DNA of 64,000 nucleotides, from contig CALUYB010000001.1 in the NCBI GenBank assembly GCA_944324905.1, positions 1 to 64,000 of the forward strand, read 5' to 3'. Below, in pieces: positions 1 to 64,000 of this stretch (its first letter is position 1; each line of letters starts with the position of its first letter). This stretch comes from Candidatus Gastranaerophilales bacterium (GTDB lineage: Bacteria; Cyanobacteriota; Vampirovibrionia; Gastranaerophilales; Gastranaerophilaceae). The position numbers were made by a program, and so were the translations under genes. The notes under the pieces are model-generated. The model worked only from the letters and a program-made list of their open reading frames with translations, did no database searches and was not told where the DNA came from.

Positions 1-23
1 TTGACGGATGCACTAAGCGTAAA

Positions 24-50
24 ATTTCAAGGGCGTAGCCCGTAGAAATT
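24..50. repeat. Small imperfect hairpin near the window edge
   Basis: The arms AATTTC and GAAATT enclose a GGGC/GCCC inner stem, giving a compact hairpin. It has no following T-run, so it is not a clear terminator. It may be a leader structure or the end of an upstream element cut off by the window edge. Nothing else is recognised in the first 140 bases. Confidence 0.3.
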
Positions 51-140
51 GAGCATGTGCCTCTTTCTCCGAACTTTCGCAGTTTGAATTGTGGCACATA
101 TATTAAAAATTTATTTACCCCGACCTCTTTGGCAGGAATT

Positions 141-980
141 ATGAATGAAATTATAACACTAATTGAAGCAACAACTATAGCAGGCATAGGCGGCACTGGT
201 CTTGGTGGCATTATTGGTGCTTTATTTAAAAAAGATTCAAAAAAAACCGTCAGTCTGCTTTTAAGTTTTGCAGGCGGCGTTATGACTGCTATTGTTTGTT
301 TTGATTTAATTGTAAGCGCGCTTAATACAAAAACAAATGTGTTTATTGTTTCTTTAGGTATTTGCGTTGGTGTTGGCGTTGTATATTTACTGAATTTATT
401 TATAGACAGAGCAACAAATCATGAAGTACATCATATTAGTCATGATCACCCCCAAACTGCAGATGACTTAGACGAAATTATTCACTCAAACCACTTAAGC
501 GCACACATTGAAAAAAAAGACACAACTTTTTCATTATTTGTTGCAGGTTTAATTATGGCTTGTGCTATTGCCTTGCACAATGTGCCTGAGGGTATGACAA
601 TCGGTGCATCTTTTGTTAATATGGGCGGTGCGCTTGAGGGGTCTGCACTTGTTCTTGCAATATTAATTGGTTTACATAATATCCCAGAGGGCATGGCAAT
701 TTCAGTGCCTTTAATTAACGGTGGTATAAGCAAGCGCAGAGCGGTACTCTTAACTGCTTTAAGCGGTGCGCCTACAATTATTGGTGCGATTTTAGGTTTT
801 TTAATAGGCGACATAGGCACCTTAGGGCTTGCCCTGAGTTTAAGTTTTGCCTCAGGGGCAATGTTATACGTCACATTTGGCGAAATTTTACCGCAATCTA
901 TTTTAATGTATCGCAGTAAATTACCTGCTTTCTTTGTAATAATCGGCATTTTAGTCGGTCTTATTGTTATTTACGTATAA
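141..980 (+). CDS. ZIP family metal (zinc) transporter
   Basis: A 279-residue membrane protein of the ZIP family (ZupT/GufA-like), which moves Zn2+ or related divalent cations into the cytoplasm. The two signature metal-site helices are visible: HNVPEG at about residue 145 and HNIPEG at about 178, matching the conserved ZIP TM4 and TM5 motifs. A His-rich cytoplasmic loop (HEVHHISHDH, about residues 94-103) lies between TM3 and TM4, as usual for the family. The ATG at 141 is chosen over an upstream GTG at 57 because an AGGA sits about 6 bases before it and the protein then begins directly with a membrane segment. It is on the same strand as galE but separated by about 60 bases that hold a separate promoter. 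Metal specificity cannot be read from sequence. Confidence 0.85.
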   Translation: MNEIITLIEATTIAGIGGTGLGGIIGALFKKDSKKTVSLLLSFAGGVMTAIVCFDLIVSALNTKTNVFIVSLGICVGVGVVYLLNLFIDRATNHEVHHISHDHPQTADDLDEIIHSNHLSAHIEKKDTTFSLFVAGLIMACAIALHNVPEGMTIGASFVNMGGALEGSALVLAILIGLHNIPEGMAISVPLINGGISKRRAVLLTALSGAPTIIGAILGFLIGDIGTLGLALSLSFASGAMLYVTFGEILPQSILMYRSKLPAFFVIIGILVGLIVIYV

Positions 981-1005
981 ATTTTTCTTTACTTGTAATT
1001 TTTTA

Positions 1006-1014
1006 TGCTACAAT
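1006..1014 (+). promoter_or_regulatory. Extended -10 promoter of galE
   Basis: TGC-TACAAT is an extended -10 element; no good -35 is seen. It would start transcription about 20 bases upstream of the galE ATG at 1041. Confidence 0.4.
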
Positions 1015-1040
1015 ACAGGTGTACTACAGGAGTAATAAAT

Positions 1041-2030
1041 ATGTCCGTCTTAATTCTTGGAGGAGCAGGTTATATAGGCTCTCACACTGTTTTAGAGTTT
1101 TTAGACAGAGGGTTTAGTGTTGTTATTGCAGATAACTTGCAAAGCGGTCATATAGAGGCTGTTCACCCTGATGCAAAATTTTATAAGGGCGATATAAGAG
1201 ATGAGGCTTTTTTAGATAATTTATTTAAAAAAGAAAATATTGACTCGGTTATTCATTTTGCTGCAAACTCCCTTGTAGGCGAGAGTATGAGCGATCCGCT
1301 AAAGTATTATGACAACAATCTTTACGGCACTATGGTGCTTTTAAAATCTATGGTTAAAAACAATATTAAAAAAATTGTTTTTTCATCAACTGCTGCAACT
1401 TACGGAGAGCCTGAAAATATACCTATTTTAGAAACAGATAAAACAAATCCCACAAATACTTACGGTGAAACAAAGTTATCAATGGAAAAAATGTTTAAAT
1501 GGGTATCATGCGCGCATGATTTAAATTTTGTTTCTCTTAGATACTTTAACGCCTGCGGGGCGCACAAAAGCGGTAAAATAGGCGAAGACCATACACCTGA
1601 AACACATTTAATTCCTATTGTTTTGCAGGTTCCAAATAATAAAAGAGAATTTGTTGGTATTTTTGGTGATGATTATGACACACCTGATGGCACTTGCATA
1701 AGAGATTACATACATGTGTCAGATTTAGCGCAAGCTCATTATTTAGCACTTGAATATTTGAATAAAGGCAATAAAAGTAATATTTTTAATCTTGGCAATG
1801 GCGTAGGTTTTTCGGTTAAAGAAGTAATTGAAGCTGCAAGAGAAGTTACAGGGCATAAAATACCCGCTAAAATTTCACCAAGAAGAAGTGGCGACCCTGC
1901 AAGGCTAATAGCTTCATCGGTTAAGGCTAAAAATACATTAAACTGGCAACCAAAATATACAGATTTAAAAGAGATAATTGAAACTGCCTGGATGTGGCAT
2001 AAAAATCATCCTGAGGGGTATAAATCATGA
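1041..2030 (+). CDS. galE: UDP-glucose 4-epimerase
   Basis: A 329-residue short-chain dehydrogenase-type epimerase interconverting UDP-glucose and UDP-galactose in the cytoplasm (Leloir pathway and surface glycan precursors). The N-terminal NAD-binding motif GGAGYIGSH, the SST segment and the catalytic YGETK (YxxxK, about residues 140-145) are present, and length is typical. Start at ATG 1041 is supported by the AGGAG just upstream; the longer reading frame from 1005 would run through the promoter. The stop overlaps the next gene's ATG (ATGA), so galE and the exporter are probably translationally coupled. UDP-GlcNAc epimerase activity cannot be excluded. Confidence 0.93.
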   Translation: MSVLILGGAGYIGSHTVLEFLDRGFSVVIADNLQSGHIEAVHPDAKFYKGDIRDEAFLDNLFKKENIDSVIHFAANSLVGESMSDPLKYYDNNLYGTMVLLKSMVKNNIKKIVFSSTAATYGEPENIPILETDKTNPTNTYGETKLSMEKMFKWVSCAHDLNFVSLRYFNACGAHKSGKIGEDHTPETHLIPIVLQVPNNKREFVGIFGDDYDTPDGTCIRDYIHVSDLAQAHYLALEYLNKGNKSNIFNLGNGVGFSVKEVIEAAREVTGHKIPAKISPRRSGDPARLIASSVKAKNTLNWQPKYTDLKEIIETAWMWHKNHPEGYKS

Positions 2031-3586
2031 GTGAAGCAATTGAACAACAAGAGTGGAAACCATCTATAAACCCATGGCTTGGTGTAGTTCCAGTTATGCT
2101 TGCAATATTTATGTTTGTATTGGATGAAACCATTTCAAACGTAGCACTAACCTACATTGCAGGCTCAATGTCTGTTTCACATAATGAATCCACCTGGGTT
2201 TTAACCAGTTATCTTATAGCTTCAGGTATTGCAATACCTTTTGCCGGTATGATGGCAAAAGTCATGGGTAGGAAAAATTATTTTATAGTTTCAATAATAG
2301 TTTTTACTGTGTCATCTTTTTTATGCGCAGTGGCTAGAAGCATGCCTGAAATTGTACTTTTCAGGTTTATTCAGGGTCTTGGCGGCGGTGGATTGTTGCC
2401 GTTAGGACAATCAATTATGCTTGAGAGTTTTTCAGGTGAAGACAGACCAAAATCCATGGCATTGTTTGGAATGGTTATTGTCTTTGCTCCACTGTTAGGG
2501 CCTGTATTGGGCGGTTGGATTACAGAAAACTGGTCTTGGCCTTGGATTTACCTTATAAATATTCCAATAGGGATAATTTGTGTCGTTCTTGCAAAAAAAT
2601 TGCTTGAAGACCCGCCATATGCAAGAAAACAACAAGGTATAAAGATTGACATAAAAGGTTTAACATTATTATCTTTATGGCTAATAAGCTTACAAATTGT
2701 GTTAGATAAAGGTAATGATGCCGATTGGTTTGGTGCAGCTTGGATTTGTTGGTTGAGTGCTTTTAGTTTAATTTGCGCTGTTTTGTTTTTTGTTTCGCAA
2801 TTTAAAAACAAGGAATATCCGCTTATTGATTTAAGTGTTTTAAAAAACAGGACATACTTTTTCGGTACATTGATACAAGTCATATTAATGGCGGTATTTT
2901 TAGCTTCCGCTGCGCTTTTACCTTCAATGTTACAAACGCTTTTAGGTTATAGTGCATATTTAAGCGGTCTTTCAATGGGTTCAAGAGGTATAGGTAGTAT
3001 TAGCGGGGTTGTTACTTATTTGATACTTTCAAAACACATTGGCGACAGGCGCATTACAATGATTGGGCTTATACTTTTAGGTTTTGGCAGTTTGTTTTTT
3101 GGCATGATAAATTTGCAAATCAACCTAAGCATTATTGCAGTTCCTAACATTTTATACGGGCTTGGCATTTTTCTTGCCTTAACACCGCTTGTGCCGCTTT
3201 CATGTTCAACTGTTAGAAACGAAGATATGGCAAATGCGTCATGTTTACAAAACCTTGTTAAAAATATTGGTGGTGCAATAGGTACATCAATCGGTACAAC
3301 AATGGTTTCAAGGTTTGCACAAGCTCATCAGCACATGATGTCAGGTCATTTGAATTTTTCTAATGATGTTTATGTTGAAAAATTAGCTGCAATGTCACAA
3401 GCGTTTATGCAATCAACTGCAGACTTTGCAACCGCGCAAAGTATGGCAATGGCAAATATTTATCAAGAATTATTGCAACAGGCAAGGCTTTGGGGCTATG
3501 TTGATACATTCAGATGGTTTGCTTTTGCAACGTTTTTATTAATTCCATTACTTGCACTTGTAAAAAAATCTAAAGAAGCGCAGTAA
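2027..3586 (+). CDS. MFS transporter, DHA2 (EmrB/QacA) family
   Basis: A 519-residue inner-membrane drug:H+ antiporter-type protein. The N-terminus has the DHA2 pattern (FMFVLDETISNVALTYIA, where LDxTIVNVAL is the family motif C-like helix 1), followed by the WVLTSYLIA helix and motif A variant (GMMAKVMGRKN). Length fits 14 transmembrane segments as in EmrB. It overlaps galE by 4 bases. No EmrA-like membrane fusion partner or TolC is adjacent, so whether it works alone is open. Substrate is not predictable. An inverted repeat follows the stop. Confidence 0.85.
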   Translation: MSEAIEQQEWKPSINPWLGVVPVMLAIFMFVLDETISNVALTYIAGSMSVSHNESTWVLTSYLIASGIAIPFAGMMAKVMGRKNYFIVSIIVFTVSSFLCAVARSMPEIVLFRFIQGLGGGGLLPLGQSIMLESFSGEDRPKSMALFGMVIVFAPLLGPVLGGWITENWSWPWIYLINIPIGIICVVLAKKLLEDPPYARKQQGIKIDIKGLTLLSLWLISLQIVLDKGNDADWFGAAWICWLSAFSLICAVLFFVSQFKNKEYPLIDLSVLKNRTYFFGTLIQVILMAVFLASAALLPSMLQTLLGYSAYLSGLSMGSRGIGSISGVVTYLILSKHIGDRRITMIGLILLGFGSLFFGMINLQINLSIIAVPNILYGLGIFLALTPLVPLSCSTVRNEDMANASCLQNLVKNIGGAIGTSIGTTMVSRFAQAHQHMMSGHLNFSNDVYVEKLAAMSQAFMQSTADFATAQSMAMANIYQELLQQARLWGYVDTFRWFAFATFLLIPLLALVKKSKEAQ

Positions 3587-3589
3587 AAA

Positions 3590-3616
3590 ACATACAAAAA
3601 ATCTTTTTTGTGTGTA
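3590..3616 (+). terminator. Possible terminator after the MFS gene
   Basis: ACATACAAAAAA pairs with TTTTTTGTGTGT across a 2-base centre, giving an AT-rich hairpin just after the stop at 3586. The following T-run is weak. Confidence 0.4.
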
Positions 3617-3652
3617 TTATATCTTTAATACATTGTGTTGAAGGTAGAGGAT

Positions 3653-5884
3653 ATGCAAGTTAGAATAATGCCACTTTTTTTAAATAATTTAGTTTCGCAA
3701 GAGAAAAATATTCAAAATTATAAAAATAATTTTGTTTCATATAAAAATAATATTTCTTTTTGTTCTCATAACGCATCATCAGCAATTAAAACACAGGCTC
3801 TTGGCAATATAAAAAATTCAATAATAACAGACAGCAGAACAAATTTAGGCGCAAATTACAACAAAGAAACAAACTCAATTGACTTTAAACTTGCATCACA
3901 AAATGCTAATGATGTAGTTCTTTGCATTTTTGATAAACCAAAAGGCGAAGATGCAAAATTAAACATTAAAATGGACAAAAAAGAGGGGACAAATATCTGG
4001 AAAACATCCGTTCCGCTTGAAAAGTTAGGGAATGGCACAAAACCTGTTTACTATGGTTACAGAGTTTTTGGGCCAAATTATAGCTCTCAAGATGGCTTTA
4101 AAGAATTGGTTGACGATAAAGGAAATCGTTTTAACCCAAACAAACTTGCCTTTGACCCATATGCAAAGGAATTAAGTCACCTGCCTTCAGACAACCCAAA
4201 GGGTGAAGATGCTTTTATTGTGAGTGATGAAAACTACCTTGAAGACAACGCTAAATACGCACCAAAAAGTGTTTTTTCAATACCTAAGGAAACAATAATT
4301 CCAAAAGCATCACAAAGAGCTTTGGTTGACGAGGTTATAGGCGAAGTCCATATAAAAGACTTGAGTATAAACGAAAATGTTCAAGGCGCAGGCACTTATT
4401 TGGGTGCAAAAAATATGGCAAAAAAACTAAAAGATATGGGCTTTACCATGATTGAGTTTTTGCCTTTGCAAGAATTTGACCATAAGCAAGGTGGGGCAAA
4501 TTACTGGGGCTATATGACTTTAGGATATTTTGCACCGGCAAAAAAATACTCAAGCGACAAATCTGCAGGCGGAGCGCTTAGAGAATTTCGCGAAATGATA
4601 AAAGAATTCCACAAAAACGATTTAAAAGTTTGCATGGATGTCGTTTATAACCACACAGGCGAAGCAGGGCTTGTTGATAATGACATAAATCAGGCAAAAC
4701 AAACTGGTTTTTCTTTAATAGATAATCAAATGTACTACAAACAAAAAGCAGGAGTATATAATTCAAACTCAGGTTGCGGCAATGATACAAACACAGCGCA
4801 AGAAGAAGTTATGAATATGGTTGCTGATTCTGTAGCGTTTTGGGCAAAACAAGGTGTTGATGCTTTTAGATTTGACCTTGGCGTAGGTTTAATGGATATT
4901 GATAAAACTAACGAAGTGTATTATGACCCACAAAAAAGTCTTATAGGCAAACTAAGCTCAATGCTTAAAGAACGTGGGGTTAACGTTCTTGAACCAAATC
5001 AAAAGGGAGATGGGATTTACTTAATTGCTGAGCCTTGGACATGCGGCGGAGAAAACTCCTACCAGCTTGGCCATTTTCCTGATGAATGGGCACAGTGGAA
5101 CGATATTGCAAGGGAAACAATTAAAAAAGATTCAACTTTTCCTTTTACGCTCACTCCAAGAGCTTTAAGAAATGTGCTTGAAGGGTCATTTGATGTATTG
5201 GGCGCGGGAAATAAATCTATTAATTATGCCTATTCTCATGATGGATACAATTTAAATGACGGCAATTCTTATAAATCAGAACCTAAATCTTGGCACTTTG
5301 CAACAGATTTTGATGGAGATAAATACCGTCAAGAAAGCGCCATGAAAAAGCAAATTGCGCTGACGCTTTTATCAAAAGGCACACCCATGTTACAAGTCGG
5401 AGATGTTATAGCGCATTCAAAAGGCGGAAATAGCAATAGTTTTGATAAAGATGACAGCACAAATTATCTTGACTTTTCAAAAACACAAGTTTCAAATTCA
5501 AGAGAACAAAGAATTAGCGACTTTACAAAAAAAATGATAGAATTCAGAAAAAAACATGTTGAGTTAAGGGACGGAACATTTAACAAAAATATCCAGTATT
5601 ATAAACCCGATGGCACTTTTGCACATCCTTGGGACAAAAACTATTGGGATAATATAAATTCAAATATTATTTGTTACAAAATAAAAGACGGAAATCATCT
5701 GTTCTTCTCAACATCATCTGACAATAGTCATATAGATGTAATTTTGCCAAAAGCGCAAGAGGGCAAAAATTGGTATCTTGTTTGCGACACATCAAGAGAA
5801 AACTCTTTTATTGAAGGAGATGAAAAAATTGACTATAATTACGTTCAAAACCCGCATTCTCTTTTGATATTTGAAGAAAGATAA
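3653..5884 (+). CDS. GH13 glycogen debranching enzyme / isoamylase-like (GlgX-type)
   Basis: A 743-residue alpha-1,6-glucosidase-type glycoside hydrolase, probably debranching glycogen or starch-derived dextrins. About 50 unusual N-terminal residues are followed by a CBM48-like beta-sandwich (about residues 55-130), then the GH13 barrel. The four GH13 regions are visible: DVVYNH (about 328), FRFDLG with the Asp nucleophile (about 406), AEPW with the acid Glu (about 459) and SHD (about 527). No signal peptide is evident, so it is probably cytoplasmic. The ATG at 3653 is preceded by AAGGTAGAGG; a GTG at 3635 is the alternative. It converges with trpA with no gap between the coding regions. TreZ or pullulanase-like specificity is less likely but not excluded. 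Confidence 0.82.
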   Translation: MQVRIMPLFLNNLVSQEKNIQNYKNNFVSYKNNISFCSHNASSAIKTQALGNIKNSIITDSRTNLGANYNKETNSIDFKLASQNANDVVLCIFDKPKGEDAKLNIKMDKKEGTNIWKTSVPLEKLGNGTKPVYYGYRVFGPNYSSQDGFKELVDDKGNRFNPNKLAFDPYAKELSHLPSDNPKGEDAFIVSDENYLEDNAKYAPKSVFSIPKETIIPKASQRALVDEVIGEVHIKDLSINENVQGAGTYLGAKNMAKKLKDMGFTMIEFLPLQEFDHKQGGANYWGYMTLGYFAPAKKYSSDKSAGGALREFREMIKEFHKNDLKVCMDVVYNHTGEAGLVDNDINQAKQTGFSLIDNQMYYKQKAGVYNSNSGCGNDTNTAQEEVMNMVADSVAFWAKQGVDAFRFDLGVGLMDIDKTNEVYYDPQKSLIGKLSSMLKERGVNVLEPNQKGDGIYLIAEPWTCGGENSYQLGHFPDEWAQWNDIARETIKKDSTFPFTLTPRALRNVLEGSFDVLGAGNKSINYAYSHDGYNLNDGNSYKSEPKSWHFATDFDGDKYRQESAMKKQIALTLLSKGTPMLQVGDVIAHSKGGNSNSFDKDDSTNYLDFSKTQVSNSREQRISDFTKKMIEFRKKHVELRDGTFNKNIQYYKPDGTFAHPWDKNYWDNINSNIICYKIKDGNHLFFSTSSDNSHIDVILPKAQEGKNWYLVCDTSRENSFIEGDEKIDYNYVQNPHSLLIFEER

Positions 5885-6637
5885 TCAAGATTTTATCGCT
5901 TCTTTTATTGATTTTACATATTCATATATTTTTAAATCAGCGTTTTTACCGTATTGCGCTATTATTCGGACAATGCCCGAGCCTATTACAATGCCGTCTG
6001 TACAATTTGCGTATTTTTTTGCCTGCTCAAGTGTTGAAACTCCAAAACCAACAGCGCAAGGAATGTCGCTGACTTCTTTTATAGAACACACTAAATCTTC
6101 AATATTTTCTTCTTTTGAGCCCATAGGCGGAACAATGTAAATAAAACCTTTTGCGCTCTTTGCGATTTTTTGTACTCTTTCTTTTGGCGCATTTGCAACA
6201 AGGCAAATTATATCTACGTCATATTTTATTGCAACAAGTTCAACCTCAGTTTTTTCTTCATAAGGTAAATCAGGAATTATTACCCCTTGAACCCCTGCTT
6301 TTTGGCACTTTTCAAAGAATTTTTCATAACCATAGTTAAAAACAGGATTTAAATAAGTTAAAAATATGACAGGAATATCAGTTTTTTGCCTTAAACTTTC
6401 AACCAGACCAAAGACTTTATCTACATTTGTACCCGCCTTTAGCGCACGAAGGGTAGAGGCTTGTATTATCTCACCCTCCATAATAGGATCGGAAAAAGGA
6501 ATTTCAATCTCAACAATATCAACTCCAGCGCGCACTATTTCTAAAATATATCTTTTAGATGTTTCTATATCAGGGTCGCCTGCGGTTAAAAAACCAATCA
6601 ACGCTTTATTTTTAAATGCTTCAGTTAATTTATTCAT
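5885..6637 (-). CDS. trpA: Tryptophan synthase alpha subunit
   Basis: A 250-residue TIM-barrel subunit that cleaves indole-3-glycerol phosphate to indole and glyceraldehyde 3-phosphate and channels indole to Trp[10 protein letters not shown] and EIEIPFSDP are family signatures; Glu43 corresponds to E. coli Glu49. The position equivalent to E. coli Asp60 is Glu54 (in DPIMEG), a conservative swap I believe occurs in other TrpA proteins. Its start overlaps the end of trpB by 8 bases, the usual coupled trpB-trpA order. No other trp biosynthetic genes lie in the window. Confidence 0.95.
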
Positions 6638-7814
6638 AAATATTTTTTCCCCTATACTTTGCTATAGCTGCAACATCCTTGTCCCCTCTGCCTGAGAGGC
6701 AAATTATTACAATATCATCTTTATTCATTTTAGGTACAATTTTTAGCGCATGGGCAACTGCGTGCGAGCTTTCTATAGCAGGAATAATGCCCTCAATACG
6801 AGATAAATATTCAAATGCTCCAATTGCCTCATCATCAGTTGCGCCAACATATTGCGCCCTACCTATTGAATTTAACCAAGCGTGCTCAGGGCCAACGCCG
6901 GGGTAGTCAAGACCGGCTGAAATTGAATAAACAGGGGCAATTTGCCCGTTTTCATCCTGACAAAACAGGGATTTCATCCCATGGAATACCCCAAGCCTAC
7001 CACAAGTCATTGTTGCAGCGTGTTTTCCTGTATCAACACCTAAGCCTGCAGCCTCAACCCCTATTAAATTTACATCAGGGTCATTTATAAAGTTATAAAA
7101 CATGCCAATAGCATTACTGCCGCCGCCAATGCACGCCATAACAACATTTGGCAGTTTGCCTTCTATCTCGAGTATTTGCCTTCTAGCTTCTTTTGAAATA
7201 ACACTTTGAAAATCCCTAACAATGGTAGGATAAGGATGAGGCCCCATAACAGAACCCAAAAGGTAGAAAGTGTCCTTGTAATTCCTTGCCCATTCACGCA
7301 TTGCCTCATTTACCGCATCTTTTAGAGTCATTGTGCCACTTGTAACAGAATGAACTTTTGCCCCTAAAAGCTCCATTCTGTAAACATTCAGCGCTTGACG
7401 CTCAGTGTCCTCTTTACCCATAAATATCTCGCACTCAAGACCCAAAAGCGCTGCAGCAGTAGCCGTTGCAACACCATGCTGACCTGCTCCCGTTTCGGCT
7501 ATAAGCCTTTTTTTGCCCATATATTTAGCTAAAAGCGCTTGTCCTAAAACGTTATTTATTTTATGTGAGCCTGTATGATTTAAATCTTCACGTTTCAAAT
7601 AAACCTTTGCGCCGCCTAAGTTTTCAGTCATATTTTTTGCAAAATATAATAGAGAAGGGCGTCCTGCGTAACTGTTAAGCAAAAACTCCAGCTCTGATGT
7701 GAATTTTGGGTCATTTTTGTATTTGTTATAAGAATTTTCAAGATTTATAATCTCATTCATTAATACTTCAGGGACATACTGTCCGCCATAGATACCAAAT
7801 TTTGTATTACTCAT
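6630..7814 (-). CDS. trpB: Tryptophan synthase beta subunit
   Basis: A 394-residue PLP enzyme condensing indole with serine to give tryptophan. The PLP lysine is Lys85 in HTGSHKINN, and the phosphate loop GGGSNAIG follows at about residue 232. Length is standard for TrpB1. A GAGG about 9 bases upstream of the ATG is a reasonable Shine-Dalgarno sequence. A ~140-base leader upstream carries a Trp-codon ORF and hairpins, suggesting attenuation-type control of the trpBA unit. Confidence 0.96.
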
Positions 7815-7853
7815 TTTCTATGCCTCAATATTTTTATCTAACTATATTATGGT

Positions 7854-7876
7854 GCTAATGCGCGAAAAATTAGCGC
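7854..7876 (-). promoter_or_regulatory. trpB leader hairpin
   Basis: On the minus strand GCTAAT and ATTAGC form a 6-bp stem between the leader ORF and trpB. A flanking TGCGC segment can instead pair with GGCGCA inside the leader ORF, so two mutually exclusive structures can be drawn. No clear U-run follows. Confidence 0.35.
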
Positions 7877-7882
7877 AAAAAA

Positions 7883-7951
7883 CTATAAAACAGGAAAAAG
7901 ACCTGTGCTGCGCCAACGTTTTTGAGTTTTTTCAAAATTAAATTTGAACAT
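7883..7951 (-). CDS. Putative trpBA leader peptide
   Basis: A 22-codon ORF beginning at the minus-strand ATG at 7951 and ending about 70 bases before trpB. It holds one Trp codon in the motif QKRWRST, followed by GLFPVL and stop. This resembles trp leader peptides (the E. coli one has WWRTS), but with a single Trp. The Trp codon overlaps GGCGCA, which can pair with TGCGC downstream, so a stalled ribosome could switch leader structure. The promoter -10 ends 7 bases before this ATG, so the ORF would be translated from a leaderless end. Function is inferred only from position and layout. Confidence 0.35.
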   Translation of the reverse strand: MFKFNFEKTQKRWRSTGLFPVL

Positions 7952-7958
7952 AAAAAAT

Positions 7959-7986
7959 ATTATACACGATTGTTGTAAATATGCAA
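7959..7986 (-). promoter_or_regulatory. Promoter of the trpBA unit
   Basis: On the minus strand TTGCAT (7981-7986) is followed after 16 bases by a perfect TATAAT (7959-7964). The predicted start of transcription is at about 7951-7952, at the ATG of the candidate leader ORF. Confidence 0.55.
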
Positions 7987-8021
7987 GAATTATGCAAAAA
8001 TAAATTTTCGTGGAGGAAAAA

Positions 8022-9104
8022 ATGGAAAAAGAATTTTCAAATAAGGTTAATATATTAAAAGCACTTGCCATTTTGCTTGTTGTATCAGGGCATTTAGAGT
8101 TTTCTCTCTTTGGAATGTTTAGCCCCTACTCTTTTCAATTGGCACTATTTTTCTTTATTTCAGGATATTTATTCAAAGATAAATATCTTGATGATGTTGT
8201 AACATTTATAAAAAGACGTATAAAAAGTTTACTTGTGCCTTACTTTTTATACAACACGTTTTATTTAGGTGTAACAGTCCTTATAGCGCACCTTACAGGC
8301 AAATTTTGGGGACAGCCGATTAGTTTAAAAAACTTTTTTATAACACCTTTTTTAAACGGGCACCAATTTGACCTTTCTTGCCCGCTGTGGTTTGTAACAC
8401 AGTTGTTTATGACAATGATTGTATTTTTGTTTTTATTTAGAATGTTTAAAAAAGTCTGCGACAACAAATTTTTCCACCTTGCAGTTTTTGCAATCTTAGG
8501 CTTTTTTGCAATTCCATTATCAAAAATTATAACCATCGACCCGATTACCCTTATTATTGTAAGGACAATGTTTTCACTGTTTTTTGTCTACCTTGGTTAT
8601 TATTATCGAAACTTTATTGAGAACAAAACCGATATTTTTACCCTTAAATGGGCAGGGGCAATTATTACTTTACAGTCAATTTTGTGGCTATTTAACCGCG
8701 ACTATGACCCTGAACATGGCATTGGTTTAAGCTATGTACTTGTCTGGGCAAGGTTTGACCAGCAGCTTATTGTGCCCGTTATAACGGCACTTACGGGCAT
8801 TTGGGCATCTTTGCTTGTTTTAAAGCTCATCTATCCTTACGTTAAAGATTCAAAATTTTTCTATCATATGGGCGATACCACTTATCACATTATGGCAAAT
8901 CACTTGCTTGTAATGTACATTATTACAGCAATTTTCCTCTACATCAACGGTATTCCAATTCAAGAAAGGGCAAATCACGACATTTACTGGATTTACAACC
9001 CAATTCAAACTACATATTTATATTTTGTCCTTACAATGGTAATTTCAACCTACAGCGGAGTTTGGTTAAAACAAGTTAAAAAGAAATTCTTTCCTAATTT
9101 ATAA
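8022..9104 (+). CDS. Acyltransferase family 3 membrane protein
   Basis: A 360-residue multi-pass membrane protein of the Acyl_transf_3 family (OatA/WecH/NodX type), which O-acetylates glycans or other surface molecules. The N-terminal NILKALAILLVVSGH carries the family's conserved His (about residue 24) in the first transmembrane helix, and roughly ten hydrophobic helices follow. There is no C-terminal SGNH domain. ATG 8022 is chosen because GGAGG lies 6 bases upstream. The gene stands alone, divergent from trpBA and convergent with the GH13 gene (6-base overlap), so its substrate cannot be inferred from context. Confidence 0.8.
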   Translation: MEKEFSNKVNILKALAILLVVSGHLEFSLFGMFSPYSFQLALFFFISGYLFKDKYLDDVVTFIKRRIKSLLVPYFLYNTFYLGVTVLIAHLTGKFWGQPISLKNFFITPFLNGHQFDLSCPLWFVTQLFMTMIVFLFLFRMFKKVCDNKFFHLAVFAILGFFAIPLSKIITIDPITLIIVRTMFSLFFVYLGYYYRNFIENKTDIFTLKWAGAIITLQSILWLFNRDYDPEHGIGLSYVLVWARFDQQLIVPVITALTGIWASLLVLKLIYPYVKDSKFFYHMGDTTYHIMANHLLVMYIITAIFLYINGIPIQERANHDIYWIYNPIQTTYLYFVLTMVISTYSGVWLKQVKKKFFPNL

Positions 9105-11213
9105 TTTTAACCAAAGCGCATCGTAAGGTTTTAGGCGCACAGTAATTTGTTTATTTTGCGCCCTAACCCTTATCATTTTACCGCTCAAAAGGTCTTTGAA
9201 ATAAACATCCTTATCTTTTTTGCCAAAATTATCATTTATAAAGTTAACAGTTGCCCTTTCGCGACTGTCTGAAAGGTTATTTATAACAACAATTCTTTCA
9301 CCGTTGTACTCGCGAACATATGCAAAAACCTCAGGTGATTCGGTTTTAAGCTCGACAAATGTGCCATGAGATAAGACAGGAGTTTGTTTTCTTACTTTTA
9401 TAAGTTGTTTTACTCTTGAGTAAACCCTGTGGTTAAAACTCACAGAATCCTTTGTTGCATTGTAAAACACACTCTTTTTAATAGGTCCGCGGTTAATATC
9501 ACGAGAATCAAAGTAACTAAGCATTTTTACTTTATCTTTCTTTTGCTTAGCCTCCCTATCTTTTGCGCTTTTTTTGGCATTTGCAAAGTTATTTTGCACC
9601 CCAATTTCATCCCCATAATAAATTATAGGCACCCCGGGGAGTGAAAGCATTATAGAAAAAGCCATTGCAATCCTATCAGGGTCGTTATCTAAAAAGTTTG
9701 CCAATCTACCTGCTATACCCCAACCTTTGCGAAAAGCAGCACCCTTTGGAGTTAAACTCTCGTATAAAAGTTCACGTATTTGCGGGTCAACCATCTCAAG
9801 CGTTAATTCATCATGCACCCTTAAAAACATTGCCCATGCTGCACTTTCAGGAATTTTTGGCGTTTGTTTATATGCATCCCAAAAATATTTATTATCGGCA
9901 GTCACAAGTGACGCCCAAATGGCAGGCATATAAGGGAAATGATAACAAATTTGAACTTCAGACGTTCTTTGAATTTCTTTTGTTTCACCTAAAATTTTAT
10001 GTTCAACTTTTCTTTCAGTACCAAAGTAAGGCAGGATTTTTTTAGGCTGCTGACAAGCTTCAGCTTGAATAATTGACCTTGGCGCAGTTGTTTGTAAAAA
10101 TGCACTTAACAGTTGAATTATTTCATGAGTTTTTGGCAAATTCTCAGCCGTTGTGCCTTCTTCCTTTGTATAGTAGGGAATAGCGTCCAATCTAAAAATG
10201 TCCACACCTAAATTTGCCCAAAAGGCAACTGTTTCAAGCACGTAATATAAAACTTTGGGATTTTCCCAATTTATATCAAGCTGAAAAGGGTAAAAAGTAT
10301 GGTACAAATAGTAATCCTTGCCTTGAATAGTTACCTTGCGCCAGTGATTATCCGACACCTCAGGGAAAATCAAACGTCTTTTTGTAATTGTACCGTCTTT
10401 TTCCTTGTATTCTGCCACATAGCCTATTTTTTCATCTTTGTAGACTTTATACTCAGGCATATCTTCTCTTACAATAAAGTAGTGCAATTTGTCTAAATCG
10501 CCAGCCTGAGCTTGTTTAAACCACTCATGTTCATCTGAAAAGTGATTTAAAATTAAATCCGCTTTTATTTTAAAACCTTTTTTTCTTGCAGCCTGCGCAA
10601 ACTCCTTAAACTCGGGCATTCCGCCTAAATCTTTCCTTACATTTTTAGGATTTTTAACATCAAAACCCGAATCATTCATGGGAGAATCCGCAAAAGGCAT
10701 TATATAAATTGTTGTAACACCTAAATCCTTTAAATAATCCAACATCCCGATTAAATCTTTAAAAGTGTTAGGCTTGTTATCTTCACCCACCCCAAACTGA
10801 TCAGGGTAGAACATATAAATTACTTCATCTTTATACCAGTCAGAAGGACGCGACAAGTCTTCCTTCATAAGCTCCAGACTTCTTTTATCCTTTGATTTTT
10901 TAATAATTTCATAAACGTTAGCATAAACAATGTCGACATTTTCACGCCCGTAAATGTGCGCTATTGAGTTTTTCATCGCTGTTTCAAGCTTTTTAGGAAC
11001 TATAGCATCGTCAACCGTTCTTTTTAAAATCTTATCGCTAAATTTTACAGACTTTTCGCTTGTTGTAATCTCCTTTGTAATAGGCGCTTTAGCAGGTTCA
11101 ACACCATCTTTTAAGCCTGCAGCAAAACTCTCTAAACTAAACATGGGGGAAAACACAAACGCAAACAAAATAAAGGATGTGATTATTTTTTTAAACATAC
11201 AAATATCTTTCAT
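9099..11213 (-). CDS. Secreted GH13 alpha-amylase-family enzyme
   Basis: A 704-residue protein with an N-terminal signal peptide (hydrophobic run and FAAG cleavage region near residue 32), followed by about 100 residues of unknown function and a GH13 barrel. The GH13 regions are present: LILNH (about 218), FRLDAI with the Asp nucleophile (about 339), AEACQ with the Glu acid (about 386) and VHDE (about 464), plus the YYGDEIG segment and a C-terminal beta domain. The overall pattern (FYPDQF, RLDAIPY) resembles trehalose-synthase/amylosucrase-type members rather than simple alpha-amylases, so hydrolysis and transglycosylation are both possible. The Met at residue 6 is an alternative start. Probable role: extracytoplasmic use of starch-like glucans. 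Confidence 0.78.
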   Translation of the reverse strand: MKDICMFKKIITSFILFAFVFSPMFSLESFAAGLKDGVEPAKAPITKEITTSEKSVKFSDKILKRTVDDAIVPKKLETAMKNSIAHIYGRENVDIVYANVYEIIKKSKDKRSLELMKEDLSRPSDWYKDEVIYMFYPDQFGVGEDNKPNTFKDLIGMLDYLKDLGVTTIYIMPFADSPMNDSGFDVKNPKNVRKDLGGMPEFKEFAQAARKKGFKIKADLILNHFSDEHEWFKQAQAGDLDKLHYFIVREDMPEYKVYKDEKIGYVAEYKEKDGTITKRRLIFPEVSDNHWRKVTIQGKDYYLYHTFYPFQLDINWENPKVLYYVLETVAFWANLGVDIFRLDAIPYYTKEEGTTAENLPKTHEIIQLLSAFLQTTAPRSIIQAEACQQPKKILPYFGTERKVEHKILGETKEIQRTSEVQICYHFPYMPAIWASLVTADNKYFWDAYKQTPKIPESAAWAMFLRVHDELTLEMVDPQIRELLYESLTPKGAAFRKGWGIAGRLANFLDNDPDRIAMAFSIMLSLPGVPIIYYGDEIGVQNNFANAKKSAKDREAKQKKDKVKMLSYFDSRDINRGPIKKSVFYNATKDSVSFNHRVYSRVKQLIKVRKQTPVLSHGTFVELKTESPEVFAYVREYNGERIVVINNLSDSRERATVNFINDNFGKKDKDVYFKDLLSGKMIRVRAQNKQITVRLKPYDALWLKL

Positions 11214-11255
11214 ATTATAATTATGTTTTTATTATCAAATCCACATATTTTTAAG

Positions 11256-11642
11256 TCAATAATGCAAAAAATAATTGTTACAGTTAAGGTCAAAACAATC
11301 AAACAACTTCTTATATACAGGATGAGAATACATTCTAGCAAGTAATTTTATAATCTGCTTGTCTTTGTCCTTTAAATTCTCTCTCTTAATTTTCAAGTCC
11401 GAATAAATTAAAATCCTAATCATAGGAATTGTAACGCCCATTTTTATAAGCTCTCTTAAAATTTCAAGCCATTCAACTTCCTCCAGCGTAAAAAGCCTTT
11501 TACCGTCTTTTGTATGCTTGGCGCGAAACGGCCTAATAAGCCCTTCTTCTTCATATGTTCTTAATCTGTCAGATGTTATGCCTAATAATTTTGAAACCTG
11601 CGAAATCTGATAAAAAGGCACATCTTTAGCTAATATAGTCAT
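11256..11642 (-). CDS. MerR-family transcriptional regulator
   Basis: A 128-residue regulator with an N-terminal MerR winged helix (about residues 9-78): YQISQVSKLLGI is the recognition-helix region and LRTYEEEGLIRPFR the wing signature. The C-terminal part is short and lacks Cys clusters for metal sensing except CFDLNCN near the end. Among MerR subgroups the YEEEGLIRP pattern is also seen in HspR-like repressors, but no HAIR-type repeat was found in the window. It lies divergent from the first variable prepilin-like gene with a 146-base gap, so regulation of that gene is possible. Confidence 0.75.
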   Translation of the reverse strand: MTILAKDVPFYQISQVSKLLGITSDRLRTYEEEGLIRPFRAKHTKDGKRLFTLEEVEWLEILRELIKMGVTIPMIRILIYSDLKIKRENLKDKDKQIIKLLARMYSHPVYKKLFDCFDLNCNNYFLHY

Positions 11643-11741
11643 AATAAATACCCCTTTAAATAATGATAAAACAAGATATGTAAGATTAATATTTAGGTCT
11701 TGTAATTTATGTAATTTATATGTATGAAGATTTTTATAAAC

Positions 11742-11755
11742 TTAGGTGTTAGAAT
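11742..11755 (+). promoter_or_regulatory. Extended -10 promoter of the first variable gene
   Basis: The 14-base element TTAGGTGTTAGAAT contains the extended -10 TG-T-TAGAAT. The identical 14 bases occur upstream of the second variable gene (14363-14376) at a similar distance from the ATG (33 versus 38 bases). No convincing -35 is present here. Confidence 0.5.
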
Positions 11756-11788
11756 TTATATATATACGAAAATCTACCGGAGAAAACT

Positions 11789-14266
11789 ATGAAAAACCCT
11801 AATAAGCCTTTATTAAAGGCAATCTTAAGGTTGCTTAATTTGCCTTATTTAAGATACAAAAATAAAACAATACCCCCAAAGTCATCAACTGCCATTTCAG
11901 GTTATTTTAAAAAATGTTTCGCATTTACCCTTGGCGAAATGCTCGTTTCTTTAGTCATTCTATCAATAATACTGGTTACTTTAGCACCTGTTATTACAAA
12001 GCGCGTTGTTGAAAACATCGAAGTTGACGTAGCAGCAAGCAGAAGAAGCGAAAAACTATTCACTTACAACACCTCAAACCCTGACTGCAGCGCAGTTTCA
12101 GGGAAAAATGCACTTGATTGCACTTTTAAAACAGGCTCGGGCGTAAAAAAAGTTAACATTATCATGGTTTCAGGCGGAGGCGGCGGCGCCGGTGCTACAA
12201 ACCCTTACTATGAGTACGGGAAAAAAGACAGCTCAACAGGTACACAAAAAACTATTAATATTACAAATGGGTTAAAAAATGTTAAGATAAGTTATCTCTC
12301 TGGCTCTGGCGGCGGTGGTGGCGGTGGAGCATGGAATGAAAGCGCAGGTGCGGCTCCAACAAGTCAAGCGGATTGTGATAAGTATGATGCGAAATACCTA
12401 ACACCAACACAAAATGGAACATCAACAGGCGTATGTGTTACCAAGTGGAATATTGGGGATATTCCTAGTGCGCCAAATGGAGGGATTGCAACATCTGTTA
12501 CAACTGTATCAACAGGTACACGTTGCTCTGCTAACGCATGCTGCTGGCAAGGAAAAACTGCACACCCATGCGATAGCTCTAGAACTAGTTACAGCGGTTG
12601 CAACAGAACTGTATGCAATTGGTATGCCGGTAATGCTTCATGCCAAGCTCTAGCATACAACGGTACAAAAGCAGGTGATTGGCGATTACCAACTAAAAAT
12701 GAACTTGCTAAGTGGGAAAATAACATTGGTGCAATAAATACAGACAAAGGCGATTACGGCTTGAGGCTCTGTGACGGCGGCTGGGGTGGCGGCGACTGGG
12801 GTTACGGCGCAGCGCACTGCTACGGCAACCGCGCTTGCGACGGGGCTACCAATGATCTCTGCTACACTTGGCAGGTGTGGTCTTCTACACTCACTGGCAG
12901 CAATTACTACTATTCCGACCTGGTCTGGGGTACTTTCTATAATAGCAGCCAGAGTCCTAGCTACGCCGTTTCGGTTCGCTGTGTCCTTGAAGGCGAAGGC
13001 TCGACATATAACTCCTACTCAGGCGGCGGAGGGGGTGCAGCGCCATACTTTAAAGACTACCCCATACCGCAAAATATAATAGATTCCAACATTGGCGGTC
13101 AAATAGTCTTATCAGCCCCATCAGGCGGTTCAGGTGGTGCTGCTGCAAGCTCTAAAGGCTCAAGCGCAAGCAACGGCAATAACGGCTCAGACTCCTACAT
13201 TGCAATTTATGATAAAGACGGAGTTTTAAAATGGGGCTTAAAAGCCTCGGGCGGTAATGGTGGCAAGGGCGCAAGCTCAAGCGCAGGTGGCGCAGGCGGC
13301 GCTCAAAAGGCTGCAAATACTTGTCAAATCTACCAAAACGGCGCATGGACAACCACAAACTGCACAGGCGCAGGTACAAAAGGCACCAATGGTCAAAGTG
13401 TAAGCGACGCCAATGAAACAACCGCAGCCGCAGGCGGAAATGGCGGTGGCTCAATGTATAACACCACTTCACTCTCAGGTGCAGGCGCAGGCGGTAGCGC
13501 AAGCTCGGTCAACGGTTCAAATGGTTCATCATACGGCGCAGGCGGCGGCGGCGGTACAGTAGGCTTTGACTCAAGCGAAAACGCAAAAAAAGGCAAAGGC
13601 GGAAAAGGAGCAAGCGGAATTGCTGAAATCACTTACGATTTAGCTTATCAAGCAGCCGCGGGCGGAGGCGGAGGCGGTGGCGCAGTCCTAGAACTTAAAA
13701 ACATCAGCGTCACACCTTCCACCACCTATACAGTTCGTGTCGGCGGCGGCGGTAATGGCGGAGCCGTTGCAAATAATGGCATTGACGGCGGCGAAAGTAA
13801 AATCACTTTTGGCAGCACAACCTACACCCTAACAGGCGGAAAAGGCGGTAAAGCAGGCACTGCAGCAAGCGCAAGCTCGGCCGTTGCCCATGGTAGTGGC
13901 GGTACAGGCGCGCCAAAACTAAATGTCGGCACATCTGTTGCAGGTGAAAACGGGCAAAACGGCTCAAGCGGTACAATTGACTCAATAGGCGGCTGTGGCG
14001 GAAAATCAGGCACAGGTGGCAAAGGCGGCTGCGGCGCATTATTTACAAATGGCGATAACTGCACCACACTCAGCACTTTTGGCTCAAGCCCCACGTTTTT
14101 ATCGCCCTCAAGCTCATTTAGTGCCTCAGACTACGGCAGCGCAGGCGCAGGCGGCGGTGGCGGCGGATACTCATTTAATACAACCACCTACCCCGACAAC
14201 AACCCCGGATACGGCGGAGACGGGCAGGGCGGCTATGTCTACATCTACTGGATAGAATACAACTAA
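11789..14266 (+). CDS. Variable glycine-rich prepilin-like surface protein 1
   Basis: An 825-residue protein with a long (~50-residue) basic leader, a prepilin peptidase-type site (A/FTLGE, Glu5 present) and a pilin-like hydrophobic helix ending LAPVITKRV. The middle (about residues 180-400) is a Cys-rich domain with DWRLPTKNE, the signature of DUF1566/FISUMP-type C-type-lectin-like folds. It includes a 225-bp variable repeat (about residues 326-400). The C-terminal half is low-complexity Gly-rich, ending with VRVGGGGNGG repeats like phage tail-fibre glycine-rich domains. Start ATG is preceded by CGGAG. Its Gly codons are mostly GGC, unlike the GGT/GGA of the two paralogs, so it is the more diverged copy. 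Probable role: pilus-tip or surface adhesin whose binding face is diversified (inference). Confidence 0.75.
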   Translation: MKNPNKPLLKAILRLLNLPYLRYKNKTIPPKSSTAISGYFKKCFAFTLGEMLVSLVILSIILVTLAPVITKRVVENIEVDVAASRRSEKLFTYNTSNPDCSAVSGKNALDCTFKTGSGVKKVNIIMVSGGGGGAGATNPYYEYGKKDSSTGTQKTINITNGLKNVKISYLSGSGGGGGGGAWNESAGAAPTSQADCDKYDAKYLTPTQNGTSTGVCVTKWNIGDIPSAPNGGIATSVTTVSTGTRCSANACCWQGKTAHPCDSSRTSYSGCNRTVCNWYAGNASCQALAYNGTKAGDWRLPTKNELAKWENNIGAINTDKGDYGLRLCDGGWGGGDWGYGAAHCYGNRACDGATNDLCYTWQVWSSTLTGSNYYYSDLVWGTFYNSSQSPSYAVSVRCVLEGEGSTYNSYSGGGGGAAPYFKDYPIPQNIIDSNIGGQIVLSAPSGGSGGAAASSKGSSASNGNNGSDSYIAIYDKDGVLKWGLKASGGNGGKGASSSAGGAGGAQKAANTCQIYQNGAWTTTNCTGAGTKGTNGQSVSDANETTAAAGGNGGGSMYNTTSLSGAGAGGSASSVNGSNGSSYGAGGGGGTVGFDSSENAKKGKGGKGASGIAEITYDLAYQAAAGGGGGGGAVLELKNISVTPSTTYTVRVGGGGNGGAVANNGIDGGESKITFGSTTYTLTGGKGGKAGTAASASSAVAHGSGGTGAPKLNVGTSVAGENGQNGSSGTIDSIGGCGGKSGTGGKGGCGALFTNGDNCTTLSTFGSSPTFLSPSSSFSASDYGSAGAGGGGGGYSFNTTTYPDNNPGYGGDGQGGYVYIYWIEYN
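12764..12988 (+). other. DGR-like variable repeat VR1
   Basis: The segment runs from the AGGCTCTGTGAC anchor to TCGGTTCGCTGTGTCCT and aligns with the variable parts of two other genes and with the noncoding template at 17118-17330. Framework codons are shared, while codons between TGC and TGCGACGGG (TAC GGC AAC CGC here) are all NNC and differ in every copy. It has a 5-codon Gly/Trp insertion after the first anchor relative to the template. Four Asn codons remain versus 13 in the template. Confidence 0.65.
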
Positions 14267-14272
14267 ATCTTT

Positions 14273-14299
14273 AAAGTCACCTTTTTGGTGGCTTTTTGT
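14273..14299 (+). terminator. Terminator of the first variable gene
   Basis: GTCACC and GGTGGC flank a T5 loop and are followed by TTTTTG, a short rho-independent terminator just after the stop at 14266. A second inverted repeat with a T-run (AATTAGGTATT / AATACCTAATT, about 14316-14341) follows. Confidence 0.6.
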
Positions 14300-14347
14300 A
14301 ATAAGTTAACTTAATTAGGTATTACAATACCTAATTTTTTAATATTA

Positions 14348-14376
14348 TGGACAATTATTTAGTTAGGTGTTAGAAT
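14348..14376 (+). promoter_or_regulatory. Promoter of the second variable gene
   Basis: TGGACA (14348-14353) and TAGAAT (14371-14376) are separated by exactly 17 bases, and TGT precedes the -10 (extended -10). It is embedded in the 14-base element TTAGGTGTTAGAAT shared with the first variable gene. Confidence 0.6.
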
Positions 14377-14414
14377 ACTTATTAAGTTACGAATTATGTT
14401 CCTGGAGTAAAGAT

Positions 14415-16838
14415 ATGAATTTTAATTTTGGCGCGCCTTTGCGCAAGTTTTTTGCACACCTTAGTTCGCTAAAGTGCAAAAAGGGCTTTACATTAGCCGA
14501 GTTGCTTGTGTCTGTCCTTATAATCTCAATTATTATGGTAGTTTTAGCCCCTGTAATGACAAGAAAACACTCTAACAAAGTAAATGTCGGCGGCGCAGGC
14601 GGCGGCACAGTAACGCGAGAAAGCAGATTGTTTTTGTATAATCCAACCGATCCAAACTGCTCTGCTGTTTCTGGGCAAAATGCACTTGATTGTAACTTTA
14701 CAACAGGAACTGGTGTAAAGAGTGTAAATGTTGTAATGGTATCTGGCGGAGGTGGTGGAGCTGGCGGAACACCTCCAACAGTTGAATATGGTAAAAAACT
14801 TACAGTGACAAATTCTACAATTGGTAGTGCTAAGACTCAAGAAATAACTATAACAAAAAATATGAAAAATGTTGTTGTAAGTTATCTCTCCGGCTCCGGC
14901 GGCGGAGGTGGAGGTGGTGCATGGTCTGAAAGCGCAGGTGGCGCTCCGACAAGTCAGGCGGATTGCGATAAATACGACGCTAAGTTTTTAACAGCAGCTC
15001 AAAACAATGGAACACCAGTCTGCGTTACAAAATATAACATTGGTGACATACCAAACGCAACAAACGGTGGCATAGCAACATCTGTTAAAACTGTTCAAAC
15101 TAACAGGACTTGTTCTGCAAAATCCTGCTGTTGGCAAGGAAAAACAGCAAACCCATGCGATAGCTCTGGAACTAGTTACAGCGGCTGTAATAGAACAGTA
15201 TGCACATGGCACGCCGGCAACGCCTCGTGCCAAGCTCTAGCTTACAGTGGCACAAAAGCAGGGGACTGGAGATTGCCAACTAAAGATGAGATCTCAAAAT
15301 GGGCAAGTAATATTAACACTATTAACACAAATCAAGGCGATAATGGCTTGAGGCTCTGTGACTACTTCAGCGGTTACGGCGCAGCGCGATGCGACAATTA
15401 CCTCGTTTGCGACGGGGCTAGCAGTGATACCTGCTACCCTTTCGAGGTGTGGTCTTCTACACCCAATGGTGGCAAATACTACTTTTTCAACCTGAGCAGT
15501 AGTAGCTTCTATCAGAACAGTCAGTATCCTAGCTACGCCGAGTCGGTTCGCTGTGTCCTAGAAAGTGGTGATTTTTCTACCTACAACTCCTACTCAGGCG
15601 GCGGAGGTAGTGCTGGAGGGTATTTTAAGAATTATCAAATTCCTGAAAGTGTAATTTTAAATAACATTGGAGGAAGAATTGTATTGTATTCTGCTCCAGG
15701 GGCTAAAGGTGGAAATAAAGCAAGTTCAAAAGGAGCTAATGCAAGTAATGGAAGTAGTGGAACAGTATCATATATTGCAATATATAATAAATCAGGGCAG
15801 CAAGTTTGGGGTTTAGAAGCTTCAGGCGGAAACGGAGGAAAAGGAGCGACTGGGTCTAATTATGGCAATGGAGGAAGTAGTGTAAGTACAAATAGCTGTA
15901 AGATATTTCAAAATGGAAGTTGGACAAATACAAGTTGCTCAGGTGTTGGCGGTGCAGGGAATAATGGAAATAAATTACAAGTAACAGATAGTAATACTGC
16001 AGCCGGTGGCGGTGTTGGCGGAGGATCAATGTATAATACAACATCGCTATCCGGAGGTGGTAATGGTGGCAGCTCAAGCTCTGTAAATGGTGGTAACGGG
16101 TCACTTTATGGCTCAGGTGGTGGAGGAGGAACAACAAAAGTTGTTTCTGATGTTGCTACTGCAGGAGCTGGAGGAAAAGGAGCAAATGGAGTAGCTGAGA
16201 TTACATATGATATAACATATGACCCTGCAGCAGGTGGAGGTGGTGGCGGTGGTGCCATGTTAAAGGTTGAAAATATAACTGTTACACCTTCTACTAATTA
16301 CGTTATTCGTGTTGGTGGTGGTGGTAATGGTGGGGCTGTGTCTAATAACGGTTCTGATGGTGGAGAAAGTAGAGTTACTTTTGGTAGTGTAAGTTATAGC
16401 TTAAGTGGTGGTAAAGGTGGTACTGCTGGAACTAGTGCAACTGATACAACTTCTGTTATCCATGGTGTAGGCGGTAATGGTGCTTCTAAATTAAGTGGCG
16501 GAACATCTGTTGCAGGGACTAAGGGTAGTGATGGAAGTGCAGGAGATATTGGCGCAATTGGTGGAAATGGCGGAAAAAGTGGAGTTCAAAGCGAAGGAGG
16601 ATGTGGAGCATTATTTGATAATGGCGGAAGTTGCTCAGCAACCGGTGCTTATGGTTTAAGTCCAGTATTTGTTTCGCCATCTAATATATTTGACGCTGCT
16701 GATTATGGTAAAGCAGGAGCCGGTGGAGGTGGTGGAGGATATGCGTATAATACTACGATGTACCCTACCAACAACCCGGGCTATGGTGGTAACGGGCAAC
16801 ACGGATATGTTTATTTGTATTGGACAGAGTATAATTAA
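14415..16838 (+). CDS. Variable glycine-rich prepilin-like surface protein 2
   Basis: An 807-residue paralog with a 24-residue leader, prepilin site G/FTLAE and pilin-like helix (LLVSVLIISIIMVVLAPVM). Residues about 170-390 form the Cys-rich DUF1566/FISUMP-like domain: CCWQGKTA, SYSGCNRTVC, DWRLPTKDE near 285, then the variable repeat at about 313-381. The rest is Gly-rich with VRVGGGGNGG blocks. ATG 14415 with GGAG upstream is preferred; the frame is open from a GTG at 14367 that lies inside the promoter. Its last ~430 bases and the first ~20 bases after the stop are almost identical to the third paralog, indicating recent duplication or gene conversion. Pseudopilin-type export and surface display are inferred. 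Confidence 0.76.
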   Translation: MNFNFGAPLRKFFAHLSSLKCKKGFTLAELLVSVLIISIIMVVLAPVMTRKHSNKVNVGGAGGGTVTRESRLFLYNPTDPNCSAVSGQNALDCNFTTGTGVKSVNVVMVSGGGGGAGGTPPTVEYGKKLTVTNSTIGSAKTQEITITKNMKNVVVSYLSGSGGGGGGGAWSESAGGAPTSQADCDKYDAKFLTAAQNNGTPVCVTKYNIGDIPNATNGGIATSVKTVQTNRTCSAKSCCWQGKTANPCDSSGTSYSGCNRTVCTWHAGNASCQALAYSGTKAGDWRLPTKDEISKWASNINTINTNQGDNGLRLCDYFSGYGAARCDNYLVCDGASSDTCYPFEVWSSTPNGGKYYFFNLSSSSFYQNSQYPSYAESVRCVLESGDFSTYNSYSGGGGSAGGYFKNYQIPESVILNNIGGRIVLYSAPGAKGGNKASSKGANASNGSSGTVSYIAIYNKSGQQVWGLEASGGNGGKGATGSNYGNGGSSVSTNSCKIFQNGSWTNTSCSGVGGAGNNGNKLQVTDSNTAAGGGVGGGSMYNTTSLSGGGNGGSSSSVNGGNGSLYGSGGGGGTTKVVSDVATAGAGGKGANGVAEITYDITYDPAAGGGGGGGAMLKVENITVTPSTNYVIRVGGGGNGGAVSNNGSDGGESRVTFGSVSYSLSGGKGGTAGTSATDTTSVIHGVGGNGASKLSGGTSVAGTKGSDGSAGDIGAIGGNGGKSGVQSEGGCGALFDNGGSCSATGAYGLSPVFVSPSNIFDAADYGKAGAGGGGGGYAYNTTMYPTNNPGYGGNGQHGYVYLYWTEYN
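15351..15559 (+). other. DGR-like variable repeat VR2
   Basis: This is the variable repeat that best matches the noncoding template. In the first 60 aligned bases (TGTGAC to GACGGG) there are 8 differences, 7 of them at template adenines, the hallmark of adenine-specific DGR mutagenesis. The 3' end from TACGCCGAG to TGTCCT is identical. The central part has about 20 non-A differences, so this exact template did not write it, or it has since diverged. Confidence 0.68.
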
Positions 16839-16861
16839 AGGTTTCGTATCTTAATCTTTTT

Positions 16862-16894
16862 GGGCGCACTCAATAACACATGCGCCCTTTTTTT
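16862..16894 (+). terminator. Rho-independent terminator of the second variable gene
   Basis: GGGCGCA and TGCGCCC form a 7-bp GC-rich stem with a 13-base loop followed by seven T residues. Confidence 0.85.
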
Positions 16895-16909
16895 GCAATA
16901 AATATTACA

Positions 16910-16948
16910 ATATAATTGTTACATTTTTGACCAACATAACAATTATAT
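16910..16948. repeat. Inverted repeat overlapping the template-RNA promoter
   Basis: The arms ATATAATTGTTA (16910-16921) and TAACAATTATAT (16937-16948) are perfect 12-bp complements with a 15-base centre holding TTGACC. It is placed like an operator over the -35/spacer of the predicted RNA promoter. Confidence 0.5.
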
Positions 16949-16956
16949 GTTAATAT
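16927..16956 (+). promoter_or_regulatory. Predicted promoter of the template RNA
   Basis: TTGACC (16927-16932) and TAATAT (16951-16956) are separated by 18 bases. The predicted start, about 16962, is the first base of the 5' arm of the inverted repeat that closes the RNA. Confidence 0.45.
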
Positions 16957-16961
16957 TTTTC

Positions 16962-17356
16962 AAACACGTCTCCCCGGAGTGCAAATTATTTACGGATGTT
17001 TGCAGAGTGGGAACTAAACTCGTTTGAGATAGCTTTAATAATTAAGCTTATTTTTTGTACTTTTACAAATACCATATGTCGGGGTCTATAACGATATATC
17101 ATATTAAACTCTCAAGAAGGCTTTGTGACAACAACAGCGGTTACGGCGCAGCCAGATGCAACAATTACAACGTTTGCGACGGGTCGAACAATGGTAACTG
17201 TTAACCACAATATGTCTGGTCGGCTACTACCAGCGGTAGCAATGTTTACGACTTCAACCTGAATAGCGGTTCTTTCAACGGTCCGAATTCTACCTCCGCT
17301 CGTTACGCCGAGTCGGTTCGCTGTGTCCTGGTGTTTAGTATAGACGTGTTTTTATA
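16962..17356 (+). ncRNA. Putative structured RNA carrying a DGR-like template repeat
   Basis: A noncoding ~390-base locus between the second variable gene and ahcY. The 5' arm AAACACGTCT (16962-16971) is the perfect reverse complement of AGACGTGTTT (17342-17351), so the RNA ends can pair; the 3' arm runs into a T-rich tract (TTTTTATATTTT). The 156-base 5' part has several local stems: TGCAAA/TTTGCA (16980-17004), AGCTT/AAGCT (17031-17048) and CCCCG/CGGGG (16972-16976 with 17080-17084). The template repeat fills 17118-17330. A promoter fits the predicted start exactly. No ORF of meaningful size spans it and an in-frame TAA interrupts the repeat. Retron-like end pairing is noticed, but homology of the core is to DGR variable repeats. 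The RNA and its role are predictions. Confidence 0.55.
17118..17330 (+). other. DGR-like template repeat (TR), Asn-codon rich, noncoding
   Basis: The sequence is homologous to the variable repeats only within AGGCTTTGTGAC...TGTGTCCTG; flanks on both sides are unrelated to the variable genes. Read in the variable-repeat frame it has 69 codons with 13 AAC/AAT, against 4, 4 and 3 in VR1-VR3, plus one in-frame TAA. Template AAC/AAT positions align with the hypervariable codons. The 3' end TCGGTTCGCTGTGTCCT is invariant in all four copies and would be the initiation-of-mutagenic-homing end. Caveat: many non-A differences in the centre suggest a divergent or decaying template; a remnant of a fourth variable gene is the alternative. 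Confidence 0.62.
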
Positions 17357-17358
17357 TT

Positions 17359-18633
<1,275 letters not shown>

Positions 18634-18659
18634 TCATCCTCATGCTGTAAATAATAAAA

Positions 18660-18692
18660 ATATTATCACAAAAAATATGTTTGTGATAATAT
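18660..18692. promoter_or_regulatory. Palindrome with divergent -10 boxes between ahcY and pckA
   Basis: Perfect 13-bp arms (ATATTATCACAAA and TTTGTGATAATAT) surround a 7-base centre. Each arm read outward contains TGTGATAAT, which resembles an extended -10, so the same palindrome can supply one promoter for ahcY (leader ~25 bases) and one for pckA (leader ~63 bases). It could also be bound by a dimeric regulator. Confidence 0.5.
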
Positions 18693-18759
18693 AGAAAGTA
18701 GAAATTTACGAGAGTATAGCGACATATATACATATAGTAGACAAAATAGGAGAAAATTT

Positions 18760-20409
18760 ATGTCAACAGTTGAGTACTTTACAAATTCAGATGAGTTGAA
18801 AAAACTCTATTCTGCTGCACGTGCAACAATTACCGCTCCTTTTTACGGTAACAACGTTGAACATGTAAAATCAGTTTCAGAAGCTTACAAATTAGCTAAA
18901 AACAGCCCCGGAACAGTTGAATTGACAGGCATGCCTATTTATATGCCTGAAAAAATCGGTCTTCCTCAAGGTGCTAATCAATTACTTTTCAACGATGGTA
19001 CAGTTGTTGGACGTTGCGCAGCTGCAAGAAAAATCGTTGGCGAACCAAATTGCGATTTAGCTTACTTATTACCAATTATTCGTGAAGCAGTTTACAATAC
19101 TCGCGACAGACTAATGTATAGAACAGAAGCTGTTGTAGGTTTAGAAGAAGACTTCATGGTAAAAGCTCACCTTTTAATTCCTGAAGGCTTTGAAAATGTT
19201 ATGTATTCTTGGATGTTAAACTTCCAATACATCAATGAATGCTATGCTCAAATGTATGAAAATTCAAGAGCTATTCCAGATGGAGATATTTTTGTATTTT
19301 CTGATCCTGATTGGACTCACCCTGACTTTCCATACGGCTTAACTTTCTTTGATCCTACACACAACTGCGCTGCAATTTTGGGTATGAGATACTTTGGTGA
19401 ACACAAAAAAGGAACTCTTACTCTTGCTTGGGGTTGCGCTGCTCGTAACGGTTACGCTTCTTGCCATGGTGGTATGAAACGCTACAACCTTGACGGCGGA
19501 AAATCTTTCCAAGTTGCAGTATTTGGTTTGTCAGGTTCAGGTAAATCAACAATTACTCACGCTAAACACAACAACAAATACGACATCACAGTACTTCACG
19601 ATGACGCATTTGTAATTAACGTTCATGACAAATACACAATCGCATTAGAACCTGCTTACTTTGATAAAACTGCAGACTACCCAATGGGTTGCGATGACAA
19701 CAAATATATCTTAACTCAACAAAACGCAGGTGTTATCGAAGGAGCTGACGGTAAAACATACTCTATTACAGAAGACATCAGAAACGGCAACGGTCGTGCG
19801 GTTAAATCAAAACTTTGGTCGCCAAACAGAGTTGATAGAATTGACGAACCTATTAACGCTATTTTCTGGTTAATGAAAGACCCTACAATTCCTCCTGTAC
19901 TTAAATTATCAGGTGCGTCATTAGGTTCTGCTATGGGTGCAACACTTGCTACAAAACGCTCAAGCGCTGAAAGACTTGCAAAAGGCGTTGACCCCAATGC
20001 TTTGGTTGTTGAGCCTTACGCTAACCCATTCAGAGTTTATCCTCTTGAAATGGATTACACAAGATTTAAACAATTAATCGAAGATGGCGTTGATTGCTAC
20101 ATCTTAAATACAGGTGAGTTTATGGGTACAAAAGTACAACCAAAACACACTTTAGGTATTATTGAAGCTATCGTTGAAGGAAGTGCTAAATTCCACAAAT
20201 GGGAAAACTTCTCAGACATCGAAATTATGGATGTTGAAGGCTTTGACGCTTCTTTTACTAACAAAGAATACGCTCAACAATTTGTTGCTCGTATGCAAGA
20301 TCGTATTGAATTTGTTAAATCAAGAGAAACTGAAAAAGCAGGTATTGATAAACTTCCTGCTGACGCTCTTGAAGCTCTTGAAGCAGTTATTAAACAAGCT
20401 AGCTGCTAA
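18760..20409 (+). CDS. pckA: Phosphoenolpyruvate carboxykinase (ATP-type)
   Basis: A 549-residue enzyme interconverting oxaloacetate + ATP with PEP + CO2 + ADP. The nucleotide-binding P-loop GLSGSGKST is at about residue 255 and the kinase-2 HDDAF at about 280; the PEPCK substrate segments (WGCAARNGYASCHGG upstream) are clear. Codons are biased toward a limited set (GCT, CAA, AAA), suggesting high expression. AGGAG precedes the ATG. With ppdK elsewhere in the window it indicates a PEP-centred anaerobic carbon node. A strong terminator follows. Confidence 0.95.
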   Translation: MSTVEYFTNSDELKKLYSAARATITAPFYGNNVEHVKSVSEAYKLAKNSPGTVELTGMPIYMPEKIGLPQGANQLLFNDGTVVGRCAAARKIVGEPNCDLAYLLPIIREAVYNTRDRLMYRTEAVVGLEEDFMVKAHLLIPEGFENVMYSWMLNFQYINECYAQMYENSRAIPDGDIFVFSDPDWTHPDFPYGLTFFDPTHNCAAILGMRYFGEHKKGTLTLAWGCAARNGYASCHGGMKRYNLDGGKSFQVAVFGLSGSGKSTITHAKHNNKYDITVLHDDAFVINVHDKYTIALEPAYFDKTADYPMGCDDNKYILTQQNAGVIEGADGKTYSITEDIRNGNGRAVKSKLWSPNRVDRIDEPINAIFWLMKDPTIPPVLKLSGASLGSAMGATLATKRSSAERLAKGVDPNALVVEPYANPFRVYPLEMDYTRFKQLIEDGVDCYILNTGEFMGTKVQPKHTLGIIEAIVEGSAKFHKWENFSDIEIMDVEGFDASFTNKEYAQQFVARMQDRIEFVKSRETEKAGIDKLPADALEALEAVIKQASC

Positions 20410-20430
20410 TAAAGACTTATTAAGTCTACA

Positions 20431-20465
20431 AAACCGCCCCTGCTCTGTGCGAGGCGGTTTTTTTA
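20431..20465 (+). terminator. Rho-independent terminator of pckA
   Basis: AAACCGCC and GGCGGTTT pair around a 14-base loop and are followed by a T-run. Confidence 0.88.
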
Positions 20466-20476
20466 TATTCAAATTT

Positions 20477-20689
20477 TTATTCCATAAAAAACTTATGAGG
20501 CTCAGTATTTAAAACCTCAGCAATAGTAAAAATAGTTTTAACACTGGGATTGAATATTCCCCGTTCAATACCTGAAATGTGATCGACAGATAATGAACAT
20601 TTAATAGCCAACTGCAGTTGTGTTAAACCTTTCTCCTTGCGATATTTTTTAATGTTTTTTTGAAGAATTTCAAAGTAGCGATTTGCCAT
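20477..20689 (-). CDS. Small XRE-family (HTH_3) regulator
   Basis: A 70-residue protein made almost entirely of a Cro/C1-type helix-turn-helix (KKYRKEKGLTQLQLAIKC, SVDHISGIERGIFNPSVKTI). No effector domain follows. It is divergent from the third variable prepilin-like gene, and the 88-base gap between them contains a 25-bp perfect palindrome overlapping a TATAAT. The obvious hypothesis is that it controls that gene and itself. Such tiny XRE proteins are common in mobile or phase-variable loci. Confidence 0.82.
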   Translation of the reverse strand: MANRYFEILQKNIKKYRKEKGLTQLQLAIKCSLSVDHISGIERGIFNPSVKTIFTIAEVLNTEPHKFFME

Positions 20690-20716
20690 AATTTAATTTT
20701 AGTGTTAATGTATTTG

Positions 20717-20743
20717 TATAATCCGTAGTGACACTACGGATTA
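20717..20743 (+). promoter_or_regulatory. Palindromic operator overlapping the -10 of the third variable gene
   Basis: The arms TAATCCGTAGTG and CACTACGGATTA are perfect 12-bp complements around a single A (20719-20743). The 5' arm overlaps a perfect TATAAT (20717-20722). Position between the divergent XRE gene and the variable gene suits a repressor operator; as RNA it would form a hairpin in the 5' leader instead. Confidence 0.6.
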
Positions 20744-20777
20744 CATTACTTAAAGTAATAATTTAGAAGGATAAGAT

Positions 20778-23135
20778 ATGAAGAAGTACGCGTTTACACT
20801 CGCGGAGTTATTGGTGTCTACACTAATAATCTCTATTATTATGGTAGTTTTAGCCCCTGTAATTACAAAAAGGGTCACAAGTAATATTAATGTTTCAGGG
20901 GGAGGAAGTACTAAAAAAGAAAGTAAACTTTTTTTGTATAATCCAACCGATCCAAACTGCTCTGCTGTTGCAGGGCAAAATGCTCTTGATTGTACTTTTA
21001 GAACAGGCTCTGGTGTTAAAAGTATTAGCGTTGTCATGGTCTCAGGTGGAGGCGGAGGTGCTGGAGCTACAACTCCTAATTATGACTATGGAAAAAAATT
21101 AACTGTAACAAATTCAACAATTGGCAGTGCTAAAACTCAAGAGTTTACAATTACAAAAGGCATGAAAAACTTTACTGTTACATATCTCTCTGGCTCAGGT
21201 GGTGGAGGTGGAGGCGGCGCATGGGCTGAAAGCGCAGGTGCAGCTCCGACAAGTCAGGCGGATTGCGATAAGTATGATGCTAAGTTTTTAACTGCTTCTC
21301 AAAATGGTGGAAAAGCAGTATGTGTTACAAAATGGAATATTGGTGATATTCCATCAGCCACAAATGGAGGGATTGCAACATCTGTTACAACTGGATCAAT
21401 ATATTCATATTGCTCAGCTAACGCATGCTGTTGGCAAGGAAGAACTGCATACGCATGCGATAACTCTACTAGTTACAGCGGTTGCAATAGAACACTATGC
21501 ACTTGGTACGCTGGTAACGCTTCATGTCAAGCATTAGCATACAATGGTACAAAAGCAGGGGACTGGAGATTGCCAACAAAAAATGAGATGTCAAAATGGG
21601 CAAGTAATATTAACACTATTAACAAAAACCAAGGTGATAACGGCTTGAGACTCTGTGACGGCCGCAGCGGTTACGGCGCAGAGCTATGCACCTACACCTC
21701 CAGTTGCCGCGGGGCTGACAATGGTAGTGGCTGCGACGCGGACGTGGTGTGGTCTTTTACACCTAATGGCAGCAATTACTACTGTTCCTCACTGTTCTTT
21801 GGTAGCTTCGATCAGGGCAGCCGCGTTCCTCGCTCCGCCCATTCGGTTCGCTGTGTCCTTGAAGGCGAAGGCTCGACATATAACTCCTACTCAGGCGGTG
21901 GAGGTAGTGCTGGAGGATATTTCAAGAATTATCAAATTCCTGAAAGTGTAATTTCAAATAACATTGGAGGAAGAATTGTATTGTATTCTGCTCCGGGGGC
22001 AAAAGGTGGAAATAAAGCAAGTTCATCTGGATCTAACGCGAGCAATGGTAACAATGGTTCTGAATCATACATAGCACTGTATGACGCGGATGGAAATTTA
22101 AAATGGGGATTAAAAGCTTCAGGTGGAAATGGAGGAAAGGGAGCGACTGGGTCTACTTTTGGTAATGGTGGAAGTAGTGTAAGTACAAATAGTTGTAAGA
22201 TATTTCAAAATGGAAGTTGGGCAAATACAAGCTGTTCCGGTGTTGGTGGTGCAGGGAATAATGGAAATAAATTACAAGTAACAGATAGTAATACTGCAGC
22301 CGGTGGCGGTGTTGGCGGAGGATCAATGTATAATACAACATCGCTATCCGGAGGTGGTAATGGTGGTAGCTCAAGTTCTGAAGTTGGTGGTAATGGTTCA
22401 CTTTATGGCTCAGGTGGTGGAGGAGGAACAACAAAAGTTGTTTCTGATGTTGCAACCGCAGGAGCAGGAGGAAAAGGAGCAAATGGAGTAGCAGAGATTA
22501 CATATGACATAGTTTACGACCCTGCTGCAGGCGGAGGCGGCGGCGGTGGTGCCATGTTAAAAGTTGAAAATATTACAGTAACTCCTTCTACTAATTATGT
22601 TATTCGTGTTGGTGGCGGTGGTAATGGTGGAGCTGTGTCTAATAATGGCTCTAACGGTGGAGAAAGTAGAGTTACTTTTGGTAGTGTAAGTTATAGTTTA
22701 AGTGGTGGTAAAGGTGGTACTGCTGGAACTAGCGCAAGTGCAACTACTTCTGTTGTCCATGGTGTAGGTGGAGCGGGTGCTTCTAAATTAAGTACCGGGA
22801 CATCTGTTGCAGGGGCTAAGGGTAGTGATGGAAGTGCAGGAGATATTGGCGCAATTGGTGGAAATGGCGGGAAAAGTGGAGTTCAAAGCGAAGGAGGCTG
22901 CGGTGCATTATTTGATAATGGCGGAAGTTGCTCAGCAACCGGTGCATATGGTTTAAGTCCAGTATTTGTTTCACCATCTAATATATTTGACGCTGCTGAT
23001 TATGGCAAAGCAGGAGCAGGTGGAGGCGGCGGAGGATATGCGTATAATACTACGATGTATCCGACAAATAACCCTGGATATGGTGGCAACGGGCAACACG
23101 GATATGTTTATTTGTATTGGACAGAGTACAACTAA
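20778..23135 (+). CDS. Variable glycine-rich prepilin-like surface protein 3
   Basis: A 785-residue paralog with the shortest leader: MKKYA then FTLAE, i.e. a 5-residue prepilin leader, followed by the pilin-like helix. The Cys-rich DUF1566/FISUMP-like domain occupies about residues 150-370, with DWRLPTKNE and the variable repeat at about 291-361. The remainder is Gly-rich and almost identical in its last ~150 residues to paralog 2. AGAAGGA lies upstream of the ATG. It has its own regulator (XRE) and operator, unlike paralogs 1 and 2, which share a promoter element. Direct repetition with paralog 2 means homologous recombination could delete ahcY-pckA-XRE or exchange variable domains. Confidence 0.76.
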   Translation: MKKYAFTLAELLVSTLIISIIMVVLAPVITKRVTSNINVSGGGSTKKESKLFLYNPTDPNCSAVAGQNALDCTFRTGSGVKSISVVMVSGGGGGAGATTPNYDYGKKLTVTNSTIGSAKTQEFTITKGMKNFTVTYLSGSGGGGGGGAWAESAGAAPTSQADCDKYDAKFLTASQNGGKAVCVTKWNIGDIPSATNGGIATSVTTGSIYSYCSANACCWQGRTAYACDNSTSYSGCNRTLCTWYAGNASCQALAYNGTKAGDWRLPTKNEMSKWASNINTINKNQGDNGLRLCDGRSGYGAELCTYTSSCRGADNGSGCDADVVWSFTPNGSNYYCSSLFFGSFDQGSRVPRSAHSVRCVLEGEGSTYNSYSGGGGSAGGYFKNYQIPESVISNNIGGRIVLYSAPGAKGGNKASSSGSNASNGNNGSESYIALYDADGNLKWGLKASGGNGGKGATGSTFGNGGSSVSTNSCKIFQNGSWANTSCSGVGGAGNNGNKLQVTDSNTAAGGGVGGGSMYNTTSLSGGGNGGSSSSEVGGNGSLYGSGGGGGTTKVVSDVATAGAGGKGANGVAEITYDIVYDPAAGGGGGGGAMLKVENITVTPSTNYVIRVGGGGNGGAVSNNGSNGGESRVTFGSVSYSLSGGKGGTAGTSASATTSVVHGVGGAGASKLSTGTSVAGAKGSDGSAGDIGAIGGNGGKSGVQSEGGCGALFDNGGSCSATGAYGLSPVFVSPSNIFDAADYGKAGAGGGGGGYAYNTTMYPTNNPGYGGNGQHGYVYLYWTEYN
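21648..21859 (+). other. DGR-like variable repeat VR3
   Basis: The most diverged of the three variable repeats. Between the two conserved TGC codons it has ACC TAC ACC TCC where the template has AAC AAT TAC AAC. Only 3 Asn codons remain against 13 in the template. It differs at both A and non-A positions (about 11 versus 8 in the first 60 bases), so the 17.1-kb template alone does not explain it. The 3' anchor TCGGTTCGCTGTGTCCT is intact. Confidence 0.6.
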
Positions 23136-23166
23136 ATTAACTAAAGGTTTCGTATCTTAATTACAA

Positions 23167-23203
23167 GGGGTGCACTCCAGGAATATTTGCACCCCGTTTT
23201 TTT
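23167..23203 (+). terminator. Terminator of the third variable gene
   Basis: GGGGTGCA and TGCACCCC form a perfect 8-bp stem followed by G and seven T residues. Confidence 0.88.
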
Positions 23204-23221
23204 AAAAAAATTTAAAAGGCA

Positions 23222-23262
23222 CAAAAAAAGGACGGGAAAAATTCACCGCCCTTTTTTATATG
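23222..23262 (-). terminator. Terminator of pgk
   Basis: On the minus strand GGGCGG pairs with CCGTCC (one mismatch) with A-rich and T-rich flanks, just beyond the pgk stop; convergent with the previous terminator. Confidence 0.65.
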
Positions 23263-23272
23263 GTTAATTTTA

Positions 23273-24469
23273 TTAATCCAGTGCGTCAACTCCGGGGAGA
23301 ACTTTGCCTTCGATAAATTCCAAAGATGCGCCGCCGCCTGTTGAAATATGTGTAAAGTCATCGCCGTTGCAGAATTTTTTAGCGGCACTAACTGAGTCAC
23401 CGCCACCTACAACAGATACAGCACCTGCTTTTGTTGCTTCAACAATAGCTTTTAGAACTGCTTTTGTGCCTTGCGCAAATTTAGGATTTTCAAACGCGCC
23501 TACAGGGCCGTTCATAAGGATTGTTTTTGACTTTTTAATAACATCTTCAAAAGCTTTTTGAGTATTTGGACCAGCATCAACCCCTTCAAAACCGTCAGGA
23601 ATTTCATTTACCGGAACGACTTTATTTGTGCCGTTGCCTGAAAAGTCATCTGTAACAAGGACATCAGTTGCCATAATAAGATTAACGCCTTTGTCTTTAG
23701 CTTTCTTTTCAATAGCACGCGCAACTTCCATTTGATCATCTTCATGGATAGAATTGCCAATTTTGCCGCCGTTAGCTTTTACAAAAGTGTATGCCATACC
23801 GCCGCCAACGATTAGGTTGTCAACTTTATCTAAAAGATTTTCTAAAACACCGATTTTAGATGAAATTTTTGCACCGCCGACAACAGCTGTAAATGGTCTT
23901 TGAGGATTATTTAAAAGACCGCCCAAAGCGTTTAATTCTTTTTCCATCAATAGCCCTGCAACAGCCGGTTTTAAAACGTGAGCAAGTTTAGCTGTTGATG
24001 TGTGTTTTCTGTGAGCTGCACCAAAAGCGTCATTTACATAAAAATCGCCCAATTTTGCAAGCTCATTTGCAAAAGTCATATCATCATCTTTTGCTTCTTC
24101 TTCTTTATAAAAACGAATGTTTTCTAAAAGTGCAACCTGACCGTCTTTTAAGTCTTTTAATTCTTCATCTGCACCTTTGCCAACAGGTTTTGAAACAAAT
24201 AAAACATCTTCGCCCAAAACTTTTGACATATATTTTGCAACAGGAGCAAGAGAAAATTCTTCTTTCCATTCGCCTTTTGGACGACCCAAGTGAGCCATAA
24301 GAATAATTTTTGCGCCTTTATCTTTAAGCATTTTAACTGTAGGTAAAATTGCTTTAATTCTTGTGTCATCGGTTACATTTTTGTTTTCATCCAAAGGAAC
24401 GTTAACATCAACCCTAACTAGGGCGCGTTTACCTTGGATGTTTTCTAAATCTTTAATTGATTTTTTCAT
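23273..24469 (-). CDS. pgk: Phosphoglycerate kinase
   Basis: A 398-residue glycolytic enzyme transferring phosphate from 1,3-bisphosphoglycerate to ADP. The N-terminal RVDVNVPLDE substrate-binding segment, the AHLGRPKG motif and the C-terminal GGGDSVSAA nucleotide-binding loop are all present, and length is standard. AGGGG lies before the ATG. It is transcribed alone, convergent with the third variable gene and divergent from the antiporter-family gene. No gap gene is adjacent. Confidence 0.96.
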   Translation of the reverse strand: MKKSIKDLENIQGKRALVRVDVNVPLDENKNVTDDTRIKAILPTVKMLKDKGAKIILMAHLGRPKGEWKEEFSLAPVAKYMSKVLGEDVLFVSKPVGKGADEELKDLKDGQVALLENIRFYKEEEAKDDDMTFANELAKLGDFYVNDAFGAAHRKHTSTAKLAHVLKPAVAGLLMEKELNALGGLLNNPQRPFTAVVGGAKISSKIGVLENLLDKVDNLIVGGGMAYTFVKANGGKIGNSIHEDDQMEVARAIEKKAKDKGVNLIMATDVLVTDDFSGNGTNKVVPVNEIPDGFEGVDAGPNTQKAFEDVIKKSKTILMNGPVGAFENPKFAQGTKAVLKAIVEATKAGAVSVVGGGDSVSAAKKFCNGDDFTHISTGGGASLEFIEGKVLPGVDALD

Positions 24470-24556
24470 TTTATAGTCCCCTATAATATTTCTAACGGCT
24501 TTATTTTAAGTCAAAAAAAGGATATTTACAATATTTTGTGTTAAAATTCAAAAGTT

Positions 24557-25864
24557 ATGGAATTAAACCCTGTAATAGTTTCAGTTATTTTGCTCTGCAT
24601 TTTATGCCTAATGCGGGTAAATGTGCTGCTTTCGCTTATTATTTCAGCCATTGCGGCGGGTTTGTGTGCGCATATGAGCATTGATAAAATCATGAACACT
24701 TTTATTTCAGGGATGGGCGCAAACTCTGAAACGGCGCTCAGCTACATACTTTTAGGGGCATTTGCCGCGGCGATGACACACACCGGACTTGCGCAAATCC
24801 TTGCAAGGCGCATAGCTATTGTAATTAAAGATAATAAATATCTGCTTTTGTTTATTATCGGCGTAATTGCTGTTATGTCGCAAAATTTAATTCCTATACA
24901 CATTGCTTTTATACCGATTTTAATCCCTCCGCTTTTAGGCGTTATGAACAAATTGGAGCTTGACAGAAGATGTGTTGCGACAACTCTTGCCTTTGGTTTA
25001 AAAGCGCCCTACATTGCAATTCCTGCGGGTTTTGGTTTAATTTTTCAGGGCTTGATTGCGGAAAATATGACACAAAGCGGAATTGAAGTGTTAAAAACAG
25101 ATGTCTGGAAAAGCAGCTGGTTCTTGGGTTTTGCCATGTTTATAGGGCTCTTGGTTTCAATATTTATAACTTACAGAAAACCCCGTAAATACAGGGATTT
25201 AGACCCAATTTATGATGAAAAAAGTTTTTCTGAAAAATCTCTGCGTTTGCGTCGAAAACATTACATAACATTATTGGGCGCGTTTGCAACCCTTGCTGTT
25301 CAACTCTGGAGCGGTTCTTTACCACTTGGTGCGCTTGTAGGGTTAGGAATAATTTTTGGTGCAAAAGCCGTCAGGAAAAGGCACATGGACAAATTAATTA
25401 ACGAAGGTATCGGGCTTATGGGCTATGTCGCCTTTGTAATGCTTATAGCGGCAGGGTTTGCGCTTGTTTTAAAAGAAACAGGCGGGGTAGAAAGCCTCCT
25501 GAATTGGATTTTACCCTATATGCAAAATTCTAAAATAATTTCTGTTACACTTATGCTTTTAATCGGGCTTTTAATTACTATGGGGATTGGCACATCCTTT
25601 GGTACGATACCAATTTTGGCGGTTTTGTTTGTGCCTCTTTGCGCAAAATTAGGACTTAGCACATCTGCCTCAATAATAGTGCTTGCAGCAGCTGCAGCCT
25701 TAGGCGACGCCGGTTCTCCCGCATCAGACACAACTCTTGGCCCAACAGCCGGTTTAAATGCCGACGGGCAGCATAATCACATTCAAGACACTTGCATACC
25801 AACGTTTTTGCACTTTAATATTGCACTAATACTGGCTGCTGTTATTGCGGTGTATATTTTTTAA
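24557..25864 (+). CDS. Na+/H+ antiporter-family membrane protein (NhaC/YuiF-like)
   Basis: A 435-residue polytopic membrane protein of the ion-transporter superfamily. Family-like features are the GMGANSETALSYILLGAFAAA segment, the IPIHIAFIPILIPPLL helix and the C-terminal GDAGSPASDTTLGPT motif typical of YuiF/NhaC-type carriers. It may exchange Na+ or carry an amino acid. TTAAAAT with an extended TG lies about 10 bases before the ATG and there is no Shine-Dalgarno sequence, so the mRNA may be nearly leaderless. It is followed by pgi after 44 bases. Confidence 0.75.
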   Translation: MELNPVIVSVILLCILCLMRVNVLLSLIISAIAAGLCAHMSIDKIMNTFISGMGANSETALSYILLGAFAAAMTHTGLAQILARRIAIVIKDNKYLLLFIIGVIAVMSQNLIPIHIAFIPILIPPLLGVMNKLELDRRCVATTLAFGLKAPYIAIPAGFGLIFQGLIAENMTQSGIEVLKTDVWKSSWFLGFAMFIGLLVSIFITYRKPRKYRDLDPIYDEKSFSEKSLRLRRKHYITLLGAFATLAVQLWSGSLPLGALVGLGIIFGAKAVRKRHMDKLINEGIGLMGYVAFVMLIAAGFALVLKETGGVESLLNWILPYMQNSKIISVTLMLLIGLLITMGIGTSFGTIPILAVLFVPLCAKLGLSTSASIIVLAAAAALGDAGSPASDTTLGPTAGLNADGQHNHIQDTCIPTFLHFNIALILAAVIAVYIF

Positions 25865-25908
25865 ATTTAATGTATAATTATTCTAAACAACTACGGAAGG
25901 AATAAATT

Positions 25909-27144
25909 ATGTCAGAAACAACTTTCAAAAACACAACCGTTAAATTAAATGACGCAGGTTTTTCAAAATACTCTGCACTTGCAGCGGATGCTGTTTGCGA
26001 TATTAAATCTCGCGCAGGCAAGAAAGGGCAATTTTTAAACTGGATTGACTTTTTACCAAACAATCAACTAAAAAACATTGACAATTTATTTGATTTAGCA
26101 AAAAAAGCACGCAATGAAAAGTACACAGATATTGCAATTTTAGGCATTGGCGGTTCAAGACATACAACAGAATCATTAGTTAAAATGCTTGGAATTGATA
26201 CGCATGCTCACTTTTATTCATCAGTTGACCCTCTAAGTTTTGAACGCTTTTCAAAAACTCTTGATTTAGATAAAACTCAATTTTTAGTAGTTTCAAAATC
26301 AGGCGGAACACTTGAAACAACTGTAGCATACGAAAGTGCTAGAAAATTAATGCAAAAACATTTAGGCAAAGAAGATGTTTCAGACAGATTTATTGCTATG
26401 ACTGACGCTTCAAGCGAAAAAAGTGCGCTAAGACGCCTTGTTGACAAAGGCGAATTAACCGCAGGCGGCTTTGTTCATGATGATGTTGGCGGAAGATTTT
26501 CAATTTTTGATGATGCGACAATTTTCACACTTGCATTTTTAGGCGTTGAAAAACAAAACGTGATTGACATGTTAAATTCATCACTAGAAGCTCAAAAAGA
26601 GTTTTTAAACAAAAATATTGAAGAAAATGACGCTCTAAGACTTGCTATTTTCAACGTTGAAGCAAGACAAAACGGAAAAATTAAACACTTTGTAGAATAC
26701 TTTGGTGACGCATTTATGGGTACAACTTTATGGGAAAAACAGCTTAAAAATGAATCTCTAAAGGCAAGAATTTCAACAGATACAAATGTGGGTCCGGGGT
26801 ATTTGCACTACAATGCGGAAGCTGATTTGGACGAAAATAACAAAGATTCTTTCTTTACTTTTGTTTATGTGAAATCTGATGATAAAGTATTTAATGCCGT
26901 AATTGAAGGCGTAGTTAATGCTTACAGCGCGCAACACCCTGTATCTCAAATTGTTTTGGCTGATCTTTCTTACAAAACTTTAGGCAGATTCATTGAACTA
27001 AAACACTTTGAAACACTATACACAGGTAACATTTTAAGACGTATGGAAGATAATGTTACACCTGAAGATGAGGCTATGGCAGAGGTACTTCAACCAAACG
27101 TGGAAAAATACAAAAAAGAAGTAAAAGCCGCAATGGCAAAATAA
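25909..27144 (+). CDS. pgi: Glucose-6-phosphate isomerase
   Basis: A 411-residue SIS-domain isomerase converting glucose 6-phosphate to fructose 6-phosphate. GIGGSRH (about residue 80), SKSGGTLET (about 128-137) and DDVGGRFS match PGI signatures. It is shorter than the ~450-550 residues of common bacterial forms, close to the compact clade. GGAAGGA lies upstream, and a TATAAT at 25873-25878 could be its promoter. A strong terminator follows. Confidence 0.88.
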   Translation: MSETTFKNTTVKLNDAGFSKYSALAADAVCDIKSRAGKKGQFLNWIDFLPNNQLKNIDNLFDLAKKARNEKYTDIAILGIGGSRHTTESLVKMLGIDTHAHFYSSVDPLSFERFSKTLDLDKTQFLVVSKSGGTLETTVAYESARKLMQKHLGKEDVSDRFIAMTDASSEKSALRRLVDKGELTAGGFVHDDVGGRFSIFDDATIFTLAFLGVEKQNVIDMLNSSLEAQKEFLNKNIEENDALRLAIFNVEARQNGKIKHFVEYFGDAFMGTTLWEKQLKNESLKARISTDTNVGPGYLHYNAEADLDENNKDSFFTFVYVKSDDKVFNAVIEGVVNAYSAQHPVSQIVLADLSYKTLGRFIELKHFETLYTGNILRRMEDNVTPEDEAMAEVLQPNVEKYKKEVKAAMAK

Positions 27145-27148
27145 CTTA

Positions 27149-27174
27149 AAAGCCCGCAAGAGCGGGCTTTTTTA
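27149..27174 (+). terminator. Terminator of pgi
   Basis: AGCCCGC and GCGGGCT pair around AAGA and are followed by a T-run. It also reads as a terminator for the convergent SIS gene. Confidence 0.88.
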
Positions 27175-27756
27175 ATAATTAAATTCTTTATCAACTTCAA
27201 GGCAAATAAGATGTTCAATCATTTTATGCGCCTCTTGTATCAAGGGAACATCATTAGAAGGTACACATATTGCTATGTCAGCCCTTTGCAGATAAGTTGC
27301 ACCAAGCATTTCACTTGTTAAAAATATAACTTGCATATTCTTTTTTTTGGCTGCATCAATTGCATTTAAAATATTTTTTGAAGTACCGCTTGTCGAAATT
27401 GCTATAAAAACATCGTTTTCGCGTCCCATAGCTTCAATTTGGCGCGAGTAAACATATTCAAAGCTAAAATCATTTGCTACAGCACTCATAACGCAAGGGT
27501 CAGCACAAAGAGCAATTGCAGGCAAGGGCTGGCGTGCAGCATAGAATTTTGCTGCAAACTCAGTTGCCATATGCATAGAATCAGCAGCAGAGCCGCCATT
27601 TCCTGCTACTAAAATTTTACCTTTTCTCCTGATAGATGAAATTACAAGCTGCGCGGCTTGATAAATTTTCATTAAAAGTCTTTCATTATTTAAAATAGCA
27701 ACTTTTACATCGATTGAATGCTCAATGTAGTGCTTGATATCCTCTAACAAATTCAT
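27172..27756 (-). CDS. gmhA: Phosphoheptose isomerase-like SIS protein
   Basis: A 194-residue SIS protein close to GmhA, which turns sedoheptulose 7-phosphate into a heptose phosphate for LPS core or surface glycans. The signature GNGGSAADSMHMATEF (about 52-67) and ISTSGTSKNIL are present, as is the DND-like ANDFSFEYVYSRQ segment. Length matches GmhA. No other heptose genes (hldE, gmhB) are adjacent, so a DiaA-like role is the main alternative. It is divergent from the Fur-family gene. Confidence 0.75.
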   Translation of the reverse strand: MNLLEDIKHYIEHSIDVKVAILNNERLLMKIYQAAQLVISSIRRKGKILVAGNGGSAADSMHMATEFAAKFYAARQPLPAIALCADPCVMSAVANDFSFEYVYSRQIEAMGRENDVFIAISTSGTSKNILNAIDAAKKKNMQVIFLTSEMLGATYLQRADIAICVPSNDVPLIQEAHKMIEHLICLEVDKEFNY

Positions 27757-27817
27757 ACCTCATACTTGCTACATGTATTAATATAGCATATTTTTAAAAG
27801 TTTTTTCAATGTTAATA

Positions 27818-27846
27818 TTGACAAAAATATAAAATTAATGTAAAGT
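27818..27846 (+). promoter_or_regulatory. Promoter of the Fur-family regulator/rubrerythrin operon
   Basis: A perfect TTGACA (27818-27823), a 17-base spacer and TAAAGT (27841-27846). The Fur-box palindrome begins at the last base of the -10. Confidence 0.7.
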
Positions 27847-27860
27847 GATAATTGTTATCA
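27846..27860. promoter_or_regulatory. Fur/PerR box
   Basis: TGATAATTGTTATCA matches the 7-1-7 Fur-family box TGATAATNATTATCA at all but one position. It covers the predicted transcription start, so binding would repress. This implies autoregulation of the operon by the downstream regulator. Confidence 0.75.
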
Positions 27861-27881
27861 GTTTTGGCTAAAATAAACTAT

Positions 27882-28265
27882 ATGAACTATTCAAAGCAAA
27901 GAGAAATAATATATAAAACTTTAGCAGATAATGTTGTTCACCCGAGTGCGGAATATATTTATGAAATTTTAAAAGAGGCAGACAGTAAAATTTCTCTTGC
28001 TACAGTGTATAGAAATCTAAACAAAATGGCATCATGCGGTCATATTAAAAAAATTGAAGGGCTTGAAGACAGAGCGCATTTTGACCATAACACTTTTGAA
28101 CATTACCACTTTATTTGTCAAAAATGCGGCAAAATTTATGATATAGAAAAAGAAGTAGCACCTGAAATAGTTAAAAAAACTCAAGATAAAACAGGTTTTA
28201 CAATAAACAGTCATGATATAGTTTTTCACGGCATTTGCCTTGAATGTAAGAAAAAAGAAAGGTAG
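27882..28265 (+). CDS. Fur-family transcriptional regulator (PerR-like)
   Basis: A 127-residue Fur-family repressor with winged helix (HPSAEYIYEIL, ISLATVYRNLNKM) and dimerisation domain with two CxxC pairs (CQKCG, CLECK) for the structural zinc. Context with rubrerythrin 6 bases downstream and a Fur box over the promoter points to peroxide sensing (PerR). The ATG at 27882 gives the expected N-terminus; no Shine-Dalgarno sequence is visible. Confidence 0.85.
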   Translation: MNYSKQREIIYKTLADNVVHPSAEYIYEILKEADSKISLATVYRNLNKMASCGHIKKIEGLEDRAHFDHNTFEHYHFICQKCGKIYDIEKEVAPEIVKKTQDKTGFTINSHDIVFHGICLECKKKER

Positions 28266-28271
28266 AAAAAG

Positions 28272-28814
28272 ATGACAAAATTTGTATGTACAGTATGCGG
28301 CTGGTCAACTGAAGCGGATAAACAACCTGAAAAATGCCCTCTTTGCGGCGCAACAACTTTTAGTGTTGTAGATAGCTCAAAGGGTAAAGTATATGCTTGC
28401 GAACACACAATTGCAACAACTGAAGGACTTGACCCTATGGTAGTTGAAGGCTTAAAAGCTAACTTTGCAGGCGAATGTACAGAAGTTGGTATGTATCTTG
28501 CAATGAGCAGACAGGCTGAGCGCGAAGGCTATCCTGAAGTTGCAGAAGCTTTTAAAAGATATGCTTATGAGGAAGCTGAACACGCTGCTAAATTTGCAGA
28601 GCTTTTAGGTGAAGTTGTAACATCTTCAACAAAAAAGAACCTTGAAATGAGAGCAGAAGCTGAACATGGCGCATGCCAAGGCAAATTAGATATTGCAAAA
28701 AGAGCAAAAGAATTGGGCTATGACGCTATCCATGATACAGTTCATGAAATGGCAAAAGACGAAGCTCGCCATGGCAGAGGCTTTGATGGTTTATTAAAAA
28801 GATATTTTTCATAA
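28272..28814 (+). CDS. Rubrerythrin (rubredoxin domain first)
   Basis: A 180-residue non-haem iron protein reducing hydrogen peroxide in anaerobes. An N-terminal rubredoxin-like domain (CTVCG, CPLCG, residues 6-27) precedes a ferritin-like diiron domain with EEAEH (about residue 95) and DEARH (about 157). The iron-sulfur domain is at the N-terminus, the reverse of classical rubrerythrin. It is co-transcribed with the Fur-family gene, so probably induced by peroxide. Confidence 0.92.
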
Positions 28815-28832
28815 TAAATACAACCCTAATTT

Positions 28833-28861
28833 AATGCCGCCTAACTAGGCGGCATTTTTAT
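28833..28861. terminator. Bidirectional terminator between rubrerythrin and fliN
   Basis: AATGCCGCC and GGCGGCATT form a 9-bp stem with T and A runs on the two sides; its right edge overlaps the fliN stop. Confidence 0.88.
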
Positions 28862-29409
28862 TGTAAATTATGAATATTTTGATGTGAGACATTTGTTACC
28901 CGAAGACCAAATTTATCCTCTATTACAATAACTTCACCGTAAGCTATAAATCTTCCGTTTGCGTAAAGTTCAACTTGTTCACCCGCAACCTTATTTAGTT
29001 CAACAATCGAGCCTTTTGATAAATCAAGAATTTTTTTTACCGAGCTTTTTGCCCTGCCTAATTCAACAGTAATGTGCATTTTAACATCTTGCATAATATC
29101 AAGATTAGCCTTAGGGTCATCGCTCAGATGTTCTTTGTCATCTTCAAAAGAAACAAATTGAACAGGCGCGACTGTAACTAAATCTAAATCTGCTTTTTTT
29201 GATTCTTTAGGTTTTTTTGGCGCGACAACAGGCTCAAAACCAACATCAGGCTCTTGAACTTCAAGCTCTTGAATTTCTTTTTCTTCAACTTCTTCTTGAG
29301 CTTCAGAAATTTCTTCAGTTGTTTCTTCTACAAGCTCGCTATTTTCCTCAATTAATTCAAGCTCTTTTTGTTCTTCCAAGTTTTCGTCGTTTTTAATTTC
29401 TTCTTCCAT
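28858..29409 (-). CDS. fliN: Flagellar motor switch protein FliN-like
   Basis: A 183-residue protein whose last ~80 residues form a SpoA domain (VELGRAKSSVKKILDLSKGSI, VELYANGRFIAYGEVIVI, FGLRVTNV), the FliN/FliY C-ring module. The first ~75 residues are extremely Glu-rich, an extension not found in E. coli FliN; no CheC-like phosphatase region is seen. It is last in a motA-motB-fliL-fliN operon, 6 bases after fliL. Confidence 0.88.
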   Translation of the reverse strand: MEEEIKNDENLEEQKELELIEENSELVEETTEEISEAQEEVEEKEIQELEVQEPDVGFEPVVAPKKPKESKKADLDLVTVAPVQFVSFEDDKEHLSDDPKANLDIMQDVKMHITVELGRAKSSVKKILDLSKGSIVELNKVAGEQVELYANGRFIAYGEVIVIEDKFGLRVTNVSHQNIHNLQ

Positions 29410-29415
29410 AAAAAC

Positions 29416-30039
29416 CTATTGGATTATAAATTGTCCAAAACTTACTCTTAAAACTTCTCTCTGTCCGTTAAAGACAGTATTTACCATCTCTTTAATTTCT
29501 TCTTTTGCAAGCTCTTTACCTGTTGCAGTAGATAATTCATCAGATGTCTTATTTGACATAACAGAAATTATTGCATCTCTAACTGCCGGCTTATACTGTT
29601 CCATTTCAGCCGCAATAGACTCCATAGGGTTGGCAGGAGCTGCGCCATGACCGCCTGATTTTTCCTGAGGAGCATTTAACATTTCAATTTCTTCAGGAGT
29701 TTTAGATAATTCCATTGCAACGTTAACTTTTAAATATCTTCTCGGGTTAATATCTGCAAGGTTTAAAATAAAATCACCTAAATCAAGCAAAATGCCACGT
29801 TCATCTTCAACAGTTTCAGTTTCTTCAATTTGCTCGTCAGGACTGTGAAATTGAGATATTTTATTTGTAATCATAGAATCAAAAAGTGAGTACATAATTA
29901 TCATAAAAATTCCAAGAATTACAATTGTAACAACAGTATTGGCTACAATCATAACATTTGTATTAACATTGCCTAATGGCTTTTTATTGTTTGCTTCCTC
30001 TTTTGGTTTGGCATCTTTTGTCTGTAATGGTTTTGACAT
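29416..30039 (-). CDS. fliL: Flagellar basal body-associated protein FliL
   Basis: A 207-residue single-pass membrane protein (TM about residues 28-50) with a periplasmic FliL domain: LGDFILNLAD, RYLKVNVAMELS and the C-terminal VLRVSFGQFIIQ are typical. A 30-residue insertion rich in Gly/Ala (GGHGAAPANP) interrupts the domain. FliL forms rings around the stator and tunes motor function. ACGGAG precedes the ATG. Confidence 0.88.
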   Translation of the reverse strand: MSKPLQTKDAKPKEEANNKKPLGNVNTNVMIVANTVVTIVILGIFMIIMYSLFDSMITNKISQFHSPDEQIEETETVEDERGILLDLGDFILNLADINPRRYLKVNVAMELSKTPEEIEMLNAPQEKSGGHGAAPANPMESIAAEMEQYKPAVRDAIISVMSNKTSDELSTATGKELAKEEIKEMVNTVFNGQREVLRVSFGQFIIQ

Positions 30040-30051
30040 ATTTTCACTCCG

Positions 30052-30771
30052 TTAGTTTATAATTATTATATCAACTCGCCTGTTTTTTGCTCTGCCTTCT
30101 TGTGTGTCATTTGTTGCAACAGGCATATTATCTGCATATCCAGCTGCACTCAGGCGGTTTTTATCTATTCCGTTTGACATCATATAGCTTAATATATTCA
30201 CTGCCCTTGCACTTGATAATTCCCAGTTTGAAGAATATTTACCGCCTTTTATGGGTAAATTATCGCTATGACCTTCAACTCTTATTTGTTTGTCATTTTT
30301 CTTTAACTCAGCTATTAGAATATCAAGTGACTTTTTCGAGTCAGCTTTTATTATAGCAGATCCTTCATCAAAAAGCACCCCTTCACCCAAACGGATTGTA
30401 ATTTTTGCGTCCTGTTCAATTACCTGCACGTCTTTTTTATCTTTAAGCGCAATATTTAATTCATTAAGCGTTTTTTCAAACTCTATAACTTTAATTTCTT
30501 TAGAATCAGAAGGATTTTTAACACCGTCTATTAAATGATTAGGGCCATTAGGGCTTTGCTTTTGTTCTTGAGTCTGCTCTTGTTTTTTTGCCTGTGCTAA
30601 AACTTTGTCGGAAATTTCAAAATTTGAACCAATCCACAAGACCATAAATATTGCAAGCAAAACAGTAACAAAATCAGCGTAAGACACCACCCAGCGATTA
30701 AGATGATTTTTATTATCTTTACCATTTACATTTTTATATATATTTTTATATTTATCGTATAAATTATTCAT
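30052..30771 (-). CDS. motB: Flagellar stator protein MotB
   Basis: A 239-residue stator subunit: a cytoplasmic N-terminus, a single transmembrane helix SYADFVTVLLAIFMVLWI containing the proton/ion-carrying Asp, a plug/linker region and a C-terminal OmpA-like peptidoglycan-binding domain (VEGHSDNLP, NWELSSARAVNIL). The ATG at 30771 is one base after the motA stop, so an upstream TTG is not needed. Length and order (motA-motB) are standard. Confidence 0.93.
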   Translation of the reverse strand: MNNLYDKYKNIYKNVNGKDNKNHLNRWVVSYADFVTVLLAIFMVLWIGSNFEISDKVLAQAKKQEQTQEQKQSPNGPNHLIDGVKNPSDSKEIKVIEFEKTLNELNIALKDKKDVQVIEQDAKITIRLGEGVLFDEGSAIIKADSKKSLDILIAELKKNDKQIRVEGHSDNLPIKGGKYSSNWELSSARAVNILSYMMSNGIDKNRLSAAGYADNMPVATNDTQEGRAKNRRVDIIIIN

Positions 30772-30772
30772 T

Positions 30773-31570
30773 TTATGCTGCAAAAGGAATAACCTTGCCC
30801 TCGCTTATTGTATTTGCATTTATAATTTTATTTAACTTTTCACTTATAATAACTGAACTTTGCATATTTGCAATGTCTAAAATGCTTGATATTATTATCT
30901 CTTGCTCTAAAAGTTTTTCATTTAAAATATTTTTTAACTTCTTTGCAATAGGAAGAAATATTAAATTTGCACTGCCCACCCCGTAAACCGTTGCTATAAA
31001 AGCAGTTGCAATACCACCCAACAGTGCTTTAGGGTCAGAACTTACAGCTGAGATTTGAATTAAGCCCATAACCGCACCAATCATCCCAAAAGTCGGCGCG
31101 TAGCCGCCCATTTCTTCAAAAATTTCAACATTTTTAAAGTCATCTTTATTTTCATAAAAACACATTAATCTAAGATTTTCCTCAAGGGTTTTAGGGTCAT
31201 CATCCTCTACAAGAGAGCTTGCCGCTTTTTTTAAAAATGGATTTTGAATGTAATCAATAACTTCATTTAGTGCCAATAACCCCTTGGCGCGAGCGATTTT
31301 TGCAAGCTCTAAAATATCATCTGCAAGCAGTGCCATATCTTTATTTTCAAAAACAAAAAGTGATTTTAGCGAACAAAAAGCACTCATTAACTCTTTTATT
31401 GAAAAACTTATGCAAATAGCGCAGATTGTCCCACCAATAACGATTAAAAAGGCATGAGGAGCTATAATATAACTTAGCGATTTTGTTTTTAATATAACAG
31501 GCGCAAAAAGTGCAACCATGCCTGCAAGCAATATAAAAATCAGCTCTAATCCTTTTTTAGAGGTATTCAT
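30773..31570 (-). CDS. motA: Flagellar stator protein MotA
   Basis: A 265-residue four-helix membrane protein forming the stator channel with MotB. The N-terminal helices, the cytoplasmic loop with charged residues, and the GGYAPTFGMIGAVMGLIQ segment with the later GGIATAFIATVYGVGSAN are diagnostic. Coupling ion is not certain. Its start overlaps the end of an uncharacterised secreted protein by 14 bases. Confidence 0.94.
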   Translation of the reverse strand: MNTSKKGLELIFILLAGMVALFAPVILKTKSLSYIIAPHAFLIVIGGTICAICISFSIKELMSAFCSLKSLFVFENKDMALLADDILELAKIARAKGLLALNEVIDYIQNPFLKKAASSLVEDDDPKTLEENLRLMCFYENKDDFKNVEIFEEMGGYAPTFGMIGAVMGLIQISAVSSDPKALLGGIATAFIATVYGVGSANLIFLPIAKKLKNILNEKLLEQEIIISSILDIANMQSSVIISEKLNKIINANTISEGKVIPFAA

Positions 31571-32462
31571 ACCTGTTACTCCTCTTTAGGCTTTTTACCC
31601 AATCTACAAATTTATTTTTCTTTGTTTCAATGTTTTCTAAAGTATCTTCTTTTAGTTTTTCAGTATCCCATCTTTTAGCGTCAATATCAGTCAAGCGCTT
31701 TTTAGTACCTATATTTTTCATATCCTTAAAGTATTTAATTGTATTACCTCTGTTTATTTCAACAGGCGGAGTTGTATAAGATGGGTCAATCAAGCGCATT
31801 CTGACCTGTTTTGAAATTTCAGGGCTAATGTATTTTGAATACTCTTTTAACCTCAGCATACCTTCATAGTTGTTTGAAATAGTAGTATCAAGGTTTTTAA
31901 ATTTATTATTTCTTATATTTTTAGCGTAAATTTGCTCCCACAAGACAATTTCATGCTCAACATCCACAAAAGCAACATAAACACTAAGCCTGTGAGTAGG
32001 GTTTACAACGTCCATACTTTGAATATTAGCTACATTCCAAAGAGTATTTTTCAAAAAATCCCTTTGAATATCAACAGAACTTGTCATCACAATAAGTTTT
32101 TTAACGCCTGTTGCACGACAAATTTTCTTTAACAGCGCATAATCAAGGTCATAACCTTGTTGCAAAGAGCTAAGTGTTTCTAAATCATACTGGCTTACAC
32201 CCATATTGGTTAATAATCGCTGTGTTGTTGCAACACTAACTACACTAACGCCGGATTTTACAAGGTTAGCACGAACATCCTGCAAAAAGAACTCAGGGGT
32301 TTTAAAGTAAGCATTATAAGGGTTAATTTGGGTTAAAATAGCATCTGACACTATGCCAATTCGCTCATAAGCGTTGGCATTTAGTGAAAATATGCACATT
32401 AAAAGTGCAGATAATAAAAACCTTATTATACCCCTTGTCATAGTAATTAAATTATCATTCAT
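31557..32462 (-). CDS. Uncharacterised secreted protein, first gene of the motAB operon
   Basis: A 301-residue protein not recognised. A signal peptide (FLLSALLMCIFSLNANA, cleavage near residue 31) is followed by a compact domain of ~170 residues with alternating beta/alpha pattern (ERIGIVSDAIL, LLKKICRATGVKKLIVMTSS, YVAFVDVEHEIVLWEQIYA) and a basic, Lys-rich tail. The pattern of a stretch binding a protein name-like ligand is not evident. Tight overlap with motA suggests a periplasmic or outer-membrane accessory of the flagellar motor (a FlgP/FlgT-type role is conceivable). No Shine-Dalgarno sequence is visible. Confidence 0.6.
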   Translation of the reverse strand: MNDNLITMTRGIIRFLLSALLMCIFSLNANAYERIGIVSDAILTQINPYNAYFKTPEFFLQDVRANLVKSGVSVVSVATTQRLLTNMGVSQYDLETLSSLQQGYDLDYALLKKICRATGVKKLIVMTSSVDIQRDFLKNTLWNVANIQSMDVVNPTHRLSVYVAFVDVEHEIVLWEQIYAKNIRNNKFKNLDTTISNNYEGMLRLKEYSKYISPEISKQVRMRLIDPSYTTPPVEINRGNTIKYFKDMKNIGTKKRLTDIDAKRWDTEKLKEDTLENIETKKNKFVDWVKSLKRSNRYEYL

Positions 32463-32520
32463 TTTATTTTAGTGAAAATCATATATTAGTATGAAATTTT
32501 GACATTTTTCAAAAAATTAT

Positions 32521-32547
32521 TAAATTTATTTTGAAATATGCCGATAA
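32521..32547 (+). promoter_or_regulatory. Sigma-28 (FliA) flagellar promoter
   Basis: TAAA (32521-32524), exactly 15 bases, then GCCGATAA (32540-32547): a perfect match to the FliA consensus TAAA-N15-GCCGATAA. It lies 31 bases before the fliJ ATG. Confidence 0.85.
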
Positions 32548-32578
32548 AAAAACGGTAAAACTATAATCGAGTAATAAA

Positions 32579-33076
32579 ATGCCTTTTCGCTACAGACTCC
32601 AAAAGTTCCTTGAAATTAGAATAAGAAAAAAAGAAGAACAACTGCAAGAAGTAATTAAAGCGCAAAGTGAAGTCGACAGGATTGAATTACTTATTATTAA
32701 AAACAATAAAGACATTCAAGACACGAGGGTAAATATGCGAAAGTCAGACCCTATGATGTACGAGGGCTTTGATAATTTTTTAAAACACTTGTATGAAATA
32801 GGCGAACAATTAGAACTTGAAAAGCAAGAGGCTATAAAAAAACTCGAAGAAGAAAAAGAAAAACTACGCGAGCGCGAAAAGGAAGTAAACGTCCTTGAAA
32901 AACACAAAGAACACAAACGTGAAGAATACCTGCAAGAGCAAAAGGCACTGGAGTTAAAACAACTAAATGAAATAGGCGCGCAAAAGCATTTTGCAAAAAC
33001 ACGAGAAAAACAGGAAGAAGAAATGCTTGACGAGCTTAGGGAGCAAAATGATTATCGAAAACACAACCGCAACTGA
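32579..33076 (+). CDS. fliJ: Flagellar export protein FliJ-like
   Basis: A 165-residue, almost entirely charged coiled-coil protein (PFRYRLQKFLEIRIRKKEEQL at the start, the classical FliJ opening F-x-L-x-x-x-L-x-x-R). FliJ is the soluble stalk-like factor of the flagellar type III export ATPase complex. Size fits. It begins a sigma-28-driven operon with a FliK-like gene and a hook/rod gene. No FliI is adjacent. Confidence 0.78.
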   Translation: MPFRYRLQKFLEIRIRKKEEQLQEVIKAQSEVDRIELLIIKNNKDIQDTRVNMRKSDPMMYEGFDNFLKHLYEIGEQLELEKQEAIKKLEEEKEKLREREKEVNVLEKHKEHKREEYLQEQKALELKQLNEIGAQKHFAKTREKQEEEMLDELREQNDYRKHNRN

Positions 33077-33677
33077 GCAAAATTTTGAAACAAATATACA
33101 AAATACCATCTCAAACGACGCCTACACTAAAAAAGGCGCTGTTGGAGTGTTCAAAAGTGAATTCGAAAAACTTTTGTCTAATTTTTCAAAAGAAAAAGTT
33201 CTAAACAAAGATGATGAAATTAATAAACTATTTTTAGACCTTGATTTTGGTGCGCAATATGACATTGAAAGCACAAAAATAGGGCAGGCTGATGCTATGT
33301 TTTTTATTAATATGCTTAATCAAAACGGGCTTATTAATTATCAAGTTGAAGACGACGGATTGCAAATTTCAACAAAAAATGACCAGCAAATGCAGGTTTC
33401 AAAAAGTTTAATATCAATGCTGCAAAGTTCTTACGATACAAAAAAACCAATAAGAATGGACTTTGACAACAATGTAACCGTTATTTTAAAACTCGATGAC
33501 AAAGGAAAAATTAACGCACATTTTATCCCTGGGGACAAAGCTGTTGAAGAATACCTTAAAAACAATATTCCATATCTAAGACAAAGATTTGATGAACAAA
33601 ATATTTCTTATTCAAACATTAGTTACAGACAACAAAAAGACCAAAACCAAAAAAACAAAAAGGAGAATAACCAATGA
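33048..33677 (+). CDS. Putative FliK-like flagellar protein
   Basis: A 209-residue protein. The N-terminal half is unremarkable; the C-terminal ~80 residues (RMDFDNNVTVILKLDDKG, AVEEYLKNNIPYLRQRFDEQ) resemble the Flg_hook domain of hook-length control protein FliK: beta-strands then a long helix with LRQ, then a final strand and a polar Gln/Asn/Lys tail. It is much shorter than typical FliK. ATG 33048 overlaps fliJ by 29 bases and has AGGGAG upstream. The stop overlaps the next ATG. Assignment rests on position and weak pattern. Confidence 0.45.
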   Translation: MIIENTTATEQNFETNIQNTISNDAYTKKGAVGVFKSEFEKLLSNFSKEKVLNKDDEINKLFLDLDFGAQYDIESTKIGQADAMFFINMLNQNGLINYQVEDDGLQISTKNDQQMQVSKSLISMLQSSYDTKKPIRMDFDNNVTVILKLDDKGKINAHFIPGDKAVEEYLKNNIPYLRQRFDEQNISYSNISYRQQKDQNQKNKKENNQ

Positions 33678-34507
33678 AAGACGCATACGTTAACGCTATA
33701 AATATTCAAGCGGCAACAAGGCACTGGATGGATGCGGTATCAGAAAATATGGTTAACATGTATACCCCCGGGTATCGTGAAAATCAGGTTACCTTTAAAA
33801 CTTTTTTGGATGCGGTGCAGCTTGACGGTTATTTAAAAAACACCAGTCAAGGTAAAGCAATTCCCGGAACATCTACTGAAAACGTATTTCTAGAGGGTAA
33901 CGGCTATTTTGTTGTAAGAAATGACGAAGGAAGAATTGCCTACACACGTCTTGGCGAATTTAAATTTGACGGTGAAGGTGTATATAAAGCCTCTGACGGC
34001 TCAAAGGTTCAAGGTTATATATTAAATGACCATGGCGAGATTATGGCAGGTACAAAAACCCTTACAAGTGCAGAGTTTGACGAAACCACAGCTAACGGTG
34101 GCGCACTGAGCATTCCCACAACTGAAATTAAGCTCTGGATTGACCCTGATAACGGTAAATTCTTAGGTAAATATGACGAATATGAAATAAAAGGCGACGG
34201 TATTTTATACGGGAAATCAAACAACGGCAAAGACGCAACACCACTGTATAAAATCGCTGTTATGAATTTTCACAACCCGCAAGAATTATACCAATACAAA
34301 GATGGCTACTTTGTTGAAACTGCAGAGTCAGGAAGGCCTGTTATAGGTAAAGCAGAAATCACAAGCGGTATGATTGAATTATCTAACATAGATTTTAAAG
34401 CCAATGCAACATATTATCAGGAAGCAAAAATGCAAATGGAGCTTTCCAACAAGCTTATTTCAAGCTACAAGCAACTTTTGCAAAATGCGCTGCAACTGTT
34501 AGATTAG
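33674..34507 (+). CDS. Flagellar hook/rod protein (FlgE/FlgF/FlgG family)
   Basis: A 277-residue axial protein. The N-terminal helix (NAINIQAATRHWMDAVSENMVNMYTPGYRE) contains the family's N-x-x-T-P-G-Y signature, followed by GNGYFVV and the C-terminal coiled segment ending SYKQLLQNALQLLD. Length fits FlgF/FlgG rods or a short FlgE hook; which one cannot be decided. The ATG overlaps the previous stop, so translation is coupled. Convergent with cysE (4-base overlap). Confidence 0.82.
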   Translation: MKDAYVNAINIQAATRHWMDAVSENMVNMYTPGYRENQVTFKTFLDAVQLDGYLKNTSQGKAIPGTSTENVFLEGNGYFVVRNDEGRIAYTRLGEFKFDGEGVYKASDGSKVQGYILNDHGEIMAGTKTLTSAEFDETTANGGALSIPTTEIKLWIDPDNGKFLGKYDEYEIKGDGILYGKSNNGKDATPLYKIAVMNFHNPQELYQYKDGYFVETAESGRPVIGKAEITSGMIELSNIDFKANATYYQEAKMQMELSNKLISSYKQLLQNALQLLD

Positions 34508-35163
34508 TCGTCTAATTTCGCGCGAAGCTCTTGAACTTCGTATTTAAGCCTGTTTAGTTCGCACTTAATCGGGTCAGGAATTCTGTTGTGCAAAAGTTGC
34601 CCTTGAATGAAAACCCTTTGCCTTACTATGCGCCCTGGGATGCCCACAACTGTAGAATGTTCAGGAACATCATCCACTACAACACTGCCTGCGCCGATGT
34701 TTGTGTAATCTCCAATTGTAATATTACCTAAAACCTTTGCACCGGCGCCGATTGTAACACTATTACCTACCGTCGGGTGGCGTTTTCCACTGTCTTTGCC
34801 CGTACCGCCAAGCGTTACACCCTGATAAATAAGCACATCATCGCCAATTATTGTTGTTTCGCCAATTACAACACCCATCCCATGGTCAATGAAAAAATTT
34901 TTACCTATTTTTGCCCTCGGGTGAATTTCAATCCCCGTAAAAAAGCGTGCCACCTGAGAAATAAACCTTGGAATAAACGGAATATGCCATTTTGTAAGCT
35001 TATGAGCGCAGCGATAGGCTAAAAGTGCGTGGAACCCGGGGTATAAAAGAATTATCTCAGCTAAATTCCTTGCAGCAGGGTCTTTGTCATAAATTGTTTT
35101 TATGTCGTTGCAAACAGTCTTAATCCCGCGCACAATGGACAATCCGCGCTTTTTTTCTTCCAT
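34504..35163 (-). CDS. cysE: Serine O-acetyltransferase
   Basis: A 219-residue left-handed beta-helix acetyltransferase making O-acetylserine from serine and acetyl-CoA. The catalytic region FIDHGMGVVIGETTIIGDDVLIYQGVTLGG (His and hexapeptide repeats) is complete. It is the epsilon-type short form lacking a long N-terminal domain. It directly follows cysK (stop then ATG with no gap), forming a cysteine operon. Confidence 0.94.
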   Translation of the reverse strand: MEEKKRGLSIVRGIKTVCNDIKTIYDKDPAARNLAEIILLYPGFHALLAYRCAHKLTKWHIPFIPRFISQVARFFTGIEIHPRAKIGKNFFIDHGMGVVIGETTIIGDDVLIYQGVTLGGTGKDSGKRHPTVGNSVTIGAGAKVLGNITIGDYTNIGAGSVVVDDVPEHSTVVGIPGRIVRQRVFIQGQLLHNRIPDPIKCELNRLKYEVQELRAKLDD

Positions 35164-36102
35164 TTAAAAAACACCCCCTGAAAGATACCTTTCGCCGTTA
35201 TCGGCAAAAATGCAGACTATCATTTCATCTCGACCCTCAAAGAACAATTTTTTATCAAGCTCAAGGGCAGCTTTTAACACCGCACCTGATGAAATTCCAA
35301 TCAAAAGACCGTCTTTTTGAGCCGCCTCACGAGTTACCTTAATGGCATCATCGCCCTTTACATCAACAATTTTATCTATCAAATCCTTATCAAGGGTTTT
35401 TGGTACAAAATTCGCCCCAATGCCTTGAATTTTGTGCGCCGCAGCAATTCCCTGAGTCAAAAGCGGACTTTCTGCAGGCTCAATCCCTAAAACTTTAATT
35501 TTAGGATTTAGCTCCTTTAGTCTTTTTGCAGTTCCTGAAATAGTACCACCGGTGCCTATTCCTGCCACCAAAAAGCTCACTTTGCCATCAGTATCAGACC
35601 AGATTTCATCGGCTGTTTTTATATGAGAGAGCGGATTGTCAGGGTTTTCAAACTGTTTTGTCTGAAAAACATTCTTGCCCTCTTTTTCAAGCTCACTAAC
35701 GATTTGGGCAGCTTTATCCAAAGAACCTTTCATACCAAGGTTTTTAGGAGTCAAAACAATTTTTGCGCCGTAAGCTGAAATTAGTTTTTTCCTCTCCTCG
35801 CTCATATTCTCGGGCATTACCGCAATAAACTCAAGCCCCATAATGCTTGCGCAAAGGGCAAGCCCAACGCCTGTATTACCAGATGTAGGCTCAACTATAA
35901 CAGTATCTGGAGTTACAAGACCCTTGTCATATGCGGTTTTTAGCATATTATAAGCCACGCGGTCTTTTATTGAGCCTGCGGGGTTAAAATATTCAAGTTT
36001 TGCATACAAATTCTTTGGCTTATACCCCTCATAAGTCCCGTTAACCTTGACTATAGGTGTATTTCCAATTAATTCTAAAAGATTAGAATACAATTTTGGC
36101 AT
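35164..36102 (-). CDS. cysK: Cysteine synthase A-type (O-acetylserine sulfhydrylase)
   Basis: A 312-residue PLP enzyme converting O-acetylserine and sulfide to cysteine. NPAGSIKDRVA carries the PLP Lys (about residue 44), followed by PTSGNTGVGLA and GTGGTISGTAKRL. The ATG 36102 (PKLYSNLLELIGNTP) is preferred to an upstream Met at 36141 because GGGGGC lies about 12 bases before it and this is the conserved family start. It overlaps the tyrS 3' end by 20 bases. Confidence 0.94.
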   Translation of the reverse strand: MPKLYSNLLELIGNTPIVKVNGTYEGYKPKNLYAKLEYFNPAGSIKDRVAYNMLKTAYDKGLVTPDTVIVEPTSGNTGVGLALCASIMGLEFIAVMPENMSEERKKLISAYGAKIVLTPKNLGMKGSLDKAAQIVSELEKEGKNVFQTKQFENPDNPLSHIKTADEIWSDTDGKVSFLVAGIGTGGTISGTAKRLKELNPKIKVLGIEPAESPLLTQGIAAAHKIQGIGANFVPKTLDKDLIDKIVDVKGDDAIKVTREAAQKDGLLIGISSGAVLKAALELDKKLFFEGRDEMIVCIFADNGERYLSGGVF

Positions 36103-37276
36103 ATTTTCTTTTGCCCCCTTGCAAAACGCCTGATTTATCAACTACAAAGTCAATTGAGGCAACCTTTTCGCCTTCAAATTTAACGCCGCCGCCTGCAATT
36201 AGCCTTTTTGCCTCGCCCTTACTTTGCACAAAACCCAAGCTTAAAAGCAAATCCAAAATATTTTTAGGCTCATCGAGTTTAATTTCCTCGATGTCATCAG
36301 GCACGCCTTTTTTCTGAACAACGTTAATAAACTCATCCTGAGCGGCTTTTGCCTCATCCTCACCCTTGTACATCCTAACTATTTCATAGGCAAGGCGCAT
36401 TTTTTCATCTCTGGGGTTGTTGTCTTTGTTAAAATCTAAATCAGTCAAAAGCAAGTAATACTTTGGCATAAGCTCATCAGGAATGCTCATAAGCTTGCCA
36501 TACATATCTTTTGCGCTGTCAGTAAATGAAATGCAGTGTTCAGGGTATGTTTTAGACATTTTAACCTGCCCGTCCGTACCCTCGATTAAAGGTAAAAGCA
36601 TTGCAAGTTGAAAATCCTCAAAACCGTAGTGCGCCTGAACATCTCTACCCATTAAAAGGTTAAAACGCTGGTCTGTTCCGCCTAGTTCAATATCAGCTTT
36701 AACTGCAACAGAGTCATAAGCTTGCATAAGAGGGTAAAAGAACTCTACAACGCTTATTGGGCGCCCATCTGCGTACCTTTTTGCAAAATCATCACGTGTT
36801 AACATTTTTGCAACAGTAGTTGAAGTTGCAAGTTTCAGCATTTCAACAAAACTCATTGAATGCAGCCAATCTGCGTTATTTGTAACCTCAGCACGCTCAA
36901 TATCCACAACATTAGACATTTGTTCAAAATAGCTTTTTGCATTTTCCTCAACCTGCTCTTTTGAAAGCGCAGGACGGGTTTCGGATTTGCCTGAAGGGTC
37001 GCCAACCATAGCTGTTGCGCCGCCTACTATAAGCACAACCTGATGGCCTAAATCTTGAAATTGCTTTAATTTGCGCATTACAACGCTATGACCCAAGTGC
37101 AAATCAGGACGAGTCGGGTCAAGCCCCAATTTAACGCGCAAAGGACGATTTTCCTTATGTGCTTTTTGAAGTTTATATGCAAGCCCCATAAAGCCGTCGG
37201 GCAGGATTTCAGCCCCTCTAGACAGGGTCTTTGCTTCATCAATAAATCTTTGTTCAATTTTTAATTCTTCAGTCAT
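36083..37276 (-). CDS. tyrS: Tyrosyl-tRNA synthetase
   Basis: A 397-residue class I synthetase charging tRNA-Tyr. HLGH (HIGH motif) is near residue 60, GGTDQRFN in the active site, KMSKT (KMSKS variant) near 236, and a C-terminal S4 RNA-binding domain (LLLSLGFVQSKGEAKRLI). The arrangement is that of the TyrZ-type clade. GAGG precedes the ATG. Heads the tyrS-cysK-cysE run. Confidence 0.94.
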   Translation of the reverse strand: MTEELKIEQRFIDEAKTLSRGAEILPDGFMGLAYKLQKAHKENRPLRVKLGLDPTRPDLHLGHSVVMRKLKQFQDLGHQVVLIVGGATAMVGDPSGKSETRPALSKEQVEENAKSYFEQMSNVVDIERAEVTNNADWLHSMSFVEMLKLATSTTVAKMLTRDDFAKRYADGRPISVVEFFYPLMQAYDSVAVKADIELGGTDQRFNLLMGRDVQAHYGFEDFQLAMLLPLIEGTDGQVKMSKTYPEHCISFTDSAKDMYGKLMSIPDELMPKYYLLLTDLDFNKDNNPRDEKMRLAYEIVRMYKGEDEAKAAQDEFINVVQKKGVPDDIEEIKLDEPKNILDLLLSLGFVQSKGEAKRLIAGGGVKFEGEKVASIDFVVDKSGVLQGGKRKYAKIVF

Positions 37277-37334
37277 TTTTTCCTCAAATTACTGCCAGAC
37301 AATAATAACACAACAGAAAAGAAACGTCATGTAC

Positions 37335-38876
37335 TTATATAAGCGATAAATATTCCCTTTGCCTGTTCTCTATAAGTCCCTCGGGCACTGCTTTTATAAA
37401 TGACCATGGCATTTTTTTGCGCGTTTTTGTATAAGGTATCATAGCCGCCTCTTTTAGGTCTTTCAGCCGTCTTAATTTGTGGAATTCCGCCCAGACATGC
37501 TTGAAAGCGCCCAAATTTCCACCGCGTTCGCAAACCTCTATAATATAGCCAGCAAGCGACTTTTCGCTGCGTGACAAAACTGCCTGAATTAAATCCCACT
37601 CAATGCTTGAGGCACGAAAACCTATTTTTTTCTTTCTTAAATTTTTCATTACATAGAGCATTTTTTTCTCTAATGTCTTAAAGCTTTCCATTTCAACATT
37701 TTCAAAGGGTGTATGAGCCTTTGGAATAAAATTTGCAATAGAAAACGTAAATTCAAATCCGCGATTTTCCTTTTTTAAATTAACCGCAAGGTCAATCAAC
37801 GCCTTAATATCGTCCATAGTTTCATGCGGTAAGCCAATCATAGTGTATATTTTAAGCCCTTTTAATCCTGCCTCGCGAGCAGCCTTAACCGTTGCAAAAA
37901 TTTGCTCGTCTGTTAAATCTTTTTTAATTATCTTTCTCAAACGCTCGCTGCCGGCCTCAATTGCTATTGTCGCATGCTTTTGCCCGCACTCCACAAGGGT
38001 TTTAAACAGCTTTTCATCCGCCAAATCCGCTCTGAGAGAGGAAATAGAAAGTTCAATAGGCGAAATTTTATTTTTTTCCGCAATAAAATCAATAATTTTA
38101 TCAAACTCGGGATGTCCTGCAACATAAGCCCCTAAAAGTGCGATTTTATTAGTATATTCAAGCGCATTTGAAATAGAATTTATAATTTTTTCAGTTTCCA
38201 AAAAGCGCACAGGCAGGTTCATCCAGCTTGCAAGGCAAAAATTACACATCTTTGGGCAACCGCGCTCAATTTCAATTACATAAGTATCTTGAAAAAAGCT
38301 TTTATCACTCAAAATTGGCGTCGCTACAGGCTCATCAAGCTCATCGCGCACAAGATTTACATCGTATCTGCCAAATTTAGGCACCCAAATACCGTCAAAA
38401 TCCTTTAATTTTTCAAGAATTTCATCCCTTTTTAGGTCCTTATTTTTAGCGATAAATTTTAAAACTTTTTGCAAAAGCTGTCCTTCGCCAATGCTTATAA
38501 AATCGTAAAATTCCTGATAAGGCAAGGGGTTAGCATTCACTGCAGGCCCGCCTGCAAAAATAATCGGGTCGTCGTCACTGCGCTCAGACGACTTTAGCGG
38601 AATATCATATTTTTTTAACATTTTTATGACGGTTAAAATATCTATTTCAAAACTTGTTGAAAAACCCATAACTTTAACGTCTTTAACCGCACAGCGAGTG
38701 GTTTTTGTATCAGCATAAATACGCTCTACATAAATTTCATCAGTTAAATCAAGCATTTTAAAAATCGATAAATACCCCAAAGACGCCATAGCAAAACTCT
38801 CTATGGCAGGAAATGCAAACCATACGTTGATTTCAGGGTGTTTATCAATTTTTTGCTGATATAAAAATCTCTCCAT
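37335..38876 (-). CDS. Radical SAM protein with B12-binding-like N-terminal domain
   Basis: A 513-residue protein. The first ~160 residues look like a cobalamin-binding-type Rossmann domain (VMGFSTSFEIDILTVIKML, FAGGPAVNANP); the radical SAM core begins at ERGCPKMCNFC (CxxxCxxC, about residues 208-215). Then comes a TIM barrel with YTMIGLPHE. The last ~100 residues are unassigned. Function is not recognised; it may modify RNA or protein or carry out a methyl/thiomethyl transfer. It overlaps the AI-2E-family gene by one base (TAATG). Confidence 0.72.
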   Translation of the reverse strand: MERFLYQQKIDKHPEINVWFAFPAIESFAMASLGYLSIFKMLDLTDEIYVERIYADTKTTRCAVKDVKVMGFSTSFEIDILTVIKMLKKYDIPLKSSERSDDDPIIFAGGPAVNANPLPYQEFYDFISIGEGQLLQKVLKFIAKNKDLKRDEILEKLKDFDGIWVPKFGRYDVNLVRDELDEPVATPILSDKSFFQDTYVIEIERGCPKMCNFCLASWMNLPVRFLETEKIINSISNALEYTNKIALLGAYVAGHPEFDKIIDFIAEKNKISPIELSISSLRADLADEKLFKTLVECGQKHATIAIEAGSERLRKIIKKDLTDEQIFATVKAAREAGLKGLKIYTMIGLPHETMDDIKALIDLAVNLKKENRGFEFTFSIANFIPKAHTPFENVEMESFKTLEKKMLYVMKNLRKKKIGFRASSIEWDLIQAVLSRSEKSLAGYIIEVCERGGNLGAFKHVWAEFHKLRRLKDLKEAAMIPYTKTRKKMPWSFIKAVPEGLIENRQREYLSLI

Positions 38877-39904
38877 TAACTTTCCTGTTCTCTTATTCTT
38901 TTTAAATAAAGCTCATCCACCAAAACACATATTACGCTTGCGATTGCAGGGCCTAAAATAACGCCCCAAAAACCTAAAAATCTTGCACCGACAAGCAAAG
39001 AGATAATGATTGTCAAAGGGTGCATGTCCATTAATTTACCAAATATCACAGGGCGCAAAACCTGATTTTCTAACCATTGAACGACCATAAATATTGCAAA
39101 AGTCAAAAGTACGAAAACAAAACCATGGCCTGCTGCACTTATAAGACCTGCAGCAACAGCTATTGTGGGCCCAATTACAGGAACTAAATCAAGTATAAAA
39201 GTCATAAAACCTAATATTAGCGCGTGTTTATGCCCAATCAACAAAAGCCCCAACATGGTTAAAATACCGACAAACGCCATCGAAAGAATTTGCCCGAAAA
39301 CATAACCACCAACGCGATTTGAAATAGTATCAACAATTTCCCCTGCGCGTTCTTTATATTTTTGAGGGAAAAAGGAAATAAAGACTTTTTTAATATGGTC
39401 TTCATCATAAGCAAGATAAAATATCATAATTGTAACCGCAAGCACTGTTGTAAAAGAATTTGCAACTATTTTACCTGCTTCAATCGAGTGCGCAAAAACA
39501 TTTTGCACAATAGGCGCCATATCTACCTTTAGTGCCTCTGCGTTAATAATTTTTGCAAGTGAAAAACCAAAAATATTAAAATTTAAAACTTGCTGAATTT
39601 CATCAAGATAATTTGGGAAATTTTGAACAACATACAAAACTTGTTTTATGCTCACTACCAAAAGGGGTATAAAAAACCCTAGAACTCCGACTAAAAACAA
39701 AAGCAAAATAAGACTTACTGCAAGCACTCTTGGCATATATTTTTGCAATTTAGAAACAAGAGGATCAATTGCGCAAGTTAAAACATAAGCTGCAAAAAGC
39801 ATTAAAAGGATGTCTGCAATATTGCCTGCTAAAAATGCTAAAAGTATTAAAATAAAGAATACAAGAGTATTTTTAAGGGTTAAATATCTTTCTAAATATG
39901 GCAT
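38876..39904 (-). CDS. AI-2E family membrane protein
   Basis: A 342-residue multi-helix protein of the AI-2E/PerM family. It has eight probable transmembrane helices, the FGQILSMAFVGILTMLGLLLIGHKHALILGF segment and the ILDLVPVIGPTIAVAAGLI motif characteristic of the family. Proposed family roles include autoinducer-2 export and Na+(Li+)/H+ antiport; neither can be chosen here. ATG 39904 has GGGAG upstream and gives the usual N-terminus; a longer frame to 39964 is unlikely. Co-transcribed with the radical SAM gene. Confidence 0.8.
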   Translation of the reverse strand: MPYLERYLTLKNTLVFFILILLAFLAGNIADILLMLFAAYVLTCAIDPLVSKLQKYMPRVLAVSLILLLFLVGVLGFFIPLLVVSIKQVLYVVQNFPNYLDEIQQVLNFNIFGFSLAKIINAEALKVDMAPIVQNVFAHSIEAGKIVANSFTTVLAVTIMIFYLAYDEDHIKKVFISFFPQKYKERAGEIVDTISNRVGGYVFGQILSMAFVGILTMLGLLLIGHKHALILGFMTFILDLVPVIGPTIAVAAGLISAAGHGFVFVLLTFAIFMVVQWLENQVLRPVIFGKLMDMHPLTIIISLLVGARFLGFWGVILGPAIASVICVLVDELYLKRIREQES

Positions 39905-39984
39905 TAATTTTTTTCTCCCATTATAAGCTTTTTTTATGTTACAATCATTATTGCAATTTAGCAAGATAAAACAGGATAAGATTT

Positions 39985-41304
39985 ATGAGCATTAACCAAA
40001 ACATTAAACCAATAACTACAAAAGTAAACGACAGAGGAAATTTAGAAATAGGCGGCTGCGACCTTGTTGAACTTGCCGATAAATATTCTACACCGCTTTA
40101 TGTTATGGATGAGGCAACTTTAAGAGGTATTGCGCGTGAGTATAAAAAAGCTTTTTCGCGCCTTGAAAATGTAAATATGATGTTTGCCTCGAAAGCACTT
40201 ATGGTTAGCGCTGTGGCAAAAATCCTCTCTGATGAGGGTTTTGGTTTTGATGCAGTGTCAGGCGGCGAGCTTTTTACAATTAAAAACGCTAATGTTGATA
40301 TGCAAAAAATTACTTTTAACGGTAACAACAAAAGTACAGATGAGCTGAATATGGCTCTGGATTATGGCGTTGGACGCATTAGCGTAGATAATTTTTTAGA
40401 ACTTGCACTGTTAAATGAAATTGCAAAATCAAAAAATAAAGTGCAGAAAATTCTTTTAAGAATTACCCCCGGGATTGAATGTCATACGCATGAATATATT
40501 CAAACAGGGCATTTAGATTCAAAATTCGGTTTTGATTTAACTCAAATTGATGAAGCGATAGAGCTTATTTTAGATGAGTACAAAAACCTTGAATTAACAG
40601 GGCTGCACGCACACATTGGTTCGCAAATTTTTGAAACACAAGTTTATTTTGATGAAATTGGCGTAATTTTAAAAGAAATTAAAAGAATTAAGGATAAATT
40701 TGGCATTGAACTTTATGAAATCAACGCAGGCGGCGGTTTAGGGGTAACATATACCGATGAAGACTGCCCGCCATCTGTTGAAACAATAGCAAATGTTATA
40801 ATTGATTCAATTGAAAAACACTGCAAGCAATACGACCTTAAAAAACCTGTTTTATACATTGAACCGGGGCGCTCAATTGTAGCAACAGCAGGGGTTACAC
40901 TATATACTGTAGGTTCATCTAAACAAGTGCCTAATGGTAGAAAATACGTAGCAGTTGACGGCGGTATGGCTGATAATCCCCGACCATCAATGTATGGGGC
41001 AAAATATTTTGCACAAATTGCAAATTACAAAGAAGAAAATATTCCTGAAAAAGTAACTGTTGCAGGTAGATTTTGTGAATCAGGCGACATTTTAATAAAA
41101 GATATAGAATTGAATAATCCGCAAGAGGGTGATGTATTATGCATTTACAACACAGGTGCGTATGGATACTCTATGTCATCAAACTATAACTGCGTGCTAA
41201 AGCCTGCCATGGTACTTGTAAATTCTTCGCAATCTGATATTATAGTTAAAAGACAAACCTATGAACAATTAGTTCAAAATGATGTAATACCTGATAGAAT
41301 TTAA
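39985..41304 (+). CDS. lysA: Diaminopimelate decarboxylase
   Basis: A 439-residue PLP enzyme making lysine from meso-diaminopimelate. The PLP Lys is in MFASKAL (about residue 68), with HAHIGSQ, NAGGGLGV, EPGRSIVATAG and the CESGD active-site motif following. Length is typical. It heads an operon with cdaA, a small ORF, an MBL hydrolase and cdd. Confidence 0.94.
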   Translation: MSINQNIKPITTKVNDRGNLEIGGCDLVELADKYSTPLYVMDEATLRGIAREYKKAFSRLENVNMMFASKALMVSAVAKILSDEGFGFDAVSGGELFTIKNANVDMQKITFNGNNKSTDELNMALDYGVGRISVDNFLELALLNEIAKSKNKVQKILLRITPGIECHTHEYIQTGHLDSKFGFDLTQIDEAIELILDEYKNLELTGLHAHIGSQIFETQVYFDEIGVILKEIKRIKDKFGIELYEINAGGGLGVTYTDEDCPPSVETIANVIIDSIEKHCKQYDLKKPVLYIEPGRSIVATAGVTLYTVGSSKQVPNGRKYVAVDGGMADNPRPSMYGAKYFAQIANYKEENIPEKVTVAGRFCESGDILIKDIELNNPQEGDVLCIYNTGAYGYSMSSNYNCVLKPAMVLVNSSQSDIIVKRQTYEQLVQNDVIPDRI

Positions 41305-41315
41305 AGGATTAAAGA

Positions 41316-42236
41316 GTGGATTTTGGCAGCTTTTACAGTTTTATATTCTCTCAATTTCACCAACTGCTAAAATCTTTAAGCGTGGTTAAACCAAGCATAA
41401 ACATCATTGAAATAATTGTTTTAATTTTTGTTTTATGGTATTTTTATCGAAAATACATAAAAGGTACACCCAGCGAAAACCTTGTAAGAGGGATGTTTGT
41501 ACTTATTTTTATGTGGATTTTTTCTGAACTTTTAATAAAAATAAATCTGCAAATTTTTGGTATGTTTATAAAAACCCTTGTCAGCGTTGTAATTTTCGGT
41601 CTTATTGTAATTTTCCAACCTGAATTAAGGCGTTTTTTGGGCTATATAGGGCAGTCAAATTTCTTTGAAAACGTTATTTTAAATAAAAAACATTTTAGTG
41701 TAAAAGAAACCAAAATTGACGTTGTAAAAGAGCTTATAGAAACAATTAAATATCTTTCAAAGTCTAAAACAGGCGGTTTAATTGTATTACAGCGCGCAAA
41801 CTCTCCCATAAACCACTCTGACGTTGGCACAAAGCTTGACGCTGATGTATCTCAAGAGCTTTTGCTTACAATTTTTTACCCCTCAACCCCACTACATGAT
41901 GGAGCTGTAATTATTGAAGGGGAGAAAATCCTCTCTGCAGGCGTGCTTTTACCACTTACAGAAGACCCAAAATTAAGCTGGAGATATGGAACACGCCACA
42001 GGGCAGCTATTGGAATAACCGAAAATTCAGACTGCGCTTGCATTGTAGTGTCTGAAGAAACAGGGGATGTTTCAATCGCAATTGATGGCGAACTTAAAAA
42101 ATATGAAGATTTAGGCAAATTAAAAACAGATTTATCAAGGATTTTAGGCTACGAAGAAGAAATTGAAGAACAAAAACCTGCTATTTTTAACCTTGATAAA
42201 TTTTTATCAAACAATGTAATACCTAAAAAAAAGTAA
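41316..42236 (+). CDS. cdaA: Diadenylate cyclase CdaA
   Basis: A 306-residue membrane-bound c-di-AMP synthase. Three N-terminal transmembrane helices (about residues 28-100) precede the DAC domain with GGLIVLQR, the LHDGAVII (DGA) and RHRAAIG (RHR) catalytic motifs. The C-terminus is ~30 residues longer than common CdaA. GTG start, with AAAGGA 8 bases upstream. c-di-AMP usually controls potassium and cell wall homeostasis. No CdaR/GlmM is adjacent. Confidence 0.92.
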   Translation: MDFGSFYSFIFSQFHQLLKSLSVVKPSINIIEIIVLIFVLWYFYRKYIKGTPSENLVRGMFVLIFMWIFSELLIKINLQIFGMFIKTLVSVVIFGLIVIFQPELRRFLGYIGQSNFFENVILNKKHFSVKETKIDVVKELIETIKYLSKSKTGGLIVLQRANSPINHSDVGTKLDADVSQELLLTIFYPSTPLHDGAVIIEGEKILSAGVLLPLTEDPKLSWRYGTRHRAAIGITENSDCACIVVSEETGDVSIAIDGELKKYEDLGKLKTDLSRILGYEEEIEEQKPAIFNLDKFLSNNVIPKKK

Positions 42237-42291
42237 GACTACTCTTTTTGTCTAATGAAGTTAGAAAATTATTTATTTATCATTAAACTGT

Positions 42292-42504
42292 ATGGAACAG
42301 TTTATTGCGCAAAAAGACACACATATTGAGAAAAAACAAAGGGCAAAAGAGTACCTTTTGCACTATCTTAGCGAGCTTAAACTGCACTTTAACTTAAATG
42401 ATGAGGATGTCATTAAAGTTTTAAGAAAAACTTATTTTGAATTACACAAAGGAAGTATTGTCCAAAAATGGCTCTGTGTGGTAAAATCATTTTTACGTAA
42501 ATAA
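42292..42504 (+). CDS. Small uncharacterised protein in the lysA-cdd operon
   Basis: A 70-residue basic protein, not recognised; predicted largely helical (KKQRAKEYLLHYLSELKLHF, DEDVIKVLRKTYFELHK). No membrane segment or metal motif. It lies between cdaA and an MBL hydrolase gene on the same strand, 12 bases before the latter. No Shine-Dalgarno sequence precedes the ATG. Confidence 0.55.
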   Translation: MEQFIAQKDTHIEKKQRAKEYLLHYLSELKLHFNLNDEDVIKVLRKTYFELHKGSIVQKWLCVVKSFLRK

Positions 42505-42516
42505 CAGGAATTAAAA

Positions 42517-43155
42517 ATGATTATTAAAAAATTACCCTTAGGCCCAATTGAGGCAAATACTTACGTGCTTTTTGATGAGAAATCTAAAGAAGCACTTATA
42601 ATAGAAGCCTCAGGAGATGCTAACGCTATAAAACAAGAACTGGACGCGCTTGGCGCAAATTTAAAATATATTTTACTTACCCATGGGCATTTTGACCACG
42701 TTTTTGGGGTGAATGATGTTAAAAAGCTCTACCCTGATGCAAAAGTCTTTATTCACAAGGAAGACGAGGTTCTGACGCAAAATATTGCCCTGCAATGCGC
42801 TCATTTTGGCATTGATGGAGTTGAAAAACCTGAAATTGATGAGTATATTGATGAAGATACAAAACTTTCCATAGGCGATATTGAAATAAAAGTAATTCAT
42901 ACCCCAGGGCACTCAAAAGGCTCTGTTTGCTACCTTTTGGGGGATGATTTATTCTCGGGTGACACTTTATTTTTTGAAGAAATCGGCCGCTGTGACTTAT
43001 TCGGCGGTAGTTTCAGCGAAATAGAAAAAAGCATAAGAAATAAACTTTTTACGCTTGATAAAAATATTACAGTGCACCCAGGACATGGGCAAGACTCAAC
43101 CATAGGACATGAAATTAAATATAATGCATATTTTGGAGAAAATTCGAGGTATTAA
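42517..43155 (+). CDS. Metallo-beta-lactamase-fold hydrolase (glyoxalase II-like)
   Basis: A 212-residue cytoplasmic MBL-fold hydrolase. The zinc motif THGHFDH (HxHxDH, about residues 53-59), TPGHSKGS, and FSGDTLF complete the metal site. Most similar in layout to YcbL-type hydroxyacylglutathione hydrolase-like proteins; the thioester substrate is uncertain. Stop abuts the cdd ATG. Confidence 0.85.
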   Translation: MIIKKLPLGPIEANTYVLFDEKSKEALIIEASGDANAIKQELDALGANLKYILLTHGHFDHVFGVNDVKKLYPDAKVFIHKEDEVLTQNIALQCAHFGIDGVEKPEIDEYIDEDTKLSIGDIEIKVIHTPGHSKGSVCYLLGDDLFSGDTLFFEEIGRCDLFGGSFSEIEKSIRNKLFTLDKNITVHPGHGQDSTIGHEIKYNAYFGENSRY

Positions 43156-43575
43156 ATGGAAATAAATTACGACGAACTTTTAGAAAAAGCAAAAGAAGTA
43201 AGCAAAAATTCATACTCACCATATTCAAAATTTAAAGTTGGAGCCGCAGTTATGTTTGAAAGCGGCAAAGTATACTGCGGGGCAAATGTTGAAAATGTAA
43301 GCTATGGCATTACACTTTGCGCCGAAAGAAGCGCTATTTCAAGCGCCATTTCATCAGGAGAAAAAACAAAAATAAAAGCAATAGCAGTTTATTCGCCAAA
43401 TCAAAAAAATTGCCTGCCATGTGGTGCTTGTCGCCAGTGGTTAGCTGAATTTGCACCTGATAACACTCATGATTTAAAAGTTATACTTGAAGGCTGCAAA
43501 GGCGAAAGTGTCGCTTGGGGACTGGATGAAATTTTCCCTGACAGCTTTAAATTTACATATTGCCAGCCTGATTAA
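43156..43575 (+). CDS. cdd: Cytidine deaminase
   Basis: A 139-residue zinc enzyme deaminating cytidine and deoxycytidine for pyrimidine salvage. CAERSAI (zinc Cys and catalytic Glu) and PCGACRQ are the two zinc motifs. Length is that of the small tetrameric class. It begins immediately after the upstream stop; the 3' end overlaps the convergent ROK gene by 23 bases. Confidence 0.94.
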   Translation: MEINYDELLEKAKEVSKNSYSPYSKFKVGAAVMFESGKVYCGANVENVSYGITLCAERSAISSAISSGEKTKIKAIAVYSPNQKNCLPCGACRQWLAEFAPDNTHDLKVILEGCKGESVAWGLDEIFPDSFKFTYCQPD

Positions 43576-44443
43576 ACTTTTCAAACCCTAAAAGTGCTGC
43601 GCCAATCATGCCTGCGTAATTGCCTGATGTCGCATGTAGAATTTTTGTTGGCAGTGTTACAATCTCATCATTTACCATTTCTTGCATATACTCTACATCG
43701 CAAAAATTACCCATAGAACCCGATAAAACAATGCAATCAGGGTCAAAAATATCTGCAAGCCCTACAAGTCCTGCTATAATGTAATTTTGCCAGATGTTAT
43801 AAGCTCTAAGCATAGTAGCGTCACCCTTATTAACACCTTCGATAATATCATAAGTTGTTATATCTTTATTTCCAGTAAGTTCAATTCCTGTAATTCTTAA
43901 CCCGTTGCCCGATGCATAAATTTCATAGCAGTCAAAAGCTCCGCAGGAACATTGTCTTTTTTTATCCATAGACATTTTAAAATGCATTTCACCGGCAACA
44001 CCTGATTTGCCCTTTAAAAGCTTACCGTCAATGATTATGCCACCGCCGACACCTGTGCCCAGTGTAAGCGTAATGTTATTGTCCATACCTTTTGCGCTGC
44101 CTATTTTATACTCTGCCCATGCAGCGCAATTAGCGTCATTTTCGACAAATACAGGTTTATTTGAAAGCGCACTAAAATCAGTTTTAGGATAACCGAAAGG
44201 CAAGTTTGCAGTTGAACAAATAACTTTTGTATTTTCTTTATTCACCCCGCCTGCTGTTGAAATTGCGCTAAATTCAACTTCACTTTCATGTTGAGCAATT
44301 ATTTCTTTTAATTTTTCAATAATTTCTTCAGAACTCTTTGGGGTAGGGTGTTTTTCAATGTCTGAAACAATTTCGCCCGCTTCATTTACGTATGCAGCAT
44401 AAATTTTTGTACCGCCAATATCAATGCCAAGTGCTTTTTTCAT
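43553..44443 (-). CDS. ROK-family sugar kinase (possible N-acetylmannosamine kinase)
   Basis: A 296-residue ROK kinase: GIDIGGTKI (ATP site), ENDANCAAW (catalytic Asp), GTGVGGGII and the zinc motif CSCGAFDCYE (CxCGxxGCxE) are seen. The ATG at 44443 overlaps the nanE stop (ATGA), which makes NanK (ManNAc kinase) the best guess; glucokinase is the alternative. An upstream in-frame start at 44512 would lie inside nanE and is rejected. Confidence 0.8.
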   Translation of the reverse strand: MKKALGIDIGGTKIYAAYVNEAGEIVSDIEKHPTPKSSEEIIEKLKEIIAQHESEVEFSAISTAGGVNKENTKVICSTANLPFGYPKTDFSALSNKPVFVENDANCAAWAEYKIGSAKGMDNNITLTLGTGVGGGIIIDGKLLKGKSGVAGEMHFKMSMDKKRQCSCGAFDCYEIYASGNGLRITGIELTGNKDITTYDIIEGVNKGDATMLRAYNIWQNYIIAGLVGLADIFDPDCIVLSGSMGNFCDVEYMQEMVNDEIVTLPTKILHATSGNYAGMIGAALLGFEKFNQAGNM

Positions 44444-45123
44444 TTTAAAATCTCCGTAAATCTTTTTGTTATTAACTGCGGACGGGTAATCGCCGAACCT
44501 ATTACAACACAAAATGCGCCAAAATCAAATGCCTTTTTAACTTGCTCAGGTGTCCAAATTTTACCCTCTACTATTACAGGTATATCAAAATCCCTGCTCA
44601 AAGCCTGACATAATTCATAATCAGGCTCATTAGGTTTATTTTGAGTTTCCCTTGTATAGCCGCTTAGAGTAGTTGAAACAATATCTACACCCAGCTCTAT
44701 TGCATTTTTTGCCTCGTCATATGTTGCAATATCTGCCATAGCAAGCTTATTTTGTGATTTTATAAAGTTTATAATATCGCTTAATTTTTCACCATTTGGA
44801 CGCTCGCGCATAGTGGCATCAAAAGCTACAATATCCGCCCCTGCCTCAATTATTTCTTTAGCATCGTTAAGCGTAGGTGTAATATAGACCACATCTAAAA
44901 AATTATCAGGAATTTTTTTAGGTTTAGTAATACCTATTACAGGCAAATTCGGATACATTTTTTTAGCATTTTTAATATCCCTTTTTCCTGCAAGCCTTAG
45001 AGCACATGCTCCGCCATTTACTACACTTTGAATCATGGCATTTAGCGCAAGCTCTTGATACAAGGGCTCATCAGGCATAGCCTGAACTGAGACAACAATT
45101 TTTCTTTTCAAGTTTTGTAACAT
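44440..45123 (-). CDS. nanE: N-acetylmannosamine-6-phosphate 2-epimerase
   Basis: A 227-residue TIM-barrel enzyme turning ManNAc-6-P into GlcNAc-6-P in sialic acid and ManNAc catabolism. IVVSVQAMPDEPLY is the family opening; DATMRERP with the catalytic region, TTLSGYT and VIVEGKIWTPEQ follow. Together with the coupled ROK kinase it forms a minimal ManNAc-use operon; no sialidase, NanA or transporter is in the window. Confidence 0.92.
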   Translation of the reverse strand: MLQNLKRKIVVSVQAMPDEPLYQELALNAMIQSVVNGGACALRLAGKRDIKNAKKMYPNLPVIGITKPKKIPDNFLDVVYITPTLNDAKEIIEAGADIVAFDATMRERPNGEKLSDIINFIKSQNKLAMADIATYDEAKNAIELGVDIVSTTLSGYTRETQNKPNEPDYELCQALSRDFDIPVIVEGKIWTPEQVKKAFDFGAFCVVIGSAITRPQLITKRFTEILK

Positions 45124-45226
45124 ATATGAACTACCTTTTAAACAAATTATACACCAAATTGACCATGATTTTTATTTTTGATTTATACTATTATACAGAC
45201 ACACTTAATTTAAAATAAGAGGAACT

Positions 45227-46519
45227 ATGACTAAACACAGTATTGAAAAACAAGAAAACAATCTTGTAAAAATCACCATCACAGTAGATGAAAAAACAGC
45301 AAATGACGCTTACAACAAAACTTTAAAAAGAATCGGTTCAAACATTAACATCGCAGGCTTTAGAAAAGGCAAAGCCCCTGTTAATGTTATTGAAAAATAT
45401 GTAGGTGCTGAAAGAATTAAAATCGAAGCACTTGAAAGCATTTTCCCAATGGAATTTTCAAAAGTTGCTCAAGAAGAAAAACTTGACCTTGCAACTCAAC
45501 CGCAAATTGAACATTTTGAATTTGAAAAAGGAAAAGATTTAATAATTGACGTAAAAGCAGAATTGAAGCCTGAAGTAAATCTTGCACCTTATAAAGATGT
45601 TGAGGTTGAATATGAAGAATTCAAAGGCGAAGAAGACGCAATGGATAAGGAACTTGAAGCACTGCAGAACAGATTTGCAACTCTAGAAAAAGTTGACAGA
45701 GCTTCAAATAACACTGACGTTGTAGTTTTTGACTTTGAAGGCAGCGCAAATGGTGAGTTAATCGAACATGGCAGCGCTAAAAACTACACTTTGGATTTAG
45801 GCCATTCAAACTTCATCCCGGGCTTTGCAGAAGGTCTTGTGGGACACAGTGCAGGGGAAGAATTCACAATTGATGTTACATTCCCTGAAAATTACCATGA
45901 ACCAAAGCTAAAAGGCGCACCTGCTCAGTTTAAAATTAATCTTCATGAAGTAAAAGAGCGCAAATTGCCTGAATTAAACGATGAATTGGCTAAAAAAGCA
46001 GGCAAATTCGAAACTCTTGACGCTCTTAAAGAAGACATTAAAAAATATCTTGAAGATGCTAAAAACTTTGAAAACGAAAGAAGAAAATCTGACGCAATTT
46101 TCAATAAAATTTACGATGAAACAAAAATCGACATTCAAGACAGCATGATTGAACGTGAAGTTGAAGCGGTAAGAGAAGAAACAAAACAAAACGCACTTCG
46201 CCAAGGTCAAGATTGGGAAAAAATCGTTGAAGCAGAAGGAAAAGACTCCGTTAATCAAAAATTGCGTGATGAAGCAATTAAAAGAATTAAAAATTCTTTA
46301 ATCATTGAAAAAATTTCAAAAAATGAAAACATTAAAATCGAACAAAGTGATTTATTGGCACAAATTCAAGAAATTGCAAGAATGTACGGTTCAAACGCAA
46401 CTTCAGTATTTGAAGAAATGAAGAAAAACCCTTCTTCTTTTGCGCTTTTATCACAACAAATTGCAACAAGAAAAGTAAACGAGCTATTGCTCAGTGCAAA
46501 TAAATTCAACGCAAAATAG
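45227..46519 (+). CDS. tig: Trigger factor
   Basis: A 430-residue ribosome-associated chaperone. The N-terminal ribosome-binding domain has the signature GFRKGKAP (about residues 45-52); the PPIase FKBP domain (VVVFDFEG to LHEVKER, about 165-250) and a helical C-terminal domain follow. AGAGGA is upstream. It heads the conserved tig-clpP-clpX cluster. Confidence 0.94.
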   Translation: MTKHSIEKQENNLVKITITVDEKTANDAYNKTLKRIGSNINIAGFRKGKAPVNVIEKYVGAERIKIEALESIFPMEFSKVAQEEKLDLATQPQIEHFEFEKGKDLIIDVKAELKPEVNLAPYKDVEVEYEEFKGEEDAMDKELEALQNRFATLEKVDRASNNTDVVVFDFEGSANGELIEHGSAKNYTLDLGHSNFIPGFAEGLVGHSAGEEFTIDVTFPENYHEPKLKGAPAQFKINLHEVKERKLPELNDELAKKAGKFETLDALKEDIKKYLEDAKNFENERRKSDAIFNKIYDETKIDIQDSMIEREVEAVREETKQNALRQGQDWEKIVEAEGKDSVNQKLRDEAIKRIKNSLIIEKISKNENIKIEQSDLLAQIQEIARMYGSNATSVFEEMKKNPSSFALLSQQIATRKVNELLLSANKFNAK

Positions 46520-46537
46520 TGAAAGGATAAGTATTAT

Positions 46538-47137
46538 ATGAGTTTTGTACCCGTAGTAATCGAACAATCATCTCGTGGTGAAAGGTCTTTTGATATTTTC
46601 TCAAGACTTTTAAGGGAAAGAATTATCTTCCTTGGAACACCTATTGATGATATGGTCGCAAACCTTGTTGTAGCACAAATGCTATTATTAGACAGCGAAA
46701 ACCCTGAAAAAGACATTATGCTATACATTAACTCTCCAGGGGGTTCTGTTACCGCAGGTTTTGCAATATATGATACAATGCAACACATAAGATCAGATGT
46801 ATCAACAATTTGCTTGGGTCAAGCAGCTTCTATGGGTGCATTTTTGCTCTCATCAGGTACAAAAGGCAAACGCCTTGCACTTCCTCACTCAAGAATACTT
46901 ATTCACCAACCCTTAGGCGGTGCGCAAGGTCAGGCAACAGATATTGAAATTCAAGCTAATGAAATCTTAAGAATTAAAAAATCCTTGAACAATATCCTTG
47001 CAAACAACACAGGTCAGCCGTTGAAAAAAATCGAAAAAGATACAGATCGCGACTACATTATGACACCCGAAGAAGCGGTTGAATATGGTATGATAGATAG
47101 AGTAATCACTCTTGATACCGAAAATAAAGAAAATTAA
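46538..47137 (+). CDS. clpP: ATP-dependent Clp protease proteolytic subunit
   Basis: A 199-residue serine protease. [11 protein letters not shown] holds the catalytic Ser (about residue 97), [11 protein letters not shown] the His (about 122), and the Asp lies in TDRDYIMT (about 171). Length is standard. It lies 18 bases after tig and 15 before clpX and assembles with ClpX for regulated proteolysis. Confidence 0.96.
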
Positions 47138-47152
47138 TTTGGAGAAAATTAA

Positions 47153-48460
47153 ATGGCAAAAATTGATGAACCGAATTTAAAATGTTCATTTTGCGGTAAA
47201 ACGCAAGATCAGGTTAAAAAGCTTATTGCAGGGCCTGATGTGTGCATTTGCGATGAGTGTATTGAATTGTGCAATGAAATTTTAGATGAGGAATTATTCA
47301 ACCTTAAAGGAGAAGAAAAAGCGCAAGAATCTGAGCTTCTCTACGAAGGAATACCTAAGCCCCATGAAATTAAAGCTTACCTTGATGAGCACATTGTGGG
47401 TCAGGATGATGCCAAAAAAGTCCTTTCTGTAGCTGTTTACAACCACTACAAAAGAATTGCGCACAACATGGAAAATGAAAAATCCGATGTTGAAATCCAA
47501 AAAAGCAACATTCTTTTAGTCGGTCCTACAGGTTCAGGTAAAACTTTGCTTGCTCAAACACTTGCAAAACTTTTAAATGTGCCTTTTGCGGTGGCTGATG
47601 CTACAACTTTAACTGAAGCAGGTTATGTCGGCGATGACGTTGAAAATATTTTGCTAAGGTTATACCAAAGTGCTGATTATAACGCACAAAAAGCCGAACG
47701 TGGCATAATTTATATCGATGAAATTGATAAAATCGCAAGAAAATCTGAAAACCCATCTATTACCCGTGATGTATCAGGTGAAGGCGTGCAACAAGCGCTT
47801 TTAAAAATGATTGAAGGCACTGTTGCAAACGTTCCTCCACAAGGTGGCAGAAAACACCCGCACCAAGAATTTATTCAAATTGATACATCAAATATCTTGT
47901 TCATAGTGGGCGGTGCTTTTGTCGGCTTAGATAAAATCGTAGAACGTCGTGCAGGAGAATCATCAACTGTTGGCTTTGGTTCGAAACCTGTTTCAGCCGC
48001 TGAAAAAGAACTTCAAGCAGCAAAAATGCTTAAAAAATTACAACCAGATGATCTGCTAAAATTCGGCTTAATTCCTGAATTTGTCGGCAGAATCCCTGTT
48101 TATACAGTCTTAGACCCATTAGATGAAGAAACTCTTAAAATGATTTTAACAAAACCCAAAAATGCTATTGTTAAGCAATATCAATGCTTAATGCAAATGG
48201 ATGGTGTTGAGTTAAAATTTGACGACGAGGCAATTGACCTAATCGCAAAAGAAGCAATCAAAAGAAAGACAGGCGCAAGAGCACTTCGCTCAATTGTAGA
48301 AGAAATCATGCTTGATGTTATGTATGAAGTTCCAACTAACCCTGAAATCAAGACTTTTACAGTTACTGCTGAAATGGTAGGAAAAAAAAAGAACGTAGCG
48401 GAGTTGATTCAACTCCCGACGAAAAATAACTTGGAAAAAGTACAAGAAGACATCGCATAA
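47153..48460 (+). CDS. clpX: ClpX unfoldase
   Basis: A 435-residue AAA+ ATPase. The N-terminal zinc-binding domain ([16 protein letters not shown]), Walker A GPTGSGKT (about residue 124), Walker [11 protein letters not shown], and pore loop regions are complete. GGAGAA precedes the ATG. Delivers substrates to ClpP. Confidence 0.96.
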
Positions 48461-48474
48461 GTGATGTAAATTTC

Positions 48475-48503
48475 TTGCTTACAGAAAAAAATAAAGCTAG
48501 AAT
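48475..48503 (+). promoter_or_regulatory. Promoter of the SLH protein gene
   Basis: TTGCTT (48475-48480), 17 bases, TAGAAT (48498-48503); 27 bases before the ATG at 48530. Confidence 0.55.
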
Positions 48504-48529
48504 ATTGCTATAACCGTTTGGAGAATAAA

Positions 48530-49705
48530 ATGAAAAAGATTTTTAAATTTTTTGCAGTTCTGATTTGCGCAGTGACAATGGGCATTTCAGGTGCTATGGC
48601 ACAAACTTTCAATGATTTGCCAAGCTCACACTGGGCTTATGAAGCTGTTGAGTATTTATACGAAAACGGCGTTGTAGTTGGCTATCCTGATGGCAGCTAC
48701 AAGGCAGACAACAACGTAATTAGAGCAGAATTTTGCTCAATGGTTGTAAGTGCATTGAGATTGCGTGAAAAAAGTATTGATTCAATAAGAAACTTTAAAG
48801 ACGTTGAAGACTGGTACTGGGCTTATAATGACATTCAACTGGCTTCATTTTTTGATTTAGTAGTTGGTACGCCTGATGGTTATTTTTATCCTAAAAACAC
48901 TGTAACACGTGCAGAAGCACTATCTGTTGTACTTAATTCTCTATCAACAAATGATATGACCCATGAAGAAGCTCTTGAAATTCTTTCAAAATACCCTGAC
49001 GCAAAAGAAGTACCACTTTGGGCTTTAGTTAAAACTGCAAAAGCTGTTCAAAACGGCTTAATGTACAATACCCCAGGGCATGAACACACACTTGAACCAA
49101 ATCGCCCTGCAACTCGTGGCGAAATTGCAATGTTCTTATACAAAATGATGGCGCAAGTTCAAATTCGCCCCAGCGAAAAACTTGCAGACAAACAACGCCC
49201 AATCATTAAAGACGGCTATGTTGTTGAAAATGCTTACTTTGATGGCGATGAAATTGTAATACCAGCAGGAACTATTTTACCTCTTGGTGTTATGGAATGT
49301 ATAAACGTACAAAAAGCAAAACCTGGTGATCCTTTTGTAGCGCGCGCTTTGGTTAACTTTGTAAATAAAGACAGACTGCTTTTAATACCTATTGGTACTC
49401 AATTTAGCGGTAAAGTCGTTAAAACTAAAAAACCTCTTAGATTCTTTAGAAATGCTTACATTGCACTACAAACAGAATCTGTACTTGATAAAGACGGTCG
49501 TGTTGTAGGCCCTGCACTTGCAACATTAGGGGAAAAAGAACCTGAAATAAGATTAATCAGAAATTGTCCGCATTTAACAAAAGTTCGCTACTATGGCACA
49601 AGAACTCAAAAAATGTGGATACACAAATCTCAAAGAGTTGATTTCATTCTTCAAGAACCAATAAGAATTAAAATCTTAGACAACCAATTCATCCCTGAAG
49701 AATAA
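48530..49705 (+). CDS. SLH-domain envelope protein
   Basis: A 391-residue secreted protein with a signal peptide (FKFFAVLICAVTMGISGAMA) and three SLH repeats (about residues 28-75, 85-140 and 150-210; SHWAYEAVEYL, WYWAYNDIQLA, VPLWALVKTAKAV). These normally bind secondary cell-wall polymer or peptidoglycan. The C-terminal ~180 residues form a beta-rich domain (IPAGTILPLGVMECINVQ, IPIGTQFSGKVV) resembling VirB10/TrbI-like barrels; not firmly identified. ATG 48530 with GGAG upstream is preferred over a TTG at 48518. Typical of Cyanobacteriota-like envelopes. Confidence 0.82.
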   Translation: MKKIFKFFAVLICAVTMGISGAMAQTFNDLPSSHWAYEAVEYLYENGVVVGYPDGSYKADNNVIRAEFCSMVVSALRLREKSIDSIRNFKDVEDWYWAYNDIQLASFFDLVVGTPDGYFYPKNTVTRAEALSVVLNSLSTNDMTHEEALEILSKYPDAKEVPLWALVKTAKAVQNGLMYNTPGHEHTLEPNRPATRGEIAMFLYKMMAQVQIRPSEKLADKQRPIIKDGYVVENAYFDGDEIVIPAGTILPLGVMECINVQKAKPGDPFVARALVNFVNKDRLLLIPIGTQFSGKVVKTKKPLRFFRNAYIALQTESVLDKDGRVVGPALATLGEKEPEIRLIRNCPHLTKVRYYGTRTQKMWIHKSQRVDFILQEPIRIKILDNQFIPEE

Positions 49706-49738
49706 AAAATTAAATTAAGATTAATTTTTGTAAGTTTT

Positions 49739-49784
49739 GTAAAAATCCTTATTAATATGTATATATATTGATAAGGATTTTTAT
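49739..49784 (+). promoter_or_regulatory. Long hairpin sequestering the clpB Shine-Dalgarno
   Basis: TAAAAATCCTTAT (49740-49752) pairs with ATAAGGATTTTTA (49771-49783), and the inner bases continue pairing with two G-T wobbles down to a TATA tetraloop, giving about 21 base pairs. The strand AAGGA (49773-49777), 8 bases before the clpB ATG at 49786, is completely inside. An AU-rich stem hiding the RBS of a heat-shock gene suggests an RNA thermometer; it could also act as a terminator of the SLH gene. Confidence 0.5.
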
Positions 49785-49785
49785 T

Positions 49786-52392
49786 ATGTTAGATAATTTA
49801 ACTCAATCATCACAAAGTGTTGTAATTAACGCTCAAGAAATTGCAAAAGAATATTCAAACTCCTTTATTGAGCCTTTGCACATTTTATATGCAATTTCGC
49901 TCAGCTCTGAAAGCTCAGCTGCTGATTTGATGAGCGACTTAAAACTCAACACAATGCTTTTTAAAGACGACATTAAAGCTGCAATAAATAATTTAGCAAA
50001 AGTAAGCAATCAAGGCGAAATTTATTTTTCAAAAGAAACTGCTCAAGTATTTGAACTTGCAAACACTGAGGCTAAAAATTTAAAAGACAAATTCATCTCG
50101 CCTGAGCATTTGCTCCTTGCACTTTGCGATTTTGCACAAAACGCTCAAAACAGTGCAAACTCTGATATAGTAAGGATTTTCAATAAATTTTCAATAACAA
50201 AAGACAAAGTATTACTCTCAATGAAAAAAATAAGGGGGGATAAAAAAGTGGATACAAATAATGCTGATGAAGATTATAAAATAATGGAAAAATTCTCAAT
50301 CGACCTAACGCAGCGTGCTCGCGAGGGCAAGCTTGACCCTGTAATCGGCCGAGATGAAGAAGTTAGAAGAATTATACAAGTTCTAAACCGCAGGACAAAA
50401 AACAACCCTGTACTAATTGGTGAGGCAGGTGTAGGTAAAACCGCAATTGTAGAGGGTCTTGCCCAAAGAATTATAAGAGGCGATGTGCCTGAAGGCTTAA
50501 AGGATACAAAACTTGTGGCACTTGACATTGGCGCGCTTGTTGCAGGTGCAAAATTCAGGGGTGAATTTGAAGAAAGGTTGAAAAAAGTAATCTCTGAAGT
50601 TGAAAAATCTCAAGGGCAAATAATTATGTTCATTGATGAATTGCACACAGTCGTTGGCGCAGGTGCTAGTGAAGGCTCAACAGATGCGGGCAACCTTTTA
50701 AAACCTATGCTTGCACGTGGTCAAATAAGGACAATAGGCGCTACAACGGTAAATGAATATAGAAAATACATTGAAAAAGACCCTGCGCTAGAGCGTCGTT
50801 TTCAACCTGTTTTAGTTGATGAACCCTCTGTTGAAGATACTATTTCAATCCTAAGAGGTTTAAAAGACAAATACGAAGTCCACCATGGGGTTAGAATTAA
50901 AGACTCTGCGCTTGTTGCAGCAGCTGAACTTTCTAATCGTTATATAACAGACAGGTTTTTGCCCGATAAAGCAATTGACCTTGTGGATGAAGCAGCCTCA
51001 AGTGTAAGGATTGAAATAGATTCAATGCCAGAGGAACTTGATAAGCTTGAACGTCAAAAGTTGCAACTACAAATTGAATTACAATCCTTAAAGTCTGATA
51101 ACGATAATCAAGACAATGACAAAATTAATGCTGTTAATAAAGCGCTTGAAGAAGTAAGCGCAAAGGCTGATGTCCTTAAAAAGCAATGGGAAGCCGAAAA
51201 AAACAGTATAAAAGGTGAGGCAGGCATTAAAGCAGAAATTGAAAAAGTCCGCCATGATATTGAAAATGCCGAACGTGAGGCTGATCTTGAAACTGCAGCA
51301 AAACTTAAATACGGCACATTGCCTGAGCTTGAAAAACAACTCAGGGAAACAAAAAACAACGAAGGCAAGAAAAATACCCTCTTAAAAGAAGAAATTGACG
51401 ACGAGGACATTGCACAAGTTGTTTCAAAATGGACAGGCGTGCCTGTTTCAAAACTTGTTGAATCTGAAAGCAAAAAACTAATTGAAATGGAAAACCTTAT
51501 ACACAAAAGAGTTGTGGGTCAAAACGAAGCAGTAGAAGTCGTTTCAGACTCTATTCGTCGTGCACGTTCAGGTCTAAAAGACCCAAAACGCCCGATTGGC
51601 ACGTTTTTGTTCTTAGGCCCTACAGGTGTAGGTAAAACTGAACTTGCAAAAGCCTTAGCTGAGTTTATGTTTATGGATGAGGACGCCCTTATTCGTATTG
51701 ATATGACTGAATATATGGAAAAACATTCTGTTTCAAGGTTAATCGGTGCGCCTCCAGGGTATGTAGGCTATGACGAGGGCGGACAACTTACAGAAAGGGT
51801 AAGAAGAAAACCTTACTCGGTTATACTTTTTGATGAAGTAGAAAAAGCGCACCCTGATGTGTTTAATATAATGCTACAAATTTTTGATGACGGTCGTTTA
51901 ACCGATTCAAAAGGCAGAACTGTAGATTTTAAAAACACAATCATCATTATGACATCAAACATAGGTTCAGAAATCATTCTGGATAATGCAGTAAAAGGAC
52001 TTTTGTCTGAAACAGAAAAAGAACAAACAAAAGAAGAAGTTACGCAAAAATTAAGGGATTATTTTAAACCTGAATTTTTAAACAGAATAGATGAAACAGT
52101 ATTCTTTGATGCACTAAAACTTGATGATTTGAAGCACATTGTGGATATTCAAGTTCAATACCTTAAAAATCTTCTTGCACAAAGAAAAATTGAAATTGAA
52201 ATAACCGAAGATGCTAAAGAAAGACTTGCACTCAACGGATTTAATCCAATATATGGTGCTCGTCCACTAAAACGTGAAATTCGTCAAAGCATTGAAAACC
52301 CTTTGTCTAAGGCGCTTTTAAAAGGTGAATTTAAAGATGGGGACAAAATTAAAATTGACGAAAAGGACGAAAAAATAGTATTTTCAAAATAA
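49786..52392 (+). CDS. clpB: ClpB disaggregase
   Basis: An 868-residue Hsp100 ATPase that with DnaK resolubilises aggregated proteins. It has an N-domain (about 1-145), AAA+1 with [10 protein letters not shown] and [12 protein letters not shown], a long Glu/Lys-rich coiled-coil middle domain (about 410-540) that distinguishes ClpB from ClpC, and AAA+2 with [10 protein letters not shown]. No McsA/UVR motif. ATG 49786 is chosen over a TTG at 49768 that lies inside the hairpin. Followed by a bidirectional terminator. Confidence 0.92.
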
Positions 52393-52395
52393 TTT

Positions 52396-52425
52396 AAAGC
52401 CGCGGAAAATAAAACCGCGGCTTTT
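52396..52425. terminator. Bidirectional terminator between clpB and recO
   Basis: AAAGCCGCGG and CCGCGGCTTT are perfect 10-bp arms with A/T runs on both sides; overlaps the recO stop. Confidence 0.88.
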
Positions 52426-53203
52426 ATGTAATTTCTTTTAAAACCTTTAGCGCACGAGCAGGTCGAGCTGCGTGAGAATCTATATATTTTTTTAAAAGCA
52501 AAAAACATTTTTCACAAAAATTCTCATCTACAAGCTCATCGTACTGCGTTTTTTCGCCGTTTTGACAGTTTTGCTGCGCAATTAAAAATTCTCTTATTTT
52601 TTTGTGCAAACCAATATAAACATCGCTGCCATGCCTGCAATTTTTGCACACAACTCCGCCTGATGAAACGCTAAAATACGCACCATCAGCTATTTTACAG
52701 CCACATTTTAGACAAGTTTCAAACTCTGCACCATAGCCTATTTGTGCCATAAATTTTAGTTGAAATCTTATTGAATGTAAAAAAATCTCAATCTTATTAA
52801 GAGAATTTGAGATACCCTCAAGAGCATTATAGAAAAGTTGATAAATTTTTTCGTTATTATCCTCATCCTCGTCAGAATCTGTGCACATTGCGTTTATAAT
52901 TTCTGTTAAATACATTGAATAAGTAAGTTTATCAAGGTTTGTGCGCAATTTGTTAAAGGTGTTTAGCGCCTGCGCCTCGCAAATTGTGTCAAAATTTCTG
53001 CCATTTTTGAGCATAATTTTATTTGCAACAAGCATTTGCATTCTTGCGCCCAATTTTGACTTTGGACGTTTAACACCTTTTGCAATTCCCTTTATAAGCC
53101 CGTATTGACGGGAAAACATAACAACAATATTGTCGTACTCGCCAAGCGGGTACGTTTTAATATTTATTGCATCTGTCGTAAAACTCTCTTTAATACTTTT
53201 CAT
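52424..53203 (-). CDS. recO: DNA repair protein RecO
   Basis: A 259-residue recombination mediator: an N-terminal OB fold (DAINIKTYPLGEYDNIVVMFSRQYG, KGIAKGVKRPKSKLG) and a C-terminal helical domain with a zinc site (CLKCG, CKNCRHG). Loads RecA with RecF/RecR. Overlaps the upstream uncharacterised gene by 14 bases in the pilT-orf-recO operon. Confidence 0.88.
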   Translation of the reverse strand: MKSIKESFTTDAINIKTYPLGEYDNIVVMFSRQYGLIKGIAKGVKRPKSKLGARMQMLVANKIMLKNGRNFDTICEAQALNTFNKLRTNLDKLTYSMYLTEIINAMCTDSDEDEDNNEKIYQLFYNALEGISNSLNKIEIFLHSIRFQLKFMAQIGYGAEFETCLKCGCKIADGAYFSVSSGGVVCKNCRHGSDVYIGLHKKIREFLIAQQNCQNGEKTQYDELVDENFCEKCFLLLKKYIDSHAARPARALKVLKEIT

Positions 53204-54452
53204 TAATTCTATTTGCTATTTGAATTCTTATAAATTCCTGACAAAGCTGTTCTACACTCGCAAAATTTGAAAGGATTTGAACATCAGGAAAACTTTTTAA
53301 GAATAAATTTTTGTAAAACTCTCTCTTGTCATTTTCTTTTGAAAAAAGGTAAATTCTCTTTGGATTAGCGCAATCGCTTGCTGTTTTTATAAAATCAAAA
53401 ATTATTTCTTTATTTTCATCCAATGGAGGGTTAACTATAACCCAAACATTTGACTTGACAAAGGCCTTAAAAGCTCTTTGCCAAAAAATAGGGTTACAGT
53501 CAGGGTTATATGAATTTATTGCGTATAAATCAGGAAAAGCTGCACTGTCGCAGTTTGGACACTGCACAGAAAGTGTCTTTGTAGAAAAATCTGTTTTTAA
53601 ATTTCTTGAATTACAATTTGAACACACAAAAATATTTGAAAGCCCAAGCATTGGTATAAAGTCAAAAGTTTTTTGACCTTCTTGAATATTTTTATCAATT
53701 TTTTGTACAAAAGGTATTTCAAAATCAATTTCTTTTTCTTTTAAAATCTTTGTTAAATCTTGACTTTGAGATGTTGTTACAAAAGAAACATCGTATTTTG
53801 AAGTCTTTAGCATGTTTAAAATTTTATCAATATCAAAAATTTTAGTATCAACAAGGTTATTAATAACCGCAATTTCTTTTAAAAGGTTGTAATCATCCTG
53901 ATGATTTTGAGAAGAAAAAAGATTGTTCAATCTGTTCCTATAGTTTTTTATTTCGCTGTAATCAATGTCACTTGAATTATCGTCATAGAAAAATAAAATT
54001 CTATCCTCTTTTATTTCTTTTGTTGGATTTTCTTGAGTTATAACAGGGGTTTCAAAATGCTCAAAATCATTTTGTTCAACAGTACTTTCAACTAAATTTT
54101 CAGGCTCTTTTTGTACTTGTTGGGCTATATATTCTTCATAAGCAGGCCCTTGAAGCTTAATATCTTCTTCATTTATCACAGGTTGCAAAATTGTTTCTTG
54201 CTGTTCATTTTTTGCATTTATTATTTCATCAATAGTAGGACAGAGTATTTCTTTTATTTCTTGAGGAATATCATGGGTATTAACATATTCAAGTATCTGC
54301 TCAAGTTCAGATAAAAATTCAAACTTGTGCCCTGTATGAAATTTTTCATGCAGCTTATACGCGCCGTCTTTTAAAAGGTGCATATCTTTTTTTCTCAATG
54401 CAACTTCAAGTCGTTTTATTGTCATAGATTCTGATTCTGGAAATGGCGCCAT
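53190..54452 (-). CDS. Uncharacterised protein with zinc ribbon and C-terminal Rossmann-like region
   Basis: A 420-residue protein not recognised. The first ~65 residues are helical and basic, residues ~80-165 acidic and Gln/Glu-rich (probably disordered), and a mid-region has short alpha/beta elements. A zinc ribbon (CSNCNSRNL, CPNCDSAAFPDL, about 273-305) precedes WQRAFKAFVKSNVWVIVNPP, an alpha/beta nucleotide-binding-like end. The ribbon followed by an ADP-ribose-pocket-like layout is loosely sirtuin-like, but no sirtuin catalytic motifs are seen. AAGGAG gives the ATG at 54452. Lies between pilT (14 bases) and recO (overlap). Confidence 0.6.
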   Translation of the reverse strand: MAPFPESESMTIKRLEVALRKKDMHLLKDGAYKLHEKFHTGHKFEFLSELEQILEYVNTHDIPQEIKEILCPTIDEIINAKNEQQETILQPVINEEDIKLQGPAYEEYIAQQVQKEPENLVESTVEQNDFEHFETPVITQENPTKEIKEDRILFFYDDNSSDIDYSEIKNYRNRLNNLFSSQNHQDDYNLLKEIAVINNLVDTKIFDIDKILNMLKTSKYDVSFVTTSQSQDLTKILKEKEIDFEIPFVQKIDKNIQEGQKTFDFIPMLGLSNIFVCSNCNSRNLKTDFSTKTLSVQCPNCDSAAFPDLYAINSYNPDCNPIFWQRAFKAFVKSNVWVIVNPPLDENKEIIFDFIKTASDCANPKRIYLFSKENDKREFYKNLFLKSFPDVQILSNFASVEQLCQEFIRIQIANRINEKY

Positions 54453-54466
54453 TTTTACTCCTTAAA

Positions 54467-55567
54467 TTATATTAAATTGCCCTCTGTCATATTCTTTGCC
54501 CCATGGTAAATTCCTCTGAGCATTTGCTCCAGCTCGATTTTATTATCGCTGTACTCTAGAGCAACCTCTTGACTTATAAGACCATATTTAAAAAGTGCAT
54601 AAATTGACGAGTTCATTGTTGAAAGATTTGGTGTTTTACTCCTTTGCATAAGTGCATAAACATCTTCAAATTTATTTTTCATTAAATAATCACAAATAGC
54701 AGGCGTTACGCTCATAACCTCAACCGCTGCAGCAAGACCGCCTTGAGTTTTAGGCAAGAGTTTTTGCGCAACGACAGCGCGCAAGGTATTCATAACCCTT
54801 TGCACAACAAGAGATGATGAGCCATCTTCAAAAAAGCCTAAAATACGATTGAGTGTTTGAACGCAAGAATTTGTGTGCATTGTAGATAAAACCAAATGCC
54901 CTGTTTCAGAAGCCTCAATTGCAGCCTCCAGTGTTTCCCTGTCACGTATTTCACCAACTAAAATAACGTCAGGGTCTTGCCTTAGGGCGTATTTTATACC
55001 TGACTCAAAAGTTTCAGTATCAACTCCTAAGCCCCTTTGGGTTACAAGGGATTTTCTATCTGTATATAAAAACTCAACAGGGTCTTCTATTGTTATAATA
55101 TGCTTTTGCTGATGTTTATTGATTAAATCCACCATAGAAGCAAGGGTGGTTGATTTACCTGAACCTGTTGGCCCTGTTACAATTATTATCCCATTGTTAA
55201 ATTTAGTAAGCTCGCCTAAATACTGCGGCAGGTGTAACTCCTCAAGAGTTGGTATTTCATAAGGAATAACTCTAAGCGTTAATTTTGGCAGACCTAAATC
55301 TTTGCAATAATTTACCCTGTAGCGCGAAAACTCTGGAACTTCATAGGTAAAATCAACATTATTTGAAACTTTTATTTTTTCCAAAATGTCTTTTTTAGCT
55401 ATTTTTAAAAGGATATTTTGAAAATCTTGCTCATCTAAAGGAGGCATGGCTGTTCTTAAAATTTTACCGTCAATCCTGAGTGACGGTGCTTTACCCTCTC
55501 TAAAGTGCAAATCTGAAGCATTAGCCTTATGAGCTTTTATTAAAAATTCACTAAAATTAAAATCCAA
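54467..55567 (-). CDS. pilT: Type IV pilus retraction ATPase PilT
   Basis: A 366-residue hexameric ATPase powering pilus disassembly and twitching. The N-terminal ASDLHFREG, Walker A GPTGSGKSTTL (about residue 131), the Asp-box and Walker B region RQDPDVILVGEIRDRET and HLVLSTMHTNS are canonical. The start is TTG (55567) with AAGGAT upstream; no ATG lies between it and the conserved N-terminal helix. A type IV pilus machine in this cell makes export of the prepilin-like variable proteins plausible. Confidence 0.94.
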   Translation of the reverse strand: MDFNFSEFLIKAHKANASDLHFREGKAPSLRIDGKILRTAMPPLDEQDFQNILLKIAKKDILEKIKVSNNVDFTYEVPEFSRYRVNYCKDLGLPKLTLRVIPYEIPTLEELHLPQYLGELTKFNNGIIIVTGPTGSGKSTTLASMVDLINKHQQKHIITIEDPVEFLYTDRKSLVTQRGLGVDTETFESGIKYALRQDPDVILVGEIRDRETLEAAIEASETGHLVLSTMHTNSCVQTLNRILGFFEDGSSSLVVQRVMNTLRAVVAQKLLPKTQGGLAAAVEVMSVTPAICDYLMKNKFEDVYALMQRSKTPNLSTMNSSIYALFKYGLISQEVALEYSDNKIELEQMLRGIYHGAKNMTEGNLI

Positions 55568-55775
55568 GCTTGAATATCCTTCTTATCCCCATAATCTTAC
55601 AAGATAATTATACACTAAAAAACATCTTTTGTGCAGCTATAAAGGAGGATAGGCATTTAGGACATTAATGTTAAGAATTATTACAATAAAATTACTTTAC
55701 AGGCAATTTTTGCAAATAAAATTTTTTTATTAAAGAGTAGGTTAGTTTAAATTTATATTGGAAGGAAGTTTACAA

Positions 55776-56492
55776 ATGAGTGCAGTTACAGGATTAACTG
55801 GGTACACTGATTATTCTGCTCTAAATGGCATTTCAGGCTCATACAGCGGGCTTACTAATTATTCAGTACCTTATTACAACTCATACAGCGGACTCTACGG
55901 CTATTATTACGGAATGGACGTAGATAAAGCTAAAGAAAATTTAGAAAATAATTACGATTTATCAACTCTACAACAGTCATACTATAACAAGCAGAGTGTA
56001 CAAAGTTTAGACTGGTCGCAACTTTGCGCGAATATTTCAACACTTTTGCAACAAGGTCGAACAGATGACGCTATTGTTGAATACAACAAATTAACTAAAT
56101 CAATGTCAGAGGCATCTCAATACGATGGTTACAGTGAAAGCCAAATAAAAGCCTTAGCGCAGAAAATGTACGCCCAAACTATGGGTACAAATTTAGTAGA
56201 TGATATTGATGCAAATGCTTCAAGTGCCTTTTTCCAAGGTTTAAAAGGAGGTATACCAATTTTTGGAACATTCTTTGCACAAGGAAATTCAAAAGAAGAT
56301 ATGATTTCAGAAGTAACAGGTGTAAACCAATCAAAAGGAACTCAAGCAGCAAAAGCAATAGGCTCTGTAACAGCAGGCGCAACAACAGGTTTAGCTATTG
56401 GTCTTTGTGTTAGCAAAAAAGGTATAGGGGCATTAATTGGCGCGATTGCAGGCACTGCAATCTCTATTGGAAAACTTATTTTTGATAATTAA
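55776..56492 (+). CDS. Tyr-rich protein with C-terminal glycine zipper
   Basis: A 238-residue protein not recognised. Residues ~1-50 are Tyr/Ser/Gly-rich with repeated SGSYSGL/SYSGLYGYYYG motifs; the middle is helical; the end (about 185-238) is hydrophobic with Gly/Ala every three to four residues (AGATTGLAIGLCVSKKGIGALIGAIAGTAISIG), a glycine-zipper-type membrane region. No classical signal peptide. GAAGGA precedes the ATG. It is alone between pilT (divergent) and a terminator. Membrane insertion or effector-like roles are only speculation. Confidence 0.65.
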   Translation: MSAVTGLTGYTDYSALNGISGSYSGLTNYSVPYYNSYSGLYGYYYGMDVDKAKENLENNYDLSTLQQSYYNKQSVQSLDWSQLCANISTLLQQGRTDDAIVEYNKLTKSMSEASQYDGYSESQIKALAQKMYAQTMGTNLVDDIDANASSAFFQGLKGGIPIFGTFFAQGNSKEDMISEVTGVNQSKGTQAAKAIGSVTAGATTGLAIGLCVSKKGIGALIGAIAGTAISIGKLIFDN

Positions 56493-56533
56493 ACTTCCCT
56501 ATATTAGCATAATAGCCAAACTAATTAACAACC

Positions 56534-56559
56534 AAAAACCCCGCAGTTGCGGGGTTTTT
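56534..56559. terminator. Terminator after the Tyr-rich protein gene
   Basis: AAAAACCCCGC and GCGGGGTTTTT are perfect arms around AGTT; symmetric, so bidirectional. Confidence 0.9.
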
Positions 56560-56620
56560 GACTTGTGTTATTTTAAAACTCTTGTCTTGCTTGTCACTAG
56601 TGAACTCTCTTTGTCACACT

Positions 56621-56760
56621 GAACAACCAAACCTGTGACCCCGAACAACCAAACCTGTGACCCCGAACGACCCACCACATCACCACGAACGACACACCCG
56701 TTACCCATACGCCCAAACCCGTCACCCTGTACGCCTAACGCGTCACCCTGAACTCGTTTC
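56621..56760. repeat. Degenerate ~22-bp tandem repeats
   Basis: GAACAACCAAACCTGTGACC occurs twice 22 bases apart (56621, 56643) and decays rightward into GTCACCC-ATACGCCCAAACCC-type units. Further units occur at 56970-57015. Noncoding. Confidence 0.65.
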
Positions 56761-56867
56761 AGGGTCTAATCCTTTTACGCGTTCATTTTTCAGATGCTGC
56801 CCGGATAGGGACATTTTGCACAAAATCAAAGATTTTGGCAAAAGCAGTCAAATAAATTCAGCATGAC
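56742..56867. repeat. Composite palindromic repeat, copy 1
   Basis: Starts with GTCACCCTGAACTCGTTTCA (hairpin CCCTGAA/TTCAGGG), then an AT/GC spacer with GATGCTGCCCGGATAGGGAC, and ends with TTCAGCATGAC. The two ends are near-inverted copies. The same design recurs at 57013-57142, and a partial copy lies at 56871-56937. Confidence 0.7.
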
Positions 56868-56870
56868 AAA

Positions 56871-56937
56871 GATGCTGCCCGAATAGGGACATTTTCTATT
56901 GCCCACTTTTTAGATGCTGAAACAAGTTCAGCATGAC
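56871..56937. repeat. Composite palindromic repeat, partial copy
   Basis: Contains GATGCTGCCCGAATAGGGAC and an intact right-hand hairpin (GCTGAA/TTCAGC) ending GCATGAC, but lacks the left-hand hairpin. Confidence 0.6.
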
Positions 56938-57012
56938 AAAGGGGTGTTCAGCATGAACACAAAAACCCCGTCACCCATACGCCCAAAACCGTCACCCTGA
57001 ACACCTCAACCC

Positions 57013-57142
57013 GTCACCCTGAACTCGTTTCAGGGTCTAATCCTTTTGCGCGTTAATTTTTCAGATGCTGCCCGGATAGGGACATTTTCTATGACTCAGC
57101 TTCGCTTCGTCAAGAAAAGCAGTCAAACAAGTTCAGCATGAC
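57013..57142. repeat. Composite palindromic repeat, copy 2
   Basis: First ~75 bases nearly identical to copy 1 (two differences noticed); the interior then differs (CTATGACTCAGCTTCGC) before the common CAGCATGAC end. The unit is a mobile-looking intergenic repeat of unknown origin. Confidence 0.7.
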
Positions 57143-57185
57143 AATAACCGCCATGCAAAAGTCGCTACCTTCGTAGCGACATTTG

Positions 57186-57321
57186 CTTCACACACTTGTT
57201 ATTTTTTTGCTCCTGTGGGTATCTCGCGCCGGTGCGCTCGATTATCCTACGTCGCATTAGAACGGTTACGTTTTCGAGCTGCTCAACGCAGCTCTCAAAC
57301 TTCACACACTTGTTATTTTTT
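57186..57321. repeat. 22-bp direct repeat pair 114 bases apart
   Basis: CTTCACACACTTGTTATTTT is found at 57186 and 57300. On the minus strand both follow coding-like stretches ending in AAAAAATAA. Confidence 0.6.
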
Positions 57322-57357
57322 CTCCTCGATAACCGCTTGTGCCGCAGCGAGCCCTTG
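57316..57357 (-). pseudogene. Duplicated fragment of the ppdK 3' end
   Basis: On the minus strand this encodes LAAAQAVIEEKK followed by stop, almost the same as the true PpdK C-terminus LAAAQAVIEEQK 89 bases upstream in the transcript direction. Only about 40 bases are shared. It looks like a partial duplication of the gene end, not an independent gene. Confidence 0.6.
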
Positions 57358-57400
57358 CGAGCTTTGCTTGCAAAGTGCGAATGCACAAATTGCAAGCGCG

Positions 57401-60049
57401 CTACTTTTGTTCTTCGATAACCGCTTGAGCAGCTGCTAAGCGCGCTTGCGGAACTCTAAACGGAGAGCAAGACACATAATTCAAGCCAATTCTGTGGCAG
57501 AATTTTACTGAATCAGGATCGCCGCCATGTTCGCCGCAAATACCACGTTTTAAGTCAGGTCTTACTTTAAGAGCTTTATCTAATGCGATTTGCATTAACT
57601 GACCTACACCAACCTGGTCAAGTGATTCAAACGGGTTGCGAGGCAAAATTTTATCTTCAACATATTTGTTCAAGAATTTACCCTCAGCGTCATCACGAGA
57701 GAATCCGAAAGTCATTTGCGTCAAGTCGTTTGTACCAAATGAGAAGAACTGAGCGTATTGCGCAATTTCATCTGCAGTAAGTGCTGCACGAGGAATTTCA
57801 ATCATCGTACCAAACATATAATCAATCTCAACGCCTTTTTCCTGCATAACTTCGCGAGCAACACGCTCTAAAAGTTCGCGATCAATTCTAAGCTCGTTTA
57901 CATGTGACACAAGAGGAATCATAACTTCTGGCTTAACTTCCAAGCCTTCTTTTTTAAGGTCGCATGCTGCCATAAATATTGCCCTTACTTGCATTTCGTT
58001 AATTTCAGGGAACATAAGACCCAAACGGCAACCCCTTAAGCCCATCATCGGGTTAGATTCGCTCAAGTTTTCAACAATGTGAAGCATTTCTTCTTCTTTT
58101 TTATAATCTTTACCTTGAGCCTTTAGAGTTGCAACCTGTTCAATCAAGCTTTCTTTATCAGGCAAAAACTCATGTAACGGCGGGTCAAGTAGACGAATTG
58201 TCATCGGAAGTCCGTTCAATGCTTTGAACATATCAACGAAATCTTGATATTGCATTGGTAAAAGCTTGTCCAGCGCTTCTTTTCTAGCTTCAGGAGTTCC
58301 TGCAATAATCATTTTTTGAACCCATGGAAGTCTGTCAGGATCCATAAACATATGCTCTGTACGGCAAAGACCAACACCTTGAGCTCCTAATTTAACAGCA
58401 TTTTTAACATCTGTCGGAGTATCAGCGTTAGCACGCACTACAAGTTTTTTAGTTTCATCAACCCACTTGAATAGAGTTTCAAAGTTTTCATCCATATCAG
58501 CACGAAGTGTTTTAACTTCCCCTGCCATAACTTCACCCGTACCGCCATCAAGAGAAATTACATCATTTTCTTTGTAAACAGTACCATCGCCAGCTGTTAA
58601 AGTTTTATTTGCAAGGTCGATTTTTAAGTCTTCGCAGCCTGCAACACAAGGTTTGCCCATACCTTTTGCAACAACTGCAGCGTGAGAAGTCATACCGCCT
58701 CTAAGTGTCAATACACCTTGAGAAGCTATCATACCGTGGATATCATCAGGGCAAGTTTCAATTCTTACTAAGATAACTTTTTCGCCTGCTTCGCCTCGAG
58801 TTGCTGCTTCATCAGTGTCGAACACGATTTTACCAACGGCAGCCCCGGGGGACGCAGCAAGACCTTGAGCAATTTTGTGAGCTTCTTTTTTAGCCTTGGG
58901 GTCAAAAGAAGGTAATAAAAGTTGATACAATTGATAAGGATCAACAAGAGAAATAGCGCGCTCTTTTGTGATTATACCCTCTTTCTCCATTTCAACGGCA
59001 CATCTAACCGCAGCTGCAGCAGTTCTTTTACCATTTCTTGTTTGAAGAACGTACAATTTACCGCGCTCAATTGTAAATTCCATATCTTGAACATCTTTAT
59101 AGTGTTTTTCAAGGTTTTTAGCGATTGTGACATATTCTTTGTAAAGTTCGGGCATTTCATGCTCAAGTTCGCAAATTGGTTTAGGTGTTCTGATACCTGC
59201 AACAACGTCCTCACCTTGTGCGTTTGTTAAATACTCACCATAGAATTTATTTTCACCTGTTGAGGGGTTTCTGGTAAATGAAACACCTGTAGCGCAGTCA
59301 TCACCCATATTACCAAATACCATGGTTTGAACATTTACCGCTGTACCGTAGTTGTGGTCAATTTTGTAGTGGTTACGGTAAGCAACCGCACGAGGAATAT
59401 TCCAAGATCTAAATACTGCTTCAATAGCTTCTTGAAGTTGTACCATAGGATCTTGCGGGAATTCTTTTCCTGTTTCTTTTTTGATTAATTCTTTATAAGG
59501 CTCGATAAGCGATTTCCAATCATCTGCGCTTAACTCTGTATCTTGTTTAACGCCTTTTTCTTCTTTAATTTTATCAATGTATTCTTCAAATTTTACTCTT
59601 TCAATGTCCCAAGCAACCGAGCCGAACATTGTTAAAAATCTGCGGTATGAATCGTAGCAAAAACGAGGGTTGTTAGTAAGTTTAATCATACCTTCAACTG
59701 TTTTATCGTTCATACCAAGGTTTAGAATAGTTTCCATCATACCCGGCATAGAAAGTCTTGCACCTGAGCGAACAGACACCAAAAGCGGATTTTCACTGTC
59801 GCCAAACTTTTTACCTGTTTGTTTTTCAACATCAGCCAAAGCTGCTTTTACTTCATCCATAACACCATCAGGCATTTTGTTACCTGAGTTAATATATTCC
59901 ATGCAGGTTTCTGTTGTAATTGTTAACCCCGGAGGAACAGGTAGCCCTGCATTTGTCATCTCAGCAAGGTTTGCACCTTTTCCGCCAAGTAAATTGCGCA
60001 TATCGGCATTGCCTTCTCTAAAAAGCCATACACGTTTTTGTGTCGTCAT
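57401..60049 (-). CDS. ppdK: Pyruvate, phosphate dikinase
   Basis: An 882-residue enzyme interconverting pyruvate + ATP + Pi with PEP + AMP + PPi. It has an N-terminal ATP-grasp domain (GGKGANLAEM at the start, GNMGDDCATGVSFTRNPSTG), a swivelling phosphohistidine domain with GGMTSHAAVVA (His about 455) and a C-terminal PEP/pyruvate barrel ending CGEHGGDP. ATG 60049 has AAGGAG upstream. Together with pckA it gives reversible PEP metabolism. The 3' flank holds a duplicated gene end and repeats. Confidence 0.96.
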   Translation of the reverse strand: MTTQKRVWLFREGNADMRNLLGGKGANLAEMTNAGLPVPPGLTITTETCMEYINSGNKMPDGVMDEVKAALADVEKQTGKKFGDSENPLLVSVRSGARLSMPGMMETILNLGMNDKTVEGMIKLTNNPRFCYDSYRRFLTMFGSVAWDIERVKFEEYIDKIKEEKGVKQDTELSADDWKSLIEPYKELIKKETGKEFPQDPMVQLQEAIEAVFRSWNIPRAVAYRNHYKIDHNYGTAVNVQTMVFGNMGDDCATGVSFTRNPSTGENKFYGEYLTNAQGEDVVAGIRTPKPICELEHEMPELYKEYVTIAKNLEKHYKDVQDMEFTIERGKLYVLQTRNGKRTAAAAVRCAVEMEKEGIITKERAISLVDPYQLYQLLLPSFDPKAKKEAHKIAQGLAASPGAAVGKIVFDTDEAATRGEAGEKVILVRIETCPDDIHGMIASQGVLTLRGGMTSHAAVVAKGMGKPCVAGCEDLKIDLANKTLTAGDGTVYKENDVISLDGGTGEVMAGEVKTLRADMDENFETLFKWVDETKKLVVRANADTPTDVKNAVKLGAQGVGLCRTEHMFMDPDRLPWVQKMIIAGTPEARKEALDKLLPMQYQDFVDMFKALNGLPMTIRLLDPPLHEFLPDKESLIEQVATLKAQGKDYKKEEEMLHIVENLSESNPMMGLRGCRLGLMFPEINEMQVRAIFMAACDLKKEGLEVKPEVMIPLVSHVNELRIDRELLERVAREVMQEKGVEIDYMFGTMIEIPRAALTADEIAQYAQFFSFGTNDLTQMTFGFSRDDAEGKFLNKYVEDKILPRNPFESLDQVGVGQLMQIALDKALKVRPDLKRGICGEHGGDPDSVKFCHRIGLNYVSCSPFRVPQARLAAAQAVIEEQK

Positions 60050-60093
60050 TAATTTTCTCCTTTTCAAATAAAAATCTAAAAAAAGTTGAAAAT

Positions 60094-60122
60094 ATTCTAA
60101 CATAAAAGTGATTTATATACAA
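60094..60122 (-). promoter_or_regulatory. Promoter of ppdK
   Basis: On the minus strand TTGTAT (60117-60122), 17 bases, TAGAAT (60094-60099) with an upstream TGT (extended -10), as in the variable prepilin-like genes. Confidence 0.6.
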
Positions 60123-60127
60123 TTTCC

Positions 60128-60136
60128 TGATATAAT
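60128..60136 (+). promoter_or_regulatory. Extended -10 promoter of the TPR gene
   Basis: TGA-TATAAT is a perfect extended -10 whose end lies only 6 bases before the ATG at 60143, predicting a leaderless mRNA. No Shine-Dalgarno sequence is present. Confidence 0.55.
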
Positions 60137-60142
60137 CACTTT

Positions 60143-61933
60143 ATGGAAAATAAAAATGAAATAATAAACAGCGCGATTGACTTAATCGCAAAAGGCGAAT
60201 TTAGCCAAGCGGCAGAGCTTTTGGAGAAAATTTGCATAGATGATGAAAACGACATCGAAACAATAAAAAATCTCGGGCTTTGCTACATAAATACTCAAGA
60301 CTACCAAAAAGCGGCAGAAGTTTTTAAAAAAGTTCTTAAAATAGACAAAAACGACGCTACTGCGCTTTATTACCTTGCAAATTGTGAAGAAAAACTTGGC
60401 TTTGAGGATGAAGCAGCGCAAAAGTATAAAAAGGTTTTAAATTTAAGAAGTGAATTTTTTGACGCTTACAAAAATCTTGCGGTAATTCTTACCAAACAAG
60501 GCCAGCACGAAAAAGTAATCGAACTTTTAAATCCTGTAATAAAACTAAAAAATGACGATTATATTTTTTATTATTTCATCTCAAGTGCCTACATTGCTTT
60601 AGCCAAGCACAATGAGGCAATTGAACCGCTAAAAAAAGCAATTGAGCTGCGACCTGACCATCTGCAACTGCAAAATAACCTTGCAAACTGCTACATTGCG
60701 CTAAATGAACTTGAAAATGCAGAGTTGATTTTAAAAAGCACTTACGCCCAAAATAAAGACTTTGCAATGACAAACTACAATTTAGGGGTGCTTTATCAAA
60801 TAAAAGGGGATTACAAAAAAGCTTTCGACTATTTTAATACTGCATATAAAAAAGAGCCCTCTGTATCACTAATGGCAACTCTTGCATATTGTGCAAGAAG
60901 AGCAGGTATTTATGAGCTTTCAGTAAGTTTATACAGAAGTCTTGTAGCAATTTATCCCGATAAGGCAAATTACCAAAATAACCTTTTATCAGTTCTTATG
61001 GAAATGAGAAAATACCAAGAAGCATTAAAAACGGTAAAAGACCTTTTGAAACTAAACCCAAAAGGGGTAGATTTGCTAAAAAAATATGCTGCACTTTTAA
61101 GGCTTACAGGGTCAAATGAAAATGCATGCGAGATTTTAGATGAGCTTATAAAACGCGGAAAAGTTGACGTTGAAATATACTACAACCTTGCAATTTGTCG
61201 CGCAAATATGGGAGATTTAGAAGGCTCAAAAGACGCATTTTTAAAATGCATTGCGCTTGAACCGCACAATCCCTTTGTGCATAAGGATTTAGGGCTTTTA
61301 TATTTAAAAATAAATATGGTGGATTGGGCGCAAGATGAACTAAATCAAGCAATTGAGCTTGAACCTGATGAGCCTGAAATTACCTTTGCTTACGCTGTTA
61401 TGTTAAATAAAATCGGAGATTTTAAAAAGGCTGATGAATTTTACAGCAAAACAGTTACGCTTGATAAAAATAACGCAAATTATCTGGCACATTGGGGCGA
61501 AAACCTTGTTGCACAGGCAAAAATGGATGAAGGCGTTGAAAAATTGCAAGCTGCAATAAAGTTAGACCCCAAAAATTACATTGCGCTTTATAATCTTTCA
61601 AAAATTTATTTTGCACAAAAAAAATATTCAGTTGCAAAACAAATTCTTGAGGATATGTTGAACATTAAAAAAGACTCTGAAATCTTGAATATGCTTGCAC
61701 TTTGCTATTTAAAAACAAAAGATTACAAAGCAGCAGCAGGCATTTTTGAAAAATTAAAAAAAGATTTTCCTAAAAATCACATTCTTTTATGCAATTTAGG
61801 GGAATGTTATTTAAAATTAGGAGAATTTGAAAAAGCAAAAGAAGCGGCAAATGCTGCACTTTTGATTTTCAGCGATTACGATGAAGCATTAAAAATAATA
61901 AAAGAGGTAGAAAAACAAAATGACAGAGGGTAG
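60143..61933 (+). CDS. Tetratricopeptide repeat protein
   Basis: A 596-residue protein made of about 15 consecutive TPR-like 34-residue units from start to end (motifs such as AAEVFKKVLKIDKNDATALYY, DLGLLYLK). No signal peptide, catalytic or membrane domain. TPR superhelices act as protein-protein scaffolds; partner unknown. Transcribed from its own leaderless-type promoter and overlapping trpS by 14 bases, so co-transcribed with it. Confidence 0.85.
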   Translation: MENKNEIINSAIDLIAKGEFSQAAELLEKICIDDENDIETIKNLGLCYINTQDYQKAAEVFKKVLKIDKNDATALYYLANCEEKLGFEDEAAQKYKKVLNLRSEFFDAYKNLAVILTKQGQHEKVIELLNPVIKLKNDDYIFYYFISSAYIALAKHNEAIEPLKKAIELRPDHLQLQNNLANCYIALNELENAELILKSTYAQNKDFAMTNYNLGVLYQIKGDYKKAFDYFNTAYKKEPSVSLMATLAYCARRAGIYELSVSLYRSLVAIYPDKANYQNNLLSVLMEMRKYQEALKTVKDLLKLNPKGVDLLKKYAALLRLTGSNENACEILDELIKRGKVDVEIYYNLAICRANMGDLEGSKDAFLKCIALEPHNPFVHKDLGLLYLKINMVDWAQDELNQAIELEPDEPEITFAYAVMLNKIGDFKKADEFYSKTVTLDKNNANYLAHWGENLVAQAKMDEGVEKLQAAIKLDPKNYIALYNLSKIYFAQKKYSVAKQILEDMLNIKKDSEILNMLALCYLKTKDYKAAAGIFEKLKKDFPKNHILLCNLGECYLKLGEFEKAKEAANAALLIFSDYDEALKIIKEVEKQNDRG

Positions 61934-62930
61934 AAAAAGAATCGTTTCAGGCATGCGCTCAACAGGTAAACTGCACTTGGGGCATTATTTTGGCGTGCTT
62001 GCAAATTGGAAAAAATTGCAAAACGAATATGACAGTTTCTTTTTTATTGCTGACTGGCATGCGCTTACGACAAAGTTTGACTCTACTGAAACACTTGCAG
62101 ATAACGTTTATAATGTAGCGCTGGATTGGCTTTCTTGCGGAATTGACCCTAATAAATCTACAATTTATGTGCAGTCTTATGTCCCGCAAATTGCACAATT
62201 GCACATTTATTTAAGCATGATTACACCGCAAAACTGGGTAGAGCGCGACCCGACCCTAAAAGATATGGCACGTGCACTAAGAGAAGGCGGGCACAATGAC
62301 TCGCAAATTTCCTACGGGCTTTTAGGCTATCCTGTTTTAATGACAGCAGATATTATGATGTTTAATGCAAATTATGTTCCTGTTGGGATTGACCAAGTTC
62401 CGCATGTTGAGCTTTCTCGCGACATTGTAAGACGTTTTAATAATATTTATAAAACAGACTTTTTTGTAGAACCTGAACCGCTGTTAACTCAAATTCCTTT
62501 GATGAAGGGGGTTGATGGCAATAAAATGGGCAAATCTTTTAACAACGACATAAAAATCTCGGATGATGAGAAAACAACCGAAAAGAAAATAATGAGCGCA
62601 ATAACAGACAGGTCAAGGCTCAGACGTGATGACCCCGGACATCCTGAAGATTGTGAAGTTGTTTATGATTATTGGAAAATTTTTGATAGTGAAGAAAAGG
62701 TAAAAGAAATTGATTCACTTTGTCGCAAGGGCGAAATAGGCTGTGCTCAGTGCAAAAGAGAGCTTGCACAAAAAGTTAATGAAATGCTTGCGCCCATCAG
62801 GGCAAAAAGAAAAGAACTTGAGAACAACCCTAAACTGGTAAAAGAAATTTTGCTTGAAGGCTCAAATAAAGCGCAAAAAGAGGCTCAAATTATTTTAGAT
62901 AAAGTAAAAGAAGTTGTAAGGATGTATTAA
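61920..62930 (+). CDS. trpS: Tryptophanyl-tRNA synthetase
   Basis: A 336-residue class I synthetase charging tRNA-Trp. GKLHLGHYFG (HIGH motif, about residues 15-24), the GVDGNKMGKS (KMSKS) region (about 195-204) and the YGLLGYPVLMTADI substrate segment are clear. GAGGT precedes the ATG inside the TPR gene end. Regulation by tryptophan is not visible here. Confidence 0.95.
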   Translation: MTEGRKRIVSGMRSTGKLHLGHYFGVLANWKKLQNEYDSFFFIADWHALTTKFDSTETLADNVYNVALDWLSCGIDPNKSTIYVQSYVPQIAQLHIYLSMITPQNWVERDPTLKDMARALREGGHNDSQISYGLLGYPVLMTADIMMFNANYVPVGIDQVPHVELSRDIVRRFNNIYKTDFFVEPEPLLTQIPLMKGVDGNKMGKSFNNDIKISDDEKTTEKKIMSAITDRSRLRRDDPGHPEDCEVVYDYWKIFDSEEKVKEIDSLCRKGEIGCAQCKRELAQKVNEMLAPIRAKRKELENNPKLVKEILLEGSNKAQKEAQIILDKVKEVVRMY

Positions 62931-64000
62931 ATGGATAAACTCATTGAAACATTTGTGGAACTTGCAAAAATTCCCTCTCCGTCTTTAGGTGAGGATAACG
63001 TTGCAAATAAAATAATAGAAATTTTAAATGCGCAAAATATAAAAGCTAAAAAAGACGACTATGGCAATGTGCATGCTTTTATCGAGCCAACGGATAAGTC
63101 TAAACGCCCCTTGCTTTTAAGTGCGCATATGGATGTTGTAGGGGGTGATAGTCCAGTAAATGTTATAATTAACGGCGATATTATTGAAACAGATAAAACA
63201 AGAACTTTAGGTGCAGACGATAAAGCAGGCGTTGCTGCTGCAATTGTCCTTGCTCAAGAAATTGTTAACAATAAAGATTTGCGCCATGGTGGCTTAGAGC
63301 TTGTTTTCACTCGCGATGAAGAACAAGGGATGAGTGGCATTCATAACATTGATTTTTCAAAGCTTGAGAGTGAATACATACTTGTGCTTGATTCTTCTGA
63401 ACTTGGTAAATTTGAAATTTCAGGTGCAAGCTACACTAAGCTTGATATAACGGTTAAAACAAAAATTGGCGGACACAGCGGGCTTGATATAGGTAAAAAA
63501 GACAGAATTAACGCTGCAAAAGTAATTGCAGATTATGTAAAAATTGCGCCAATTGGTGTAATTAACGAAGATGAGCTTGGCATAGTAACTTCTGCTAATT
63601 TAGGCTGTATTGTAGCAGGCGGTATTGAGCGCACATTAAAGTCTGCTCAAAAATCAAAAAACCCGCATGAATATATTTCAAAAAATTGCACTGATAATGT
63701 TATTAACACTACTGCTTGCGCACATTATTCAATCAGAAGTTCAAACGCCTGGTTTGAAAAAGAATTAATTGACGCGTATAAAAACATAGCAGATGAGATT
63801 ATAAAGAAATATGGTGAAAATGTTGAAATAAAAATTGATGTAAGCGAACATTTAAAGCCTTTTGAAAAGTCTGACGATGACACGCTTGTAAATATTGGAC
63901 GTGAAGCAGCAAAGAAAATAGGCTTAAAACTTGATGTAAGTTCATTCCACGCAGGGGCTGAAACACATGTTTACGCAAATGAAAAAAATAAATACGGTAA
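62931..64000 (+). CDS. M20-family peptidase (PepT-like), truncated by the window end
   Basis: The ATG immediately follows the trpS stop (TAA-ATG), and the reading frame stays open to the end of the window (about 356 residues seen). Zinc motifs of the M20 family are present: SAHMDVV (His/Asp, about residue 62), GADDKAG and RDEEQGMSG (catalytic Glu). The dimerisation domain (IGGHSGLDIGKKDRINAAKVIADYV) and a later zinc His follow. PepT/tripeptidase-type is the likeliest assignment, other M20 aminoacyl peptidases being possible. Confidence 0.85.
   Translation, partial: MDKLIETFVELAKIPSPSLGEDNVANKIIEILNAQNIKAKKDDYGNVHAFIEPTDKSKRPLLLSAHMDVVGGDSPVNVIINGDIIETDKTRTLGADDKAGVAAAIVLAQEIVNNKDLRHGGLELVFTRDEEQGMSGIHNIDFSKLESEYILVLDSSELGKFEISGASYTKLDITVKTKIGGHSGLDIGKKDRINAAKVIADYVKIAPIGVINEDELGIVTSANLGCIVAGGIERTLKSAQKSKNPHEYISKNCTDNVINTTACAHYSIRSSNAWFEKELIDAYKNIADEIIKKYGENVEIKIDVSEHLKPFEKSDDDTLVNIGREAAKKIGLKLDVSSFHAGAETHVYANEKNKYG

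Follow-up and report, generated by a model that had tools for sequence, protein, structure and literature searches.

A DGR template repeat with a structured 5′ leader, very probably intact and likely acting in trans, in a Candidatus Gastranaerophilales genome

In the DGR of the Bordetella phage BPP-1, the structured TR RNA that recruits bRT-Avd and primes the cDNA is the spacer 3′ of the TR, and a stem-loop 3′ of the IMH in the VR is not strictly required (PMC12875486). The use of TRs in trans has already been reported in Thiohalocapsa PB-PSB1, in which, according to the sections of that paper covered here, VRs agree at every non-A site with a TR located elsewhere (PMC10907252). Remote targets were invisible to the method of a large DGR survey (PMC8144416). 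Here we describe a template repeat, TR1, in a 64,000-nucleotide stretch of a Candidatus Gastranaerophilales genome (the window; positions 1-64,000 of contig CALUYB010000001.1, to which C1 coordinates also refer unless another genome is named). G000 denotes the window's own genome, G003 a sister species and the other G numbers relatives; where relatives are named, they are gut MAGs of Candidatus Gastranaerophilales. Feature coordinates are collected in Table 1.

Table 1. Positions of the template repeats, the leader and tail elements and the paralogous genes
Feature	Position	Strand	Details
Paralogue of DGR target type	11789..14266	+	Lcl_C/CLec, Gly-rich; VR-like region 12764-12988; non-A mismatches to TR1
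Paralogue of DGR target type	14367..16838	+	N_methyl pilin-like start, Lcl_C, Gly-rich; VR-like region 15351-15560
Promoter-like site	16927..16956	+	TTGACC, 18 nt, TG-TAATAT; consensus scan; ends 7 nt before leader
Structured 5′ leader (~155 nt)	16963..17117	+	hairpins P2a/P2b, P5; helix P4 (TTGAGA/TCTCAA)
P1, leader 5′ strand	16963-16971	+	covariation
Model R1 match in leader	16967-17051	+	100.3 bits
P3, leader 5′ strand	17014-17019	+	covariation
TR1, template repeat	17118..17331	+	A-rich core; in-frame TAA at 17202-17204
Short 3′ tail	17332..17357	+	GTTTAG (17333-17338) pairs with leader CTAAAC
3′ tail, second pairing	17342-17350	+	AGACGTGTT with leader AACACGTCT; T-run after
Paralogue of DGR target type	20778..23135	+	VR-like region 21648-21860
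TR3, short TR-like cassette without A-rich core	C1 about 208560-208760	minus	beside RT
TR2	C1:208826-209038	minus	beside RT

TR1 and its distant VR

The exact repeat span of TR1 is noncoding, and around the locus its homology is confined to the variable portions (VRs) of the three paralogous genes listed in Table 1. Alignment bore out the original prediction on this point, and a recount agreed on 13 AAC/AAT codons for the segment against 4, 4 and 3 for these genes, as well as on the in-frame TAA. The first 60 bases were said to carry seven of eight differences from the second gene on template adenines; the seven were indeed found, but the total is nine. When the whole genome was searched with TR1, nine further places matched, and the A-only signature was seen solely against a VR at C1:210254-210466. 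Identity between this VR and TR1 is 93%: of the 51 TR adenines, 14 differ, and all 162 remaining bases agree (hypergeometric P=4.4e-10). Codons change from AAC to TAC, CAC, AGC, ACC and GGC and from TAA to TTT, and the reading frame is preserved in the VR. The two sequences share a common 3′ end (the IMH, TCGGTTCGCTGTGTCCTGG) and diverge directly after it; just 3′ of the IMH in the VR, no hairpin above shuffles was found (z -1.0). As assembled, the VR gene and the RT lie on the same contig as TR1, at distances of 193 kb and 195 kb, respectively. Within the assembly, no exact TR was found for seven other VRs of the genome.

The gene holding the distant VR encodes 800 aa with an N-methyl pilin-like start, a weak Lcl_C/CLec region and Gly-rich sequence, and the VR falls inside the weak Lcl_C match (E 1e-5, below the Pfam cut-off). 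It adjoins the genes for the RT and Avd. The RT (P0001), the genome's sole RVT_1 gene, carries the DGR-type motifs IGNLTSQ and YVDD. Its best matches are the solved chain 8ub7, which we take to be the BPP-1 RT, and the PHROG family phrog_1423 'Reverse transcriptase', and its best hits in NCBIfam and PADLOC are other RT groups, those in NCBIfam being far below cut-off. The gene next to the RT was identified as Avd (phrog_3206 'Avd protein of DGR', E 3e-20), with a Pfam bAvd match below the Pfam cut-off. All phage RTs in viral contigs were less than 60% identical to this RT.

The same relation between template and target was observed in two relatives, in which the TR carries the same leader and the matching TR is beside the RT: the TR/VR pair differs at 21/62 A versus 1/147 non-A positions in G003, and at 19/56 versus 1/161 in G253. 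In addition, contig C19 of G003 is collinear with window positions 16047-25030, at 91.5% over this 9-kb stretch, and holds at the syntenic place a noncoding TR, not an intact coding gene, whose leader is 98.7% identical to that of TR1. Because TR1 differs strictly at adenines from a VR adjoining a DGR-type RT and Avd, we are highly confident that it is, as predicted, a bona fide DGR template repeat. The earlier suggestion that it might be decaying fared less well, since its non-A sites match the distant VR perfectly and its leader is conserved above the surrounding DNA, which argues that the repeat is intact.

A structured leader and its distribution

The leader that precedes TR1 folds into hairpins, and these covary. 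Among 12 sequences, double changes were seen in 13 of 17 pairs, and the observed score exceeded that of every shuffle. Among 26 distinct sequences, whose alignment was fitted to the model and is hence biased towards structure, double changes were found in 17/17 pairs, with 112 doubly changed cells versus at most 22 in slid controls. The tail pairs back to the leader, with the partners CTAAAC/GTTTAG in TR1, TTTAAACTC/GAGTTTAAA in TR3 and CAAAATTC/GAATTTTG in another genus, and tail and leader paired better with their own partners than after swapping (P3, permutation P 0.0014; P1, 0.024; values that are indicative, as the sequences are related). Conservation 3′ of TR1 ends about 26 nt on, and the structured module is the one on the 5′ side. 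A search of window positions 16700-17500 against Rfam gave no match even at E 1. The promoter-like site is near-identical in the G003 TR at C19; the consensus scan itself found 3 sites versus 2.2 expected, which is weak on its own. TR3 combines leader hairpins with an IMH-like end that is followed by an intrinsic-type terminator, and it is conserved in relatives.

Model R1 found matches in 10 of 288 genomes from the family, spread over 4 genera, and nine of these ten have an RT or, in G005, a broken RT remnant. The match in G115 (E 0.006), a genome with no RT, was taken as chance. Outside the family, no leader was found among 383 genomes of the order, nor in Clostridia and other distant RT loci, and a 21-nt leader pattern had no exact counterpart in viral contigs. 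G253, from another genus, holds leader, TR, RT and VR together. In G005, the place that corresponds by synteny to TR1 holds a broken RT remnant (C26:3575-3835) overlapping a short leader/TR relic, a sign that a DGR stood there formerly.

Origin and mode of action of TR1

TR1 and TR2 are nearly identical in their leaders (154/155 aligned bases, 99.4%) and tails (24/24), whereas their cores are 81.5% identical. A similar pattern was observed against the two TRs of G003: leaders are 98-99% identical and cores 78-86%, with the TR1 core at 84% to the RT-side TR and 78% to the syntenic TR, and the TR2 core at 82% and 86%, respectively. The cores of the TRs therefore seem to be replaced over time between conserved flanks, given the contrast between leaders and cores and given that the TR1 core is closest to the RT-side TR of G003. 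TR2 was also considered as a template, and it gave no A-only match to any VR in the assembly.

Proximity and homology to TR1 make the three window genes natural candidates for its targets, and the original prediction had treated them as its VR partners, which would leave the distant match secondary. However, over the full length their VRs differ from TR1 at all four bases, with 26/51 A and 39/153 non-A differences in the 12k gene, 19/51 and 30/153 in the 15k gene, and 25/49 and 45/156 in the 21k gene. These 30-45 non-A mismatches with each gene rule out TR1 as their template and leave that reading very improbable. Moreover, the VR of the 15k gene is closer to the syntenic TR of G003 (19/56 A, 13/154 non-A), the closest TR known for it, than to TR1. 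Because of this resemblance, it is as if an earlier core at the window site once served the neighbouring 15k gene, and a reading that is contradicted for the present template may be true of that earlier core. An in-frame insertion of 15 nt, absent from the others, lies close to the 5′ end of the VR-like region in the 12k gene. It is even harder to regard TR1 as a dead gene fragment or gene-conversion scrap whose A-bias arose by chance. Such an origin would fit a noncoding segment with a stop, but it is refuted by the A-only changes (P=4e-10), by a leader more constrained than its surroundings, by the covarying RNA structure and by the same arrangement in other genera, and we give it virtually no weight.

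TR1 is likely to act in trans, provided that the assembly is correct. The copying could nevertheless have taken place in cis, if the core once lay beside the RT and was later recombined via leader and tail, or misassembled. The cores look swapped relative to G003, the exact junctions common to TR1 and TR2 measure 43 and 45 nt (the shared block ends at 17357), and in G003 and G253 the matching TR adjoins the RT; with cores apparently exchanged between exact junctions, the copying could therefore date from a core beside the RT. On the other hand, an assembler swap would need k below about 45, a 6-nt indel and a C/T difference, which lie no more than about 65 nt from the core, remain joined to the flank in the window, and the distal locus of G003 too has an intact TR. 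We thus regard copying in cis as unlikely.

Taken together, we propose that leader, TR and tail, the last pairing back to the leader, would form a self-contained RNA unit that is transcribed alone from the local promoter and may be active at present. Encoded at a distance of 195 kb, the RT and Avd would bind this unit via the leader, and the RNA would be reverse-transcribed with errors opposite A. The resulting cDNA would replace the VR (CLec/Lcl_C) of the surface-type gene beside the RT, with the gene's own 3′ end retained.

Cassette arrays in relatives and comparison with known systems

No array of cassettes was found in the window's own genome. In G004, 31-33 noncoding, VR/TR-like tandem units of ~265 bp (C1:341270-349770) lie beside the RT and the target gene, with a leader at the head and TR3 at the end. 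All 31 measured units can be read through in the CLec frame, and in 29 the length modulo 3 is kept; in G079, 9/9 units keep length modulo 3 and are open, and in G050, 30/31 keep it. Arrays extend to at least 56 CLec cassettes in G050 (on five contigs) and 10 in G079, in another genus, and several of these cassettes stand behind a leader match. Since the frame is kept without start codons, the sequences point to the units being silent donors. Recent A-mutated copying of units from one another was also considered; most are too diverged for this, and near-identical pairs are few.

The expressed VR of G004 equals the array unit 348475-348688 over 214 nt except for two substitutions, both A to T, and the target gene keeps its own 3′ end beside this match. 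Both RT copying and ordinary gene conversion would fit, two changes being too few to tell them apart, and the identity is compatible with either direction of copying. From this match and the retained 3′ end, we tentatively suggest that the DGR RT might have two modes that use one RNA module, namely mutagenesis from A-rich TRs and switching of A-poor silent cassettes. In the second mode, a retro-cassette switching that we put forward with equal reserve, silent units behind the leader would be reverse-transcribed into the expressed gene.

The RT-adjacent target gene of G003, G004, G006 and G012 lacks one T at the 3′ end of the VR (TTCGGTTCGC to TTCGGTCGC or similar), which shifts the frame, and the downstream frame is open. 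This shorter form recurs in the TR3 of G000, G003, G004 and G013, and the RT-adjacent target gene of G000 is in frame. This one-T frameshift could represent phase variation. Several relatives' contigs stop within about 2 kb of the RT, and these ends may reflect unassembled cassette arrays.

In its RT and Avd, A-specific change from TR to VR, CLec target and retained 3′ end of the VR, the system resembles the BPP-1 DGR. Its layout differs because the structured RNA of BPP-1 lies 3′ of the TR; in the present system the conserved structure precedes the TR, conservation on the 3′ side spans only about 25 nt, and TR1 is not followed by a BPP-1-type structured spacer. In Thiohalocapsa PB-PSB1, as far as the sections covered describe it, duplicated or transposon-broken DGR loci share RT and TR (PMC10907252), whereas in the present genome individual TR cassettes carrying a conserved leader are scattered and share a single RT; neither a leader RNA nor an array of cassettes is mentioned in those sections. 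Cyanobacterial DGRs with remote VRs likewise feature numerous scattered CLec paralogues whose VRs resemble TRs (PMC7517822), and a term search of that paper returned remote targets and no dispersed TRs. The arrays of the relatives, in which silent cassettes that keep their frame lie next to a single expressed gene carrying one of them, recall silent-cassette systems such as Borrelia vls (PMC11499132). Unlike vls, they sit behind a DGR TR leader beside an RT, and their copying may therefore be by retrohoming. In the literature searched, which included few subscription journals, we found no description of either the 5′ RNA module or the leader-headed silent arrays.

At this locus a DGR template takes the form of a dispersed RNA cassette that stands on its own outside the RT operon and has a covarying 5′ structure, a layout unlike that of BPP-1. 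The leader offers a handle for orphan TRs that RT-centred surveys have missed. In the relatives, where the same leader heads the silent arrays, hypermutation by a DGR meets antigenic variation of the cassette type, which opens to experiment the question of whether stored variants, too, can be switched by a DGR RT.
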